Shown here in pieces: positions 1 to 64,000 of a stretch of DNA of 64,000 nt. A program made the translations under genes and the position numbers. Numbering within the stretch: position 1 is the first letter of the stretch; every line of letters begins with the position of its first letter. Origin of the DNA: Saccharothrix deserti (GTDB lineage: Bacteria > Actinomycetota > Actinomycetes > Mycobacteriales > Pseudonocardiaceae). The stretch covers positions 248,001 through 312,000 of the forward strand of contig NZ_VKAB01000002.1 of NCBI RefSeq assembly GCF_009769385.1, given 5' to 3'. The notes beneath the pieces are model-generated. The model did not search any database. It was not told the origin of the DNA and worked only from the letters and a program-made list of their open reading frames with translations.

Positions 1-2
1 CA

Positions 3-785
3 TTGGGGGACGTGGCCGCTCAGGTGTCGCGGGCGTGTGACAAGGCGTCGGAGTGCAAAGACCGACTGGCCGCCGCGCAGGACTTGGCTGAGGAAGCTCA
101 CGACGTGCTCGCCCGGACGCTCAGAGGCGCGGTTGGCGAGGAATCGGCCGTGGAACAGATGTTGGCCGGCTTCACCGAAGTGATTGACGGTGTGCGGACG
201 GTGTGGGGGCACCTGAACCGCGCCAAGGAAGGCGAGGAAGGTGTACTCGGCACACTCCTGGGCGGGAACGCCCCACCGCCGTCCCCGGACGCCTCACGGC
301 CCGCTCAGCCCCCGAACCGGCAGGCCGAGCGATCCGGGCACTGGTCCGCGATCCCGCCCGATCGGGTTGAGGCGCTACGTCGGGAACTGCCTCCGGACGT
401 ACCTTCTCCAGATCAACGTCCACCAGGCACACCGCGCCCCAAGACACATGGGCAGTGGATCGGTCCGGACGGACAGGCACGGCCCATTGCCAGCGGGGAA
501 GACGAGATGTACCGGGAATCGGAAACAGCGTTGGGGGATCTCGGGTTCCACAGGAGGTTGACCCGCGCGTCGGACGTGGAAATGAAGCTGGCCGCGTACA
601 TGCGCAACCACGGTGTCCGATCGGCCACCCTCTTGATCAACAACACGCCGTGTCCCGGTCCGCTCGGCTGTGACGAGCTTGTGCCGGTGCTGCTGCCCGA
701 GGGGTACACACTGACCGTGCACGGCGCGAATGGCTTTGCGAAGACCTACCGAGGAGGGGCTACACCACCGTGGCGCAAGCGCTGA
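3..785 (+). CDS. DddA/SCP1.201-like deaminase-domain toxin (5' end may lie outside the window)
   Basis: Predicted nucleic-acid cytidine deaminase of the SCP1.201/DddA-like family. Residues 1-75 are helical and charged, like the N-termini of secreted actinobacterial toxins. Residues 90-145 are a Pro-rich linker, followed by a THGQWIGPDG motif and the deaminase fold at about 170-245. Visible zinc/catalytic positions are D191-x-E193 (DVEMKLAAYMR), where most family members have HxE, and C217 with C223 (PCPGPLGC). The reading frame opens with TTG at base 3, so the true start may be upstream. The immunity-like gene overlaps its last 16 bases. The family assignment rests on the motif block and the neighbour; the target (DNA or free nucleotide) cannot be read from the sequence. 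Confidence 0.8.
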   Translation: MGDVAAQVSRACDKASECKDRLAAAQDLAEEAHDVLARTLRGAVGEESAVEQMLAGFTEVIDGVRTVWGHLNRAKEGEEGVLGTLLGGNAPPPSPDASRPAQPPNRQAERSGHWSAIPPDRVEALRRELPPDVPSPDQRPPGTPRPKTHGQWIGPDGQARPIASGEDEMYRESETALGDLGFHRRLTRASDVEMKLAAYMRNHGVRSATLLINNTPCPGPLGCDELVPVLLPEGYTLTVHGANGFAKTYRGGATPPWRKR

Positions 786-1186
786 ACGTCTACTACGACG
801 CCGGACACGCTGACGATCCCGTCACCGTCACCACACCGGACGAGGTCAGGGAAGTGTTCGCGGCCGTGCGCGGTAAGTACCCCGCCGGAAGTGCCGTGCT
901 GCTCACGATCGTCCCCGCCGCCGACCCGTGGGCGTCAGAGCTGAACGCGGGGATCGACGGTGACGTAGGCGTCCTGCGCTACTCCGGCGAAGACCATCCC
1001 AAGGGCGTCTACAGCAAGAACCCCACGCCTTCCAACGCCGAACCGGTGATCTACTACTACGTGACCGCGGACACGGAGTTCCCGCCCAACGCGGAAGTAC
1101 CCATGGCCGACGTAGAAGCCGCCGTCATCGACTACCTGACCACGGGCCAACGCCCGGAGGTCGTGGAGTGGCAGTCCACCCGTTGA
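770..1186 (+). CDS. Imm1-family immunity protein, partner of the deaminase
   Basis: A 138-residue acidic protein starting at GTG 770, inside the last codons of the deaminase gene, with a GAGGAGGGG ribosome site at about 751-759. Layout and sequence (early YYDAG, later AEPVIYYYV, C-terminal EVVEWQ) match Imm1-type immunity proteins, which typically sit directly behind SCP1.201-like deaminases. It should bind and neutralise the deaminase in the producing cell. The 16-base overlap implies translational coupling, so antidote is made whenever toxin is. A strong hairpin follows the stop codon and closes the pair as one unit. Function is inferred from family resemblance and position. Confidence 0.72.
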   Translation: MAQALNVYYDAGHADDPVTVTTPDEVREVFAAVRGKYPAGSAVLLTIVPAADPWASELNAGIDGDVGVLRYSGEDHPKGVYSKNPTPSNAEPVIYYYVTADTEFPPNAEVPMADVEAAVIDYLTTGQRPEVVEWQSTR

Positions 1187-1193
1187 CGCCTCG

Positions 1194-1226
1194 GGCGTCC
1201 CGTCCGCGCGGGGCGGACGGGACGCC
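1194..1226. terminator. Strong bidirectional hairpin between convergent genes
   Basis: A perfect 14-base stem (GGCGTCCCGTCCGC with its complement) around a 5-base loop, 7 bases after the immunity gene stop and 20 bases from the end of the minus-strand acyltransferase. There is no T-tract, which is usual for actinobacterial hairpin terminators. Confidence 0.75.
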
Positions 1227-1246
1227 GGGTGGGGTGGTGGAGAGGA

Positions 1247-1809
1247 TCAGGGGGCGGGTGAGAGGCCCTTGTCGCCTTCGACGTAACGGTTGCGGCAGTC
1301 GCGGCACACGAGGCCCGCGTCCAGGCGCTGGCCGCAGTCGCACACCCAGCCCTTGTGGGTCGCCGGGTTCCCGGCCACGAACGCGTGCGCGGGGACGTCC
1401 TTCGTCACCACCGAACCGGCGGCGGCGAACGCGTGCTCGCCGATCTCCACCCCGCAGACCACGACCACACCGGCGCCCAGGGTCGCGCCCCGGCGGACCA
1501 CAGTGGACAGCAGGTCGTCACCGGTCTTCCGGATCGCCGCACGCGGCCGGAGGTCGTTGGTGAACAGCACGTTCGGGCCGAGGAACACCTCGTCCTCGCA
1601 CACCACGCCGTCGAACACGAGGGTGCCGTTCTTCACCGTCACCCGGTCGCCCAGCACGGCCCGGCTCTCCACGAACGCGCCGTCGCAGATGTTGCAGTCC
1701 CGCCCGATCCGGGCGCCCGGCAACACGTGCGCGAACGCCCACACGCGCGTGCCCTCGCCCACGTCCGAGCTCTCGCACAGGCCCTTCGGATGCACGAACA
1801 CCCCGCTGC

Positions 1810-1813
<4 letters not shown>
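1247..1813 (-). CDS. WbpD-like hexapeptide-repeat sugar N-acyltransferase with C-terminal Cys cluster
   Basis: A left-handed beta-helix acyltransferase of 188 residues; imperfect hexapeptide repeats run from about residue 15 to 150. The blocks FLGPNVLFTNDLRPRAAI and VVRRGATLGAGVVVVCGVEIG closely follow WbpD/FdtC-type enzymes, which acetylate a 3-amino group on a sugar nucleotide. The C-terminus adds a CDCG-x(8)-CRDC pattern that looks like a small zinc ribbon and is absent from the Pseudomonas enzyme. ATG 1813 overlaps the stop of the upstream aminotransferase gene by 4 bases, so the amination and acylation steps are translationally coupled. It is the last gene of the glycan operon. Confidence 0.8.
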
Positions 1814-2900
<1,087 letters not shown>

Positions 2901-2904
<4 letters not shown>

Positions 2905-3572
2905 GAACCGTTCCCCTCTCGCAGTCGTCGGGCGGGGCTCCCCACCCAGACCTCACCCGCGGGGACGTCGTTGAGCACCACCGAACCCATGCCCACCACC
3001 GCCCCAGCGCCGATCGACACGCCTTCCCGGACCGCACTGCCCTGTCCGAGGTAGGCGCTCTCCCCGACCCGAACCGACCCGCCCAGCGACGCGCGCCCGG
3101 CGAACGTGACGCCGTCGCCGATCTCGTCGTCGTGCGTGATCAGCACGTGCGGCATGGCGACGACGTGCGCCCCCAAGCGCAACGGCGTCGTCACCACCGC
3201 TCCGGCGAGCAGGACCGTGCCCGGCCCCACCACCGCTCCGACGGCCACCGAGGCCGCCGGGTGCACCACGGTCGCCCACCGCTCCTCCGGCAGGCCGAGT
3301 CGGGCGACCACGCCCAGCCTGCCGCGCGGCCGGTGCGCGTTGGCCACGCACACCACCACCGCCGCGTCGGTCATCTCGTGCACCAGGTCCGTCCCGCCCA
3401 GCACGGGCAGGCCGTCGAGGTCCGTGCCGTGGCGCGCCGGGTCGTCGTCCAGCGCGCCCACCGGTCGCCACCGGCCGGGGGTGAGGCGGACGGCCGCGAG
3501 GACTTCGCGGGCCAGTCCGCCACCACCCACCAGCAGCAGTGGCCTGGGCGTCTTCATCGGGGGTGCGCTCAT
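2901..3572 (-). CDS. NeuD/PglD-like sugar O- or N-acetyltransferase
   Basis: A 223-residue protein. The N-terminal Rossmann-like domain begins LLLVGGGGLAREVL and continues with GRWRPVGALDDDP and VVVCVANAHRPRG. The C-terminal half is a left-handed beta-helix (AVVGPGTVLLAGAVV to VGMGSVVLNDVPAGEVWVGSPA). This layout matches NeuD and PglD, which acetylate sialic acids or 4-amino sugars. Its start overlaps the stop of the large DUF4082 gene by 4 bases (ATGA). ATG 3557 is a possible alternative start. With the second aminotransferase of the locus it could form a PglE/PglD-type pair; that pairing is an inference. Confidence 0.8.
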
Positions 3573-6490
3573 CCGGTCGTGAACACGACGTCGACCCAGT
3601 AGTTGCTGCCCGCGTAGGACGACTCCGGGAACCCTGGACCGGACCGGTAGACGCCGTTCGAGGAGCCTTCACCGGTGGCCGGCGCGCTCAGCGGCGGGCT
3701 GGTCACCGCGTTGCCCATGAAGTACCCGGTGTCCACCGAGTACCGGCCGTTGGGCGCGGTGTAGGACGCCACGTAGCTCGTCCCGGCGGAGACCGACACC
3801 GGTGCGGCGAAGGTCAGCGTCTGCCAGCCGGTGGCCGTCTCGTTCGAGAACGTGCCGGTGGCCAGTTGCTGCCCGGACGCCGACCACAGCGTGCCGGTGT
3901 GCGTGCCGGTGTTGCCGGTGCCCTTGTAGAACTTCACGCCGGTGATGGAGCCGTTCACCGAAGGCACGAACCGGACGCCGAGCTCGTACGAGCCGGTGTC
4001 GTCGGCCGACTGCACCGTGGGCACGGTGGCCGAGCTGAACAGCGAGCACGGGCAGTCCCCGGCCGTGGTCGTGGTGAACGACCAGGTCGTCGGCGCGGTC
4101 ATCAGGTTGCCGTAGACGTCGGCGATGCGCAGGCTCGCGGTGTAGGTCATACCGCCGCCCAACGCCGCCGCCGGCGTCCACGTCACCTGCTGCTGGTTGG
4201 CCGACAGCGACAGCGTGCCCGCGATCTTCGCGCCGCCGGAGTCGGCGAGCGTGAACTGGGCCGTGCTCAGGTCGACCGGCTCGTCGAACGCCGCGGTCAG
4301 CGGCGAGGTGCGGGACACCTCGCTGGCGCCGTCGAGCGGGGTGCGCCCGTTGACCACCGGCGGGGTGTTGTCGTCGTTGGGCAGGTAGACGACGTCGACC
4401 CAGTAGTTGCCGCCCGAGTAGGAGTTCGTCGGGTAGCCCGTGCCCGCGCGGTAGACGCCGTTGCCGCCGTCACCGGCCGCGGGTGCGGCGAGCGGTCCGC
4501 CGGCCACCGCGTAGCCGCTGAAGTACCCGGCGTCCACGGAGTACCGGCCGTTGGGCGCGGTGTACGACGCGGTGTAGGTGACGCCCGCCGACACGAAGAC
4601 CGGGTTGGCGAAGGTCAACGTCTGCCAGCCGTTCGCGGTCTCACCCGTGAACGTGCCGGTGGCCAACTGCTGGCCGCTCGCCGACCACAGCGAGCCGGTG
4701 TGCGTGCCGGTGTTGCCCGCGCCCTTGTAGAACTTCACGCCGGTGATCCGGCCGCCCGCGGTCGGGGTGAACCGGACGCCCAGTTCGTAGGCGCCGCCGT
4801 CGTCCGCGGAGGTCACCGTGGGCACGGTCGCCGCGCTGAACAGCGTGCACGGGCAGATCACGTCCGTGCTGGTGGTGAACGACCACGTCACCGGGTCCGG
4901 CATCGGGTTGCCGTTGACGTCGGCGATCAGCACGCTCGCGGTGTAGCGCGTGTTCGGCATGAGCTTGCCGCTCGGCGTCCAGGTGACCGTCTTCTGGTCG
5001 CCGGACAGCGACACCGAGCCGGTCAGCTGCGTGCCGCGCGGGTCGGACAGCCAGATCTGCGCGCTGGCCGGGTCGACCGGCTCGCTGAACGTCGCGGTCA
5101 CCGGCGTGGTGGCGACGACGTTCGTGGCGTCCACGGCCGGGGTGCGGTTCGTCAGCGACGGCGGCGTGGTGTCGCCGTTGAGGCCGTTGCGGTAGACGAC
5201 GTCGACCCAGTAGTTCGTCGCGTTGTACGACGAGGTGGGGAACCCGCCGCCGCTGCCGTAGCGGTACACGCCGTTGGCGCCGTCCACGCCGTCGGCCAGC
5301 GCCCGGATGCCCGCGTAGCTCGGGCTCTGGCCGGCGAAGTAGCCGCCGGTGACCGGGTAACGCCCGTTGGGCGCGTAGTAGGACACGATGTAGGTGGTGT
5401 TCGCCTGCACGACCACCGGTGAGGCGAACGTCAGCTTCTGCCAGCCGCTGGACGTCTCGTCGGTGAACGTGCCGGTGGCCAGGAGCAGGCCGGTGGACGA
5501 CCACAGCGAGCCGGTGTGCGTGCCGGTGTTGCCGGTGCCCTTGAAGAACCGGACGCCCAGCACCTCGCCCTTGCCGTTGAAGCGCACCTTGGTGCCGACC
5601 TCGATGGGCGTGGTGTCGTTCGCCGCGTACACCGCGGGCCGGGCGAAGTCGTCCCAGACCGTGCACGGGCAGGTCGCGGGCCGGGTCGCGCCGGTGGTGA
5701 ACGACCAGGTCGACTGCGGCGTCTGGTTGCCCGCCGCGTCCGACACGCGCAGCGCCACCGTGTACGCGGTGTTCGACGTGAGCGCCTGGCTCGGGGTGAA
5801 GGTGACCGTCTTGTTCTCGTCGGACAGCGCCGACGAGCCGGACACCGCGCCGTTCGGGCCGGTCAGGGTGAACTGGGCGGAGCCGGGTGCGACGGCCTCG
5901 TCGTAGGTCGCGGAGATGACGGGGTTGAGCGCGACGGTGCCCTCGCCGTCGACCGGCGTGGTGGAGACCATCAGCGGCGCGCGCTGGTCGGGGCCGGGGT
6001 CCGGTGCCCACACCACGTCGACCCAGTAGTTGCTGCCCCAGTGGGACTGGGTCGGGAAGCCCGTGCTGCCGAACCGGAACAGGCCGTTGGAGCCGTCCGT
6101 GCCGTTCTTCAGGCCGGTGAGCGGTTCGAGGTAGCGCGGCTCCTGGAGGAAGTACTCCAGGTCGTACGAGTAGTGCCCGTTGGGCGCGAAGTACGACACG
6201 ACGTAGGTCGTGCCCGCCGTCACCTGCACGGGCAGCGGGAAGGTCAGCGTCTGCCAGCCGTTCGCGGTCTCGTTGGTGAACGTGCCGGTGGCCAGCTGCT
6301 GGCCGGTGGACGACCACAGCGAGCCGGTGTGGGTGCCGGTGTTGCCCGGTCCCTTGTAGAACTTCACGCCGCGCACGTAGCCGTCGCCGTTCGCGCGCCA
6401 CTTCACGCCCAGCTCCAGCGCCGACGCGTCACCGCTGTCCGGCACGTCCGGGGTGTTCGAGTTGGTCCACAGGCCGCACGGGCAGGTGCG
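3569..6490 (-). repeat. Four DUF4082 coding repeats alternating with three Big_5 repeats
   Basis: The module beginning CPC and ending YWVDVV occurs four times (codons starting near 6487, 5673, 4855 and 4055). The spacing is about 810 bases, each time followed, except at the end, by a Big_5-like unit. Modules 3 and 4 are the closest pair (both start with LFS-ATVPTV) and look like the latest duplication. Confidence 0.8.
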
Positions 6491-8413
6491 CGGGTTCACG
6501 CCGGGCGTGGCCACGACGGGGTTGGACAGGTTCGCCGAGTCGTCCACGGCGCGCACGCGCAGGCTCGCCGGGCCGGACTGGCTCGGGGTGTAGGTGTAGC
6601 TCCACGCGGTCTGGCCGGCCTGCCACACCGCCGGGTGCCAGCGGGTGCCGCCGTCGGTGGACACCTCGACGCCGCCGACCTGGCCGCCGCCGTCGGTCAC
6701 GGTGCCGGAGAACGTGTACGGGGTGCCGACGCTGGACAGCGGCGGCACGGTGGTGAACGCGACGGTGGGCGCCTGGCTGTCGGTGCTCGCGGTCGCCTGC
6801 GTCAGACCGGACTGCAACGTCGTCGCGCTCACGCCCATGTCGGCCAGGAAGTTGACCGTGGCCTGCTGCATCCGGACGTCGGAGGTCGGCGTGTTGCTGA
6901 GGAACGCGTGCTCGTCGTCCACGCCCCACGCCCACTGGACGGTGCCCGCGCCGAACACCAGCGACCCGCTCGGGTGCCGGTAGTAGGTGATGGCGTGGGT
7001 CTTGGTGTCCGGGGTGTAGAGGTCGCCGTGGTTCTGCAGCACGTACGCGCCCTCGGGGATGGTCACCGTCGTGCGGGACAGCTGCGCGACGCCCGGCGGC
7101 TGGAAGCCGTTGTCCTCCACCGTGTTCCACTCGTATCCCAGCGTGCCGGGCTGGAAGGTGTAGGTGGAACCGGAGGCCATGCTCTGCAGCGACGTGTGCC
7201 GCCACAGCCGCATCTTGCCGTACGCGGAAGGCACCTGCAGGGAGTCGTCCCGGCGGCCGTTGACCGTGAAGATGTTGCCCAGCAGGGCGTTCTCCGGCCG
7301 GCCACCGTCCTGCGGCGGGCTGTAGCGCGGATCACGCCACGTGCCCGTCCAGTCGTTGAGGCCGTCGTTCTGGGTGCCCTTGGTCTCCTTGTAGCAGGCG
7401 ATCGTGCGCCAGTCGGTCTGGGAGGAGTCGATGCTCTTCTCCCAGCGGTGCTTCCAGAACACCTCGTTGCCGGTGAGGAACGCCAGGTGCACGCCCGCCT
7501 CGCGGGCGGCCTCCACGTTGGCGCGCTGCTCGTTCGACCAGTACTCGTCGTGGCCGACGGCCATGAACACCTTGTGGTTCTTGATCAGGTGGCCGCGCCG
7601 GGCCGAGTCGGCGTCCGTGGTGTAGCTCGTGTCGTACCCGTTGCGCTCCAGGAACCGCAGCATCGGGTACTCGGCGTTGAAGATGAAGTTGTCGTCGCCG
7701 TCACCGCCGGTGTACGGGCGGTTGTAGCTGACCTTGTACGCCTGGCCGCCCTGACCGGGGCCGTCACCGAAGTAGAGGCTGTTGTCGCCGTACCGGTTGT
7801 AGGCCACCCAGGTCGAGTCGGAGGTCTGGAACAGGATCTTCGAGGTGCTGGTGTCGTCGCGGACGACGAACACGATCTCGTTCTCCGCGCCGTTGTCGTT
7901 GCGGTGCGTGCGGGCGTAGTAGATGCCGGAGACCGCCGTGGCCGGCACGTTCCAGCCCAGCGACACCGCCCAGTTGCCGCAGTCGATGAGCGCGCTGCCG
8001 TCCGTGCCCCGCAGGCACGGCGGCTGGTTCTGCGCGCCACTGCGGGTGATCCGCTCCTGGAACCGCGCGCCGACGCCGCCGTACCAGCCGAGCCGGTAGA
8101 TGTCGATGTAGTAGGACGACGCGCTGGTGAGCATCTTGAAGTCGACCCGGCCGCCGGGGTTGACGCTGATGTCCGTGGTGAATCCCAGGATGGCGTCGTC
8201 CCGGTAGGACACCTGCCAGTCGGGCGTGCCCGGTTTGGTGTTCTCGCAGGCGACCTTGTTGACCACGGGCGCGTCGCACGGCGCGGCGGCGGCCTCCGGG
8301 GCGCGCAGCAGTCCGACGACCACGATGGTCGACGCCACGAGGGCGAGCACCACCAGCAGGCGCAGCAGTGGTACCGCGAGAGCGGGTCTGGCCCGCTTCG
8401 GACCGGCGGTCAT
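3569..8413 (-). CDS. Very large exported protein: dimethylformamidase-like domain plus DUF4082 and Ig-like modules
   Basis: 1614 residues. The N-terminus has a basic stretch, a hydrophobic segment (about 13-35) and an AAAAP cleavage-like site, so the protein is exported or anchored outside. Residues about 60-540 resemble the N,N-dimethylformamidase beta-subunit C-terminal domain (GWYGGVGARF, AVGHDEYWS, FLTGNEVFWKHRWE). An Ig-like segment (about 550-635) follows. Four DUF4082 modules start at CPC motifs near 642, 913, 1186 and 1452 (VKFYKGxGNTGTHTGSLW, YWVDVV). Three Big_5-type domains (TPPxxxxRTP to TWSFTT) separate them. An AAAGGTGA ribosome site precedes ATG 8413. It lies inside the glycan locus, so it may bind or process the surface polymer; no enzyme activity is proven for this architecture. 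Confidence 0.78.
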   Translation of the reverse strand: MTAGPKRARPALAVPLLRLLVVLALVASTIVVVGLLRAPEAAAAPCDAPVVNKVACENTKPGTPDWQVSYRDDAILGFTTDISVNPGGRVDFKMLTSASSYYIDIYRLGWYGGVGARFQERITRSGAQNQPPCLRGTDGSALIDCGNWAVSLGWNVPATAVSGIYYARTHRNDNGAENEIVFVVRDDTSTSKILFQTSDSTWVAYNRYGDNSLYFGDGPGQGGQAYKVSYNRPYTGGDGDDNFIFNAEYPMLRFLERNGYDTSYTTDADSARRGHLIKNHKVFMAVGHDEYWSNEQRANVEAAREAGVHLAFLTGNEVFWKHRWEKSIDSSQTDWRTIACYKETKGTQNDGLNDWTGTWRDPRYSPPQDGGRPENALLGNIFTVNGRRDDSLQVPSAYGKMRLWRHTSLQSMASGSTYTFQPGTLGYEWNTVEDNGFQPPGVAQLSRTTVTIPEGAYVLQNHGDLYTPDTKTHAITYYRHPSGSLVFGAGTVQWAWGVDDEHAFLSNTPTSDVRMQQATVNFLADMGVSATTLQSGLTQATASTDSQAPTVAFTTVPPLSSVGTPYTFSGTVTDGGGQVGGVEVSTDGGTRWHPAVWQAGQTAWSYTYTPSQSGPASLRVRAVDDSANLSNPVVATPGVNPRTCPCGLWTNSNTPDVPDSGDASALELGVKWRANGDGYVRGVKFYKGPGNTGTHTGSLWSSTGQQLATGTFTNETANGWQTLTFPLPVQVTAGTTYVVSYFAPNGHYSYDLEYFLQEPRYLEPLTGLKNGTDGSNGLFRFGSTGFPTQSHWGSNYWVDVVWAPDPGPDQRAPLMVSTTPVDGEGTVALNPVISATYDEAVAPGSAQFTLTGPNGAVSGSSALSDENKTVTFTPSQALTSNTAYTVALRVSDAAGNQTPQSTWSFTTGATRPATCPCTVWDDFARPAVYAANDTTPIEVGTKVRFNGKGEVLGVRFFKGTGNTGTHTGSLWSSTGLLLATGTFTDETSSGWQKLTFASPVVVQANTTYIVSYYAPNGRYPVTGGYFAGQSPSYAGIRALADGVDGANGVYRYGSGGGFPTSSYNATNYWVDVVYRNGLNGDTTPPSLTNRTPAVDATNVVATTPVTATFSEPVDPASAQIWLSDPRGTQLTGSVSLSGDQKTVTWTPSGKLMPNTRYTASVLIADVNGNPMPDPVTWSFTTSTDVICPCTLFSAATVPTVTSADDGGAYELGVRFTPTAGGRITGVKFYKGAGNTGTHTGSLWSASGQQLATGTFTGETANGWQTLTFANPVFVSAGVTYTASYTAPNGRYSVDAGYFSGYAVAGGPLAAPAAGDGGNGVYRAGTGYPTNSYSGGNYWVDVVYLPNDDNTPPVVNGRTPLDGASEVSRTSPLTAAFDEPVDLSTAQFTLADSGGAKIAGTLSLSANQQQVTWTPAAALGGGMTYTASLRIADVYGNLMTAPTTWSFTTTTAGDCPCSLFSSATVPTVQSADDTGSYELGVRFVPSVNGSITGVKFYKGTGNTGTHTGTLWSASGQQLATGTFSNETATGWQTLTFAAPVSVSAGTSYVASYTAPNGRYSVDTGYFMGNAVTSPPLSAPATGEGSSNGVYRSGPGFPESSYAGSNYWVDVVFTTG

Positions 8414-8680
8414 GGGGGTTCACCTTTCGAACAAAAAGCGGCCGTGACTGCGGGTGATCGCGCGCGCACTGCGTCGACTAGCGGAGTCCTGTTGCTCCGA
8501 TCGTCGCCTTGAGCGCACCTTGCGTTACACCACAACGGAAGGAGGTGTACCGCCGATCGCCGTGCGGTTCCGACGGCCGATTACGCAGTAGTCGGGACGC
8601 GGCAAACCCCACCGGCGGGCGGCGGGCCCGCCGACGGGGATGTCGGTGTCCGGTTGGTATTCGGTCGGTATTCGGTTGTG
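8414..8680. other. Non-coding upstream region of the large exported protein gene
   Basis: No convincing gene on either strand. The stretch holds the ribosome site of the large gene and, near 8651-8679, a short direct repeat (GGTATTCGGT twice). A promoter for the downstream part of the locus may lie here, because a hairpin at 8681-8708 separates it from the upstream aminotransferase gene. No clear -35/-10 pair is visible. Confidence 0.4.
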
Positions 8681-8708
8681 CCGGCGCGCCGCGGTGTCGG
8701 CGCGCCGG
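8681..8708 (-). terminator. Hairpin directly after the aminotransferase stop codon
   Basis: A perfect 10-base stem, CCGGCGCGCC and GGCGCGCCGG, with an 8-base loop, 2 bases beyond the stop codon of the minus-strand gene ending at 8711. There is no T-tract. It probably marks the end of the first transcription unit of the glycan locus or attenuates read-through. Confidence 0.6.
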
Positions 8709-8710
8709 TG

Positions 8711-9853
8711 CTAGTGCGAGGCGAGCGGCACGCGGAGCGCCGCCTTCAACTCCTCGACCACGGTGTCCTGCTCCGCGGTCGTGAGGTCGTGGTAGAGCGG
8801 GAGGATCAGCGACCGCCTGGTGAACGCCTCCGTCACCGGAAGGTCGACGTGCGGGTGATCCGCGTACGCGGGTTCCAGGTGCGCGGCCATGATCCCCCGG
8901 CGCGCCGACACCCCTCGCGCGGCGAGCCTGGCCAGCACGTCGTTGCGCTCCGACGACATGTCGTCGGGCAACATGACCCAATAGGACTGGTAGTTCGTCG
9001 TGCCGTGCTCCGGGTCGCGCACCGCGCGCAGACCGGGTACGTCGGCCAAGAGCTCGTGGTAGCGGGCCGCCAGCTCACGCCGACGCCGCACGATCGCATC
9101 CAATTTGGACAGCTGCACCAGGCCGACGGCGGCCTGGATGTCGGTCATCCGGTAGTTGAACGCGGTCTCCAGGTAGCTCTCGACGACCGCGCCGCCGCCG
9201 CTGTGCCGCTCGGCCGCGCTGACGCTCATGCCGTGCTCGCGCAGCCGCCTGCCGCGAATCGCCCACTCCTCGCGGTTCGTGGTGAGCATCCCGCCCTCAC
9301 CGGTGGTGATCAGCTTGCGCGGGTGGAACGACCAGGCGGCCAGCTCGGCGTCCGCGCCGACCGGCACGCCCCGGTAGGTCGACCCGGCGGCGCACGCGGC
9401 GTCCTCCACCACCGTGACGCCGCGCGGCTCGCACAGCGTGCGCAGCGCGTCGACGTCGGCGGGCACACCGGCCTGGTGCACCAGGATGACCGCGCGGGTG
9501 CGCTCGGTCAGCACCGGTTCGACGGTGGCCGCGGACAGGTTGCCGGTCTCCGCCTCCACGTCGGCGAACACCGGCGTGGCGCCGCAGTACCGGACCGCGT
9601 TGGCGGTGGCGATGAACGACAGCGACGGCACCACGACCTCGTCACCCGGCCGCACGTCGAGCAGGTGCAGCGCGACGTGCAACGCGGTCGTGCACGACGA
9701 CACCGCGACCGCGTGCAGCGCGGCGACGCGGCGGGCGAAGGCGTCCTCGAACGCGGCGACCTTCGGCCCCTGGGCGACCCAGCCGGACAGCACGGCGGCG
9801 GAGGCGGCCTCGGCCTCTTCCGCGCCCAGCCACGGCTTCATGACCGGGATCAT
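8711..9853 (-). CDS. DegT/DnrJ/EryC1 sugar aminotransferase (PglE/PseC-like)
   Basis: 380 residues, a PLP-dependent nucleotide-sugar aminotransferase. It starts MIPVMKPWLGAEE, typical of the family that aminates 4-keto sugars. Motifs: VSSCTTALHVAL (phosphate loop), VVEDAACAAGSTY (Asp ligand of PLP) and WSFHPRKLITTGEGG with the catalytic Lys. The open frame extends far upstream, but ATG 9853 is preferred because the conserved family N-terminus begins there and it overlaps the epimerase stop by 4 bases. Only moderately like the other aminotransferase of the locus, so the two probably serve different sugar positions. Confidence 0.86.
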   Translation of the reverse strand: MIPVMKPWLGAEEAEAASAAVLSGWVAQGPKVAAFEDAFARRVAALHAVAVSSCTTALHVALHLLDVRPGDEVVVPSLSFIATANAVRYCGATPVFADVEAETGNLSAATVEPVLTERTRAVILVHQAGVPADVDALRTLCEPRGVTVVEDAACAAGSTYRGVPVGADAELAAWSFHPRKLITTGEGGMLTTNREEWAIRGRRLREHGMSVSAAERHSGGGAVVESYLETAFNYRMTDIQAAVGLVQLSKLDAIVRRRRELAARYHELLADVPGLRAVRDPEHGTTNYQSYWVMLPDDMSSERNDVLARLAARGVSARRGIMAAHLEPAYADHPHVDLPVTEAFTRRSLILPLYHDLTTAEQDTVVEELKAALRVPLASH

Positions 9854-10854
9854 CGGATCGCCTCGGCACCCGAGGCCGCCACCGCCGCCTGCCACCACGA
9901 CACCAGGCCGCGCAGCCCGTCCACCAGACCGATCTCGGGCTTCCAGCCGAGGTCGCGGGCGGCGTTGGAGATGTCGGCGAGCCGGCGGGTGACGCCGTTG
10001 ACCGCGCGCTCCGGGCCGTGCTCCAGCGGCAGGTCGGAGTCCATCGCGGACAGCAGCGCGTGCGCCAGGTCCTTGAGGCTGGTCTCGTGGGCGCTGGCGA
10101 TGTTGTAGACCTCGTCGGTGACGGGCGCCTTCACGGCCAGGACGTTGGCGCGGGCGATGTCGTGCACGTGCACGAAGTCCATCGTCTGCGCGCCGTCGCC
10201 GAAGATCAGCGGCGGCTTGCCGTCGGCGATGCGCTCCATCCAGCGGATCAGCACCTCGGTGTACTTGCCGTGCGCGTCCATCCGCGGTCCGTAGACGTTG
10301 AAGTAGCGCAGCGCCACGTAGTCCAGCCCGTACATGGCGTGGAAGCTGCGCAGCATGCCCTCGTTGAACGCCTTGGCCGCGCCGTAGAACGTGTCGTTGT
10401 TGTACGGGTGGTGCCGCTCGGTGGTCGGGAACACCTCGGCCAGGCCGTAGACCGAGGCCGACGACGAGGCGACGACCTTCTTCACGCCCGCCGCCGCGGC
10501 GGCCTCGACCACCGTGAACGTGCCGTCGACCAGGCACTCCAGCGCGAGCCGCGGTTCCTCGGCGCACTGGGTGATCCGGATGGCCGCGAGGTGGAACACC
10601 AGGTCGGTGCCCTGGCTGAGTTCCGCGAGCAGCGCCCGGTCGTTGATGTCGCCCTCGACCACGGTGAGCCGGTCGCCCGCCGACGCGGTGGCGTCGGCCA
10701 GGTTCTCCCGGCGGCCGCGGACGAAGTTGTCCAGCACGACCACCTCGGCGGCTCCGGCGGCGAGCAACTGGTCCACCACCGCGGAGCCGATGGTGCCCGC
10801 CCCTCCGGTGACGAGGGCCCGTTGGCCGGTGATCGGCTGAGCCGCTTCCGACAT
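9850..10854 (-). CDS. NAD-dependent nucleotide-sugar epimerase/dehydratase
   Basis: 334 residues, extended short-chain dehydrogenase fold. The N-terminal GGAGTIGSAVVDQL is the NAD-binding glycine motif. SSSASVYG gives the catalytic Ser/Thr region and YGAAK the catalytic Tyr-x3-Lys. RYFNVYGPRMD is the substrate-loop signature of UDP-glucose 4-epimerase/WbpP-type enzymes. It should supply an epimerised or keto sugar nucleotide to the glycan pathway. The gene lies 18 bases after the Gfo/Idh gene and overlaps the aminotransferase start by 4 bases. The exact substrate is open. Confidence 0.85.
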   Translation of the reverse strand: MSEAAQPITGQRALVTGGAGTIGSAVVDQLLAAGAAEVVVLDNFVRGRRENLADATASAGDRLTVVEGDINDRALLAELSQGTDLVFHLAAIRITQCAEEPRLALECLVDGTFTVVEAAAAAGVKKVVASSSASVYGLAEVFPTTERHHPYNNDTFYGAAKAFNEGMLRSFHAMYGLDYVALRYFNVYGPRMDAHGKYTEVLIRWMERIADGKPPLIFGDGAQTMDFVHVHDIARANVLAVKAPVTDEVYNIASAHETSLKDLAHALLSAMDSDLPLEHGPERAVNGVTRRLADISNAARDLGWKPEIGLVDGLRGLVSWWQAAVAASGAEAIR

Positions 10855-10872
10855 GGTGCTTGTTCCTTCCGG

Positions 10873-11955
10873 TTACGCGGTGGCGAGCTCGACGGCGTCG
10901 AGCTCGTCGAGCGGGTCGGGCTGGTCGAGTCCGGCCACGGCGACGAACTCGCCGCCCGCGGCGAGGCTGGCGGAGGCGGCTTCCAGGGTGGCCAGCACGC
11001 GCAGGCCGGCCCAGCCGTCGGTGAGCGGGGCGCGCTTCTCGGTGATCGAGGCGGCGAACTCCACCATCATCCCGCGCAGCGCCTCCTTCTCCGGCAGCGC
11101 CGGTGCCACGGTGTCGCCGCGCCGGTAGGAGATGATCGCCTGGCGGCGGTCCTCGTCGTCCTCGATGCGGTCCGCGCCCCGGTCGTGCACGGACAGGCGC
11201 TGCACGGCGTTCAGGTCGTCCCACACCACCGTGCGGCGGGAGCCGCCGACGATCATGGTGCGGATCTTGGTCGGCGACAGCCAGTTCACGTGCACGTGGG
11301 CCATCACGCCGTCGGACAGCTCCAGCGTCAGGTGGCCGACGCACGCGCGGCCCGCGCCGATCGGGTCCGAGCCGTGCGCGGCGACCCGCGTGACGCGCAC
11401 GCCGTCGGGCAGGATCGCGTCGAAGATCGACAGGTCGTGCGGCGCGAGGTCCCAGAACACGTCCACGTCCGGCTGCACCAGGCCGAGGTTGACCCGCACC
11501 GAGTCGAGGTACTGCACGGCGCCGATCTCGCCGCTGCGCACCAGGTGCCGCAGGTGCTGCACGGTCGGCGTGTAGACGAAGGTGTGGTCGAGCATCAGCG
11601 TGAGGCCGCGGCTCTCGGCCTCCCGGACCAGCGCGAGGCCGTCCGCGTAGTTCGCCGCCAGCGGCTTCTCCACCAGCACGTGCTTGCCCGCGCGCAACGC
11701 GGCCAGGGCGACCGGCAGGTGGGTGGCGGCCGGGGTGGCGATGGCGACCGCGTCGACCGCCGGGTCGGCGAGCACGTCGTCCAGCGAGCCGGACACCCGG
11801 ACGGTCGAGTAGTCGCCCAGCACGCGCCGGGCCCGTTCCACGTCCAGGTCGCACAGGTAGCGCAGCTTCAGCCCGGGGGTCGCCTGCGCGTTGCGCACCA
11901 GGTTCGGCCCCCAGTAGCCGGCGCCGATGACGGCGATGCCGATCGGCTGGTCCAT
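10873..11955 (-). CDS. Gfo/Idh/MocA-family sugar-nucleotide dehydrogenase (WbpB-like)
   Basis: 360 residues. The N-terminal Rossmann motif is VIGAGYWGPNLVRN, and the family signature EKPLA appears in HVLVEKPLAANYADG. The C-terminal domain carries DLAPHDLSIFDAI. Enzymes of this type (WbpB/WlbA) oxidise the 3-position of UDP-sugars, after which a WbpE-like aminotransferase and a WbpD-like acyltransferase act; both partners occur in this locus. ATG 11955 is preferred over the in-frame ATG 11970 because AGAAGGAG sits at the right distance before it. C-terminal residues are Asp/Glu-rich and not conserved. Confidence 0.83.
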   Translation of the reverse strand: MDQPIGIAVIGAGYWGPNLVRNAQATPGLKLRYLCDLDVERARRVLGDYSTVRVSGSLDDVLADPAVDAVAIATPAATHLPVALAALRAGKHVLVEKPLAANYADGLALVREAESRGLTLMLDHTFVYTPTVQHLRHLVRSGEIGAVQYLDSVRVNLGLVQPDVDVFWDLAPHDLSIFDAILPDGVRVTRVAAHGSDPIGAGRACVGHLTLELSDGVMAHVHVNWLSPTKIRTMIVGGSRRTVVWDDLNAVQRLSVHDRGADRIEDDEDRRQAIISYRRGDTVAPALPEKEALRGMMVEFAASITEKRAPLTDGWAGLRVLATLEAASASLAAGGEFVAVAGLDQPDPLDELDAVELATA

Positions 11956-11969
11956 CTCGCTCCTTCTCA

Positions 11970-13451
11970 TCAGTAGGCCCCCTGCCCGCCGAAAACAGCC
12001 CGGAAGGTCTTCCACAAGATCAACGCGTCGAGCGCGAGCGACCACTCCTCCACGTACCGGAGGTCGAGCCGCACGGACTCCTCCCACGACAGGTCGCTGC
12101 GCCCGGAGACCTGCCACAACCCGGTCAGGCCCGGCTTCACCAGCAACCGGCGGCGCATGTCCGGCCCGTACTTCGCGCTCTCCTCCGGCAGCGGCGGCCG
12201 GGGGCCGACCAGCGACATGGCGCCGGTGAGGACGTTGAACAGCTGCGGCAGCTCGTCCATCGAGTAGCGCCGCAGGAACCGGCCGACGGCGGTGACGCGG
12301 GGGTCGCGGCGCATCTTGAACAGCACGCCCGCGCCCTCGTTCACCGACTGGAGCTTGGCGCGCAGCGCGTCGGCGTTGGTGACCATGGTGCGGAACTTCA
12401 GGATGGTGAACGGCACGCCGCCCTTGCCGACGCGGCGCTGCTTGTAGAGCACCGGGCCCTTGCTGTCGACCATGATCGCCACCGCGACGGCCAGCAGCAC
12501 CGGGCTCAGCAGCGCGACCAGCACGGCCGCGCCGACCTTGTCCACGGTCGCCTTGACCACGCGGCGGAAGCCGGTGAACGCCGGCTCGGTGACGCGCAGC
12601 AGCGGCATGCCCAGCACGCCGGTCACGTGCAGCCGGGGTCCGGCGAAGTCCATCAGGGCGGGCGCGACGACCATCTCGGTGCCGGTGCCCTCCAGGTCCC
12701 AGGCGAGTCGCTGGAGCCGGCGCGGCGTCCAGTAGGCGTCGGCGGTGACCGCGACGATCCGGTAGCCGCCGCGGCGGACCTGCTCGCCCAGTTCGCCGAA
12801 CCGGCCGACGACCGGGACGCCTTCCAGTTCGACGCCGATCTCGGCGCGGCCGTCCACGGTGCACACGGCGTCCACGCGCCAGCCCAGGTGGGGCGCGCGG
12901 CGGGTGCGGCTGATCAGGTCGGTGACGGTGTCGACGTTGCCCGCCGCGAGCACCGGCAGCAGGCAGCGGCCCTCGCCGCGGGCGCGGTGCAGCGGGCGGC
13001 GGAGCAGGTAGCGGACCGGGAAGGCGACCAGCGCGACGGCCGGTCCGACCACGAACACCCACAGGCGGGCGCCGGGCAGTCCGGCCGCGAGCGCGCCCAG
13101 ACCCAGCGCGACGACGGAGCCGAACACGCCGCGGCCCAGGCGGCGGAACTCCTCCGCGCCCTGGCCCAGCACCGCGGGGTTCCACACCCGGTTGAGGAAC
13201 AGCGATCCGAGGACCACCACGACGGTGACCGCTTCCAGGGCGAACAGGGGCAGCGGTGTGAAGGAGGCGACTCGGGAGGACAGGACGATCCCGGCGAGCA
13301 GGACGACCACGACGGTGCACAGCACGTCGGCGGCGATCACGCCGTAGCGGTACGCGGGTTCCCAGCTGCCGACCGTCGGACTGGTCGTGCGGTTCGGAGC
13401 GGCGACCCCCGCGACCTGTCTGTGTCGCGTTGGTCGGACCTGGTTGCTCAT
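11970..13451 (-). CDS. Polyprenyl-phosphate glycosylphosphotransferase initiating surface polysaccharide
   Basis: 493 residues. Several hydrophobic segments in the first 170 residues (about 28-50, 58-80, 98-165) are followed by a nucleotide-binding-like middle domain and a C-terminal bacterial sugar-transferase domain. Signatures: DSKGPVLYKQRRVGKGG, FTILKFRTM, DELPQLFNVLTGAMSLVGPRPP and KPGLTGLWQVSGRSDLSWEE. This is the WcaJ/CpsE type, which moves a hexose-1-phosphate from UDP-sugar onto undecaprenyl phosphate at the membrane. ATG 13451 (MSNQV) with GGGAG upstream is chosen over the longer frame to 13562. First gene of the glycan operon. Confidence 0.9.
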   Translation of the reverse strand: MSNQVRPTRHRQVAGVAAPNRTTSPTVGSWEPAYRYGVIAADVLCTVVVVLLAGIVLSSRVASFTPLPLFALEAVTVVVVLGSLFLNRVWNPAVLGQGAEEFRRLGRGVFGSVVALGLGALAAGLPGARLWVFVVGPAVALVAFPVRYLLRRPLHRARGEGRCLLPVLAAGNVDTVTDLISRTRRAPHLGWRVDAVCTVDGRAEIGVELEGVPVVGRFGELGEQVRRGGYRIVAVTADAYWTPRRLQRLAWDLEGTGTEMVVAPALMDFAGPRLHVTGVLGMPLLRVTEPAFTGFRRVVKATVDKVGAAVLVALLSPVLLAVAVAIMVDSKGPVLYKQRRVGKGGVPFTILKFRTMVTNADALRAKLQSVNEGAGVLFKMRRDPRVTAVGRFLRRYSMDELPQLFNVLTGAMSLVGPRPPLPEESAKYGPDMRRRLLVKPGLTGLWQVSGRSDLSWEESVRLDLRYVEEWSLALDALILWKTFRAVFGGQGAY

Positions 13452-13665
13452 CGTGGTACTCCCCGGGTTGGGCCGGTCCGGACGTGCACGTTCGCAGGGC
13501 ATCCCCCGACGGGCCCGCGTGGTGTACGGCAAATGTGCTGCGGCGATTTTTTCCCTCGCCAAACATCATTCGTCCCGTCGACGGCACGCGTTACACGGAC
13601 AGTGAACGTGCTGCGGACCGCCATTCCTCAGTGCGACACCTGGCCTGCACCCAGATGGATCGACA

Positions 13666-13682
13666 GGTGACCTCAGGTCACC
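13666..13682. promoter_or_regulatory. 17-base palindrome, possible operator of the glycan operon
   Basis: GGTGACCT-C-AGGTCACC is a perfect 8-base inverted repeat around one base, 215 bases upstream of the glycosylphosphotransferase start. The short symmetric arms look like a dimeric regulator site rather than a terminator. The regulator is unknown. Confidence 0.45.
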
Positions 13683-13843
13683 ACCACCGGGCCGGAAAAG
13701 GCTTACCACCCCCAGGATGGGGCGGTCCACAGTGGCCAGTGCGAGGTCGCGCGCGAGAGAGAGCACATGCATCGAATCTGGGACGGTTTCCGTTACAGCC
13801 AGTTTTCGACGCGACTCGAAACAGGTCCGGAATGCGTCCGAAA

Positions 13844-13859
13844 AGGGTCTAAAGACCCT
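13844..13859. promoter_or_regulatory. 16-base perfect palindrome
   Basis: AGGGTCTAAAGACCCT reads the same on both strands. It lies about 160 bases before the plus-strand membrane gene and 390 bases from the glycan operon start. It is either an operator or a small hairpin; nothing in the sequence decides between them. Confidence 0.4.
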
Positions 13860-14020
13860 AGGGCGAGTCCGCATCGTGGCGGCCTGCGATCACACATCCA
13901 CAGACGGGAGCAGCTATTCGGCGCAACGACCCGGCCACTTCATGTGACCGGTCGGAGCATTTCCCACCCGACCGGACGATCAAGAGTGACCATGGCCACT
14001 TTTGGGGCCACAATGGACCG

Positions 14021-14548
14021 GTGGTGGTCGTGCTGATCATCGGCGGGCTGCTGGGCGCTTTCCACGGCGCGTGGGCGTGGCGCACCCGGCTGTACCCGCG
14101 CGGCCGGCGGGGGTTGGCGCTCGCCCTGCTGGACGCCACGTGGAGCCTGCCGAACACGGTCGCGGGCGCGGTGTTGCTGGCGTACGCGCTGGCGCGGGGC
14201 AACCGGGTGGACGCGGCGTTCAGCAGGCACCGGGGCACGCTCGGGCTGCGCGACGGCGTGATCAAGGGCTTCGCCACCACGGTCGGGCCGGTGCAGGCCG
14301 GGATCGCGATGGGCGTGGACGACCACGAGGCCGTGCACGTGTTCCAGGCGCGGCTCTTCGGCCCGCTGTACCTGCCGTTGGTGGTGGTGAACTGGGTCGT
14401 CGCGACCGTGCTGCCGTACTGGCTGCTCTACCACGACCGGGTGGCGGCGCCGATCGACGGCGTGACGGCCTACTTCCGGCGAGGCGTCTACCCGCACTGC
14501 TGGCACGAGGAGTGGGCGTACCGCCGCCAGGGCTCGCCGCCGCTGTGA
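14021..14548 (+). CDS. Small membrane protein with an HExxH motif
   Basis: 175 residues, function not recognised. An N-terminal hydrophobic segment (1-17), a second at about 33-58 and a third at about 115-137 suggest a membrane protein. HEAVH (residues 102-106) followed by FQARLFGPLYLP resembles the zinc-site pattern HExxHxxQ...GP found in some uncharacterised membrane proteins, so a zincin-like site is possible. The start is GTG 14021; no good ribosome site is visible. It faces away from the glycan operon and is followed by a convergent S4-domain gene. Coding is supported by consistent GC-rich third positions and length; the role is unknown. Confidence 0.6.
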   Translation: MVVVLIIGGLLGAFHGAWAWRTRLYPRGRRGLALALLDATWSLPNTVAGAVLLAYALARGNRVDAAFSRHRGTLGLRDGVIKGFATTVGPVQAGIAMGVDDHEAVHVFQARLFGPLYLPLVVVNWVVATVLPYWLLYHDRVAAPIDGVTAYFRRGVYPHCWHEEWAYRRQGSPPL

Positions 14549-14570
14549 GCGCTGACGGCGGCCTGGAGCG

Positions 14571-14792
14571 CTAACGGCCGGCCACCAGGCGGGCCTTCTC
14601 GTCGCCGACGGCGACCACGTCGCCGTCGTGCAACTGGGCGCCGCGCCGCGTCTCCAGCCGGCCGTTCACCGTCACCTCGTCGGATTCGACCAGCTCACGG
14701 GCGTGCGCGCCGTTGTCCGCCAGACCAGCCAGCTTCAGGAACTGACCCAACCTGATCATGTCGTCGGAGATCTCGACCTCGCGGATGCGCAT
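14571..14792 (-). CDS. Small S4-domain RNA-binding protein
   Basis: 73 residues, a free-standing S4 domain of the YaaA/RlbA type. The conserved core IRLGQFLKLAGLADNGAHA...V...V.VNG..ETRRG is complete, and the C-terminal strand ends GDEKARLVAGR. Such proteins bind structured RNA, often rRNA. ATG 14792 (MRIREVEI) is chosen because the S4 fold begins right after it and GAGGGA lies upstream; the frame also opens at 14855, but that extension is not S4-like. It ends 22 bases from the convergent membrane gene. Confidence 0.8.
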   Translation of the reverse strand: MRIREVEISDDMIRLGQFLKLAGLADNGAHARELVESDEVTVNGRLETRRGAQLHDGDVVAVGDEKARLVAGR

Positions 14793-14870
14793 CGCAACAT
14801 CATCCCTCAGAGCCGCACACGCGTCCTCACGTGCAGCCGTTAACGAGGATTGCACGGACTTGAAACATGC

Positions 14871-14903
14871 TTGACATCAGCCGAACGTGGTTCGGTCTAC
14901 CGT
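14871..14903 (+). promoter_or_regulatory. Candidate promoter with an internal palindrome, before the DUF742 gene
   Basis: TTGACA (14871-14876) and a TANNNT-type element TACCGT (14898-14903) flank the perfect inverted repeat CCGAAC-GTG-GTTCGG (14881-14895). The spacer of 21 bases is longer than usual, and the repeat fills most of it, as in promoters controlled from the spacer. The GTG start of the gene is 10 bases beyond the -10 element. Confidence 0.4.
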
Positions 14904-14912
14904 TCCCGGAAT

Positions 14913-15623
14913 GTGAGCACAGCCAGCTCGGACCCGGAGTCCACCGGCGGCGGAGATCGCAAGCGCCGTCGCTCCCTGCGTGGTGAGGTCGGTACCACCG
15001 GTGCCCGGTTCGGCTCGCCGGCGCTGCGCCGCAGCCTCGGGGACGAGCCGGCCGAGGAGCCGAAGCCGGTCAGACGGCGGCGCTCGCTGCGCGGGGAGAT
15101 CGGTGCCACGGGCGCCCGGTTCGGCTCGGCCGCGCTGCGCCGCAGCCTGGAGGAGCAGCAGCAGGACGAGGCCCCGCTGGAGGAGACGGCACCGTTCGAG
15201 GGGCCCTACGACTACGTAGAGCCGCCGCCCGTGCCGTTCAACCGCCGGCCGGAACCCGAACCCGAGCCGGCCGTCGAGGAGTTCTCCGGCCCCTTGGTCC
15301 GCCCCTACGCGTGGACCGGTGGCCGCACGTCCGCCAGCTACGACCTGCGGTTGGAGACGCTGGTCTCGCTGGAGGAGAACGGCATCGCGATCGCCATGCG
15401 CGACACGACCGCCGAGCAGCGGTCGATCGTGGAGATGTGCGCCAACCCCCGGTCGGTCGCCGAGGTCTCCGCGCTGCTCTCGGTGCCGCTGGGCGTGGTC
15501 CGGGTGCTGCTCAGCGACCTCATCACGATGGGCATCGTCGTGGTGCACCACAACGCCGCCGCGCCAGGCGGCCCGGACCTCACGCTGCTGGAACGAGTGT
15601 TAGCCGGCCTGCGCAACCTCTGA
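14913..15623 (+). CDS. DUF742-domain protein with two N-terminal Arg-rich repeats
   Basis: 236 residues from GTG 14913. The N-terminal half is low-complexity and basic. It carries two copies of RRSLRGEVGTTGARFGS-type sequence ending ALRRSL, at about residues 19-43 and 56-80. A Pro/Glu-rich linker follows, then a DUF742 domain (about 128-236: LVRPYAWTGGRT, EQRSIVEMCANPRSVAEVSA, SVPLGVVRVLLSDL). DUF742 proteins are winged-helix-like partners in conservon (Roadblock/GTPase) systems. Here no Roadblock, GTPase or kinase gene is adjacent, so this is an orphan copy. The last 24 bases overlap the end of the convergent glycosylase gene. Confidence 0.75.
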   Translation: MSTASSDPESTGGGDRKRRRSLRGEVGTTGARFGSPALRRSLGDEPAEEPKPVRRRRSLRGEIGATGARFGSAALRRSLEEQQQDEAPLEETAPFEGPYDYVEPPPVPFNRRPEPEPEPAVEEFSGPLVRPYAWTGGRTSASYDLRLETLVSLEENGIAIAMRDTTAEQRSIVEMCANPRSVAEVSALLSVPLGVVRVLLSDLITMGIVVVHHNAAAPGGPDLTLLERVLAGLRNL

Positions 15624-16118
15624 CCGCAGCCGCCCGAACACCTCGACCAGGTCGGGCAGCTGGTAGTGCGCGTTGAGGCCGCTCGGGTTCGGCAGCACCC
15701 ACAGCCGCGACGACGCGATCAGCTCGTCCTGCGGGCCGATCCGCGCCGCCTTGCGCTCGAACGCGGTCCGGTACGCCGTCACGCCCACGACCGCCACCAC
15801 CTTGGGCCGGTGCCGCCGGGCGAGCTCGGTCAGCCTCTCCCCGCCGGCCCGCAGCTCCTCGCGCGACAGCTCCTCGGCCCGCGCGGTCGGCCGGGCGACC
15901 AGGTTCGTGATGCCCAGCCCGTATTCGAGCAGCTCCTCCTGCTCGGCGGGCGTCAGCAGTCGCGGCGTGAAACCGGAGAGGTGCAGTGCGGGCCAGAAAC
16001 GGTTGCCCGGCCTCGCGAAGTGCTGTCCCTTGGCGGCGGACAGCAGGCCGGGGTTGATGCCGCAGAACAGCACGTCCAACCCCGGCCCGACGATGTCCGG
16101 CAGCACCGGCGACGTCAC
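15600..16118 (-). CDS. mug: G/U(T) mismatch-specific DNA glycosylase (Mug/TDG family)
   Basis: 172 residues, full family length. Signatures: LFCGINPGLLSAAKGQHFA with the catalytic-site Asn of GINPG, RPGNRFWPALHLSGFTPR, YGLGITNLVARPTARA and the C-terminal VLPNPSGLNAHY that wedges into the DNA. The enzyme removes uracil or thymine opposite guanine and etheno-cytosine. GTG 16118 overlaps the upstream nucleotidase stop by 4 bases (GTGA), which places it in the same operon. A DNA deaminase-like toxin lies elsewhere in the window, but the two are 14 kb apart and no link is implied. Confidence 0.87.
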   Translation of the reverse strand: MTSPVLPDIVGPGLDVLFCGINPGLLSAAKGQHFARPGNRFWPALHLSGFTPRLLTPAEQEELLEYGLGITNLVARPTARAEELSREELRAGGERLTELARRHRPKVVAVVGVTAYRTAFERKAARIGPQDELIASSRLWVLPNPSGLNAHYQLPDLVEVFGRLRSEVAQAG

Positions 16119-17914
16119 CCCACGACCACCGGGACGCCGTCGACGACCAGCCGCCAGTCGGTGCGGTGGAACGCGGCCGGGTCGATCTCGCCGCGCGCCT
16201 GCACCCACTCGATGATCAGCTGCCGGATCTCCAGCTGCCGGTTGTGCAGCACCGGCGCGGCGGCGATGTGCGGGAAGTTGCCGCCGCCGGACTGCCGGTA
16301 GTTGTTGACCGCCACCGCGAACGCCTGGTCCGCCGTCACCGCCACGCCGTCGTAGGCGAGCCCGGTGATCCGCTGCCCGACCGGCCGGGCCAGGTCGATG
16401 TCGTAGGTCAGCGGCGCGTCCAGACCGGCCGCCACGTCGTACAGGTAGTCCGGCGTGCCGCCCGCGTTGGTCAGCGCGTCCGGCTGGTGCGGTCCGGGCG
16501 TGGTCACCGCCTTGAAGTAGCTCGCGGACCGCTCCAGGTAGTCCTTGAGCTGCGCGCCGGTGAGCCGCACGCCGAACAGGGTGTTGTCGAAGATGTAGAG
16601 CCCGGCCACGTCGCGCACCGACACGTCGCCCGCCGGGATCGCGGCGGCCTTGTTGAACGGCGAGGCGAGCGACAGCACCGGCAGCGCCTCGGTCAGGTTC
16701 GCCCTCAGCGTCTCGCCCTGCACCTGGTTGACGAAGTCCAGCGCGGCGGTGTCCTCGTAGCGGGCGGTCGCGGCGGACATCGCGGACTTCGACGTGCCGA
16801 TCCTGGAGTTGACGTAGGCCACCACCTTGTCGTGGTCGGCGCGCAGCCTCCGGACGATCGCCGGGTCCTCGGGCACGGTGTTGGTGTTGAGCACCTGCGA
16901 GCGGGACGCCTCGGCGCGCCAGCCCTGCCCCGGCGTCCACGCCAGGTCGAACTCCATCAGGCTCAGCCGCTTGCCCCAGAACAGCGGCTCGGTCAGCAGC
17001 ACCTGCTTCCCGGTGGCCTTGTTGGTGACGAACCGCTGCGCGATCTCGGTGTGCGCGTGGCCGACCAGGATCGCGTCGATGCCCGGCACCTCCTCGGCCA
17101 CCAGCGCCGAGCAGTTCTCCGGGAACGGCACCAGGTCGCCCAGCGACGACGACAGGTCCGCGCCGGAGTGCGCGGCGATCACCACGAGGTCCGCGCCCGC
17201 CCGCCTGACCTTCGGCACCCACTCGCGGGCCTGCTCCAGCACGCCGGGGAACGACATCCGGCCGTCCACGTGCGCCTTGTCCCAGATCGCGATGCCCGGG
17301 TTGGTCAGGCCGAGGATGCCGACCCGCAGCGGGGCCGCGCCGGTGCGCCACACCGTCTTGATCACGTACGGCCGGAACGCCGGTTCACCGGTGGCCGCGT
17401 CCACCGCGTTCGCGGCCAGCAGCGGGAAGTCCAGCTGCTTCTCGAACGCGCGCAGCAGGGGGATGCCGTAGTTGAACTCGTGGTTGCCGAGCGCGGCGGC
17501 GTCGTAGCCGAGTTCGTTCATCGCGGCGGCCATCGGGTGCACCTGGCGGCGGCCGATGGGCTCGATCTTGGCGTAGTAGTAGGCCAGCGGTGTGCCCTGG
17601 ATGGTGTCGCCCGCGTCGACGAGCAGGGTGCGGTGCGCGCCGCGTTCCTGGCGGACGGCCTTGACCAGGGTGGACAGCTTCGCCAGGCCGACGTCGTTGT
17701 GCGCGGAGTCGTCGAACTCCCGGTCGGCGAAGTAGTCCCAGTTGAAGACGTTGCCGTGCAGGTCCGTGGTGCCGAGGACGGTGAGCGTGAACCGCCGTCC
17801 CCCGGTCCGGTCGTCCGGGGCGGCGTGGGCCGCCGTGCGGAAGCCGGCAGCGGCGAGCACACCCGCGGCGCCGCCCGCGAGCAGGGCGCGGCGGTGCAGA
17901 GGAGATCCGGTCAT
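16115..17914 (-). CDS. Exported 5'-nucleotidase / 2',3'-cyclic phosphodiesterase family protein
   Basis: 599 residues. The N-terminus HRRALLAGGAAGVLAAA with a downstream AHA site looks like a Tat signal. The metallophosphatase domain (about 38-330) shows TTDLHGNVF, DAGDTIQGTP, ALGNHEFNYG, HSGAD and GHAHTEI, which are the metal-binding motifs. The C-terminal 5'-nucleotidase domain (about 370-580) contains DFVNQVQGE and YRQSGGGNFP. It should hydrolyse nucleotides outside the membrane, releasing phosphate and nucleoside. ATG 17914 is preferred over the longer frame, because the twin-Arg signal follows it directly. Confidence 0.87.
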   Translation of the reverse strand: MTGSPLHRRALLAGGAAGVLAAAGFRTAAHAAPDDRTGGRRFTLTVLGTTDLHGNVFNWDYFADREFDDSAHNDVGLAKLSTLVKAVRQERGAHRTLLVDAGDTIQGTPLAYYYAKIEPIGRRQVHPMAAAMNELGYDAAALGNHEFNYGIPLLRAFEKQLDFPLLAANAVDAATGEPAFRPYVIKTVWRTGAAPLRVGILGLTNPGIAIWDKAHVDGRMSFPGVLEQAREWVPKVRRAGADLVVIAAHSGADLSSSLGDLVPFPENCSALVAEEVPGIDAILVGHAHTEIAQRFVTNKATGKQVLLTEPLFWGKRLSLMEFDLAWTPGQGWRAEASRSQVLNTNTVPEDPAIVRRLRADHDKVVAYVNSRIGTSKSAMSAATARYEDTAALDFVNQVQGETLRANLTEALPVLSLASPFNKAAAIPAGDVSVRDVAGLYIFDNTLFGVRLTGAQLKDYLERSASYFKAVTTPGPHQPDALTNAGGTPDYLYDVAAGLDAPLTYDIDLARPVGQRITGLAYDGVAVTADQAFAVAVNNYRQSGGGNFPHIAAAPVLHNRQLEIRQLIIEWVQARGEIDPAAFHRTDWRLVVDGVPVVVG

Positions 17915-17942
17915 GGGCGGGACCGTAACCGTTGACCGTTGA

Positions 17943-18635
17943 CTACTCGGCCGGCTTCTCGGCACCCCCGGTGCCCTCGGTGTCCGCGCTGTCGCCGGAG
18001 TCCGACCCGCTCGCGCGCCTGCCCAGGCCGACGATGACCGTGACGGCGGCCAGCGACAGCACCGCCGCGATGAGGATCCACACCCACAGCGGCAGGCCGC
18101 CGTCGTCGTCCACGCTCCCCGTGGCGGCCGGGGTGGACGGCGCGGTGATCTCGAGGGTGATCGTGGCCACGGAGGCGGTGCTCGAACCAGTGGTGGGGGC
18201 CGCGTCCGCGGACGTCACGGCCGGCGCGGTGGGCGTCGGCGTGGCGGCCGGTGGCTGCTGTGCCACGGGCGGCGCGGTCAGCGTGAAGGCGAACGTGCCG
18301 TTGACGAAGTCGCCGTCCAGGGCCTCGACCGTCCAGGCCACCGTGTACCGACCGGCCGGCGACCCGCTCTCCCGCATCGGGACGGTCAACGTCGCCCCTT
18401 GGGCGGCCACCTCGCCCAACGGCCAGGCGCTGCCGTCGGGGCCGGTGACGGTGACCGCGGCGCTCTCGGCGGGCACCGGTTCGGTGAACGTCAGCGTGAG
18501 CTGCGTGGGCCGTTGCGGCACCGAGGCCCCGTTCGCCGGGTCGCTCGAGATCAACTCGGTGTGGGCGAGCGCCTGGGGCGCCGCCCCGAACAGGGCCAGG
18601 GTCGCCAGCAGTGCCGAGAGCGCCAGTCGGGTCAT
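17943..18635 (-). CDS. CopC-domain envelope protein with C-terminal membrane anchor
   Basis: 230 residues. A cleavable signal (1-24, ending ALA) exposes an N-terminal His (HTELISSDP), as in CopC proteins whose first His binds Cu(II). The CopC domain runs to about residue 120 (GDFVNGTFAFTL). A Thr/Ala/Pro-rich linker, a membrane helix (about 184-206) and a short acidic cytoplasmic tail follow. It probably binds or buffers copper outside the membrane. It lies 11 bases after the DUF5666 gene in the same direction, so both are likely read from the promoter at about 19.2 kb. Confidence 0.85.
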   Translation of the reverse strand: MTRLALSALLATLALFGAAPQALAHTELISSDPANGASVPQRPTQLTLTFTEPVPAESAAVTVTGPDGSAWPLGEVAAQGATLTVPMRESGSPAGRYTVAWTVEALDGDFVNGTFAFTLTAPPVAQQPPAATPTPTAPAVTSADAAPTTGSSTASVATITLEITAPSTPAATGSVDDDGGLPLWVWILIAAVLSLAAVTVIVGLGRRASGSDSGDSADTEGTGGAEKPAE

Positions 18636-18646
18636 ACCGGATAGTT

Positions 18647-19201
18647 CTACCGGGTCGGCGGCGTGCCCTGCCCATTACCCGGAGGCTGGCCGTTGCCCAT
18701 CTGCGGCCCGCCGCGCTGCATGTTGCCTTCCATGATGGTGTCCACGGTGGATTCGCCGCCGTCTTCGGCCGCAGAGGCGATGATCGTCACGGTGTCGCCG
18801 GTCGCGATGTCGTCCAGGGCGCCCTGACCGCCGTTGACCTGCGTGTCGTCGTCGATCTTGTAGGTCTTGCCGTAGCCGTCGGCGCTCTTGACCGTGATGG
18901 AGGAGTCGCTGACCTCGGTGACCTCGCCGTTCTGGAACTCGCCGTGCTGGGTGTCCCCGAACGGGCTCCTGATCGTCATGCCCGGTCCGCCCATCATGCC
19001 GTAACCCCGCGGGCCGCCCATGCCCGACTGGGCGGCTTCGGAGTTGCTCGCGGCGTAGATGACACCGCCGCCCGCGCCGGCGATGCCCACGGCGATCGCG
19101 ATCGCGACGAGGGTCTTGCGGCCGTTCCAGCCGGATCCGGGAGCGGTGGCCTGCGGCGGCTCTTCACCCCAGGTCGGGTGCTGCTCGGTTTCGGTAGTCA
19201 T
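18647..19201 (-). CDS. Membrane-anchored DUF5666-domain protein, Met/Gly-rich
   Basis: 184 residues. A short cytoplasmic start, one membrane helix (about 31-51), a Gly/Met-rich stretch (MGGPRGYGMMGGPGM) and a DUF5666-like beta domain (about 85-150: GEVTEVSDSSITVKSADG, YKIDDDTQV, GDTVTIIA) are visible. The tail is rich in Gly, Gln and Met. DUF5666 proteins are uncharacterised OB-like envelope proteins; the Met-rich parts would suit soft-metal binding, in keeping with CopC next door. ATG 19201 is chosen because the conserved TETEQHP start follows it. Its promoter region carries CACAG repeats shared with the divergent response regulator. Confidence 0.72.
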   Translation of the reverse strand: MTTETEQHPTWGEEPPQATAPGSGWNGRKTLVAIAIAVGIAGAGGGVIYAASNSEAAQSGMGGPRGYGMMGGPGMTIRSPFGDTQHGEFQNGEVTEVSDSSITVKSADGYGKTYKIDDDTQVNGGQGALDDIATGDTVTIIASAAEDGGESTVDTIMEGNMQRGGPQMGNGQPPGNGQGTPPTR

Positions 19202-19224
19202 GGCGACCACGGTCTCGGGGAAGT

Positions 19225-19262
19225 CTGTGAACGGGCTGTGCGGTCGTTGGGCGGTGCCTGTG
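19225..19262 (-). promoter_or_regulatory. PhoP-like direct-repeat box facing the DUF5666-copC genes
   Basis: On the minus strand CACAG occurs at 19262-19258, 19240-19236 and 19229-19225. The spacings are 22 and 11 bases, so all copies lie on one face of the helix. The closer pair reads CACAGCCCGTTCACAG. It lies 24 bases before the DUF5666 start. Confidence 0.6.
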
Positions 19263-19313
19263 CGTGTGGCGTGTGCGTGTGGCCGGTCGTGCGCCCGGAC
19301 CCGGCGGTCCGCT

Positions 19314-19341
19314 TCACAGGTGGTACACAGGATCGGCACAG
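19314..19341 (+). promoter_or_regulatory. PhoP-like triple direct-repeat box in front of the response regulator gene
   Basis: CACAG at 19315, 19326 and 19337, exactly 11 bases apart. The first two form TCACAGG-N4-ACACAGG, close to the TCACAGC-N4-TCACAGC site bound by mycobacterial PhoP. The last copy touches the AGGAGG ribosome site of the regulator gene, so binding would give autoregulation. Confidence 0.7.
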
Positions 19342-19350
19342 GAGGTGCTC

Positions 19351-20115
19351 ATGCACCGGATCGACGATGGGAGCATGCGCCAAGTGTCTGCTTCGGGGGC
19401 CTCCCCTGAACTCCGCCGCCCGGATGGCAGTCCGGTGCGGGTCCTAGTGGTGGACGACGAGTCCACGTTGGCCGAACTGATGTCCATGGCGTTGCGGATG
19501 GAACGCTGGGAGGTCCGCACCGCGCTGGACGGCACGTCCGCCGTGCGGACCGCGCGCGAGTTCCGGCCGGACGTGGTGGTGCTCGACGTGATGCTGCCCG
19601 ATTTCGACGGGCTGGAGGTGCTGCGCCGGATGCGCGCGGACCTGCCCGGCCTGCCGGTGCTGTTCCTCACCGCCAAGGACGCGGTGGAGGACCGGATCGC
19701 CGGGCTCACCGCGGGCGGCGACGACTACGTGACCAAGCCGTTCAGCCTGGAAGAGGTCGTGCTGCGGTTGCGCGCCCTGCTGCGCCGCACCGGCGTCACC
19801 GAGGCCACCGCGGGCACCGAGCTCGTCGTGGGCGACCTGGTGCTGGACGAGGAGACGCGCGAGGTGCGCCGCGGCGGCACCGCGATCGACCTCACCGCGA
19901 CCGAGTTCGAGCTGCTGCGGTTCCTGATGCGCAACCCCAGGCGGGTGCTGTCGAAGGCGCAGATCCTGGACCGGGTGTGGAGCTACGACTTCGGCGGCCA
20001 GGCGAACATCGTCGAGCTGTACATCTCCTACCTGCGCAAGAAGATCGATGCCGGCCGGGCGCCGATGATCCACACGATGCGGGGCGCCGGTTATGTCCTC
20101 AAGCCCTCGTCCTGA
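19351..20115 (+). CDS. PhoP/TcrX-like OmpR-family response regulator
   Basis: 254 residues. Receiver domain (about 29-145): acidic pocket D35-D36, phosphoacceptor D79 in VVLDVMLPD, K129 in DDYVTKPFSLEEVV. Winged-helix DNA-binding domain (about 155-252): LTATEFELLRFL, RVLSKAQILDRVWSYDFGG, VELYISYLRKKID, HTMRGAGYVLK. The block YDFGGxxNxVExYxSYLRxKID is that of mycobacterial PhoP. ATG 19351 follows AGGAGG. The gene overlaps the kinase gene by 23 bases. It should bind the CACAG boxes in front of itself, the DUF5666-copC genes and the glycosyltransferase operon. Confidence 0.88.
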   Translation: MHRIDDGSMRQVSASGASPELRRPDGSPVRVLVVDDESTLAELMSMALRMERWEVRTALDGTSAVRTAREFRPDVVVLDVMLPDFDGLEVLRRMRADLPGLPVLFLTAKDAVEDRIAGLTAGGDDYVTKPFSLEEVVLRLRALLRRTGVTEATAGTELVVGDLVLDEETREVRRGGTAIDLTATEFELLRFLMRNPRRVLSKAQILDRVWSYDFGGQANIVELYISYLRKKIDAGRAPMIHTMRGAGYVLKPSS

Positions 20116-21580
20116 GCGCCCCTCCCCGCCGATCAAGCACTGGCCGCCGATCAGGCACTGGCCCCTGCGGACCCGGCTGGTCGCCGCGCAGGTGGTCCTG
20201 CTCGCGGTGGTGTGCGCCATCATCGGCGTGGCGACCGGGTTCGCGCTGCGGGACTTCCTGATCGGGCAGTTGGACAACGAGCTCAGGGACACGACGTTCA
20301 AGGCCAGCCGGGACCTCTTCCGGCCGATGCCCGGCGGCATGCCGCCGCCCCGTCCGCTGGACGGCCCCGGTTTCCGGCAGGGCACGCTGGTGCTGATCAG
20401 GCTCGACGACGGCGCGACGGACGGCCAGCGGCTGACGCCGGGCTTCGGCGACACCGAGGGGCTGTCGACCAACGTGACCGCGCAGATCGACACCGTGCCC
20501 GCCGACGGGACCGCGCGCACGGTGTCGTTGGACGGCAACCTGGGCGACTACCGGCTTCTCTCCATCACCACGCCGACCAGGGCGGTGGTGACCGTGGGGC
20601 TGCCGATGGCCGACATCGACAGCACCGTGGGCCGGATGGGGTGGATCCTCGGCGGGGTGGCGTTGGCCGGGCTCATCTCGGTGTCGCTGGCCGGCGCGCT
20701 GATCGTCCGCCGCACGCTGCGCCCGCTGGAACGGGTGGCCGCGACCGCGGGCCGGGTGGCCGAACTGCCGTTGCACGAGGGCGAGGTGGCGCTGGCCGAA
20801 CGCGTGTCCGAACAGGACGCCAACCCCGACACCGAGGTGGGACAGGTCGGTCTGGCGTTGAACCGGATGCTCGGGCACATCGGCAGCGCGTTGCAGGCCC
20901 GGCACGACAGCGAGACGAGGGTCCGGCAGTTCGTCGCCGACGCGAGCCACGAGCTGCGCACTCCCCTGGCCGCCATCCGCGGCTACGCGGAGCTGACCCG
21001 GCGCACGTCCGACGACGTGCCGCCGCAGATCGCGCACGCCATGCGGCGGGTGGAGTCCGAGGCGGTGCGCATGACGTCGCTGGTGGAAGACCTGTTGCTG
21101 TTGGCGCGGCTGGACGCGGGCCGTCCGCTGGGACGTGAGCCCGTCGACCTGTCCCGGCTGGTGGTCGACACGGTCAGCGACGCCCGGATCGCCGGGCCGG
21201 ACCACGAGTGGCGGCTGGAGCTGCCGCCCGAGGCGGTCCAGGTGACCGGTGACACGCACAAGCTGCACCAGGTGTTGGCGAACCTGTTGTCCAACGCGCG
21301 CACGCACACGCCGCCGGGGACCACGGTCACCACAAGACTGTCCATTGTGGACGGCGCGGTGGAGGTGGCGGTGACCGACGACGGTCCCGGTGTCCCGCCC
21401 GAGTTGCAGGACGAGGTGTTCGAGCGGTTCAGCCGGGGCGACACGTCGCGGTCCCGTGCGGCCGGGAGCACCGGGCTCGGCCTGTCGATCGTGGCCGCCG
21501 TCGTCGCCTCGCACGAGGGTTCGGTGCGGCTCGACAGCAGGCCGGGCCGGACCACGTTCACCGTGCGCCTGCCCCGCTGA
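20093..21580 (+). CDS. Membrane sensor histidine kinase (PhoR/TcrY-like), partner of the regulator
   Basis: 495 residues. Membrane helices at about 28-50 and 180-203 flank an extracytoplasmic sensor of about 130 residues with a Pro-rich stretch (MPGGMPPPRPLDGPG). A HAMP linker follows, then HisKA with H286 in ADASHELRTPLAAIRGY, and HATPase motifs N (LANLLSNARTHTP), G1 (VTDDGPGVPPE), F (VFERFSRGD) and G2 (GSTGLGLSIV). It phosphorylates the regulator encoded just upstream. Near the N-terminus a 15-base direct repeat (GATCAxGCACTGGCC) encodes IKHWPPIRHW. The stimulus cannot be read from the sequence. Confidence 0.88.
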   Translation: MSSSPRPERPSPPIKHWPPIRHWPLRTRLVAAQVVLLAVVCAIIGVATGFALRDFLIGQLDNELRDTTFKASRDLFRPMPGGMPPPRPLDGPGFRQGTLVLIRLDDGATDGQRLTPGFGDTEGLSTNVTAQIDTVPADGTARTVSLDGNLGDYRLLSITTPTRAVVTVGLPMADIDSTVGRMGWILGGVALAGLISVSLAGALIVRRTLRPLERVAATAGRVAELPLHEGEVALAERVSEQDANPDTEVGQVGLALNRMLGHIGSALQARHDSETRVRQFVADASHELRTPLAAIRGYAELTRRTSDDVPPQIAHAMRRVESEAVRMTSLVEDLLLLARLDAGRPLGREPVDLSRLVVDTVSDARIAGPDHEWRLELPPEAVQVTGDTHKLHQVLANLLSNARTHTPPGTTVTTRLSIVDGAVEVAVTDDGPGVPPELQDEVFERFSRGDTSRSRAAGSTGLGLSIVAAVVASHEGSVRLDSRPGRTTFTVRLPR

Positions 21581-21618
21581 GAACGCGCTGACGGCGTGTC
21601 GATCCCGCGCTGACCGCG

Positions 21619-21645
21619 CACAGCCGGCTCACAGGCGGGGCACAA
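21619..21645 (+). promoter_or_regulatory. PhoP-like triple direct-repeat box before the glycosyltransferase operon
   Basis: CACAG at 21619 and 21630 and CACAA at 21641, again 11 bases apart, 35 to 61 bases before the first glycosyltransferase start. The central part TCACAGGCGGGGCACAAGG matches the box at 19314-19331 at most positions, so the same regulator probably controls this operon. Confidence 0.65.
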
Positions 21646-21679
21646 GGGCCGCCCAGGGTTCGCGGACAGGCTCGACCTC

Positions 21680-23476
21680 ATGCGAGCGCGACTACCCCTG
21701 TTGCTGTTGTTGGCCGGGACGGCGGTGCTGTACCTCTGGCGGTTGGGCGACTCCGGTTGGGCCAACGCCTACTACTCCGCCGCCGCCCAGGCCGGTGCCG
21801 AGAGCTGGCACGCGTGGTTCTTCGGCGCGACCGACCCGGCGGGCGCCATCACCGTCGACAAGACACCCGCGGCGACCTGGGTCATGGGGTTGTCCGCCCG
21901 ACTGTTCGGGGTCAACGCCTGGAGCATCCTGGTGCCGCAGGCGCTCATGGGCGTGGCCAGTGTGTGGCTGCTGTACGCCACGGTGCGGCGGACCGCCGGT
22001 GAGGCCGCCGGTCTGATCGCGGGCGCCGTGCTGGCGTTGACGCCGGTCGCGGTGCTGATGTTCCGGTTCAACAACCCGGACGCGCTGATGGTGCTGCTCC
22101 TCGTGGCGGGCGCCTACTGCACGGTCCGGGCCACCGAGAAGGCCTCGGTGCGGTGGCTGGTGCTCGCGGGTGTGGCGGTCGGCTTCGCGTTCCTGGCCAA
22201 GATGCTCCAGGCGTTCCTGGTGCTGCCCGCGTTCGGGCTGGTGTACCTGGTGTTCGCGCGGACGACCGTGCTGCGCAAGGTGTGGCACCTGGGCGCGGCG
22301 CTGGGCGCGATGATCGTCGCCGGTGGCTGGTGGGTGCCGGCGGTGGAACTGGTGCCCGCCGGCTCACGGCCCTACATCGGCGGATCGCAGTCCAACAGCG
22401 TGCTGGAGCTGGCCCTCGGCTACAACGGGCTGGGCCGGCTGACCGGCGAGGAGATCGGCAGCGTCGGCGGCGGACGCGGGTGGGGCAGCACCGGGTGGAG
22501 CAGGCTGCTCGGCGACGAGATGGGCAGTCAGATCGCGTGGCTGCTGCCGACCGCGCTGGTGCTGCTGGCCGCCGGGTGGTGGGCCGGGCGGAAGGGCGAA
22601 CGGGTCGGGCTCGCGCTGTGGGGCGGCTGGCTCGTGGTCACCGCCCTGGTGTTCAGCTTCATGAACGGCATCATCCACGCCTACTACACGGTGGCGTTGG
22701 CCCCGGCGATCGGCGGGCTGATCGGGATCGGCGCGGTCGCGTTGTGGCGGAGACGGCGGGAACCCGCCGCGGCGGCGGCACTGTCCGGCGCGTTGGCCGT
22801 GACCGCGCTCCAGTGCTACCTGCTGCTGTTGGACTGGTCCGCCGCGCTGGCCGCCGTCGTGCTGGTCCTCGGCCTGCTGGCCGCGGTCGGGCTGTTCCTC
22901 GCCACGGTCGCGCCCGCGGTCGTGGTCGTGCCGGTCGCTCTCGTCGCCGCGCTGCTCGGGCCGGGCGCGTACTCCGTGGCCACCGCCGCGACACCGCATT
23001 CCGGCGCGATCCCGGCCGCCGGACCCGCGCAGGCGGGCCGCGGCGGCGGCGGGCTGGTCCTCATGGGACCCGGCGGCGTGGTGAACAACGTCGGCGGCAC
23101 GGGCGGGATCGGCGGTCTGCTGAGCGCGCCGACACCCGGTGACGAGCTGGTGGCGCTGTTGCGCGACAACGACGGGTTCACCTGGGCGGCGGCGGCCGTG
23201 GGGTCGAACAACGCGGCCGGGTACCAGCTCGGCAGCGGTGAGCCGGTGATGGCCGTCGGCGGGTTCAACGGCACCGATCCCGCGCCCACGCTGGAGGAGT
23301 TCCAGGAGCTGGTCCGGAATGGACGGATCCACTACTTCCTCGGCGGCGCGGGGATGCCCGCGGAGACGGGCAGCGACGCGTCCCAGCGGATCGCCGAGTG
23401 GGTCGAGGAGACGTTCACCGCGAAGACCGTGGACGGCGTGGCCGTCTACGACCTCACAGCGGACGCACAGCCATGA
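21680..23476 (+). CDS. YkcB-like GT39/ArnT-family membrane glycosyltransferase (first copy)
   Basis: 598 residues, GT-C fold with about 11-12 membrane helices. The first external loop carries ITVDKTPAATW with the conserved Asp. FRFNNPDALMVLLL and SRPYIGGSQSNSVLELALGYNGLGR are typical of YkcB-type mannosyltransferase-like proteins. The C-terminal part (about 455-598) is an exported Gly-rich domain with APTLEEFQELV. It should move a sugar from a polyprenol carrier to an external acceptor. It is the first gene of a three-gene operon and overlaps the GT2 gene by 4 bases (ATGA). Confidence 0.85.
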   Translation: MRARLPLLLLLAGTAVLYLWRLGDSGWANAYYSAAAQAGAESWHAWFFGATDPAGAITVDKTPAATWVMGLSARLFGVNAWSILVPQALMGVASVWLLYATVRRTAGEAAGLIAGAVLALTPVAVLMFRFNNPDALMVLLLVAGAYCTVRATEKASVRWLVLAGVAVGFAFLAKMLQAFLVLPAFGLVYLVFARTTVLRKVWHLGAALGAMIVAGGWWVPAVELVPAGSRPYIGGSQSNSVLELALGYNGLGRLTGEEIGSVGGGRGWGSTGWSRLLGDEMGSQIAWLLPTALVLLAAGWWAGRKGERVGLALWGGWLVVTALVFSFMNGIIHAYYTVALAPAIGGLIGIGAVALWRRRREPAAAAALSGALAVTALQCYLLLLDWSAALAAVVLVLGLLAAVGLFLATVAPAVVVVPVALVAALLGPGAYSVATAATPHSGAIPAAGPAQAGRGGGGLVLMGPGGVVNNVGGTGGIGGLLSAPTPGDELVALLRDNDGFTWAAAAVGSNNAAGYQLGSGEPVMAVGGFNGTDPAPTLEEFQELVRNGRIHYFLGGAGMPAETGSDASQRIAEWVEETFTAKTVDGVAVYDLTADAQP

Positions 23477-24729
23477 CACACGAGCCGCCCAGCGAAGCGC
23501 CCGAGGGTGACGTCATGACCTTCGCGACGCTCACGACGACCACCGTGCTCGACGTGGTGGTGCCGGTGTACAACGAGGAGCGCGACCTCGCGCCCTGCGT
23601 GCGCAAGCTGCACGCCGACCTGACCCAGACGTTCCCCTACACGTTCCGGATCACCATCGCGAACAACGCGAGCACCGACGGGACGCGTGCCGTCGCCGAC
23701 GAGTTGGCCCACGAACTGCCCGGCGTGGCCGCGGTGCACCTGGAGGAGAAGGGGCGCGGCCGGGCGCTGAAGGCGGTGTGGGCCGCGTCGGACGCCGCTG
23801 TGCTGGCGTACATGGACGTCGATCTGTCCACCGACCTGGCCGCCCTCGCGCCGCTCGTGGCGTCGCTGATCTCCGGGCACTCGGACCTGGCCATCGGCAG
23901 CCGCCTGGCGCGCGGTGCGCGGGTGGTGCGCGGGCCGAAGCGCGAGTTCATCTCCCGCTGCTACAACCTGATCCTGCGCGGCACGCTGGCGACCCGGTTC
24001 ACCGACGCGCAGTGCGGCTTCAAGGCGATCCGGGCCGACATTGCCCGGCGGCTGCTGCCGCACGTCGAGGACACCGGGTGGTTCTTCGACACGGAACTGC
24101 TGGTGCTCGCCGAACGCGCCGGCGCGCGCATCCACGAGGTGCCGGTGGACTGGGTGGACGACCCGGACAGCCGGGTCGACATCGTGTCCACCGCCGTGGC
24201 GGACCTGAAAGGCGTCGCGCGGGTGGGTCGCGGTCTGGTGACCGGGCGCATCCCCGTCGGCGAACTCCGTGCCCAGCTGGGGAGAGAACCGTTGGAACCG
24301 GAGACGCCGGGTGTGCCCGCCGGGTTGTTCAAGCAGCTGGTCCGCTTCGCCGCGGTCGGCGTGGTCAGCACGTTGGCCTACCTCCTGCTGTTCGTGCTGT
24401 TGCGCGGCGGTCTGGGTGCACAGGGCGCGAACCTGGTGGCCCTGCTGGTGACCGCGATCGCGAACACCGCCGCCAACCGCCGGTTCACGTTCGGCGTGCG
24501 CGGTCGCAGCGGTGCCGGGCGGCACCAGTTCGAGGGCCTGATCGTCTTCGGTCTCGGGCTGGCGCTGACCAGCGGCTCGCTCGCGCTGTTGCACATGTTC
24601 TCCGCACCGGGCGGCCCGGCCGAACTGGCCGCGGTCGTCGGCGCGAACCTCCTGGCCACCGTGCTGCGCTTCCTGTTGCTGCGCAACTGGGTCTTCCGGC
24701 CCCGACGCGCCGCGGAGGCCACCGGATGA
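23473..24729 (+). CDS. Fused GT2 polyprenol-sugar synthase and GtrA-like membrane protein
   Basis: 418 residues. Residues about 30-260 form a DPM1-type GT2 domain: VVVPVYNEERDLAPCV, ANNASTDGTRAVAD, AYMDVDLSTD (metal-binding DxD region), RVVRGPKREFISRCYN, DAQCGFKAIRAD. Residues about 290-410 are a GtrA domain with four helices (LVRFAAVGVVSTLAYLLLF, ANTAANRRFTFG, LLRNWVF). The GT2 part makes a polyprenyl-phosphate sugar and the GtrA part probably helps flip or localise it. The two flanking YkcB-like enzymes would use that donor. ATG 23473 and the stop both overlap neighbours by 4 bases. Confidence 0.87.
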   Translation: MTHEPPSEAPEGDVMTFATLTTTTVLDVVVPVYNEERDLAPCVRKLHADLTQTFPYTFRITIANNASTDGTRAVADELAHELPGVAAVHLEEKGRGRALKAVWAASDAAVLAYMDVDLSTDLAALAPLVASLISGHSDLAIGSRLARGARVVRGPKREFISRCYNLILRGTLATRFTDAQCGFKAIRADIARRLLPHVEDTGWFFDTELLVLAERAGARIHEVPVDWVDDPDSRVDIVSTAVADLKGVARVGRGLVTGRIPVGELRAQLGREPLEPETPGVPAGLFKQLVRFAAVGVVSTLAYLLLFVLLRGGLGAQGANLVALLVTAIANTAANRRFTFGVRGRSGAGRHQFEGLIVFGLGLALTSGSLALLHMFSAPGGPAELAAVVGANLLATVLRFLLLRNWVFRPRRAAEATG

Positions 24730-26570
24730 CCACCACCGACTCGACTCTGGGGACCACTTCGATGACCACCGCCACCCTGACGGCACCCGAGACCACACCG
24801 GCCGCGCACCGTCGGCCCCGGAACTGGACCACGCCCGCGTTGGTGGTGTTGCTGGTCGGCACCGCGGTGCTCTACCTGTGGAACCTCACCGATTCCGGCT
24901 GGGGCAACAGTTATTACGCCGCCGCCACGCAGGCCGGTTCGCAGAGCTGGACCGCCTGGCTGTTCGGCGGCCTGGACGCCGGCGGCGTCATCACGGTGGA
25001 CAAACCGCCGGTCTTCCTGTGGATCAGCGGGTTGTTCGCCCGGATCTTCGGGTTCTCCAGCTGGACCGTGCTGGCACCGCAGGCCATCGAGGGCGTGCTG
25101 GCCGTGTGGCTGTTGTACGCCACGGTGAAGCGCACGTCCGGCGCGGTGGCCGGGTTGATCGCCGGTGCGGCGCTCGCGGTGACGCCGGTCGCGGTGTTGA
25201 TGTTCCGGTTCAACCTGCCCGACGCGTTGCTGGTGCTGCTGATGGTGGCGGGCGCGTACTGCACCGTGCGGGCACTGGAGAAGGCGTCCGGCTGGTGGCT
25301 GGCGTTGGCGGGCGTGGCGATCGGGTTCGCGTTCCTGACCAAGATGGGCCAGGCGTTCCTGGTGCTGCCCGCGTTCACCGCCGCCTACCTGCTCGCCGCG
25401 CCCACCACCCTGCCCAAGCGGTTCCTGCACCTGCTCGGCGCGGGACTCGCCGTCGCCGTCTCCGCCGGGTGGTTCATCGCGCTGGTGGCGCTGTGGCCGG
25501 CCGACTCGCGCCCGTACATCGGCGGCTCGTCGAACGACTCCCTGTGGGAGCTGGCCATCGGCTACAACGGCCTCGGCCGGATCTTCGGCGGCAGCGGCGG
25601 CGGCATGGTGGTCGGCGGCAACGGCAACGCCAACATCGGCTTCGGCGGCAGCACCGGCATCGACCGGCTGTTCGGGGCGAGCATGGGCGGCGAGATCTCG
25701 TGGCTGCTGCCCGCCGCGCTCATCGGCCTGGTCGCCGGGCTGTGGTTCACCCGCCGGATGCCGCGCACCGACAAGACCCGTGCGGCCCTGGTGCTGTGGG
25801 GCCTGTGGGTGCTGGGCAACGGGATCGTGTTCAGCTTCATGAGCGGCATCACCCACCCGTACTACACGGTCGCCGTCGCACCGGGCGTCGCCGCGCTCGT
25901 CGCCATCGCCGGCAGGGAGATGTGGCGCGGCCGCAAGCACTTCCCGGTGCGGGTGGCGCTCGCCCTGATGGTCGCCGCCGCCGGCTTCTGGGGGTTCGCG
26001 CTGCTCCAGCGGTACGCGGACTGGATGCCGTGGATCCGGTGGACCGTCGCCGCGCTGACCGTGCTGGTGGCCACCGCGATCGTGATGGGCGCCCGCCGGA
26101 CCGCCGCGCTGGCCCTGATCACCTCGCTGTTCTCCTCCGCCGCGTTCGGCGTGGCCACGGCCGCCACCGCGCACGGCGGTTCCATCCCGATGTCCGGCCC
26201 CGCCTCCTACAGCAGCGGGATGGGCGGCGGCATGGGCGGCGGGATGGACCAGGTCTCCGACGAACTGGCGGACCTGCTCCGGAACACCACCGGCACCTGG
26301 GCGGCGGCGACCACGAGCGCGCAGAGCGCGGCGAGCCTGTCGCTGGCCTCGGGCAAGGCCGTGATCGGCATCGGCGGCTGGAGCGGCGGCGACCCGGCGC
26401 CGACGCTGGAGGAGTTCGAGCAGTACGTGGCGGACGGCCGGATCGGCTACTTCGTCTCGGGCGGCGGCATGGGCGGCGGACGCGGCGGCGGCAACGAGAT
26501 CAGCGAGTGGGTCGCCGCGAACTACGAGGCCATGACGATCGGGGGGTCGACGGTCTACCAGCTCGGCTAG
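24726..26570 (+). CDS. YkcB-like GT39/ArnT-family membrane glycosyltransferase (second copy)
   Basis: 614 residues, clearly paralogous to the gene at 21680. Shared blocks include ITVDKPPVFLW, FRFNLPDALLVLL, FLTKMGQAFLVLPAF, SRPYIGGSSNDS and AIGYNGLGR. The N-terminus has a 35-residue Thr-rich cytoplasmic extension before the first helix. The external C-terminal domain holds SSGMGGGMGGGMDQ, APTLEEFEQYV and a second Gly-rich run (GGGMGGGRGGGN). Start ATG 24726 overlaps the GT2-GtrA stop by 4 bases. The long frame reaching back to 23778 is a shadow of the GT2 gene. A hairpin after the stop ends the operon. Confidence 0.86.
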   Translation: MTTTDSTLGTTSMTTATLTAPETTPAAHRRPRNWTTPALVVLLVGTAVLYLWNLTDSGWGNSYYAAATQAGSQSWTAWLFGGLDAGGVITVDKPPVFLWISGLFARIFGFSSWTVLAPQAIEGVLAVWLLYATVKRTSGAVAGLIAGAALAVTPVAVLMFRFNLPDALLVLLMVAGAYCTVRALEKASGWWLALAGVAIGFAFLTKMGQAFLVLPAFTAAYLLAAPTTLPKRFLHLLGAGLAVAVSAGWFIALVALWPADSRPYIGGSSNDSLWELAIGYNGLGRIFGGSGGGMVVGGNGNANIGFGGSTGIDRLFGASMGGEISWLLPAALIGLVAGLWFTRRMPRTDKTRAALVLWGLWVLGNGIVFSFMSGITHPYYTVAVAPGVAALVAIAGREMWRGRKHFPVRVALALMVAAAGFWGFALLQRYADWMPWIRWTVAALTVLVATAIVMGARRTAALALITSLFSSAAFGVATAATAHGGSIPMSGPASYSSGMGGGMGGGMDQVSDELADLLRNTTGTWAAATTSAQSAASLSLASGKAVIGIGGWSGGDPAPTLEEFEQYVADGRIGYFVSGGGMGGGRGGGNEISEWVAANYEAMTIGGSTVYQLG

Positions 26571-26581
26571 TCCGTCCGGAC

Positions 26582-26617
26582 GAGGCGGTGGTCGCGCGGG
26601 AGCACGGCCACCGCCTC
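26582..26617. terminator. Bidirectional hairpin between convergent genes
   Basis: GAGGCGGTGG (26582-26591) pairs perfectly with CCACCGCCTC (26608-26617) across a 16-base loop, 11 bases after the glycosyltransferase stop and touching the stop of the minus-strand hydrolase. No T-tract. Confidence 0.55.
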
Positions 26618-27452
26618 ATGCTCCACGCTGTTCGAACAAGGGATCGAGATCGTCACTCGGACGTATGACATACCGGGGTGGTTCCGGAAGCCCCGCCCAA
26701 GAGCGGTACATGATCGTCGCGGCGTAGGGGATCAGATCACGGCCCCGACGCCAGAGCCAGGGAATCCCCTTCACCACCAACCAGCCCACGTGGTGCAGGG
26801 GCGTCACCTCCAGCCCGCCCGTGCACACCAGCGACACCCGGCCCGGCACCTCGCACCCGGCCTCCGCCAACCGCGCCGCGAACGCCGCCGCCAGCCGCCG
26901 GTGCCCCAACTCCGACGGGTGCAGCCGGTCCACCGCCCACGTCTCCATCGAGTACGCGCCGTCCATCAGGTCGAGGTCCACGCACCCGATCCCGTGCCGC
27001 CGCACCACCGCGTCGAGGATCTCGTTCAACTCCCGGATCCGCGACCGCAGCGCCCGCCGCAGCGCACCCGGCAGCCGGAACACCCGGCTGTGGTCGTGGA
27101 ACCGCACCGTGACCACGGCCGAACCCGCCGCCACCAACGCGCCCACGATCGCGTCCAGGTCGACGTGCAGCTGCCGGGCGTCGAAGTCCGACCGCAGCGT
27201 GTCGTTCATCCCCACCAGCAGCACGGCCGCGTCCGGCCGCGCGGGCAGCACCTTCGGCAGCTGCTCGTGCCGCACCGACGCCACCCGCGCCCCGGTGAAC
27301 GAGACGTTCAGGTACCGCGCGTCCGCGAAGGCCGCCGCGAGCAGCGGGCCGACACCCCGCCACCCACCGGGCACGGGATCGCCCACGCCCACCGTCGTCG
27401 AGTCACCGAGGACCACCAGGCTGCGCACCGTCTTGGCCACGAAGAAGACCAT
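26616..27452 (-). CDS. SGNH/GDSL-family hydrolase
   Basis: 278 residues. Block I VVLGDSTTVGVGD gives the nucleophilic Ser in GDS. Block II has FTGARVAS with its Gly, block III VGMNDTL has the oxyanion Asn, and block V DRLHPSELGH supplies the catalytic Asp and His. All four SGNH positions are present. There is no clear signal peptide, so the esterase is probably cytoplasmic. The last 80 residues, after the catalytic core, are not recognised. It is followed, 40 bases upstream on the same strand, by the APH-like gene and may be co-transcribed with it. The substrate is unknown. Confidence 0.83.
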   Translation of the reverse strand: MVFFVAKTVRSLVVLGDSTTVGVGDPVPGGWRGVGPLLAAAFADARYLNVSFTGARVASVRHEQLPKVLPARPDAAVLLVGMNDTLRSDFDARQLHVDLDAIVGALVAAGSAVVTVRFHDHSRVFRLPGALRRALRSRIRELNEILDAVVRRHGIGCVDLDLMDGAYSMETWAVDRLHPSELGHRRLAAAFAARLAEAGCEVPGRVSLVCTGGLEVTPLHHVGWLVVKGIPWLWRRGRDLIPYAATIMYRSWAGLPEPPRYVIRPSDDLDPLFEQRGA

Positions 27453-27492
27453 CGCGCAGCCACGTGACGCGCCGAGAACGAACAGCGGAACG

Positions 27493-28692
27493 CTACCGGA
27501 ATGCCGGGTACAGCGGCAGTTCCGCGGCCTTCGCCCCGTACCGCGACACCAGCGCCGTGATGACGTCCTCGGCGTGCGCCGCGATGTGCTTCGCGCCCGA
27601 CGCCAGCGCGTCGTTCCGCAGCCGCACCCACCGCGAGGTCAGCACCAGGACCCGCGGCGGCGAGTCCAGCGGCCGGTGCCCGGACGGCAGCGCCGAGTCC
27701 AACCCCGGCAGCCCGCGCCACGTGCCGAGCCACACCCACAGCAGCTGCGCCTCCAGCAGCCGGGGCAGGAACACCGCGTCGTCGTCCAGGTCGGGCCACA
27801 CCGACGACACCTCGGCCCGCCACGCCGCGACCATCGCCTCCGACATGCCGGCGGGCAGCCCGTAGGCGCACCAGCACGACGGGAACGGCACCCGCAGGCA
27901 CGCCGCGTCGAACACGATGTCCCGCACGCACCCGCCCTCGAAGTCGAGGAACCGGACGCCCTTGCTGGTCACGAGGTGGTTGTCCGGGCACGACGTGGAC
28001 GGGCTGAACGCACGCCGGCGGGACGTGACGAACCCCCGCACGGCCTGCTCGGCGAACGACCGCACCGCGTCGGGCGTGTCGACCCCCAGCGATTCGAACA
28101 GCAGCGCCGGCATCCCGGCCAAGGCCGTGTGCACGTCGACCACGATCGGATCGGCGCAGCACTGGCTGCCCTGGCGGCGCATCAACGCGTCGAAGTCGGC
28201 GTCACGCCCGGCGGTCGTCGCGTGCAGCCGCCCCATGGCGTGCGCCCACGACAGCAGCCCGCGTTCGGCGGCGCGCGCGTCGGAGCCCAGCAGCTTCTCC
28301 GCCAGCCGAGGGGCCTTGCCCAGGTCTTCGAGCACCACGAGCCGCTTCGTGTTGTCCTGCGCGACCAGCTCGGGTGTCAAGCGTTCCTCCGACGGCAGCG
28401 CGGTGAGCAGCTTGTGGCTCACCACCTCGTGCGCGAACGGGTCCCGGTCGGCCACCCGCGACGGGTAGCGCTTGACCACCAGCGTGCGGGGCAGCGAGAA
28501 CGGGGTGTGCGCCACCCGGACGCGCGCGACCACGGACCGACCCGCTCCCCCGAGGTCCTCGGGGTCGGCCAGCCGAACCGGTGCGCCGAACCTGCTGCTC
28601 AACACGGACTCGGCCGCCGCCACCGCCGCGTCCAGCTCGGAAGGGGCAGCGTCGTCGATGTCCTGCGGGCCGGCGGTGATCTCCACGCTCAT
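27493..28692 (-). CDS. Aminoglycoside-phosphotransferase-like (APH/ChoK-fold) protein
   Basis: About 399 residues. TLVVKRYPS holds a possible ATP-binding Lys, VVLEDLGKAPRLAEKLL the hinge, and RFLDFEGGCVRDIVFD the DFE-type metal site. The usual HxDxxxxN catalytic loop is altered: the region reads STSCPDNHLVTSKG, so the catalytic His-x-Asp is replaced by Cys-Pro-Asp-Asn. The role, kinase or pseudokinase, is open. GGAGGAG lies directly before ATG 28692; GTG 28686 has better spacing and may be the real start. No resistance role should be read from the family name. Confidence 0.7.
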   Translation of the reverse strand: MSVEITAGPQDIDDAAPSELDAAVAAAESVLSSRFGAPVRLADPEDLGGAGRSVVARVRVAHTPFSLPRTLVVKRYPSRVADRDPFAHEVVSHKLLTALPSEERLTPELVAQDNTKRLVVLEDLGKAPRLAEKLLGSDARAAERGLLSWAHAMGRLHATTAGRDADFDALMRRQGSQCCADPIVVDVHTALAGMPALLFESLGVDTPDAVRSFAEQAVRGFVTSRRRAFSPSTSCPDNHLVTSKGVRFLDFEGGCVRDIVFDAACLRVPFPSCWCAYGLPAGMSEAMVAAWRAEVSSVWPDLDDDAVFLPRLLEAQLLWVWLGTWRGLPGLDSALPSGHRPLDSPPRVLVLTSRWVRLRNDALASGAKHIAAHAEDVITALVSRYGAKAAELPLYPAFR

Positions 28693-28803
28693 CTCCTCCG
28701 ACCCTACTCCCGGTGGCCACCGACCTGACAGAACCCGTCCGGGCACCGTGACGGTAGTGCTCACCGCACGCCGGGTTCCACCTTTTGCCGAAATCGCACC
28801 CGG

Positions 28804-29745
28804 TCAGCCGTCCGCGAGGGGTCGTCCCAGGTCACGGACCCGGCCCCGGCGGGTGCGCAACGCCAGCACCAGCGCCGCCGCCGCCACGATGCCCACGAGG
28901 TTCACCGCCAACTGCGCAACGGACTGGACGCATATGTCCCACTCACCGAGAACGGCGGCGACCGCGGCGAAGCCCGCGGCGGGCACGGTGGTGACCGAAA
29001 TGAACACCCCGACGAGCGCCGCCGACTTGGCGGACGTCATCGACAGCATCCCGGCCGCGCCCGCGAGCAGGGCCACGATCAACGAGAACGGCCCGACCTG
29101 GAACACGAAGTCGACCTCGTGCGCGGCCAGCACCATGTCCCGGTCGAACAGGCCCGCGTACGAGCCGGCGATCGCGGCCACCGCGGTGATCGCCATGGCC
29201 AGCGGGAACCCGACCGTGAGCGCCGTGACGGCTCTGCGCACCAGGTCCCAGCGCCGCAGCACCATGCCGGCGGCGATCGCGGCCAGCGGGCCGAACTCCG
29301 GTCCGACGACCATCGCGCCGACGATCGTGACCGGCGAGTTCGTCACCACGCCGACCGCCGCGAGCAGGCACGCGACGGTCAGGAACGACAGTAACGTGAC
29401 GTTGAGCCGGGACTCCTCGCCGGTGCGCGACAGCAGCTCCTCCCACACCACGGCGTCCGCGCCCTCACCGGGCGCGTCCTGTTCGGCGCGGTCGGCCGCG
29501 TCGGACAGGGCGGTGTCGATCTGCTCCAGCGTCACACCGCCGTTGCGGTCGACGCCCAGCTCGCACAGGGAGGCCACCACCACGTCGGTGGCCTCCCTGG
29601 CGACGTCGGCTTCCACCACGTCACCCGCGGGCTCGATCGCCGCGCCGCGCAACAGCACGATGTGCGTGACGCCGGGGTGCTGTTTCAGCGCCGCCAGCAC
29701 CTCGTCGGTGTGGTCGACGGGGCAGATGGCCCGCAGGTGCAGCAC
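28804..29745 (-). CDS. DUF389-family membrane protein
   Basis: 313 residues. The N-terminal 110 residues are a soluble ferredoxin-like region (MLHLRAICPVDHTDEVLAAL). The DUF389 core has about six membrane helices and the signature NSPVTIVGAMVVGPEFGPLAAIA, followed by SMTSAKSAALVGVFISVTTVPAAG. DUF389 proteins are uncharacterised; similar proteins occur in many actinobacteria. The start is GTG 29745, 3 bases after the aspS stop at 29749, so it is very likely co-transcribed with aspS. The function is unknown. Confidence 0.82.
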   Translation of the reverse strand: MLHLRAICPVDHTDEVLAALKQHPGVTHIVLLRGAAIEPAGDVVEADVAREATDVVVASLCELGVDRNGGVTLEQIDTALSDAADRAEQDAPGEGADAVVWEELLSRTGEESRLNVTLLSFLTVACLLAAVGVVTNSPVTIVGAMVVGPEFGPLAAIAAGMVLRRWDLVRRAVTALTVGFPLAMAITAVAAIAGSYAGLFDRDMVLAAHEVDFVFQVGPFSLIVALLAGAAGMLSMTSAKSAALVGVFISVTTVPAAGFAAVAAVLGEWDICVQSVAQLAVNLVGIVAAAALVLALRTRRGRVRDLGRPLADG

Positions 29746-29748
29746 CGG

Positions 29749-31521
29749 CTACTGCTTCTCGGGAGCCGGCTTGAAGTCGACGCCCGCCTCCTTGCGCTGC
29801 TGCGGGGTGATCGGCGCGGGCGCCGCGGTCAGCGGGTCGTAGCCGCCGCCGCTCTTCGGGAACGCGATGACCTCGCGGATCGAGTCGAACCCGCCGAGCA
29901 GCATGGCGATCCGGTCCCAGCCGAACGCGATGCCGCCGTGCGGCGGCGCGCCGTACTTGAACGCGTCGAGCAGGAAGCCGAACTTCTCCTGGGCCTCCTC
30001 GGGACCGATGCCCATGACCTGGAACGCCCGCTGCTGCACGTCGGCGCGGTGGATACGGATGGACCCGCCGCCGATCTCGTTGCCGTTGCAGACGATGTCG
30101 TAGGCGTAGGCCAGGGCGTTGCCCGGGTCCTCCTCGAAGCGGTCGATCCACTCCGGGGTCGGCGAGGTGAACGCGTGGTGCAGAGCGGTCCACGCGCCGC
30201 TGCCCACCGCGACGTCACCACCGATCTTGTCGACCGCCTCGAACATCGGGAAGTCCACGACCCAGACGAACGACCAGGCGTTCTCGTCGATCAGGCCGAC
30301 CCGGTGCGCGATCTCCACGCGCGCCGCGCCGAGCAGGGCACGCGCGCCGTCCGGGTCGCCCGCGCCGAAGAACACGCAGTCGCCGGGGTTGGCGCCGACG
30401 GCCTTGGCCAGGCCCTCGCGCTCGGCGTCGGACAGGTTCTTGGCGACCGGGCCGCCGAGCGTGCCGTCCTCGTTGACCAGCACGTACGCCAACCCGCGAG
30501 CGCCGCGCTGCTTGGCCCACTCCTGCCACGCGTCGAGCGTGCGGCGGGGCTGCGACGCGCCGCCGGGCATGACCACCGCGCCCACGTACTGGGCCTGGAA
30601 CACCCGGAACGGGGTCTCCCTGAAGTACTCGGTCAGCTCGGTGAGCTCCAGGTCGAAGCGCAGGTCCGGCTTGTCGGTGCCGTACTTGGCCATCGCCTCG
30701 GCGTAGGAGATGCGGCGGAACGGCGTGGCGATCTCGTGGTCGGCCAGCCCCTTCCACAGCGCGGTGACGACCTTCTCACCGAGCGCGATCACGTCGTCCT
30801 GCTCGACGAAGCTCATCTCGATGTCGAGCTGGGTGAACTCGGGCTGCCGGTCGGCGCGGAAGTCCTCGTCCCGGTAGCAGCGGGCGATCTGGTAGTACCG
30901 CTCCAGGCCGCCGACCATGAGCAGCTGCTTGAACAGCTGCGGCGACTGCGGCAGCGCGTACCAGGAGCCGGGGCGCAGCCGGGCGGGCACCAGGAAGTCG
31001 CGCGCGCCTTCCGGCGTCGAGCGGGTGAGGGTCGGGGTCTCGACCTCGACGAAGTTCTCCGCGTGCAGCACTTCGCGGGCGATCCGGTTGGCCTCGCTGC
31101 GCAGCCGCATGGCCTTGGCCGGGCCGCTGCGGCGCAGGTCGAGGTAGCGGTGGCGCAGGCGCGCCTCCTCGCCGACCTCGAGGTGCTCGTCCAGCTGGAA
31201 CGGCAGCGGGGCGGCCTCGTTGAGCACTTCCAGCTCGGTGGCGTAGACCTCGATGGCGCCGGTGGGCAGGTCGGGGTTCTCGCTGCCCTCGGGGCGGCGG
31301 GTGACGTCACCGACGACCTTGATCACGTACTCCGAGCGCAGCTTGTGCGCGCGTTCGGCCATCTCGCCCTCGCGGAAGACGACCTGCGCCACCCCGGAGG
31401 CGTCCCGGAAGTCGATGAAGATCACTCCGCCGTGATCGCGCCTGCGGGCCACCCACCCGGTCAGGGTGACGGACTGCCCGGCGTGCTCGGCGCGGAGCGT
31501 CCCGGCCTCGTGCGTGCGCAT
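29749..31521 (-). CDS. aspS: Aspartyl-tRNA synthetase, probably non-discriminating
   Basis: 590 residues, bacterial type with OB anticodon domain (1-110), class II catalytic core and GAD insertion. Motif 2 reads [20 protein letters not shown], and motif 3 is [13 protein letters not shown]. In the anticodon domain [15 protein letters not shown] has His30, where discriminating E. coli enzyme has Leu. That His and the later RPEGSENP Gly are hallmarks of enzymes that also charge tRNA-Asn, which is then amidated by GatCAB. ATG 31521 (MRTHEAG) is the family start; the frame opens slightly earlier. Charges tRNA with aspartate in the cytoplasm. Confidence 0.95.
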
Positions 31522-31680
31522 CACGGGTACTGCTCTCCTCGGGTTGCTCAACTTGGGGGCTAGCTCAACTGACTACTGGTCGTCAAGGCTAGCCAACGGC
31601 CCGGTGGTCGGCGCCACCAGGTTTCCTTCGTTCCGCGCGAAGCGCCCTGGAGCCCACCCACCGCACCTTACGATCCCGTG

Positions 31681-32376
<696 letters not shown>

Positions 32377-32381
32377 CGCGA

Positions 32382-32417
32382 CCGGGGCCGCCCCCTCGCG
32401 AGAAGGGGCGGCCCCGG
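32382..32417. terminator. Strong bidirectional hairpin terminator
   Basis: A perfect 13-base GC stem (CCGGGGCCGCCCC with its complement) and a loop holding CTCGCGAG. It starts 5 bases after the cyclophilin stop and lies 17 bases from the end of the convergent protease gene. Confidence 0.8.
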
Positions 32418-32433
32418 GTGTCCTGCGTGTCGG

Positions 32434-33621
<1,188 letters not shown>

Positions 33622-33853
33622 GCGGATTCCGTTCTTCGACGGTGATCCCAACGCACCCCGAGGAGCTGTGCAGGGCTCGGGGGTGACATTGGGCCACCTT
33701 GCCCTCGCTGACAGTCACAAACGTAGGCAACCGATGCGTTCCCTCGGAAGGGTGAACAATTGCCAGTTAAACCTCTAGCGTCAACAAACCCCGTGACCTG
33801 CGGTTTCCCAAAATCCGGGAGCGGTGGCGTGACGACGGCGCTACCGTCCGGAC

Positions 33854-34309
33854 ATGCGTTTGGAACCCGTGACCGAGGACAACTACCGGGCCGTGATCGG
33901 CCTGGAGGTCCACGAAGAGCAGCGGTCGTTCGTCGCGACGAACCTCAAGTCGATCGCGGACGCCTGGATCCACCGGCCGAGGATGCAGCCGCTTGCGCTG
34001 TTCAGCGGAGAGGAGTTGGTGGGCTTCACCCTCCTCGAACGGGACAGACCGGAAGCGCTGCACATCGTCCGGTTCATGATCGACCGGCGCGCCCAGGGCC
34101 GCGGGCTCGGTCGCAAGGGCCTGGCCGCGATCGCCGACGTGGCGCGCTCCGAGGGCCGCACCGAGCTGGTGCTGAGCGTCGTGCCGGGCAACGCGGTGGC
34201 CCGCGGCCTGTACGTGGCGTTCGGTTTCACCGACACCGGCGAGGTGGACGGGGGCGAGCTGGTGATGCGCCACGAGCTCGCCCCGTCGGCTCACCTCGCC
34301 GACCAGTAG
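33854..34309 (+). CDS. GNAT-family N-acetyltransferase (diamine-acetyltransferase-like)
   Basis: 151 residues, complete GNAT fold. Motif A reads IVRFMIDRRAQGRGLGRKGL with the acetyl-CoA-binding RxxGxG/A pattern. Motif B is NAVARGLYVAFGFTDTGE. The N-terminal LEPVTEDNYRAVIGLEVHEEQ resembles BltD/spermidine acetyltransferase-like proteins; the substrate is otherwise unknown. TACCGT at 33842-33847 lies 6 bases before ATG 33854, which suggests a leaderless transcript. The gene ends 1 base from the convergent second protease gene. Confidence 0.83.
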   Translation: MRLEPVTEDNYRAVIGLEVHEEQRSFVATNLKSIADAWIHRPRMQPLALFSGEELVGFTLLERDRPEALHIVRFMIDRRAQGRGLGRKGLAAIADVARSEGRTELVLSVVPGNAVARGLYVAFGFTDTGEVDGGELVMRHELAPSAHLADQ

Positions 34310-34310
34310 C

Positions 34311-35444
34311 TCACCGGGTCGGCGACCAGTACAGCAGTCGGCCCCACGACAGCGGCGTGGCCTCGGAGACCACCGCCGAGTGCACCTGCGCGGGCGTCGC
34401 CGCCGGGTTGGCCTGGAGGAACCTCAGGGTCACGCCGGTGACGTAGCCGGTGGACAGCGACGTGCCGCTCAACGTGTTGGTGGCGGTGTCGCTGGTGCCC
34501 CACGCGACCGTGATGCTCACGCCGTAGGCGTAGACGTCGACCACCGGGCCGTAGTTGGAGAACGTGGCGCGGGTGTCGGTCCTGGTGGCCGCGCCCGACG
34601 TGATCGCCTCCGCGACGCGGGCGGGCGAGTAGTTCGCCGCGTTGGCGTTGCTGCCGCCCGCCGTCACGGACGCGGTCACGCCCGCCGCGATCAGCCGGCG
34701 CACCGCGGCGTCGATCGCGGTCGACGCGCCGCCGCCCAGGCTGAGGTTGGCGGACGCGGGCTTGACGTGGTTGCGCGCCACCCAGTCGATACCCGCGATG
34801 ACGGTGGTGGTCGTGCCGCTGCCCGAGCCGCCGAGCACCCGGACGCCGCACACCAGGGCTTCCTTCGCGACGCCGTTCACGCGGCCCGCGATGAGGGACG
34901 CGACGGCCGTGCCGTGGCCGTTGTCGTCCTGGGGGACGCTGTCGTTGTCGACCGCGTCGTAGCCGGGGCACGTCCGGCCCGCGAACTCGGTGTGCGTGGA
35001 CCGCAGGCCCGTGTCGATCACGTACGCCCTGGTGCCCCGACCGGTCGAGGTGTAGTTGTACGTGCCGTCCGCGGACGAGCGCTGGTCGAGCCGGTCGAGG
35101 CCGTACGGCGCGTTGTACTGGGTGGTGCGGGCCTGCACGACCTGGTCCTGCTCGACGTACTCCACCGCCGGGTCGGCGGCGAGCCGACGGGCCTGCTTCG
35201 CGGTCAGGGACGCCGCGAAGCCGCCGAACGCGGGGAACGTCCGGGTGACCTGCGTGCCCAACCGTGCTTCGACGGCGGCGGCGCCGTTCTTGAGTTCGGG
35301 AAGGTCCTTGAGCTTGACGATGTAGCTGCCGGGCACGGCGGTGGCCGAGCCCGCGTGCAGGACGGCGCCCTCGGCGTGGGCGGGCGCGGCGAGCAGGGCG
35401 ACGGTCAGGGCGGCGACGGCGAGACCTGGTAAGAGCTTGCGCAT
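34311..35444 (-). CDS. Secreted S8 protease paralogue lacking the oxyanion-hole Asn
   Basis: 377 residues, same layout as the gene at 32434: signal peptide (1-24), I9 propeptide (about 40-105) and S8 domain. The triad is kept: D144 (VIDTGL), H177 (DNGHGTAVAS) and S329 (SGTSLSTGYVTG). However, the oxyanion-hole Asn is replaced by G264 (TAGGSNANA against AAGNSNANA in the sister). TPHVAG after the catalytic Ser has also become TGYVTG. Catalysis should be much weaker, so this may be a pseudo-protease, inhibitor or decoy. Two extra Cys (159 and 199) could form a disulfide. Coding quality is otherwise normal, with no frameshift. Confidence 0.9.
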   Translation of the reverse strand: MRKLLPGLAVAALTVALLAAPAHAEGAVLHAGSATAVPGSYIVKLKDLPELKNGAAAVEARLGTQVTRTFPAFGGFAASLTAKQARRLAADPAVEYVEQDQVVQARTTQYNAPYGLDRLDQRSSADGTYNYTSTGRGTRAYVIDTGLRSTHTEFAGRTCPGYDAVDNDSVPQDDNGHGTAVASLIAGRVNGVAKEALVCGVRVLGGSGSGTTTTVIAGIDWVARNHVKPASANLSLGGGASTAIDAAVRRLIAAGVTASVTAGGSNANAANYSPARVAEAITSGAATRTDTRATFSNYGPVVDVYAYGVSITVAWGTSDTATNTLSGTSLSTGYVTGVTLRFLQANPAATPAQVHSAVVSEATPLSWGRLLYWSPTR

Positions 35445-35981
35445 ACGGCTTTCCTTTGCAGGGGAAGGGACCCGGCGCGGATCACGCGTCGGGGCTGCCA
35501 GTGTGCCGAACTCCGGTCAGGCGGTGGGCGCCCGGCGGAGGACTCGGTTCGGGGGAACCACCGCGGGCAACGTGATTGAGAACTATTCAACGCTGTGGAG
35601 AAAATGCTTTGGAAGGTTGCCGACGAAAGGAGAAGGACCCAGGGGGCACCCGGGCGAAGACATCGGCACCGCTGTCAATGTGACACTGCGCATAGGGGTC
35701 CCGCGACCGCCTCGGATGTGCTCCACGTCACCCACAGCTCCGAGACCATGGGCTGCTCCGCCTATCGGGAAGCGACCGGACGCCCCAGTGCGGTGCGACG
35801 ATCGCCCGGTACCGGGTTCTTCACACCACTGCTGTTAATGAGATTTCAAACATTCCACAGCCGACCGGATTTTGCCGTCCGATTCGGTTAAATCCACTGC
35901 GGGAAACCCGATCGGCTGTACCGCACCGGTGATTTCGCACGATAACGTCGCTCGCCTTGTCCACGGAAGAACGGAGCGAAG
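35445..35981. other. Non-coding region between the second protease and the XRE regulator
   Basis: About 540 bases without a full gene. It holds the protease promoter (minus), a short remnant resembling the end of an S8 protease gene (35517-35561), an A/T-richer stretch (35830-35950) and the promoter of the XRE gene. No tRNA or clear hairpin is seen. Confidence 0.5.
35517..35561 (-). pseudogene. C-terminal scrap of a third S8 protease gene
   Basis: On the minus strand this stretch reads VVPPNRVLRRAPTA-stop, closely like the end of the protease at 32434 (GTGSPNRLLYLAPTA-stop). The last 16 bases including the stop codon are identical in both, and a further GGTTCGGGG block stays in register before a 1-base insertion. 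No similarity continues upstream, so only the 3' end of a duplicated gene remains. Confidence 0.5.
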
Positions 35982-36944
35982 ATGCCTACGCCAGTCGTCG
36001 GACCGGAATCGCGGGTACGCGATCCCCGACGGATCGACGCGGACAGCGACCCCTTCGCGGACGCATTGCGTGCGGCGATCCGCGCGAAAGGGCTCAGCCT
36101 GGAACGCATCCAGCACAAGCTGCGGGCGCGGGGCGTGGCGGTCAGCATCGCCGCGCTGAGCTACTGGCAGTCGGGCAGGCGGCGGCCGGAGCGACCGGAC
36201 TCGCTCACCGCCGTCGGCCACCTGGAGGAGATCCTGGAGGTCGGCGCCGGCGGGCTGAGCACGCTGCTCGGACCGCCCCGGCCGCGCGGCAAGGCCCGTC
36301 CCCGGCCGCGCGTGTCCGGTCCCGAGGGCTGGGTCGGCGAGAGCGACTACGCGACCATCGCGGAGCTGCTGGCCGACGTCGACACCAGCACCGACCAGGA
36401 CCTCACCCGCCTCAGCCTGCGCGATCAGGTGGAGCTGGCGATGGACGGCAGCACCCGCCGGGTGCGGTCGCGGCAGGTGCTGCGCGCCGAACGGGCGGGC
36501 GTCGACCGGGTGCTGCTCGGCTACGACACCCGGCTGCCGGGCGACCCGCTGCCCGTCATCGGCACGCTGCGCTCGTGCAGACTGGGGCGGGTTTCCGCCG
36601 ACCCGCGCAACGGTTTGATGGTCGCCGAACTGCTGCTCGACCGCCCGCTGCGCCGAGGTGAGCGGACCGCCGTCGAGTACGAGCTGATCCACGTGGCACC
36701 GCACCACCCCACGTTCGACAACACCCACTCGCGGCGCTTCCGCCACCCCGTTCGCGAGTACGTCCTGGAGGTCCGGTACGACTCGCGGTGCCGACCCGCG
36801 CGTTGTGAACAATTCACGACCGGTTTGACCGGTGGAGAACCAACCGACGTGCGCGAGACCCCGGTGGACACGTGGGGCTACGCGTACGCGGTCGCGCTCG
36901 ACTTCGGTCCCGGCGTGGTCGGCCTGCGCTGGGAATGGGCCTGA
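35982..36944 (+). CDS. XRE-like helix-turn-helix protein with uncharacterised C-terminal domain
   Basis: 320 residues. An XRE-type helix-turn-helix (about 23-75) is visible: DALRAAIRAKGLSLERIQHKLRARG followed by ALSYWQSGRRRPERPDSL, seen here in two parts of one motif. The long C-terminal part (about 110-320) has no recognised domain; it is rich in Arg and predicted beta strands, ending GVVGLRWEWA. Actinobacteria have many such orphan regulators. GGAG lies 7 bases before ATG 35982. The gene ends 1 base from the convergent acyl-CoA dehydrogenase gene. The target is unknown. Confidence 0.75.
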   Translation: MPTPVVGPESRVRDPRRIDADSDPFADALRAAIRAKGLSLERIQHKLRARGVAVSIAALSYWQSGRRRPERPDSLTAVGHLEEILEVGAGGLSTLLGPPRPRGKARPRPRVSGPEGWVGESDYATIAELLADVDTSTDQDLTRLSLRDQVELAMDGSTRRVRSRQVLRAERAGVDRVLLGYDTRLPGDPLPVIGTLRSCRLGRVSADPRNGLMVAELLLDRPLRRGERTAVEYELIHVAPHHPTFDNTHSRRFRHPVREYVLEVRYDSRCRPARCEQFTTGLTGGEPTDVRETPVDTWGYAYAVALDFGPGVVGLRWEWA

Positions 36945-36945
36945 C

Positions 36946-38109
36946 TCAATAGGAGCGCGGCAACTTCAACGTGTGCTGCGCGACGAAGTTCAGGATCATT
37001 TCCCGGCTGACCGGGGCGATTCGGGACAACCGGGACGCGGCCAGCATGGCGCCCAGTCCGTACTCCGACGACAGCCCGTTGCCACCGTGGACCTGGATGG
37101 CCTGGTCCACCGCCGCCGCCACCGCCTCCCCCGCCGCGTACTTGGCCATGTTGGCCGCCTCACCAGCAGCCCGGTCCTCCCCAGCGTCGTAGAGAGCCGC
37201 GGCTTTCTGGGTCATCAGCCTCGCCAGCTCGACCTGGATCGCGCACTGCGCCAGCGGGTGCGCGATGCCCTGGTGCGCGCCGATCGGCGTGTCCCAGACG
37301 GTCCTGGTGCGGGCGTACTCGCTCGCCTGGTCGAGTGCGCGGCGGGCCATGCCGGTGGCGAAGGACGCCGCCATGATCCGCTCCGGGTTGAGCCCGGCGA
37401 ACAGCTGGGCCAGCCCCGCGTCCTCGCTGCCGACCAACGCGTCCGACGGCAGGCGCACGTCGTCGAAGAAGCAGGTGAACTGCTTCTCCGGCGACAGCAC
37501 CTCCATCGGGATGTGCAGGTAGGTGAAGCCGGGCGCGTTCGTCGGCACGATCATCAGCGACGGCGCGAGCCGTTGCCCGGTCGAGTCCACGTGCCTGGCG
37601 ACCACCAGGACGGCCTCGACCTCGTCCACGCCGGAGATGTAGTACTTGCCGCCGTTGAGGACCCACTCGTCGCCGTCGCGGTGGATGGCGGTGGTGAGCT
37701 TGTGCGAGTTGGAGCCCGCGTCCGGCTCGGTGATGGCGAACCCCATCTTGGTGGTGCCGTCGGCGAACCCGGGCAGCCACCGCCGCTTCTGGGGCTCGGT
37801 GCCGAAGCGGGCGATCACCGTGGCGCAGATGGCGGGCGAGACGACCGTCAGCAGCAGCGGGCAGCCGGCCGCGGCCAGCTCCTCGCACACGGCGGCCAGG
37901 TCGCCGATGCCGCCGCCACCGCCGCCGTACTCCTCGGGCACGGCCACGCCGAGGTAGCCGAGCTCGCCCGCCTCGGCCCACAGCTCGTCGGTCTTCTCCC
38001 CGGCCCGCGCCTTGGCGGTGAAGTACTCGTGGCCGTACTTGCGGGCCAGGTCGGCGACGGCCTTGCGCAGCGCCCGCCGCTCTTCGCTCTCGGTGAAGTT
38101 GATCGTCAT
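36946..38109 (-). CDS. Acyl-CoA dehydrogenase, last gene of the acyl-CoA/AtuA operon
   Basis: 387 residues, full-length flavoprotein. FAITEPDAGSNSHKL is the family signature 1, QVHGGNGLSSEYGL the C-terminal signature, and GVAVPEEYGG the N-terminal helix turn. It oxidises an acyl-CoA to the 2-enoyl-CoA with FAD. Upstream of ATG 38109 the frame continues, but the carboxylase gene occupies that DNA and overlaps this start by 4 bases (ATGA). With the second dehydrogenase at 41589 and the carboxylase it fits a branched-chain or isoprenoid acyl-CoA route. The substrate is not determined by sequence. Confidence 0.9.
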   Translation of the reverse strand: MTINFTESEERRALRKAVADLARKYGHEYFTAKARAGEKTDELWAEAGELGYLGVAVPEEYGGGGGGIGDLAAVCEELAAAGCPLLLTVVSPAICATVIARFGTEPQKRRWLPGFADGTTKMGFAITEPDAGSNSHKLTTAIHRDGDEWVLNGGKYYISGVDEVEAVLVVARHVDSTGQRLAPSLMIVPTNAPGFTYLHIPMEVLSPEKQFTCFFDDVRLPSDALVGSEDAGLAQLFAGLNPERIMAASFATGMARRALDQASEYARTRTVWDTPIGAHQGIAHPLAQCAIQVELARLMTQKAAALYDAGEDRAAGEAANMAKYAAGEAVAAAVDQAIQVHGGNGLSSEYGLGAMLAASRLSRIAPVSREMILNFVAQHTLKLPRSY

Positions 38110-39989
38110 GATCCAGCCTCCACTACCGCGAGCACGTCGCCCGCATCGACCTGTCGACCTGCCCGCACGAGGACTTCCGCGACCGTGCCGCCGGCGGCGG
38201 CCAGCACCCGGTGCTCCATCTTCATCGCTTCCAGGACCAGCAGTTCCGCCCCGGCCTCTACCCGCTGCCCCGGTTCGACCGCGACCCGCACGACCGTGCC
38301 CGGCATCGGTGCGACGGTCGCGCCCTCGGCGACCTTGGCCTGCGGTTCGGGGAAGCGCGGCCGGACCTTGAGCGACACCGCGCCCACCTCGACCCGGTCC
38401 CCGTACACCGCGACCGGGAACGTCGTGCGCACCCCGTCCCGCTCCACCGTCACCGCGTCCGGTGAGGCGGACACGACCGTCAGGTCGAGGCTCGTCTCCA
38501 CGCCCGCGCGGGTGTGCCGGTAGTCGACCTCGACCGTCTCGCCGCCGTGCTCGAACACGGCCGTCTGCGGCTGGGACGGGAGGTTCCGCCAGCCCGGCGG
38601 CAAGGTGCCCAGCGGGAGGGTGGCGCGGCGGCGTTCGGCCAACGCGAGGGCGGCGGCCAGCGCGGCGGGCCGCACGTCGACCGGTTCCGGTGTGGTGAGG
38701 TCGTGCTGGTCTAGGAACCCGGTGTGGGTGTCGCCCGCGCCGAACGCCGGGTGCCGCAGCGTGCGCACCAGCAGGTCCCGGTTCGTGACGAGGCCGTGCA
38801 GCTCGGTGCGTTCCAACGCGGCGGCCAGCTTGCGGATCGCCGCGTGCCGGGTCGGCGCCCACGCGATCACCTTGGCCAGCAGGGGGTCGTAGTGCACGCC
38901 GACCTCGCTGCCGTCCTCCACACCGCTGTCGACGCGCACCCCGTCCGGAACGGCGAACCGGTGCACGGTGCCGCCGGCGGGCCGCCAGTCGTGCGCCGGG
39001 TCTTCGGCGTACAGCCGGGCCTCGATCGCGTGGCCGCCGGGTGTCGGCGGTTCCCCGGGGAGCCGCGCGCCTTCGGCGATGGCGAGCTGCCAGGCCACCA
39101 GGTCGACGCCGAACACCTCCTCGGTGACCGGGTGCTCGACCTGGAGCCGGGTGTTGACCTCCAGGAAGTGGAACGAGCCGTCGTCGGTGAACAGGAACTC
39201 CACCGTGCCCGCGCCGACGTACCCGATGGTCTCGGCGGCTCTGGTCGCCGCGTCGAACAGCCGCTCACGGGCCTCCGGTGTCACGGCCGGGCTCGGCGTC
39301 TCCTCGATGATCTTCTGGTGGCGGCGCTGGATGGAACACTCCCGCTCACCCAACGCCCACACCGTGCCGTGCGCGTCGGCCAGGACCTGCACCTCGACGT
39401 GCCGCGCGTGTTCGAGCAGCGGTTCGCAGAACACCGTGCCGTCACCGAAGGCGGACTCGGCCTCCCGGCGCGCAGCGGCGACCTGCTCCGCCAGTTCGGC
39501 GCCGGACCGCACCACCCGCATACCCCGCCCACCGCCACCGGCGGACGCCTTGACCAGCACCGGGAACTCCAGCGCCGACTCGGGGTCCAACTCCGGCAGC
39601 ACGGGCACGCCGGCGGAGGCCATCCGCTTCTTGGCCGCGACCTTCGACCCCATGGCGTCGATGACCTCGGGATCCGGCCCCACCCACGTCAACCCGGCGG
39701 CCAGCACGGCACGCGCGAACGAGGCGTTCTCGGACAGGAACCCGTAGCCGGGGTGCACCGCGTCCGCACCGGCGGCGAGCGCCGCGGCCACCAGCAGGTC
39801 ACCACGCAGGTAGGTCTCACCGGGCGAGGCTCCGGGCAGCCGCACCGCCGCGTCGGCCTCCCGGACGTGCGGCGCGTGCGCGTCCGGGTCGGAGAACACC
39901 GCCACCGGCGACACCCCCACCTCCCGGCACGTCCGGATCACCCGGCGGGCGATCTCGCCCCGGTTGGCGATCAACAGCCTGCGGATCAT
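38106..39989 (-). CDS. Acyl-CoA carboxylase alpha subunit (biotin carboxylase plus BCCP), AtuF/LiuD-like
   Basis: 627 residues. Biotin-carboxylase domain from MIRRLLIANRGEIARRVIRT, with the ATP-grasp loop KASAGGGGRGMRVV and the catalytic region LEVNTRLQVEHPVTE. A BT-like middle part follows. The C-terminal biotinyl domain carries LLVLEAMKMEHRVLA, whose Lys takes biotin. It makes carboxybiotin from ATP and bicarbonate and hands it to the beta subunit encoded 7 bases upstream. ATG 39989 is the conserved start. Stop overlaps the next dehydrogenase gene by 4 bases. Confidence 0.92.
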   Translation of the reverse strand: MIRRLLIANRGEIARRVIRTCREVGVSPVAVFSDPDAHAPHVREADAAVRLPGASPGETYLRGDLLVAAALAAGADAVHPGYGFLSENASFARAVLAAGLTWVGPDPEVIDAMGSKVAAKKRMASAGVPVLPELDPESALEFPVLVKASAGGGGRGMRVVRSGAELAEQVAAARREAESAFGDGTVFCEPLLEHARHVEVQVLADAHGTVWALGERECSIQRRHQKIIEETPSPAVTPEARERLFDAATRAAETIGYVGAGTVEFLFTDDGSFHFLEVNTRLQVEHPVTEEVFGVDLVAWQLAIAEGARLPGEPPTPGGHAIEARLYAEDPAHDWRPAGGTVHRFAVPDGVRVDSGVEDGSEVGVHYDPLLAKVIAWAPTRHAAIRKLAAALERTELHGLVTNRDLLVRTLRHPAFGAGDTHTGFLDQHDLTTPEPVDVRPAALAAALALAERRRATLPLGTLPPGWRNLPSQPQTAVFEHGGETVEVDYRHTRAGVETSLDLTVVSASPDAVTVERDGVRTTFPVAVYGDRVEVGAVSLKVRPRFPEPQAKVAEGATVAPMPGTVVRVAVEPGQRVEAGAELLVLEAMKMEHRVLAAAGGTVAEVLVRAGRQVDAGDVLAVVEAGS

Positions 39990-39996
39990 GGCGTCC

Positions 39997-41592
39997 TCAC
40001 ATCCGGAAGACGCCGTAGCCGTCGGCGCCCTTGATCGGTCCACTGTGGATCGCGGACAGGCAGAGCCCGAGCACGGTTCTGGTGTCGCGCGGGTCGATCA
40101 CACCGTCGTCGTAGAGCCGGCCGGACAGGAAGGCGGCCAACGACTGCTGCTCGATCTGCCCCTCCACCGCCTGCCGCATGGCCGCGTCGTGCTCCTCGTC
40201 GTAGTCCTGCCCCTTCGCCGCGGCCGCCTGCCTGGCCACGATCGAGAGCACGCCCGCGAGCTGCTTCGGCCCCATCACGGCGGACTTGGCGTTGGGCCAG
40301 GTGAACAGGAACCGCGGGTCGTAGGCCCGGCCGCACATGCCGTAGTTGCCCGCGCCGTACGACGCGCCCATCACCACGGTCAGGTGCGGCACCCGGCTGT
40401 TCGACACCGCGTTGATCATCATCGCGCCGTGCTTGATGATCCCGCCCTGCTCGTACTGCGCGCCGACCATGTACCCGGTGGTGTTCTGCAGGAACAGCAA
40501 CGGTGTGTCGCTCGCGTTGGCCAGCTGGATGAACTGCGTGGCCTTCTGCGCCTCCTCGCTGAACAGCACACCGCGCGCGTTGGCCAGCACCCCGATCGGA
40601 TAACCGTGCAGATCGGCCCACCCCGTCACCAGGCTGCCGCCGTAGTCCGGCTTGAACTCGTCGAACCGGGAGCCGTCCACGATCCGGGCGATCACCTCGC
40701 GCGGGTCGAACGGCACGCGCAGGTCCGTCGGCACCAGCCCCAGCAGGTCCTCTTCGTCGTGCAGCGGCGGTTCCACGGGCTTGGGCGAGGGGCCGAGCTT
40801 GCGCCGGTTGAGCCGGGCGACCACCCGCCGGGTCAACCGGATCGCGTCCACCTCGTCCTCGGCCACGAAATCGGCCAGACCGGACGTGGTGCCGTGCATC
40901 CGCGCGCCGCCCAACGACTCGTCGTCGGACTCCTCGCCCGTCGCCATCTTCACCAACGGCGGACCACCGAGGAACACCTTCGAACGTTCCTTGATCATCA
41001 CCACGTAGTCCGACATGCCCGGCACGTACGCGCCACCCGCCGTGGCGTTGCCGAACACCGTGCTGACGGTCGGGACACCGGCCGCGGACAGGCGGGTCAG
41101 GTCGCGGAACGCCCGGCCGCCGGGGATGAAGATCTCGCTCTGGCTCGGCAGGTCCGCACCGCCGGACTCGACCAACCCGATCAACGGCAGCCGGTTCTGC
41201 AACGCGATGTCGTTGGCGCGGAACGTCTTGCGCAACGTCCACGGGTTGCTCGCCCCGCCACGCACGGTCGGGTCGTTGGCGACGATCACGCACTCGACGC
41301 CCTCCACCACCCCGATACCGGTGACCACGCTCGCGCCGACCGGGTAGTCGGTGCCCCACGCCGCCAACGGCGACAGCTCCAGGAACGGGCTGTCCTGGTC
41401 GACCAGCAGCTCGATCCGCTCCCGCGCCAGCAGCTTGCCGCGCTTGTGGTGCCGCTCGGTGTACTTCGGGCCGCCGCCCGCCAACGCCTTGGCCTGCTCG
41501 GCGTCCAACTCGACGAGTCGGGCCAGCAACGCCTCCCGGTTCCCGGCGTACTCGGGCGACCGACTGTCCAGCGCCGTCCGCAACGTCGTCAT
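39997..41592 (-). CDS. Acyl-CoA carboxylase beta subunit (carboxyltransferase), methylcrotonyl/geranyl-CoA type
   Basis: 531 residues. N- and C-terminal crotonase-like carboxyltransferase halves are present. GGASNPWTLRKTFRAN and ESGGADLPSQSEIF are in the N-half. FLQNTTGYMVGAQYEQGGI and GASYGAGNYGMCGRAYDPRF in the C-half are characteristic of methylcrotonyl-CoA and geranyl-CoA carboxylases rather than propionyl-CoA carboxylase. It transfers CO2 from biotin to an unsaturated branched acyl-CoA. Start ATG 41592 overlaps the upstream dehydrogenase stop by 4 bases. Leucine or acyclic terpene breakdown are the two family roles; AtuA genes nearby favour the second. Confidence 0.9.
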   Translation of the reverse strand: MTTLRTALDSRSPEYAGNREALLARLVELDAEQAKALAGGGPKYTERHHKRGKLLARERIELLVDQDSPFLELSPLAAWGTDYPVGASVVTGIGVVEGVECVIVANDPTVRGGASNPWTLRKTFRANDIALQNRLPLIGLVESGGADLPSQSEIFIPGGRAFRDLTRLSAAGVPTVSTVFGNATAGGAYVPGMSDYVVMIKERSKVFLGGPPLVKMATGEESDDESLGGARMHGTTSGLADFVAEDEVDAIRLTRRVVARLNRRKLGPSPKPVEPPLHDEEDLLGLVPTDLRVPFDPREVIARIVDGSRFDEFKPDYGGSLVTGWADLHGYPIGVLANARGVLFSEEAQKATQFIQLANASDTPLLFLQNTTGYMVGAQYEQGGIIKHGAMMINAVSNSRVPHLTVVMGASYGAGNYGMCGRAYDPRFLFTWPNAKSAVMGPKQLAGVLSIVARQAAAAKGQDYDEEHDAAMRQAVEGQIEQQSLAAFLSGRLYDDGVIDPRDTRTVLGLCLSAIHSGPIKGADGYGVFRM

Positions 41593-42758
41593 CCCGTGAA
41601 CCCCAATCGCCTCGCCGCCAGCTCCGTCATCACCTCGGTCGCACCGCCCCCGATGCCGAGGATCCGCGCGTCTCTGTAGTGTCGTTCGACCTCCATAACG
41701 CGCGTGTAACCAACTCCGCCGTGCAGCTGGACCGCCGCGTCCACAACGAACGAACACGCCTCCACGGCCGCGTTCTTCGCGAAGCACACCTGGGCGACGA
41801 CGTCCTGGCCCTGCAACACCTTCACCGCCACTTCGCGCGTGTACGTGCGGGCGAGGTCGATGCGCTGCGCCATCTCCACCAGCCGGTGGCTGACGACCTG
41901 CCGGGCGATGAGCGGCTTGCCGAACGTCTCGCGTTGCCGCGTGTACGCCAGGGTCAGGTCGAGACAGCGCTGAGCCGTCGCGTAAGCCTGCACGGCCATC
42001 GAGATCCGCTCCACCTGGAACTGCCGCATGATCAGCGCGAACCCGCCGTTCTCCGGCCCGACCAGGTTGGCCACCGGCACCCGTGCGTCCACAAAGGACA
42101 ATTCGGCGGTGTCCGAGCAGTGCCAGCCCATCTTCTCCAGCCGGCGGTCCACGGTGAACCCCGGCGTGCCCTTCTCGATCACGAGCAGGCTCACGCCCCG
42201 GTGACCGGGACCACCGGTGCGCACGGCGGTCGTGACGAAATCCGCCCGATCACCTGAAGTGATGAACGTCTTCGACCCGTTCACCACGTAGAAATCACCT
42301 TCACGCCGAGCGGTGGTGCGCAAGGCCGCCACGTCCGAGCCGCCACCGGGCTCGGTGACCGCGAGCGCCCCGATCAGCTCGCCGTTCAGCGTGGGCCGGA
42401 CGAACCGGTCGATCAGGCTCTCGTCACCCGCGTCCACCATGTGCGGCAACGCGATGCCGCCCGTGAGCAGCCCCGCGACCAGCCCGGACGAGCCACCGGC
42501 CTGGATCAGCTCCTCGGTCGCCACGACGCTGTCGAGCAGGTCGCCCGCGCCGCCGGCGCCCTCCGGGAACCCGATGCCGAGCAGCCCGATCTTCGCGGCC
42601 TTCCGGTGCAGCTCACGGGGCAGTTCCCCGGCCCGTTCCCAATCCGACAGGTGCGGCACGACCTCCCGCTCGGTGAACTTCCGCACGGTGGCGCGGAGAT
42701 CCCGCCGCTCGGGCGTCTCGAACAGCTCGGACGTCGTGTTCACCGCAATCGGGTTCAC
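41589..42758 (-). CDS. Acyl-CoA dehydrogenase (citronellyl/isovaleryl-CoA-like)
   Basis: 389 residues. ALAVTEPGGGSDVAAL is the FAD/substrate signature and QLHGGVGYTRVMEVERHYRD the C-terminal signature. PERRDLRATVRKFTEREVVPHLSDWE is the usual start of this group. GTG 42758 is chosen because it begins the aligned region and overlaps the upstream stop as GTGA. It should introduce the 2,3 double bond before the carboxylase acts. Only distantly like the operon's other dehydrogenase, so the two probably act at different steps. Confidence 0.9.
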   Translation of the reverse strand: MNPIAVNTTSELFETPERRDLRATVRKFTEREVVPHLSDWERAGELPRELHRKAAKIGLLGIGFPEGAGGAGDLLDSVVATEELIQAGGSSGLVAGLLTGGIALPHMVDAGDESLIDRFVRPTLNGELIGALAVTEPGGGSDVAALRTTARREGDFYVVNGSKTFITSGDRADFVTTAVRTGGPGHRGVSLLVIEKGTPGFTVDRRLEKMGWHCSDTAELSFVDARVPVANLVGPENGGFALIMRQFQVERISMAVQAYATAQRCLDLTLAYTRQRETFGKPLIARQVVSHRLVEMAQRIDLARTYTREVAVKVLQGQDVVAQVCFAKNAAVEACSFVVDAAVQLHGGVGYTRVMEVERHYRDARILGIGGGATEVMTELAARRLGFTG

Positions 42759-43090
42759 AGCAGCGCCTCCGGGATGTCGACGTGACGGGAGCGCAGCCAC
42801 TCCCCCAGCGCCTTGGCCTGCGGGTCGAACCGGGTCGAGGAGGCGACGCCGTCACCGAGCAGCCCGTGCAGCACGAAGTTCAGCGCCTTGAGGTTCGGCA
42901 GCTCGTACCGGTCGACCTCACCCGCCTCGGGCAGCAGCTCCTTCAACCGCTCGACCGTGAGCTCCCCGCGCAGCCACTCGTACTGCGCGTCGGTCCGAAC
43001 CCACACACCGAGGTTGGCGTCACCACCCTTGTCACCGGAGCGCGCGCCCGCGATCGTCCCCAGTGGAACCTTTTTTGGGGGAACGCTCAT
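42755..43090 (-). CDS. AtuA C-terminal-domain-like small protein
   Basis: 111 residues. GTIAGARSGDKGGDANLGVWVRT and NFVLHGLLGDGVASSTRFDPQ match the ferredoxin-like domain found at the C-terminus of full-length AtuA proteins; here it is a separate gene. It starts right after the AtuA-core gene with a 4-base overlap, so both chains are made together and probably associate. The biochemical role of AtuA is not known. The stop overlaps the dehydrogenase GTG by 4 bases. Confidence 0.83.
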   Translation of the reverse strand: MSVPPKKVPLGTIAGARSGDKGGDANLGVWVRTDAQYEWLRGELTVERLKELLPEAGEVDRYELPNLKALNFVLHGLLGDGVASSTRFDPQAKALGEWLRSRHVDIPEALL

Positions 43091-44328
43091 ACCTCGACCA
43101 CCTCCCCGTCCGGCAGCACGGCCTGGTGCCGCACCGACGCCCGAGGCACGTACGCGGCCCGGTAGACGCCGAACGGCGTGCCGTCACCGGGCGGCGCGGT
43201 GACGTGGAACCCCGGGTAGGACCCCAGTGCCAGCTCGACCCCCGCCCGCGAGAATGCCTTGGCCCGCTTGGGATCCGCCGTCTTGACGGTGACGTGCAGC
43301 AGCGCGCTCGCCGCCTCCTCGGTGTCCGCGTCGGCGTGTTCGGTGCGCGCCAGCGTCCACGTGAGGCCGTCCTCGCCGATGGCCTGTTCCAGCTGGTGGC
43401 GGACCAGGTTCGCCTTGGCCTCGACGTCCAGCCCGGTGAGCACGAACGTGGTGGAGTTGCGGAACCCGCCCAGGGTGTTGAGGCACACCTTGAGCGTGTC
43501 CGGCGGCGGCGAGCCCTTCACCCCGGAGATCCGGACGCCCCGCGCGTGCGGGTCGAGCCGGATGGTGTCGAAGTGGCTGACCACGTCCGGCCCGAGGTAG
43601 GCGGGCGCGCCGATCTCGTAGAGCAGCTGCGCGGTGACGGTGTCCACGGTGACCGCGCCACCCGTGCCGTCGTGCTTGGTGATGACCGACGAGCCGTCGG
43701 CCTCGATCTCCGCGATGGGGAAACCGGGCCTGGTCGCGTCGATCTCGGTGAAGAACGAGTAGTTGCCGCCGGTGGCCTGCGTGCCGCACTCCAGCACGTG
43801 CCCGGCGACCGTCGCGCCCGCCAAGGCGTCCCAGTCCTCACGGCCCCACCCGAAGTGCGCCGCCGCCGGTCCGACGACCAGCGACGCGTCGGTGACCCGG
43901 CCGGTGACCACGACGTCCGCACCGGCGTTCAGGCATTCGGCGATGCCCCACGCGCCGAGGTAGGCGTTGGCGGTCAACGCCTCCGGGAACCGTTCCCGCA
44001 GGTCGTCGCCGGTCACGTAGGCGACCTTCGCGCCGAGGCCCAGCTCGTCGACCGCCTCGGCCAGCCCCTCCGGGTTCAGCCCGCCGGCGTTGGAGACGAT
44101 CTTGACGCCTCGGGCCAACGCGTCGGCCAGGTTCTCCTCGAGCTGGCGCAGGAACGTGCGTGCGTAGCCGAGGTTCGCGTCCTTCATCCGGTCGCGGCCC
44201 AGGATGAGCATGGTCAGCTCGGCCAGGTAGTCGCCGGTGAGCACGTCCAGGCCGCCGCCGGCCAGCATCTCGCGGACGGCGGAGAACCGGTCGCCGTAGA
44301 AGCCCGAGGCGTTGCCGATCCGGATCAC
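43087..44328 (-). CDS. AtuA-family protein (acyclic terpene utilisation), core domain
   Basis: 413 residues. [56 protein letters not shown] and [14 protein letters not shown] are the hallmark blocks of AtuA, an uncharacterised protein essential for citronellol/geraniol use in Pseudomonas and also found in other acyl-CoA clusters. The C-terminal small domain is encoded separately by the next gene. Start is GTG 44328, overlapping the upstream stop as GTGA. The long frame to 44520 is a shadow of the upstream gene. Probably cytoplasmic. Confidence 0.87.
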
Positions 44329-45074
44329 CGCTGCCCCTTGCCCCGTCCCGCGCCGGGAGGACCGGCGAACGCCTGCGCGATGGGCAGCCAGGCGTTGGCG
44401 GTGTCCCCGACCGCGGTGACGGCCAGCTCGTCGCGGTGCCGTCGTTGGGTGGCCAGCAGGCAGAAGTCCAACGCGGGACCGGTGATCCGGTCCTCGGCGT
44501 CCTCCGGACCCCACGTCCACAGCTCTCCCTGCGGCCCGGTGAGCTCGACCCGGACCGGCGCCTGCGGCACCGGCAGGCCGTTGACCAGGAACGCGTAGCC
44601 GAACGCACGGACCGCGATGTGCGCGACGTGCTTGAGCCGGTGCGTCGGCTCACGGGTCACCTGGAGCGCGTCGGCGACGTCCTGACCGTGCGCCCACGTC
44701 TCCATCAGCCGGGCGGTGGCCATGGACGCGGGGCTCATCGGCGGGCCGAACCACGGCACCTTCACGCCCGACGGCACCGCCAGGAGCGCCTCGGCCAGCT
44801 CCGCGCGGCTCGCCCGCCAGTCCGACAGCCTGACCCGCTCCCGCGCGCCCTCGTCCACCAGGTCCGGTGCGGCCTGCTTCAACGCCTCGGTGAACGCCGC
44901 CGGGTCGCGGGCGGCGAGCGTGGCCATGCGGTCGGTCCAGCGCAGGTGGCTGATCTGGTTCGCGATCGTCCAGCCCTCGGCGGGCGTGGGGATCGTCCAG
45001 TCGTACAGCGGCGAGACCAGGTCGTCCAGCACCTGGCTCTCGGCGCGCAGGTCGTTCAGGATTTCGGTGATCAC
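44325..45074 (-). CDS. TIGR03084-type DinB-like metal-binding protein
   Basis: 249 residues, a four-helix DinB/maleylpyruvate-isomerase-like fold. Possible metal ligands are His43 ([10 protein letters not shown]), His in [14 protein letters not shown] and His in [12 protein letters not shown], the usual three-His pattern of the fold. The C-terminal half resembles an SCP2-like domain. Members of this family regularly stand next to AtuA and acyl-CoA dehydrogenase genes in actinobacteria; a thiol-dependent isomerase or transferase role is possible but unproven. Overlaps TetR stop and AtuA start by 4 bases each. Confidence 0.82.
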
Positions 45075-45685
45075 AGCGAGTCCTCCAGCAGTTGAGCCCA
45101 GTGCCGGATGATCCTCTTACGCCGATTGCCGTCGTCGGTCAGCTGGTTGGCCAGGGCCAGGCCGCGCACCAGGTCGAGGGTGATCTGCACGGCTTCGCGG
45201 ACGCCAGGCTTGGTCTCGTCGGCGTTCAGCAGCTCGACGGCCAGGCGGTGCGTCTCGCGGCCCAGGCGGACCTCCAGCGGCACCACCACCGTCTTGAGGT
45301 CGGGATCGGTGCGCGCGGCCACCCACAGTTCGAGGGCGGCGGTGAACAGGTCGCTGGCGTAGAAGTCGGCGATCAGCTCGACCACCGCGGTGATCTGATC
45401 TTTCGGCGAACCCCCCTTGACCTGCCGCGCGCGGTCTTTGAGGTGCAGGACGCTTTCCGCGCCCAAGTGCTCGACCGCGGCGGCGACCAGTTCGCCGCGG
45501 GTGCGGAAGTGGTGCAGTTGAGCGCCCCTGGACACGCCCGCGCGCTCGGCCACCACGGTTGTCGTCGTACCCGCCCAGCCGCGTTCGACCAGGCACTCGA
45601 CGGTCGCCTCCATGAGCTTGCGCCGGGTCTCCCGACTTCGGTCGGCCTGGCGCCTGGTTTCCCGCTGCCCGGTTCCGGTGGCCAT
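45071..45685 (-). CDS. TetR-family repressor heading the acyl-CoA/AtuA operon
   Basis: 204 residues. N-terminal TetR helix-turn-helix (about 18-65: [41 protein letters not shown]); written as family pattern, the recognition part is [12 protein letters not shown]. The ligand-binding helices follow. It is the first gene of the operon and its promoter lies inside a 44-base palindrome, so it very likely represses itself and the seven genes downstream, and an acyl-CoA intermediate is the probable inducer. The -10 element ends 7 bases before ATG 45685, giving a leaderless mRNA. Confidence 0.9.
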
Positions 45686-45692
45686 GCGACCG

Positions 45693-45742
45693 AGTGTTCC
45701 GGGCCACTAACAAACAGTCAAGACTGATTGTTAGTGGCCCGG
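45693..45742 (-). promoter_or_regulatory. TetR operator/promoter: 44-base near-perfect palindrome
   Basis: Bases 45699-45742 form an inverted repeat. Outer 15-base arms (CCGGGCCACTAACAA and its complement) match perfectly, one base pair mismatches, then CAGTC-AA-GACTG at the centre matches again. On the minus strand TTGACT (45721-45716), a 17-base spacer and AACACT (45698-45693) form a promoter whose -35 and spacer lie inside the palindrome. A repressor bound here would block transcription. Confidence 0.8.
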
Positions 45743-45746
45743 ACGA

Positions 45747-46148
45747 CTACCACCCGCCTTGGACCATGGTCTGGAACAGCCACTTGCCGTCGGTCTTCAC
45801 CAGCAGGTCGCCGTACCGCACGACCTGCGAGAACTCGCCCGCCGTGATGGTCGCGTCGGTGATCACGAACACCAGGTCGGCGTTGATGAAGACCGGCGTC
45901 CGAACCGACTCCATCTGCACGTCACCCTCGCCCAGGGTCGCCGCCATGTCCTTGAGGAACCGCTCCCGGTCCCACGACTGCGCCGAACCGTCGGTGACCG
46001 CGTTGACCGGGAACAACGCCATCCCGGCCATCGCCTCGACGTCCTTGGCCACGGCCAGGGCGTCCCACTCCTCGAACCACGCGAGCACGCCCGCCACGTC
46101 TTCGTCGGTCGGCACGAACCCAGCCCCACTACCCGGAACAGCATGCAT
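45747..46148 (-). CDS. SnoaL/NTF2-like (SgcJ/EcaC-type) small protein
   Basis: 133 residues, an NTF2-like cone fold: DEDVAGVLAWFEEWDALAVAKDVEAMAGM at the start, then SWDRERFLKDMAATL and VVRYGDLLVKTDGKWLFQTMVQ at the end. The family covers polyketide cyclases, small hydrolases and many proteins of unknown role. It lies upstream of the TetR gene on the same strand, 4 bases from the palindrome, and has its own upstream GTAC repeats. The function is unknown; co-regulation with the TetR operon is possible but not shown. Confidence 0.72.
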   Translation of the reverse strand: MHAVPGSGAGFVPTDEDVAGVLAWFEEWDALAVAKDVEAMAGMALFPVNAVTDGSAQSWDRERFLKDMAATLGEGDVQMESVRTPVFINADLVFVITDATITAGEFSQVVRYGDLLVKTDGKWLFQTMVQGGW

Positions 46149-46150
46149 GT

Positions 46151-46182
46151 CGTACAGCGTACCGTACGCCGTACGCCGTACG
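46151..46182. repeat. Cluster of five GTAC elements directly before the SnoaL-like gene
   Basis: GTAC occurs at 46152, 46159, 46164, 46171 and 46178, mostly within the tandem 7-mer CGTACGC. The unit GTACGCCGTAC is itself palindromic around its centre. It sits right before the start codon at 46148 and may be an operator cluster. Confidence 0.45.
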
Positions 46183-46206
46183 ACTGCCTCCGGCGTCCCC
46201 TCCCCG

Positions 46207-48111
46207 TCAGAGGAGGGTCAGTTGTTCCTGGACCACCGGGGCGGGTGGGGTTGTAGCGGGGAGGCTGCCTTCCGGCCACACGCCCTCGTCATCGCCCGGG
46301 ACGCCCACGGCGTCGCGTGTGCCGCGCGCGTCCAGGCCGTGTCGGGCCAGTAGCGGCGTGATGCGGGCGGTCAGCCACCGGCGGTAGCGGGCGTCCACAT
46401 AGGCCCCTCCGGCGTACAGCTTCCGGTAGCTGTCGACCAGGTCCGGCCGCTCACGCACCAGCCACCGGGCGAACCACTCGCGCGCGCCCGGCCGCAGGTG
46501 CAGCGGCAGGACGGTGACGCCGGTCGCGCCCGCCGCCGCGATCGACGCCAGCAGCGCGTCCAGCTGCTCCTCCGAGTCGGTCAACCTCGGCAGCACCGGC
46601 GCGACGAGCACCCCGCACGGCAACCCCGCGTCACGGATCCGGCGCACCAGCTCCAACCGCGCCTGCGGACTCGGCGTGCCCGGCTCCAAGCCCGATTGCA
46701 GGTCGCGGTCCAGCAGGGCCAGCGACACGCCGATGCCCACCGACACCGACGACGCGGCCTCCGCCAGCAGCGGGAGGTCCCGCGACAGCACGGTGCCCTT
46801 GGTGAGGATCGAGAACGGCGTGCCGGAGTCGGCCAGTGCCCGGATGATGCCCGGCATCAACGCGTACCGGCCCTCCGCCCGCTGGTACGGGTCGGTGTTC
46901 GTGCCCATCGCCACGTGCTCGCGCCGCCACTTCCGGGACCGGAGCTGAGCGGTCAGCACCTCCACCGCGTTGACCTTCACGACGACCTGGGTGTCGAAGT
47001 CGCGCCCGGCGTCCAGGTCGAGGTAGGTGTGCGTGTTGCGGGCGAAGCAGTTGTGGCTGACCAGACCGTTGGCCACGAAGTCGCCGGTCCCGGTGGTGAT
47101 GTCGTACAACGTCCGCGTCACGCCCAGCGACTCCACCGACACCACCGACAGCCGGGACGTCACGGGCACCTCCATGCCCTCCACCGCGTTGCCGCGCGGG
47201 ATCACCGGACCCGCCAGGTGCAGGAACCGCAGCCGCTCGGCCAGCCCGCCGACGATCCGCACCCCGCGCACCTCGACCACGTGCGACACGCGCAGCCGCG
47301 TCAACGCCAGCACCGCCGCCTCGAACACCGCGCTGTCCGAACTGGACATCACCAGCTGACCGCCGGTGGAGCTGCCGCGCGCGTCGAACAGGCCCGCCAG
47401 GAACCCCTTCGACCACTCCTCCCCCGGCGTCGTCGGCCACTCGACCAGTTCGCTCTCGCGCGGCACCCGACCGCCGGCGAACTCGCGCACCCGTGCCCGC
47501 ACATCCGGGTGGCTGGGCAGCCCGCCGCGCACCGCACCCCACAGGTAACCGGTGCGGTACTCGTCGTCGTGCGCGGGCGGCGCCGCGAACCGGCCCGTTC
47601 CGACCAGCTGCGTGCCCTTGACCAGGAACGGCCGCTCCTCGAAATCGTCGCACCGGCCGGGCGTGACGTGCTTCCAGCCCTCGTCGGTGAGGAACCGGTG
47701 GTCGCCGCCGGCCACCACCTGCGTGCCATCGCTCAACGTGAGCCGGTACGCGGGCTTGGACGTCTTCCAGTGCGCCTGCACACGCGTGACCACGAACCTC
47801 CCGTCCGAAGTGCCGAACACCTCCTCGCCGACGGACAACTCGGCGATGGGCTTGGTGCGGCCGTCGGCCAGCAGCACGGGGGTGTCGCCGGTCAGGCAGT
47901 ACGTGCAGCCGTGCGAGCAGCCACGATAGGGGTTGATCGTCCAGCCGAACGGCAGCCGGCCGCCCGGCACCTTGTTCAACACGGACTTGGCGTTCACTTC
48001 GTGGAACACGACATCGGCGAAGTCGGGGGTTCGTACGCTGCGAACCAGTCCCGGCAACCCCGGCAGAGCCTGCTGCCGGTCAGCCCCGTCCTTCTGCCCG
48101 TCCCATCGCAT
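46207..48111 (-). CDS. Rv2578c-family radical SAM protein interrupted by an intein
   Basis: 634 residues; 283 are intein (72-354), leaving a 351-residue host protein. The host has NPYRGCSHGCTYC, giving C65 and C69 of a CX3CX2C iron-sulfur motif. The third Cys of the working motif is the residue after the intein, C355 in CFARNTHTYLD, so only the spliced protein can bind the cluster. Further blocks HVAMGTNTDPYQRAEGRY and ILTKGTVLSRDLPLL are typical of the family (SplB-related, role unclear). ATG 48111 (MRWDG) is preferred. A LexA box lies 9 bases upstream. Confidence 0.9.
   Translation of the reverse strand: MRWDGQKDGADRQQALPGLPGLVRSVRTPDFADVVFHEVNAKSVLNKVPGGRLPFGWTINPYRGCSHGCTYCLTGDTPVLLADGRTKPIAELSVGEEVFGTSDGRFVVTRVQAHWKTSKPAYRLTLSDGTQVVAGGDHRFLTDEGWKHVTPGRCDDFEERPFLVKGTQLVGTGRFAAPPAHDDEYRTGYLWGAVRGGLPSHPDVRARVREFAGGRVPRESELVEWPTTPGEEWSKGFLAGLFDARGSSTGGQLVMSSSDSAVFEAAVLALTRLRVSHVVEVRGVRIVGGLAERLRFLHLAGPVIPRGNAVEGMEVPVTSRLSVVSVESLGVTRTLYDITTGTGDFVANGLVSHNCFARNTHTYLDLDAGRDFDTQVVVKVNAVEVLTAQLRSRKWRREHVAMGTNTDPYQRAEGRYALMPGIIRALADSGTPFSILTKGTVLSRDLPLLAEAASSVSVGIGVSLALLDRDLQSGLEPGTPSPQARLELVRRIRDAGLPCGVLVAPVLPRLTDSEEQLDALLASIAAAGATGVTVLPLHLRPGAREWFARWLVRERPDLVDSYRKLYAGGAYVDARYRRWLTARITPLLARHGLDARGTRDAVGVPGDDEGVWPEGSLPATTPPAPVVQEQLTLL
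47050..47898 (-). other. Intein with a decayed LAGLIDADG endonuclease domain
   Basis: Codons 72-354 of the radical SAM gene. Splicing block A is CLTGDTPVLLADGRT with nucleophile C72, block B contains GGDHRF, block F is LYDITTGTGDF and block G VANGLVSHN ends with His353-Asn354, followed by Cys355. All splice residues are present. In the endonuclease region FLAGLFDARGSS keeps the LAGLIDADG shape but has Arg at the catalytic acid position, and the first motif (GYLWGAVRGG) has no acid. Self-splicing should work; homing should not. Confidence 0.88.
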
Positions 48112-48119
48112 GCCCACAT

Positions 48120-48135
48120 TCGAACATGTGTTCGA
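48120..48135. promoter_or_regulatory. Perfect LexA (SOS) box between the radical SAM gene and pnuC-nadR
   Basis: TCGAACATGTGTTCGA has both half-sites of the actinobacterial SOS consensus TCGAAC-N4-GTTCGA. The divergent starts (48111 and 48158) are only 46 bases apart, so one site can control both directions. TACGGT (48138-48143), a TANNNT -10 element for pnuC, begins 2 bases after the box. Confidence 0.82.
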
Positions 48136-48157
48136 TCTACGGTCAAACGGAGTGCCC

Positions 48158-48814
48158 GTGTCAGTGCTGGACGTCATCCTGTGGCCCTTCAACACAACCG
48201 CCTTGACCTTCGCCGGGGCCACCACGAGCTGGGGCGAGGTGGCCGGGTTCATCACCGGCGCGCTGTGCGTGTGGCTGGTGGCCGGGCAGAACCCGTGGAA
48301 CTGGCCGATCGGCATCCTCAACAACCTCGCCTTCGTGGTGCTGTTCGCGACCAGCGGCCTGTACGCCGATTCCGGCCTGCAGGTCGTCTACATCGCGCTC
48401 GCGTTGTACGGCTGGTGGGCCTGGCTGCGGGGCGGCGCCGAACACTCCGCCCTGCCCGTCAGCCGGACCACCCGCGAGCAGTGGTGGTGGCTGCTCGGGG
48501 CCGGTGTGGCGGGCACCCTGCTGCTGGTGTGGGTGCTCACCTCGTTCAGCAACTCGACGGTGCCCTGGGCGGATTCCGTGACCACTGTCCTCTCGCTGCT
48601 GGCCACGTGGGGCCAGACCCGCAAGAAGGTCGAGTGCTGGTGGCTGTGGATCGCCGCGGACGTGATCTACGTTCCGTTGTACGCCTACAAGGGCCTGTGG
48701 CTGACCGCGATCCTCTACGTCGGCTTCATGGCCCTCTGCGTGCTGGGACTGCGCAACTGGACGAAGGCGCTGCGCGACGACGACCTGCGCGACGACCTGG
48801 CCGCCGTCGCGTGA
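48158..48814 (+). CDS. pnuC: PnuC-like nicotinamide riboside transporter
   Basis: 218 residues, seven hydrophobic helices. Signatures NPWNWPIGILNNLAFVVLF, YIALALYGWWAWLRGG and WLWIAADVIYVPLYAYKGLW match PnuC, which moves nicotinamide riboside into the cell by facilitated diffusion. The start is GTG 48158, 5 bases after GGAG; an in-frame GTG at 48152 overlaps that site and is less likely. The stop overlaps the nadR start by 4 bases (GTGA), so uptake and trapping of the riboside are coupled. Likely under LexA control. Confidence 0.9.
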   Translation: MSVLDVILWPFNTTALTFAGATTSWGEVAGFITGALCVWLVAGQNPWNWPIGILNNLAFVVLFATSGLYADSGLQVVYIALALYGWWAWLRGGAEHSALPVSRTTREQWWWLLGAGVAGTLLLVWVLTSFSNSTVPWADSVTTVLSLLATWGQTRKKVECWWLWIAADVIYVPLYAYKGLWLTAILYVGFMALCVLGLRNWTKALRDDDLRDDLAAVA

Positions 48815-49887
48815 CCGACTTCGACCACGCGTTGGTGCTCGGCAAGTTCTACCCGCCGCACGCCGGTCACCACCACCTCATCCGCACGGCCGCCGCGCGC
48901 AGCAGGCGGACCACGGTGACCGTGCTGGCGTCGAGCGTGGAGTCCATCCCGGTCGCGGACCGGGTGGCCTGGCTGCGCGCCGAACACGCGGACACGCCCG
49001 GTCTCGTCGTGCTCGGCGACGTGGACGACCACGAGATGGACTTCCACAGCGACACCGTGTGGGAGTCGCACATGGGCGTGGCACGGGCGGTGCTCGCGCG
49101 GCGCGCCATCCTGGACGGCGACCCGGCGTCGGCGGCGGTCGACGCGGTGTTCTCCAGCGAGCACTACGGCGACGAGATGGCCAAACGGCTGGGCGCCCGG
49201 CACGTCCTGGTCGACCTGGACCGCAGCGCGCACCCCGTGTCGGGTACCGCGGTCCGGGCCGACCCGCGAGGCCAGTGGGCGCACCTCGCGCCGGCGACCC
49301 GGGTGGGACTGTGCGCCCGGATCGTGGTGCTCGGGGCGGAGAGCAGCGGCACCACGACGTTGTCGCGTGACCTCGCGGCCGCGCTCGGCGCACCCTGGGT
49401 GCCCGAGTACGGCCGCGAGCACACCGAGCTGAAGCTGGCCGCCGCCCGCGCGTTCCACCCGGACGCCACCGTCGACAGTCTCGTGTGGACGGTCGGTGAC
49501 TTCCAGGACGTGGCGCGCAGGCAACGGGAACTCGCCGACGCGGCGGTGGACGGCCCGGTCCTGGTGTGCGACAACGACTCGTGGGCAGCGACCGTGTGGG
49601 GCCACCGGTACCTGGGCGCGCCGCACCCGGACATCGCGCCGGACGCCCACCGGCCCGCCCTGTACCTGCTCACCGATCACGTCGGCGTGCCGTTCGAGCA
49701 GGACGGGTGGCGGGACGGCGAGCACCTGCGCGCGTGGATGACGGCCGAGTTCCGGGCGGGACTGGCCGCGCGGGGCGTGCCGTGGCGGCTGGTCACGGGA
49801 CCGCCGGAGCAGCGGCTGCGGCAGGCCCTGGCGGCGTGCGAGGAGGCGGTGGCCCGGCACTTCCGGTTCGCCGACCCGCTGGGTTAG
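48811..49887 (+). CDS. nadR: NadR-like bifunctional NMN adenylyltransferase / nicotinamide riboside kinase
   Basis: 358 residues. N-terminal nucleotidyltransferase domain with GKFYPPHAGHHHLI (HxGH at 17-20) and SGTAVRADPRGQW. C-terminal kinase domain (about 170-350) with IVVLGAESSGTTTLSRDLA as P-loop, VPEYGREHTE and VLVCDNDSWA as the Asp-containing motif. The P-loop Lys is replaced by Thr181, a variant I believe recurs in actinobacterial NadR proteins. There is no N-terminal repressor domain. It phosphorylates the riboside brought in by PnuC and adenylates the product to NAD. Confidence 0.9.
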   Translation: MTDFDHALVLGKFYPPHAGHHHLIRTAAARSRRTTVTVLASSVESIPVADRVAWLRAEHADTPGLVVLGDVDDHEMDFHSDTVWESHMGVARAVLARRAILDGDPASAAVDAVFSSEHYGDEMAKRLGARHVLVDLDRSAHPVSGTAVRADPRGQWAHLAPATRVGLCARIVVLGAESSGTTTLSRDLAAALGAPWVPEYGREHTELKLAAARAFHPDATVDSLVWTVGDFQDVARRQRELADAAVDGPVLVCDNDSWAATVWGHRYLGAPHPDIAPDAHRPALYLLTDHVGVPFEQDGWRDGEHLRAWMTAEFRAGLAARGVPWRLVTGPPEQRLRQALAACEEAVARHFRFADPLG

Positions 49888-49948
49888 CCGGTCACCACGA
49901 CCGCGCCGGGCTGTCCGCACTGCGCACGGTCGGGGCTGGTCGGGCAAT

Positions 49949-51403
49949 ATGTGCGCCGTGCACGCCAAGGACCTGATCGCCGCTCACGGCCACGGACACG
50001 GGCACGGCCCCGCCGAGCCCGCCTCCAAGCCGGTCCGCAAGCTGCTGCTGGTCCTGCTGCTGCCGTTCGTGCTGGCCACCGTCGTGGGCACGCTCCTGCT
50101 GTACCCGTTCGGGCACGAGCAGCGCACCGGCGCGGAGGTGGGGCTGGCGCAGGTGCCGGTGCGCGGCGACGTCACCGCCGTGGCCCAGGGCGGGTGCGGA
50201 CCGGACACGGACACACCCGACGCCACCGGGTGCTTCCTGGTGACCGTGCGGATGAGCGACGGCGCGGCGGCCGGGCAGGAGGTCCGCATCCCGGTGCCGG
50301 ACCAGCCGGGCACGCCGAAGTTCGCGGTCGGCGACGCGGTGGTGCTGTCCTACGGCGGCGGCAACCCGCGGGAGAGCACGTCGTACCAGCTGGCCGACTT
50401 CCAACGCGGGGTGCCGCTGCTGCTGCTCGCCGTGCTGTTCGCGGCGGCCGTGCTGCTGCTGGGGCGCTGGCAGGGGTTGGCGGCGCTCGGCGCGCTGGCG
50501 TTGAGCTTCGTGGTGCTGGCGCTGTTCGTGCTGCCCGCGATCCTGGCCGGGGAGAGCCCGCTGACCGTGGCCGTGGTCGGCGCGGGGCTGATCATGTTCA
50601 TCGTGCTGTACCTGACGCACGGGCTGTCCGCCCGGACGTCGACGGCGGTGCTGGGGACGTTGGTGAGCCTGGCGTTGATCGGCGTGCTGGGCGCGGTGTT
50701 CTCCGCGTTCGGCAAGCTGACCGGGCTCGACCAGGACACCGCGAACCTGGTGTCGCTGCTCGGGCACGGCATCGACACCCGCGGGCTGCTGCTCGCGGGC
50801 ACGATCATCGGCGCGCTGGGCGTGCTGGACGACGTGACCGTGACGCAGACCAGCGCGGTGTGGGAGCTGCGCCGGGCGAACCCGTCGCTCAACTTCCGCG
50901 AGCTGTACGCGGCGGGGTCGCGGATCGGCCGCGACCACCTGTCGTCCGTGGTGAACACGCTGGTCATGGCGTACGCGGGCGCGGCGCTGCCGTTGCTGCT
51001 GGCGTTCACGCTGTCCGGCCGGACCCTGGGCGAGATCGTCACCGCCCAGGACGTGGCGCAGGAGGTCGTGCGGACGCTGGTGGGCAGCATCGGCCTGGTG
51101 GCCGCCGTGCCGATCACCACCGCCCTGGCCGCGTTCGTGGCCGGCCGCGAACCCGTGCCCGCCTCCGACGCGTCCGACGCCGCCGAGCCGCCCCCCGAAT
51201 CGCCCGCTACCGCCTCTTCCCCCGCCACCTCGTCCTCCGCCGCCGCTTCCGACCCGACGTGGCGCAAGCGCGTGACCGGCGACCTGCGCACCGGCTACGA
51301 CCCGGCCAAGGGCCCGTGGCGGCGCCCGGCTAACGGGCCAGCAGGACCAGCGACAACGCGATCGCGGCGGGCACGGACTGCACGACCAGAATCCGACGAC
51401 TGA
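49949..51403 (+). CDS. YibE/F-family membrane protein
   Basis: 484 residues. A His/Gly-rich start (HGHGHGHG) could bind metal. One membrane helix (about 30-52), an extracytoplasmic beta domain (about 60-145) and seven further helices carry the YibE/F signature GTIIGALGVLDDVTVTQ and LSSVVNTLVMAYAGAALPLLL. The last 90 residues are a disordered Ser/Ala/Pro-rich and then Arg-rich tail. The function of the family is unknown. ATG 49949 is chosen; GTG 49961 is an alternative. The 3' end overlaps the convergent DUF1304 gene by 74 bases, within the disordered tail. Confidence 0.85.
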   Translation: MCAVHAKDLIAAHGHGHGHGPAEPASKPVRKLLLVLLLPFVLATVVGTLLLYPFGHEQRTGAEVGLAQVPVRGDVTAVAQGGCGPDTDTPDATGCFLVTVRMSDGAAAGQEVRIPVPDQPGTPKFAVGDAVVLSYGGGNPRESTSYQLADFQRGVPLLLLAVLFAAAVLLLGRWQGLAALGALALSFVVLALFVLPAILAGESPLTVAVVGAGLIMFIVLYLTHGLSARTSTAVLGTLVSLALIGVLGAVFSAFGKLTGLDQDTANLVSLLGHGIDTRGLLLAGTIIGALGVLDDVTVTQTSAVWELRRANPSLNFRELYAAGSRIGRDHLSSVVNTLVMAYAGAALPLLLAFTLSGRTLGEIVTAQDVAQEVVRTLVGSIGLVAAVPITTALAAFVAGREPVPASDASDAAEPPPESPATASSPATSSSAAASDPTWRKRVTGDLRTGYDPAKGPWRRPANGPAGPATTRSRRARTARPESDD

Positions 51404-51692
51404 CCGTCGCCGCGCCGTACAGACCCGCCACGATCACGCAGATCAGGAAGAACACCGCGAACGCGAACCCGGTCGTGCCGGGCGCGATCAACGCGAAGAT
51501 CAGACCGGCGGCCAGGAAACCGTTGTAGAGGCCCTGGTTGGCCGCCAGCACCTTGGACTCGGCGGCGAACTCCTCCGTCGTGCCGAACGTCGCACGGCCG
51601 CGCGGGGTGGTCCAGAGGAACATCTCCAGCACGACGATGTAGAGGTGGATGGCCGCGACCAGCGCGGTGAGGACATCTGCGGCGATCTGCAC
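51330..51692 (-). CDS. DUF1304-family small membrane protein
   Basis: 120 residues, four predicted helices. LTALVAAIHLYIVVLEMFLWTTP, NQGLYNGFLAAGL and VAGLYGAAT are the family hallmarks. The function is unknown. The start is GTG 51692, where the conserved hydrophobic core begins; the frame runs further upstream but has no family similarity there. It converges on, and overlaps by 74 bases, the YibE/F gene, and starts 48 bases from the divergent spermidine-synthase-like gene. Confidence 0.82.
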   Translation of the reverse strand: MQIAADVLTALVAAIHLYIVVLEMFLWTTPRGRATFGTTEEFAAESKVLAANQGLYNGFLAAGLIFALIAPGTTGFAFAVFFLICVIVAGLYGAATVSRRILVVQSVPAAIALSLVLLAR

Positions 51693-51740
51693 GAGTGTGC
51701 AGCGTAACCGCCCGCGGGCGCGGCAGGGATAATCACCGGT

Positions 51741-52604
51741 GTGGGACGGATCCGGAAAGCCGACGAGACCATCAGCCGGGAGGTCGACTCGGGCATCGCG
51801 GAACTGGTCCCCGATCCCGACGTGTCCAGGGCGTGGATGCTGCGCCTGAACGGCACCCCGCAGTCCCACGTGGACCTGGACGACCCGACGCACCTCGAGT
51901 TCGAGTACCTGCGCAGGCTCGGCCACGTCGCCGACCTGATCGCGCCGGGCAGCGACCCCATCCGGGCACTGCACCTGGGCGGCGGCGCGCTCACCCTCCC
52001 CCGGTACATCGCCACCACGCGGCCGCGTTCCAGCCAGCAGGTCGTGGAGATCGACGCGGCGTTGATCGACCTGGTCCGGGGCATCCTCCCGCTGGACCGG
52101 AACTGGCGGCTGCGCATCCGCAACGGCGACGCGCGGGCCGTGCTGGAGAAGGCCCCGGAGGGTGCGTTCGACCTGGTCGTGACGGACGTGTTCGCCGGCG
52201 CCCGGACGCCCGCGCACCTGACGTCGGTCGAGTTCGTGGCGCTCGCCTCGCGCACCCTGCGTCCGGGCGGTGTCTACGCGGCCAACATCGGTGACGGCGG
52301 GAAGCTGGCGTTCGCCAAGGCCCAGGCCGCGACGGTCCGCGCCGTGTTCCCGCACGTGTGCGTGCTGGCGGAGCCGGCGGTGTTCCGGGGCAGGCGCTTC
52401 GGCAACTTCGTACTGGTCGGTTCACACGTGGAGCTGCCGGTGGCGGCGTTGACCAGGCTCACCGCCGGCGACCCGTTCCCGGGGCGCGTCGAACACGACG
52501 ACTCCTTGATCCGCTTCATCGGCGGCGCCCCACCGACGACGGACGAAACCGCCACCCAGTCACCCCCACCACCCAGGGGCACCTGGGGCCTACCCGACGA
52601 CTGA
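51741..52604 (+). CDS. Spermidine-synthase-like methyltransferase-fold protein
   Basis: 287 residues. The Rossmann core is visible: ALHLGGGALTLPRYIA (motif I), QQVVEIDAALIDLVR (acidic ligand of motif II), NGDARAVL and FDLVVTDVFAGARTP. This fits the spermidine synthase/SAM methyltransferase-like family common in actinobacteria, where the polyamine site is often not conserved, so aminopropyl transfer is uncertain. GATAAT at 51728-51733 lies 7 bases before GTG 51741, indicating a leaderless transcript. A short hairpin follows the stop. Confidence 0.8.
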   Translation: MGRIRKADETISREVDSGIAELVPDPDVSRAWMLRLNGTPQSHVDLDDPTHLEFEYLRRLGHVADLIAPGSDPIRALHLGGGALTLPRYIATTRPRSSQQVVEIDAALIDLVRGILPLDRNWRLRIRNGDARAVLEKAPEGAFDLVVTDVFAGARTPAHLTSVEFVALASRTLRPGGVYAANIGDGGKLAFAKAQAATVRAVFPHVCVLAEPAVFRGRRFGNFVLVGSHVELPVAALTRLTAGDPFPGRVEHDDSLIRFIGGAPPTTDETATQSPPPPRGTWGLPDD

Positions 52605-52617
52605 CCCCGCCGACACC

Positions 52618-52646
52618 GACCCGCCGCGACTCACGCGGCGCGGGTC
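52618..52646. terminator. Hairpin at the convergent gene ends
   Basis: GACCCGCCGCG pairs with CGCGGCGCGGGTC with a two-base bulge and a short loop. It follows the spermidine-synthase-like gene by 13 bases and covers the stop codon region of the minus-strand membrane gene. Confidence 0.5.
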
Positions 52647-53274
52647 AGGTCTGGTCGAGGGTCGAGACGAAGCGGGAGATGGCGTCCGGGGTCAGCTTCT
52701 GGGCCAGGCGGCCCGCCGGCGCCATCGAGCCGAGCTTGTAGAGCGGGCGGTCGGCGGCGGCCAGGCCGCGGGCCTCGGCGCGGAGTTGGGCGACCAGCAG
52801 CTCGGAGAACACCAGGCCGGGAGGGTCGCCCCGGCCCGCCAGCACGTCGGCCAGCTTGCGCAGCGGCAGGACGCCCTGCTCGCGCCCACCCGTACCGGCG
52901 TAGATCGCCAACGCCAGGTTGATCGCCTTGCCGCCACCGCGCACGAACAGGCCCACGGTCCGGGTGCCGCGCATGTCCGTCACCAGCAGGTCCAGCTGGT
53001 CGGCCGTGTGCAGGTCCACCGAACGCGTGCCGAAAGCGCGCACGGACAGCACGTGACCTTCCAGCCACACCCGCCGCCGCGCCTCCGACCACGCCAACAG
53101 CAACAGCGGCACGGCGAACACCGCCGCCGTCACCAGACCGGCGGTCCGCCCCGCGAGCAGCCCCAGCAACCCGCCGAACGCCGCGGCGACGATCAGCGCG
53201 CCGATGGCGACCGTCCGCGCGCGCTTGCGCACCGCCTTCGGGTCGAGCAGGTCAAGGGCAATCCGCTCGCTCAC
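52645..53274 (-). CDS. Conserved hypothetical membrane protein downstream of hisS
   Basis: 209 residues, not recognised. Two hydrophobic helices (about 20-43 and 46-62) follow a charged start, then a soluble domain with beta character ([51 protein letters not shown]) like a small PH-type fold. The start overlaps the hisS stop by 4 bases, so it is translated with hisS, but nothing links it to tRNA charging. The coding character is normal. Confidence 0.7.
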
Positions 53275-54563
53275 CGGCCCAACGCCTCCAGCACCGAGAT
53301 CACCACGTCGTCCAGCGGCACGGAACGCTGGTCGCCCGACGCCAACTCCTTCACCTGCACGACCCCGGCCTCGATGTCACGCTCGCCCAGCACCAGCGCG
53401 AACCGCGCGCCCGACCGGTCGGCGCCCTTCATCGCGCCCTTGAGCCCCTTGCCGCCATAGGACAGGTCGAACCGCACACCGGCCGCCCGCAGCGGCGCGG
53501 ACAACGCGACCAGCCGCGACTTCGCCACCTCGCCCAACGGCACGCCGTACACGTCGCACCGGGTCACGTCACCCGGCGACACGCCCTCGACCTGGCACGC
53601 CAGCAGCGCCCGGTCCACGCCGAGGCCGAACCCGACCCCGGACAGCGGCTGCCCGCCCAGCTGCTCCATCAACCCGTCGTAACGCCCGCCGCCGCCGATG
53701 CCGGACTGCGCGCCCAACCCGTCGTGCACGAACTCGAACGTCGTCTTCGTGTAGTAGTCCAGCCCGCGCACCATCCGCGGGTTCTCCACGAACTTCACGC
53801 CCAGGTCGTTCAGGTAGCCCTTGACCTGCTCGTAGTGCGCCAGCGACTCGGCCGACAGGTTGTCCACCATCAGCGGCGCGTCGGCGACCAGCTCGCGCAC
53901 CTCGGGCCGCTTGTCGTCCAGCACCCGCAACGGGTTCAGCTCGGCACGCCGCCGCGTCTCGGAGTCCAGCGGCAGCTCCGCCAGGAACGCCTGGAGCTTC
54001 TCCCGGTACTGCGGACGGCACGTGGCGTCGCCCAGCGAGGTCAGCTCCAGCCGGAACCCGGTCAACCCCAACTCCCGGAACCCGGCGTCGGCGACCGCGA
54101 TGACCTCGGCGTCCAGCGCCGGGTCGTCCACGCCGACCGCCTCGATGCCGACCTGGTGGAACTGCCGGTAACGCCCGGCCTGGGGCTGCTCGGCGCGGAA
54201 GAACTGCCCCGCGTACGCGAGCTTCACCGGCAGCTGGCCGCGGTCGAGGCCGTGCTCGATGACGGCGCGCATCACGCCCGCCGTGCCCTCGGGCCGCAGC
54301 GTGATGGACCGGCCGCCGCGGTCGGTGAACGTGTACATCTCCTTGCTCACCACGTCGGTCGACTCGCCGACACCACGCGCGAACAGCGCGGTGTCCTCGA
54401 AGACGGGCAGCTCGATGTAGCCGTAGCCCGCGCGGCGCGCGGACCCGACGAGCGTGTCGCGGACCGCCAGGAACGAGGCGGAGTTCGGCGGGAAGTAGTC
54501 GGGCACGCCCTTGGGTGCCGAGAACGGGGTTACAGAAGGCGTTACAGAAGACGTCGTCGTCAC
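53271..54563 (-). CDS. hisS: Histidyl-tRNA synthetase
   Basis: 430 residues, class II. Motif 1 region [18 protein letters not shown], motif 2 [20 protein letters not shown] and [11 protein letters not shown], histidine-A motif [12 protein letters not shown] and motif 3 [14 protein letters not shown] are all present; the C-terminal anticodon-binding domain starts near residue 325. It joins histidine to tRNA-His. The proposed start is GTG 54563; the first 17 residues hold a Thr/Ser-rich tandem (SVTPSVTP) coded by two copies of GTTACAGAAG, so a later start is possible. It lies 5 bases after the MBL hydrolase gene. Confidence 0.95.
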
Positions 54564-54568
54564 GGTTT

Positions 54569-55270
54569 CTACAGTCCTCGGTGCGGTGCGGCCGGCGCGT
54601 CGGGTGAACCCAGTTCCAGCAGGAACGGGTTGCTCGCGCGCTCGCGGCCGATGGTCGTCGTGGGCCCGTGGCCGGGCAGCACCACCGTGTCGTCGGCCAA
54701 CGTCAGCACCTTGGTGCGCAGCGACGTCAGCATCTCGCGGTGGTCCCCGCCCGGCAGGTCGGTGCGTCCGATGGAGCCGGCGAAGAGGGTGTCGCCGGAC
54801 AGCACGAGCCGTCCGCCGTCCTCGGTGCCGGCGCGGAACATCACCGACCCGCCGGTATGGCCCGGTGTGTGGTCGACGGTCAGCCGGAGACCGGCCAGGT
54901 CCAGCTCGGCGCCGTCGGCCAGTTCGCGCACCTCGCGCGGCTCCCGCATCTCCAGGTTGCCGCCGAAGAAGGCCCGTGACCCGGTGCTGATGCCCTTGAG
55001 CGGGTCGGACAGCAGCTCGCGGTCGTCGGGGTGGATCCACGCCGGGATGTCGTTGCCGTCGCAGACGGGTGCGACGGAGAACGTGTGGTCGAAGTGCCCG
55101 TGCGTCAGGAGCACCGCGACCGGGGAGAGCCGGTGCTCGCGCAGCGCCTCGGCGATCGGCTCGGCCGCGTCCTGGCCGGGATCGACCACCACGCACGCCT
55201 CGCCCGCGCCCGTGGCCAGCAGGAAGCAGTTGGCCTGAAGGGCTCCGGTCGGGAACCCGATCACCAGCAC
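54569..55270 (-). CDS. Metallo-beta-lactamase-fold hydrolase (glyoxalase II-like)
   Basis: 233 residues. [12 protein letters not shown] supplies the HxHxDH metal motif, [13 protein letters not shown] the next His, [18 protein letters not shown] the bridging Asp and [15 protein letters not shown] the last His. The layout is that of the small glyoxalase II-like hydrolases that sit beside hisS in many actinobacteria; a thioester substrate is likely, and beta-lactam hydrolysis is not implied. GTG 55270 follows AGAGGTGAT at a good distance. Divergent from the cyclophilin gene at 55415. Confidence 0.87.
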
Positions 55271-55414
55271 GGGATCACCTCTCGACGGCAACGGATCGAC
55301 AACGGATCCCTGCGGACCCCTGAACCAGCCTATCCGGCATACACCAGTCACATGCGTGCCCCCTAGACTGCTGACCGATCGTCGCCGTCGACGCAGAGAT
55401 CAGGGAGGTTGCAG

Positions 55415-56278
55415 GTGCCGACCAACGTGCAGCGCCGCGAGCAGGCCAAGCGGAAGCTGGAGCGCCAGCTCGTCCGCAGGGCGGAGCGCGAGAAGCGGCG
55501 CCGGATGATCGCCATCGTCGCGACCGCGGTCACCGTCGTGGTGGTCGCGGGCGGTGTGTACTGGATCGCCACGACCGATTTCAGCAGCACCGGGGACGAC
55601 GCCGCGGCCAGCTCGACCACGCCCGCGCCGATCGAGATCCCCACCGAGGTCAAGGCGATGCCGACGCGTCCGACGCCGATCGCGGACCCGACGAGCTGCG
55701 AGTACCGGCCGTCGAAGGAGCCCGCGTCCAAGGAGGGCACGAAGGCCCCCGAAGCGACGGGCGTCTCCGCGACCGGCACGGCGACCGCAACCGTCAAGGC
55801 CAACATCGGCGAGCTGAAGCTGACGCTGGACCGCGCGCTGGCGCCGTGTGCCGTGAACAGCTTCGTCAGCCTGGCCAAGCAGGGCTACTTCGACGGCAGC
55901 AGCTGCCACCGCATCGGCACCGAGGGCCTGCAGATGCTGCAGTGCGGTGACCCGACGGGCACCGGCAGCGGCGGCCCCGGCTACGCGTTCGACAACGAGA
56001 CGTGGCCCGAGCTGAGCTACGGCCGCGGCTACCTGGCGATGGCGAACGCGGGCCTGGACCAGGAGACGCAGAAGGGCACGAACGGCAGCCAGTTCTTCAT
56101 CGTCTACGGAGACGCGCAGCTGTCACCCGACTACACGGTCTTCGGCAGCCTGGACGAGGCGGGCCTGAAGCTGATCGACGAGGTCGCGCGCGCGGGCCAC
56201 GACGGCTCGTTCGACCCGTCGCCCGGTGGCGGCAAGCCGAACAAGGAAGTGAAGTTCGAGTCGGTCACCGTCGCCTGA
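55415..56278 (+). CDS. Membrane-anchored cyclophilin-type peptidyl-prolyl isomerase
   Basis: 287 residues. A basic cytoplasmic start (REQAKRKLERQLVRRAEREKRRR region), one membrane helix (about 31-52), a Thr/Pro linker and a C-terminal cyclophilin domain (about 118-287) with SSCHRIGTEGLQMLQCGDPTG, GYLAMANAGLD and GTNGSQFFIVYGDA. It should assist folding outside the membrane. GTG 55415 is chosen because GGGAGG lies 6 bases before it. TAGACT at 55364-55369 may be the -10 element. This gene, rel, apt and sec genes stand in the order usual for actinobacteria. Confidence 0.88.
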   Translation: MPTNVQRREQAKRKLERQLVRRAEREKRRRMIAIVATAVTVVVVAGGVYWIATTDFSSTGDDAAASSTTPAPIEIPTEVKAMPTRPTPIADPTSCEYRPSKEPASKEGTKAPEATGVSATGTATATVKANIGELKLTLDRALAPCAVNSFVSLAKQGYFDGSSCHRIGTEGLQMLQCGDPTGTGSGGPGYAFDNETWPELSYGRGYLAMANAGLDQETQKGTNGSQFFIVYGDAQLSPDYTVFGSLDEAGLKLIDEVARAGHDGSFDPSPGGGKPNKEVKFESVTVA

Positions 56279-56297
56279 CGCACCGGACGGACGGACA

Positions 56298-56340
56298 CGC
56301 AGGGGCCCGGCACTCGGGAGAGGAGTGCCGGGCCCCTGCG
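56298..56340. terminator. Strong hairpin terminator after the cyclophilin gene
   Basis: A perfect 17-base stem (CGCAGGGGCCCGGCACT and its complement) with a 9-base loop, 19 bases after the stop and followed by TCTTCC on the plus strand. The strongest terminator in the window; it may also serve the convergent rel gene. Confidence 0.88.
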
Positions 56341-56436
56341 TCTTCCCCGTCGGCCCGTGAGGACGACATGCCGGATGGTGGCACCAGCCCCTGACGTTTC
56401 GCTGACGCGCCCACGCCAGGGGGACCCCGCCGCTAG

Positions 56437-58737
56437 CTACGAAGCCGACGTCACCCGGTACACGTCGTACACGCCCTCAACGCTGCGCACCGCCTTCAGC
56501 ACGTGACCGAGGTGCTTCGGGTCGCCCATCTCGAACGAGAACCGGCTCACCGCGACCCGGTCCCGCGACGTCGTCACCGACGCCGACAGGATGTTGACCT
56601 TCTCGTCGGCCAGCACCTTCGTCACGTCCGACAGCAGCCGGTGCCGGTCCAGGGCCTCCACCTGGATCGCCACCAGGAACACCGAGGAGGACGACGGCGC
56701 CCACTCGACGTCCAGCAGCCGCTCGGGCGTCTTCAGCAGCTCGTCCGCGTTGGTGCAGTCGGTCCGGTGCACGGACACACCGCCACCACGCGTCACGAAG
56801 CCGAGGATGTCGTCACCGGGCACCGGCGTGCAGCACCGCGCCAGCTTGACCCACACGTCGGCCGCGTCCTTGACGATGACACCGGCGTCACCGGTGACCC
56901 GCCGCCTGGCCACGGTGGACGGCGTGGACCGCTCGGCCAGCTCCTCCTCGGCGTGCTCGACACCGCCGAGCTGCGCGACCAGCCGCTGCACCACGTGCCG
57001 GGCGGAGGTGTGGCCCTCCCCCACGGCCGCGTACAGCGCCGACACGTCGGGGTAGTGCAGTTCCTTCGACAGCGCACCCATCGAATCGGCCGACACCAGC
57101 CGCTGCAGCGGAAGACCGACCCGCCGCACCTCCTTGGCGATGGCGTCCTTGCCGACCTCGATGGCCTCTTCCTTGCGCTCCTTCGCGAACCACTGCTTGA
57201 TCTTCGCCTTGGCCCTCGGCGACGCCGCGAAGGTCAGCCAGTCACGGGACGGGCCCGCGCCTTCCGCCTTCGACGTGAAGATCTCGATGACCTCGCCGTT
57301 CTCGAGCTTGCGCTCCAGAGCGACGAGCCGCCCGTTCACCCGGGCGCCGATGCACCGGTGACCCACCTCGGTGTGCACGGCGTACGCGAAGTCGACCGGC
57401 GTGGACCCGGTCGGCAACGTCACCACGTCACCCTTGGGCGTGAAGACGAAGATCTCCCGCGCCGCCAGGTCGAACCGCAGCGACTCCAGGAACTCGCCGG
57501 GGTCGGCGGCCTCCCGCTGCCAGTCCAGCAGCTGCCGCATCCAGGCCATCTCGTCGACCTCGACGCCCTTGCCGCTGTGCGTGCCGCGCGTCTCCTTGTA
57601 CCGCCAGTGCGCCGCGATGCCGTACTCGGCGGTCCGGTGCATGTCGTAGGTCCGGATCTGCACTTCCAGCGGCTTGCCGTCCGGCCCGATGACCGTCGTG
57701 TGCAACGACTGGTACACCCCGAACCGGGGCTGCGCGATGTAGTCCTTGAACCGGCCCGGCATGGGCTGCCACAGCGCGTGCACGACACCCATGGCCGCGT
57801 AGCAGTCGCGGACCTCGTCCACCTGGATCCGCACGCCCACCAGGTCGTGGATGTCGTCGAAGTCCCGGCCGCGGACGATCATCTTCTGGTGGATCGAGTA
57901 GTAGTGCTTGGGCCGTCCCTCGACCTTGGCCGTGATCCGGGCCGCCTCCAACTGCTGCCCCAGCTCCGTGATCACCCCGCCGAGGTACGTGTCGCGGGAC
58001 GGCGCCCGGTTGGCCACCAGCCGCACGATCTCGTCGTACTTCTTCGGCTGGAGGATCGCGAACGCCAGGTCCTCCAGCTCCCACTTCACCGTCGCCATGC
58101 CCAGGCGGTGCGCGAGGGGCGCGAGGACTTCCAGCGTCTCGCGCGCCTTGCGGGCCTGCTTCTCCGGCGGCAGGAACCGCATGGTCCGCATGTTGTGCAG
58201 CCGGTCGGCGAGCTTGATGACCAGCACCCGGGGGTCCTTGGCCATCGCGATGACCATCTTGCGGATGGTCTCGGCCTCGGCCGCCGCACCGAGCTTGACC
58301 TTGTCGAGCTTGGTCACGCCGTCGACCAGCAGCGCGACCTCGTTGCCGAAGTCGACCCGCAGCTGGTCCAGCGAGTAGTCGGTGTCCTCGACCGTGTCGT
58401 GCAGCAGGGCCGCGACCAGCGTGGTCGTGTCCATGCCCAGCTCGGCGAGGATCGTCGCCACCGCGAGCGGGTGCGTGATGTACGGGTCGCCGGACTTGCG
58501 CCGCTGCGGCCGGTGCTTCTCCTCCGCCACGTCGTAGGCGTGCTGGAGCAGCGCCAGGTCGGCCTTGGGGTGCAGGTCGCGGTGCACCGCGGCCAGCGGT
58601 TCGAGCACCTGCTTGACCGGCGCCGCACGCTGGGCGGTGATCCGACGTGCCAGCCGCGCGCGCACGCGCCTCGTCGCCGACGGAGGCCGTGCGGGCACGG
58701 GCTGCGACGTCTGCGCGGGTTCGGTGTCCTGGCTCAA
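56437..58737 (-). CDS. rel: Bifunctional (p)ppGpp synthetase/hydrolase
   Basis: 766 residues, long RSH type. The hydrolase domain is intact ([29 protein letters not shown] with the HD pair, [11 protein letters not shown]). The synthetase domain has [29 protein letters not shown] and [21 protein letters not shown]; the RFKD form of the RxKD loop is that of bifunctional enzymes. TGS ([22 protein letters not shown]), a zinc-finger-like [14 protein letters not shown] and a C-terminal ACT domain follow. It makes and degrades the stringent-response alarmone. The best start is TTG 58737. Confidence 0.94.
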
Positions 58738-58924
58738 CCACGCTCCTCGGGTCTAGGAACCGAGGATAACTCCGTTGCGCGGTCGACCTCGCCGACTAGC
58801 CGATGAGCGGTGCGGTTCACACGACGAGCAGCACCCGCCGTTCAGCCCGACCGGTCGGGCGGTACCGCGTTCCACCAGCCTGAACGCCCGCCGGACACCA
58901 CTGCGCGCGTGCGAGCGGCCCAGG

Positions 58925-59443
58925 TCAGACCGTGAGCAGGGCGTGCACCTCGCGGCCGACCAGGCGCTCACGCCCGCCGAGCCCGGGGATCTCCAGCACG
59001 ACCGAGACGCCCGTCACCACGCCGCCCGCCCGTTCGACCAGCTCGCACGCCGCCGCGGCGGTGCCGCCGGTCGCCAGCACGTCATCCACCACCACGACCC
59101 GCTGACCAGGGGTGATGGAGTCGGCGGGCAGTTCGAGCGTGGCCGTCCCGTACTCCAGGTCGTACGACACCCGGTGCGCCACCGCGGGCAGCTTGCCCGG
59201 CTTGCGCAGCGGCACGACGCCGTAGCGCCAGCCGTAGCCGAGCGCGGCGCCCAGCAGGAACCCGCGCGATTCGATCGCGGCGACCACCTGCGTGTCCGGG
59301 TGGATCTTGTCCTGAAGCGCGTCGACGACGGCCCGCAACGCGTCCGGGTCGGCGAGGACCGGCGTGAGGTCCCGGAAGACGACCCCCGGCAGGGGGAAGT
59401 CCGGGACCTCACGCAGCAGCCCTAGGGCGCGGTCCAGCTTCAA
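58925..59443 (-). CDS. apt: Adenine phosphoribosyltransferase
   Basis: 172 residues. VVVVDDVLATGGTAAAA is the PRPP-binding motif, AIESRGFLLGAALGYG the adenine-side loop and PLRKPGKLPA the flexible loop, all typical of Apt. It turns adenine and PRPP into AMP. The start is TTG 59443, which overlaps the secF stop as TTGA, so expression depends on translation through secF. It lies between secF and rel as in other actinobacteria. Confidence 0.94.
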   Translation of the reverse strand: MKLDRALGLLREVPDFPLPGVVFRDLTPVLADPDALRAVVDALQDKIHPDTQVVAAIESRGFLLGAALGYGWRYGVVPLRKPGKLPAVAHRVSYDLEYGTATLELPADSITPGQRVVVVDDVLATGGTAAAACELVERAGGVVTGVSVVLEIPGLGGRERLVGREVHALLTV

Positions 59444-60621
59444 CGGTGCTTCTTGCCGGTCGGGCGGCGCCGCGCGTCGCCTGCCTTGCCGGTCCGCGCG
59501 GGCACGCCCGCCGCGGCCGCCATGGCCTTCTCCTTGCGGACCTCGGCCTGCACCGACTCGTCGTCGGTCGACTCGACGATGTCGCCGCCGCTGACGGCCT
59601 CGCCGCCTGCCTTGCGGGCCAGGTTGTCCCGACGGGCCTGCACCCGCGCGGCCTGCGCCTTGTAGCGGGCGTCGCGCATCTTCAGGTCCACCGCGACCGG
59701 GGTCGCGATGAAGATCGACGACAGCGCGCCGATGGCGATACCGGTGAGCTGCACCAGCGCCAGGTCCTTCAGCGTGCCGACGCCGAGCAGACCCACACCG
59801 ATCGCCAGCAGGCCCAGCACCGGCAGCAACGCGATCAGCGAGGTGTTGATCGAGCGCATCAGGGTCTGGTTCACCGCCAGGTTCGCCGCCTCGCCGTAGG
59901 TGCGGCGGGTGAGGCCGAGCAGGCCGCGGGTGTTCTCCCGGACCTTGTCGAACACCACCACCGTGTCGTACAGCGAGAAGCCGAGGATGGTGAGCAGACC
60001 GATGACCGTGGCGGGCGAGACCTCGAAACCGACGAGCGAGTAGATGCCGGCCGTGATCAGCACGTCGTGCACCACCGCGACCAGTGCCGCGATCGCCATC
60101 GACAACTCGAAGTACAGCGCCAGGAAGATCGCCACCGCGACGAAGAACACGAGGAGCGCGATCAGCGCCTTGCCGGTGATCTCACCGCCCCAGGAGGCGG
60201 ACACCGCGCTGTCGCTGATGGCCTGCGTGCCGCCGTTGGGCTTCAGGTCGTCGTTGAGCGCGGTCTTGAGCTTCAGCACCTGGTCGGCGTTCAGCGTCTC
60301 GGACCGGATCTGGATGGTCGCCGACGCGCCGGAGCCCACGGTCTGCGTCGCGGTCGGCTCCTTGCCGATGGCCTTCTCGAAGGTGTCCTTGGCCGCTTCG
60401 ACGCTGATCGTGCCGGACGCGCTCGATGCGGGCAGCTGGACGCGCGTGCCGCCGGTGAAGTCGATCCCGAGGTTGAAGCCCCGGAACACGATCGACGCGA
60501 TGCAGATCAGCAGGATCAGGCCGAACAGCACGTACCAGCGCTTGCGCTTGCCGACGATGTCGAACGCGCCGTTGCCGACGTAGAGCCGCGTGAAAACGTT
60601 GGCCTTCTTAGTCTCGGCCAC
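59440..60621 (-). CDS. secF: Protein translocase subunit SecF
   Basis: 393 residues, six membrane helices. N-terminal GFNLGIDFTGGTRVQLP, central VVHDVLITAGIYSLVGFEVSPATV and GFSLYDTVVVFDKVRENTRGL are SecF signatures. A charged C-terminal tail of about 80 residues (rich in Arg, Lys, Ala) extends beyond the E. coli protein, as in other actinobacteria. With SecD it pulls exported proteins across the membrane using the proton gradient. Start GTG 60621 is 1 base after the secD stop. Confidence 0.95.
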   Translation of the reverse strand: MAETKKANVFTRLYVGNGAFDIVGKRKRWYVLFGLILLICIASIVFRGFNLGIDFTGGTRVQLPASSASGTISVEAAKDTFEKAIGKEPTATQTVGSGASATIQIRSETLNADQVLKLKTALNDDLKPNGGTQAISDSAVSASWGGEITGKALIALLVFFVAVAIFLALYFELSMAIAALVAVVHDVLITAGIYSLVGFEVSPATVIGLLTILGFSLYDTVVVFDKVRENTRGLLGLTRRTYGEAANLAVNQTLMRSINTSLIALLPVLGLLAIGVGLLGVGTLKDLALVQLTGIAIGALSSIFIATPVAVDLKMRDARYKAQAARVQARRDNLARKAGGEAVSGGDIVESTDDESVQAEVRKEKAMAAAAGVPARTGKAGDARRRPTGKKHR

Positions 60622-60622
60622 G

Positions 60623-62479
60623 TCAGACCTCCTTCACAGCGGTGCTCTTCGCACCCGACAGCGCGCGGTCGTTGACGGCGGCCTGGACGGCGCCGCCGAG
60701 ACCGGACAGCTTCGGGTTGGACAGGAACTTCGACTTGGACGCCATGGAGACCAACGGGTGCGTGACCAGGAAGACCACGACCAGGTCGAGCACGGTCGAC
60801 ATGCCGAGGGTGAACGCGAAGCCCTTCACCTGGCCGACGGCGATCACGTACAGGATCGCCGAGGCGAGGAAGCTGACCGCGTCCGCCGAGAGGATCGTGC
60901 GGCGCGAGCGGACCCAGGCGCGCGGCACCGCGGACCGGAACGACCGGCCCTCGCGCACTTCGTCCTTCAACCGTTCGAAGAACACCACGAACGAGTCCGC
61001 GGTGATACCGATCGACACGATGAAACCGGCGATGCCGGCCAGGTCGAGGGTGAATCCGATCAAGCGGCCGAGCAGCACCAGCACCGCGTAGACCACCACG
61101 CCGGACAGCGCCAGCGACAGGATCGTCAGCACGCCGAGCAGGCGGTAGTAGAACAGGCAGTAGACGAACACCAGCGCCAGGCCGATGCCGCCGGCGATGA
61201 GGCCCGCCTTGAGCGAGGCCAGGCCGAGCGTCGCGGACACCGTCTCGGCCTCGGAGGCCTCGAACGACAGCGGCAGCGAGCCGTACTTGAGCACGTTGGC
61301 CAGGCCGTTGGCCTCGGCCTGGGTGAACCGGCCGCTGATCTGGGTGCTACCGCCGAGGATGGCCTCGTTGATGTTCGGCGCGGACACCACCTGGCTGTCC
61401 AGCACGACCGCGACCTGCTGCTGCACGTTGGCGGAGGTGAACTTGCCCCACTTCTCGCCGCCTTCGGCCTTGAACGTCAGGTTGACGATGAAGCCGGCGC
61501 CCTGCGGGTCCGTGCCGGCCACCGCGTCGTCGATGTCCTCACCGGTCAGCCGGGAGTACAGGGTGTAGTCGTCTTCCTTCACGCTGCCGTCGGCGGGCGG
61601 GGTGACGGGCGCCAGGACGTACTTCTCGGTGCGGTCCTGGTCGCAGGTCAGCAGCGGCAGCGCCGGGTCGTCGTTGCCGAGCAGCGGGTCGACGGTCGGG
61701 CAGGTGAACGCGCCGAGCGCCTGGGACACGGTCTGCGCGTCCAGCGTGGTCAGCTGCGGGTCCTGCCGACAGGTCTTGGCCTCTTCGATGGCCCTGGTCG
61801 GGTCGTCGGAGTACTGGCCCTGGAACACCGCGCGGCAGTCGACCTGCGGCTCCGCGGGCGGCGCGGACGGGTCCGTCGCGGGCGGCGGGGTGGTCTCGGC
61901 CGGCGGCGGGGTCGTGGTGTCCTGCTGCCCCTCGAACGCCGGGGCCGGGCGGCCCTGGGCGGTCGTGGTCGGCACGGCCGAGCCCGCGGTGGTGCCGTCC
62001 TTCTCGGGGGTGCCGGATTCCGAGGCGGGCGGCGTGCCGGAACCCGTGGTGGGCGGCGCGCTCCCGGTGGTGGTCGGGGCCGGCTCCGGCTGCGCGTTCG
62101 GCACCGGGGAGCCGATGACCTTGCGGAAGTTCAGCTTCGCCGTCTGGCCGAGCCGCTTGGCGCCCTCGCTGTCCGAGCCGGGGACCGTGATCACCAGGTT
62201 GGTGCCGTCGCGGACGACCTCCGCGCCGGACACGCCCAGGCCGTTGACCCGCGTCTCGATGAGCGTGCGGGCCTGGTTGAGCGCTTCTTCGGTCGGCGTC
62301 TGCCCATCAGGAGCCCGGGCGGTCAGGGTGACGCGCGTGCCACCCTGGAGATCGATGCCGAGCTTGGGTGTCGCCTTGCCGTTCCCGGTGAAGAACACCA
62401 GGGAGTACAGCGCGACCACGATGAGGACAAATGCGCCCAGGTACTTCGCGGGGCGGATTTGCCCGGCCGGAGGTGCCAC
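60623..62479 (-). CDS. secD: Protein translocase subunit SecD
   Basis: 618 residues. LGIDLQGGTRVTLTA near the start and, in the membrane part, GIGLALVFVYCLFYYRLLG, GFIVSIGITADSFVVFFERLKDE are SecD signatures. The first periplasmic domain contains an insertion of about 80 residues (about 128-210) made almost only of Pro, Thr, Ser, Ala and Gly (for example PTTTGSAPPTTGSG), not seen in E. coli SecD. The C-terminal 12-helix unit works with SecF to complete secretion. Start GTG 62479. It lies 140 bases after yajC. Confidence 0.95.
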   Translation of the reverse strand: MAPPAGQIRPAKYLGAFVLIVVALYSLVFFTGNGKATPKLGIDLQGGTRVTLTARAPDGQTPTEEALNQARTLIETRVNGLGVSGAEVVRDGTNLVITVPGSDSEGAKRLGQTAKLNFRKVIGSPVPNAQPEPAPTTTGSAPPTTGSGTPPASESGTPEKDGTTAGSAVPTTTAQGRPAPAFEGQQDTTTPPPAETTPPPATDPSAPPAEPQVDCRAVFQGQYSDDPTRAIEEAKTCRQDPQLTTLDAQTVSQALGAFTCPTVDPLLGNDDPALPLLTCDQDRTEKYVLAPVTPPADGSVKEDDYTLYSRLTGEDIDDAVAGTDPQGAGFIVNLTFKAEGGEKWGKFTSANVQQQVAVVLDSQVVSAPNINEAILGGSTQISGRFTQAEANGLANVLKYGSLPLSFEASEAETVSATLGLASLKAGLIAGGIGLALVFVYCLFYYRLLGVLTILSLALSGVVVYAVLVLLGRLIGFTLDLAGIAGFIVSIGITADSFVVFFERLKDEVREGRSFRSAVPRAWVRSRRTILSADAVSFLASAILYVIAVGQVKGFAFTLGMSTVLDLVVVFLVTHPLVSMASKSKFLSNPKLSGLGGAVQAAVNDRALSGAKSTAVKEV

Positions 62480-62619
62480 GGTCCGTCCGTCTCCTGATAG
62501 TTGACAAGGTCAGCGAGGGCGCAGCGTACCCCTGATGGTGTGAGCTGCGCGTCACTGCCTGGAGTCGGCACGTTGACAGTTGCCGGCTCCAGGCCGAGGG
62601 TCCTGCTGGTTACTTCCGG

Positions 62620-62979
62620 TTACTTCTTGCTCTCCTGCTGCACGGGCTCTGCGTCGACGGTCTCGTCCACGACGTCGTCCACGTCGTCCACGACCGCGTC
62701 GGTCTCGGTGTCCGCGACGACCTTCTCGCGGATGGCCTGGCGCAGCCACGTGGTGACCACACCGTCGGCGATCTCGAGGTCGATCGTGTTGTCGTCGTCG
62801 TTGACGTCGGCGACGGTCGCGTACAGCCCGGAGGTGGTCATGACCCGGTCACCCGGCTCCAGGGAGTTCAGCAGCGCCTGCTGTTCGGCCACGGCCCGCT
62901 TCTGCTTGCGGGCGCTGAGGAACAGCGGCACCGCGAGCAGCACGAGCAGCAGCGGGAACATCAAGGAGGACAGGTCCAT
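62620..62979 (-). CDS. yajC: Preprotein translocase subunit YajC
   Basis: 119 residues. One N-terminal membrane helix (PLLLVLLAVPLFLSARKQKR) is followed by the YajC core LEPGDRVMTTSGLYATVADV and an acidic C-terminal tail rich in Asp, Val and Glu. It joins SecD and SecF at the translocon. Two adjacent ATG codons (62982 and 62979) are possible; the second has the better distance to GGAG. Encoded between ruvB and secD. Confidence 0.93.
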   Translation of the reverse strand: MDLSSLMFPLLLVLLAVPLFLSARKQKRAVAEQQALLNSLEPGDRVMTTSGLYATVADVNDDDNTIDLEIADGVVTTWLRQAIREKVVADTETDAVVDDVDDVVDETVDAEPVQQESKK

Positions 62980-63076
62980 CATTCTCCGATCAACCGGACG
63001 GGCAGACGCGATCAGCGCCCGGTACGTCCGAATTTCTGGGGTGCCACCGCCGATTGTGCCAGGTCAGTAATCCCGA

Positions 63077-64000
63077 TCACTCGGCAGCGTCGTCGAACAG
63101 CGATCGAGTGGCCTCGCCCGGCGCCGTCGGGGGCGGTTGCAGGCCCAGGTGCAGCCATGCGGTGGCGGTGGCGACGCGACCACGGGGAGTGCGCGCCAGC
63201 ATCCCGGCACGCACCAGGTACGGCTCGCAGACTTCCTCGACCGTCGTGGGTTCCTCACCCACCGCGACGGCCAGCGTGGACACCCCGACGGGTCCGCCGC
63301 CGAACGAACGGACCAACGCGTCCAGGACCGCGCGGTCCAGTCGGTCCAGGCCCAGTTCGTCCACGTCGTAGACCTTCAGGGCGTCCCGGGCGACCTCCAG
63401 GGTGACCGCGCCGTCCGCGCGCACCTCTGCGTAGTCCCGAACCCGCCGCAGCAGCCGGTTGGCGATGCGGGGCGTGCCACGGGAGCGGCCCGCGATCTCC
63501 CGGCCGCCGTCGTCGCGCAGGTCGACGCCCAGGATCTTGGCGGACCGGCGGACGATCAGCTCCAGCTCTTCGGGGCTGTAGAACTCCATGTGCCCGGTGA
63601 AGCCGAACCGGTCGCGCAGCGGGCCGGTGAGGGCGCCGGACCGGGTGGTGGCGCCGACCAGGGTGAACGGGGCGATGTCGAGCGGGATGCTGGTCGCGCC
63701 GGGCCCCTTGCCGACCACGACGTCGACCCGGAAGTCCTCCATCGCCAGGTACAGCATCTCCTCGGCCGGCCGGGCCATCCGGTGGATCTCGTCGATGAAC
63801 AGCACGTCGCCCTCGACCAGGTTGGACAGCATCGCGGCCAGGTCGCCCGCGCGTTCCAGCGCGGGGCCGGAGGTGATGCGCAGCGACGCGCCCAACTCGG
63901 CCGCGATGATCATGGCGAGGCTGGTCTTGCCCAGGCCGGGCGGGCCGGACAGCAGCACGTGGTCCGGTGGCGCGCCGCGTTGCATCGCGCCCTGCAGGAC
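63077..64000 (-). CDS. ruvB: Holliday junction branch-migration ATPase RuvB (5' end cut by the window)
   Basis: The visible 307 codons cover most of the protein. Walker [17 protein letters not shown], Walker [12 protein letters not shown], sensor/arginine-finger region [21 protein letters not shown], and the C-terminal winged helix ([35 protein letters not shown]) are present. RuvB drives branch migration of Holliday junctions with RuvA. The start and the beginning of the AAA domain lie beyond base 64000. First gene visible of the ruvB-yajC-secD-secF group. Confidence 0.95.

Follow-up and report, generated by a model that had tools for sequence, protein, structure and literature searches.

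The 46 bases (48112-48157) that separate two divergent genes in a 64,000-nucleotide stretch of DNA from Saccharothrix deserti (the window) contain a LexA-type SOS box. Sequence comparison assigns this box primarily to the minus-strand radical SAM gene as its operator, whether or not pnuC lies nearby. The pnuC-nadR operon on the opposite strand shares the box only when it is a near neighbour of that gene; its promoter appears to be embedded in the radical SAM coding sequence, so that pnuC transcripts would be read through the operator. We consider this account as a whole to be likely. The comparison of relatives supports a conserved operator and a conserved embedded element; LexA binding, the transcription start points and any effect on the expression of pnuC are inferences from these.

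The radical SAM gene occupies positions 46207-48111 on the minus strand of this 10.8 Mb genome and has 634 codons, including an intein. Its product passes the cut-off of the intein-form Rv2578c family (NF038136.1; 817.8 bits, cut-off 700), which bears out the first-pass annotation of an intein-split radical SAM gene. The protein is an ordinary member of this already catalogued form, with no difference seen; it also matches NF038135.1 (516 bits) and PF04055, and we take it to be COG1533/SplB-like. The intein (residues 72-354, positions 47050-47898 on the minus strand) is recognized from the sequence itself and by TIGR01445 and TIGR01443, while PF14890 is slightly below its cut-off. It is inserted directly before the third cysteine of the radical SAM motif CxxxCxxC (GCSHGCTY / CFARN).

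On the plus strand, pnuC (48158-48814) encodes a nicotinamide riboside transporter (PF04973, 196.9 bits; TIGR01528). It begins with GTG at 48158, opposite the radical SAM ATG at 48111, and is preceded by GGAG (48149-48152), a probable ribosome-binding site that most of the aligned relatives share. Translation might alternatively begin at an in-frame GTG at 48152. The next gene (48811-49887, plus strand) overlaps the end of pnuC by 4 bases and encodes an NMN adenylyltransferase / ribosylnicotinamide kinase (TIGR01526, AAA_28) with no helix-turn-helix or other DNA-binding domain. The pair had been annotated as pnuC-nadR; this stands for PnuC, and the second product is better termed NadR-like, because its similarity to TIGR01526 is confined to residues 6-330 and its score misses the cut-off for NadR (140.7 versus 341.15 bits). 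The pair thus has the same transporter and enzyme as pnuC-nadR salvage operons without the NadR repressor domain, and differs from other pnuC-nadR operons in being back to back with an SOS gene. The gene that follows on the same strand (49949-51403; PF07907, 251 bits) encodes a YibE/F-like membrane protein and probably belongs to the same operon.

The box itself, TCGAACATGTGTTCGA, lies at 48120-48135 and both of its 6-base arms are perfect, as the first-pass annotation had noted. As a 16-bp palindrome of the form TCGAAC-N4-GTTCGA situated at a predicted promoter it has the features of a LexA site. A search of the window allowing up to 3 mismatches gave 3 matches, two of which are this box on its two strands; shuffled windows gave a mean of 0.31 matches, and 3 were reached in 4 of 100 shuffles. 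Genome-wide there are 19 perfect TCGAACNNNNGTTCGA sites, and with at most one mismatch the motif occurs at 148 places per strand, compared with 21 for the reversed control pattern. Three clustered boxes, one perfect and two with one mismatch, are located upstream of lexA in the same genome. A Pfam scan of ten proteins adjoining ten of the 19 perfect boxes identified LexA, a gyrB/parE-type protein, PriA, an AlkB-like 2OG-Fe(II) oxygenase and DUF5131, as well as an aminoacyl-tRNA editing domain and a lamin-tail-domain protein; three had no match. The same motif is therefore found at lexA and at known SOS genes of this organism, and by its sequence TCGAACATGTGTTCGA is a LexA-type box.

To which gene the box belongs is indicated by its distribution. 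The NF038135 profile matched in 100 of 120 genomes sampled from the family, in 93 of them above its cut-off. For the box count we labelled 120 radical SAM loci, broken genes included, from a subset of the 390 family genomes. One locus (G147) had no N-terminal hit and was dropped from the count. Of the remaining 119 loci, 118 have a box with at most one mismatch no more than 120 nt ahead of the radical SAM start, mostly at a distance of 7-12 nt. It accompanies all 41 loci with a close pnuC and 77 of the 78 others, the sole boxless locus being G071. Where other DNA intervenes between the two genes, it is next to the radical SAM gene that the nearest box is found (G027, G114, G065, G030, G008, G115, G276 and G122). 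This fixed position across relatives is what is expected of a radical SAM gene that belongs to the SOS regulon.

The box is also well placed within a predicted radical SAM promoter on the minus strand. A -35 element, TTGACC, is found at 48141-48146, and TTGAC is present in 85 of the 118 boxed loci, with a spacer to the -10 element of 17 nt in 80 and 18 nt in 5; 25 of the other 33 have TTGC at the -35 position. The -10 element is TCGAAT (48118-48123), which occurs in 61 of the 118 loci, and TCGACT occurs in 41. The first four bases of this -10 element are the end of the box. From these positions the radical SAM mRNA is predicted to be leaderless, starting at the ATG at 48111 or close to it.

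A radical SAM gene under LexA is known in kind and is not new. Rv2578c of Mycobacterium tuberculosis belongs to the same protein family by NF038135; it presumably also has an SOS box, and we take its divergent neighbour not to be pnuC. Our literature search found no paper combining Rv2578c, LexA and SOS. For Streptomyces venezuelae, a LexA motif tCGAAC-N4-GNNCGa has been reported, with lexA, parE, alkB and the radical SAM gene vnz_31145 among the targets named (PMC9380542). In the RNA-seq data given there, vnz_31145 ('Radical SAM protein') was induced 19.97-fold by mitomycin C. Judging from its likely genome position beside SVEN_6313 (PMC12924846), vnz_31145 is probably the ortholog of the gene studied here. 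As far as the published description goes, the two systems have in common the same 16-base palindrome overlapping a radical SAM promoter; they differ in that the box of vnz_31145 is given at position -61 (PMC9380542), and in that here a second, opposite operon is apparently transcribed from a promoter within the radical SAM gene, across the box.

Next we analyzed whether pnuC-nadR carries a box of its own. Among named records, those of Saccharothrix gave the closest NadR matches to the window. A search of all 390 family genomes for NadR gave 68 matches at E ≤1e-60, and in 42 of these a box lies no more than 30 nt from the pnuC start. The 42 comprise all NadR genomes of Saccharothrix (18/18), Lentzea (19/19), Umezawaea (3/3) and the genus of G032 (1/1), plus a single Actinokineospora (G100). 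In the 41 NadR-bearing genomes of the four close-pair genera the box is perfect without exception, which answers the conservation check that had been proposed for it, and the gap from box to pnuC start is 16-30 nt (in Lentzea about 20 nt, read by eye from the line-up). Among the other 26 NadR genomes, the nearest box is 88 to 5262 nt away in 13, the initial stretch is boxless in 10, and 3 are without an upstream pnuC. For three of those 10 (G027, G065 and G114) a longer stretch places the box 1.2-4.8 kb away, beside the radical SAM gene. Closeness is not kept in the neighbouring Kibdelosporangium group, most Actinokineospora, Actinophytocola and Labedaea.

The box does not accompany pnuC-nadR operons that lie away from the radical SAM gene. 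No box was found in the 1.5-3.6 kb upstream of separate pnuC-nadR operons in G120, G240, G249, G057, G109, G277 and G278. The same holds outside the family (Streptomyces, Nocardia and others), where up to 1.6 kb upstream of nadR contained a box in 0 of 37 loci; these were drawn from 80 kept among 282, and three have less than 1.6 kb upstream. In 36 of these 37 named loci pnuC is upstream of nadR, and the radical SAM N-terminus is absent from the same stretches of up to 1.6 kb in all. Among the loci compared, this branch of the family alone has pnuC-nadR back to back with the SOS gene. A NadR tree was built from 50 rows, 42 taken from the 68 family genomes and 8 from the 80 named loci, with some genomes present in both sets; it requires 2 changes for the tight arrangement and is compatible with a single origin. 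Taken together, the presence of the box at 118 of 119 radical SAM loci and its absence from the stretches read upstream of separate pnuC-nadR operons assign it to the radical SAM gene. That one box serves both genes is therefore supported for the radical SAM operator and not supported for an operator of the pnuC promoter.

The promoter that had been proposed for pnuC, a TANNNT element directly behind the box, is indeed present in the letters as TACGGT (48138-48143, plus strand). A TANNNT at this place occurs in 4 of the 41 genomes (G000, G157, G163 and G165; counted by eye), that is in the window and three close relatives, and is missing in the 37 others with the same gene pair; it overlaps the radical SAM -35. 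We therefore rejected it as the pnuC promoter. The conserved GTCAA that follows the box was likewise rejected as a pnuC element, because it is the radical SAM -35 read from the other side and is present also where no pnuC is near. That a pnuC promoter overlaps the box, is occluded by LexA and is induced by damage is accordingly very unlikely.

A better candidate for the pnuC promoter sits 80 nt upstream of the box, within codons 25-28 of the radical SAM gene. This candidate element, GTTCG-TACGCT (48029-48039, plus strand), includes a TANNNT -10 at 48034-48039. In all 41 genomes of the four genera, S25-V26-R27 of the radical SAM protein is encoded by AGC GTA CGA, which in the direction of pnuC reads TCG-TACGCT. 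The distance from the element to the box is 80-81 nt in 40 of the 41 and 72 nt in G032.

The choice of these codons follows pnuC or the gene that has taken its place in the operon. The codons were readable in 61 of the 78 other radical SAM loci, at which GTG and CGC are the commonest codons at these positions. GTA CGA occurs in 5 of the 61, and all five are Lentzea with neither pnuC nor nadR in the locus; here a yibE/F gene, 66-73% identical to that of the window, replaces pnuC-nadR behind the same leader. GTA CGA is absent from the four Saccharothrix genomes that gave no NadR hit (G154, G155, G161 and G173), which have GTG with CGC or CGG. In two of them, G154 and G155, pnuC and nadR next to the radical SAM gene are reduced to short fragments, and so the element seems to have disappeared as the operon decayed. 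When a codon is called fixed if 99% or more of a minimum of 30 rows share it, the degenerate codons that are fixed in the tight group and below 80% elsewhere are R2, P17, P20, S25, V26, R27 and V35. At three of these positions (P20, V26 and R27) the fixed codon differs from the one most used elsewhere; the only adjacent fixed codons that end in A are GTA and CGA of V26-R27.

The GTTCGTACGCT block could also be the site of an unidentified pnuC regulator, or reflect a constraint on the radical SAM mRNA, rather than a promoter. The block includes a CGTACG palindrome, and we recognized no -35 element for an embedded promoter. A sigma-70 pattern scan of 47950-48250 also found no promoter, and it missed the radical SAM promoter as well. 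However, the block tracks pnuC or its operon successor and not the radical SAM gene. Furthermore, six of the seven Actinokineospora with NadR have a similar TAGGCT a short distance ahead of pnuC; in one of this genus, G100, the box is 30 nt before pnuC, there is no embedded element, and TAGGCT lies between the box and pnuC. A function other than that of a promoter thus seems improbable to us. A known riboswitch and an attenuator in the pnuC leader were looked for and rejected. Rfam gave only two hits, at 48401-48526 and far below the gathering scores, folding of the leader was no better than that of shuffled sequences (z -0.76), and a pattern scan found no terminator.

The proposed mechanism can be outlined as follows. 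On the radical SAM side, LexA would cover the TTGACC-N17-TCGAAT promoter over its spacer and the larger part of its -10, and a leaderless mRNA would start at or near 48111. The pnuC-nadR operon, probably together with yibE/F, would start from the TACGCT -10 inside radical SAM codons 25-28. The two predicted starts, about 48111 on the minus strand and about 48047 on the plus strand, would face each other some 65 bases apart, and within the pnuC leader the box would lie about 75-90 bases from its start. In undamaged cells LexA could then affect pnuC only as a roadblock to polymerase in the leader. After damage, polymerases leaving the radical SAM promoter would cross the pnuC promoter in the opposing direction. 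Because the candidate pnuC promoter is placed upstream of the box, any SOS coupling of NAD salvage would be secondary.

One consequence may be that LexA bound in the leader blocks the polymerase coming from the pnuC promoter, and that damage lifts this block and raises pnuC-nadR, which would make NAD salvage an SOS function in four genera. Roadblocks by the repressors LacI, PurR and GalR are described in PMC10310618, and the short gap of 16-30 nt between box and pnuC in all 41 genomes is consistent with such an action. Additional evidence comes from loci in which the radical SAM gene is broken. In G032 this gene has decayed to 56% identity over residues 2-58 only, its frames are broken, and its promoter elements read TCGAC (-35) and TCGAGC (-10). 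A TetR-like gene, assigned by eye, is found soon after the decayed gene. In spite of this decay the arms of the box have 0 of 12 columns changed, against 22 of the 82 remaining columns around them (one-sided Fisher p=0.032, with columns taken as independent and as one of five broken cases examined), and the pnuC element also has 0 of 12 columns changed. The retention of the box in G032 suggests selection on it from the side of pnuC.

The other broken genes add less. G158 and G159 have lost the catalytic part and kept both the box and the pnuC element (p=0.09 and 0.13, one shared event). This is no proof for pnuC, and the evidence is weakened because the radical SAM promoter is intact, still preceding an in-frame orphan intein, and because the two genomes are closely related (dS about 0.03-0.04 in pnuC and nadR). 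G168 and G169 also keep the box, but their breaks are recent (1 and 6 of 82 columns changed) and give little power. The box has thus outlived the radical SAM gene in G032 and in G158/G159, which are few independent events, and its retention is a suggestive, not a decisive, sign of importance to pnuC. Since one genome carries most of the weight, and neighbouring genera do not keep the two genes close, we regard a release of pnuC-nadR by damage as possible, though we lean against it.

The opposite effect can also be derived from the same geometry. The derepressed radical SAM promoter could fire across the embedded pnuC promoter, and SOS induction would then lower pnuC-nadR by transcriptional interference. 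The facing orientation of the predicted starts would allow this, and the probable ortholog of the radical SAM gene in S. venezuelae rises about 20-fold (PMC9380542). We consider such a lowering quite unlikely. The S. venezuelae genes described as having intragenic LexA sites showed no damage response, except dnaE2 (PMC9380542). Because a roadblock and interference have opposite signs, and because those intragenic sites are mostly unresponsive, we put no sign on the SOS effect.

The first-pass interpretation is therefore supported in part. SOS control of NAD salvage is in our view a real possibility that is more doubtful than likely, and if it exists it probably does not work by the mechanism first proposed. 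The titles listed in a literature search on LexA or SOS together with pnuC, nicotinamide riboside, NAD salvage or NadR included none on SOS control of NAD salvage. To our knowledge, an arrangement in which a salvage operon starts from within an SOS gene and is transcribed across the operator of that gene would be a novel variant.

We may tentatively picture the locus as a compact switch, conserved in four genera, that wires NAD salvage to the SOS response and in which a facing embedded pnuC promoter and a releasable LexA roadblock are combined and damage changes the choice of transcript. If the embedded promoter is real, the promoter of a metabolic salvage operon is written into synonymous codons of an SOS gene and is read through the operator of that gene. 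The locus would then allow a direct test of whether LexA can act beyond a transcription start. Bacterial DNA ligase consumes NAD, and a link from DNA damage to the NAD supply could be tested here as well. The lesson for similar regions is that a box between divergent genes may not serve both.

The SOS box of the radical SAM gene is kept in five Lentzea genomes that have lost pnuC-nadR (genome G286, locus L298; G291, L299; G283, L300; G298, L301; G296, L306), and in all five yibE/F remains behind the same promoter and leader. In two Saccharothrix genomes (G155, L205; G154, L207) the boxed radical SAM gene is adjoined by decayed remnants of pnuC and nadR, which are present as fragments. Two adjacent SOS boxes instead of one, one of them perfect and the other with one mismatch, lie upstream of the radical SAM gene in G075 (L037) and G098 (L036). 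In the own genome of S. deserti, a perfect box (L001:583-598) was also found 48 nt upstream of a DUF5131 gene (L001, ORF 106-534, minus strand; PF07505, 160 bits).

The radical SAM gene itself is reduced to an apparent orphan intein in G159 (L292:924-2015) and G158 (L293 from 6169, minus strand; named relative Saccharothrix yanglingensis, L217). In both genomes 47 codons of the N-extein remain, without the CxxxC motif, and are followed by an intein of about 283 aa that is intact and in frame. A short tail, which is unlike between the two genomes, stands in place of the lost catalytic C-extein.

In three further genomes the gene is split by inserts of about 14-23 kb, which interrupt it at around residues 70-87, roughly where the intein sits (G016, L113; G109, L112; and G277, contig C8 128603-144241, the last as judged only from its search hits). 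Next to the break in G016 and G109 is a gene for a large serine integrase with Resolvase and Recombinase domains. The attB site used by phage Samy is reported to lie in this gene family (PMC12924846); phages may therefore target an SOS-controlled gene repeatedly.
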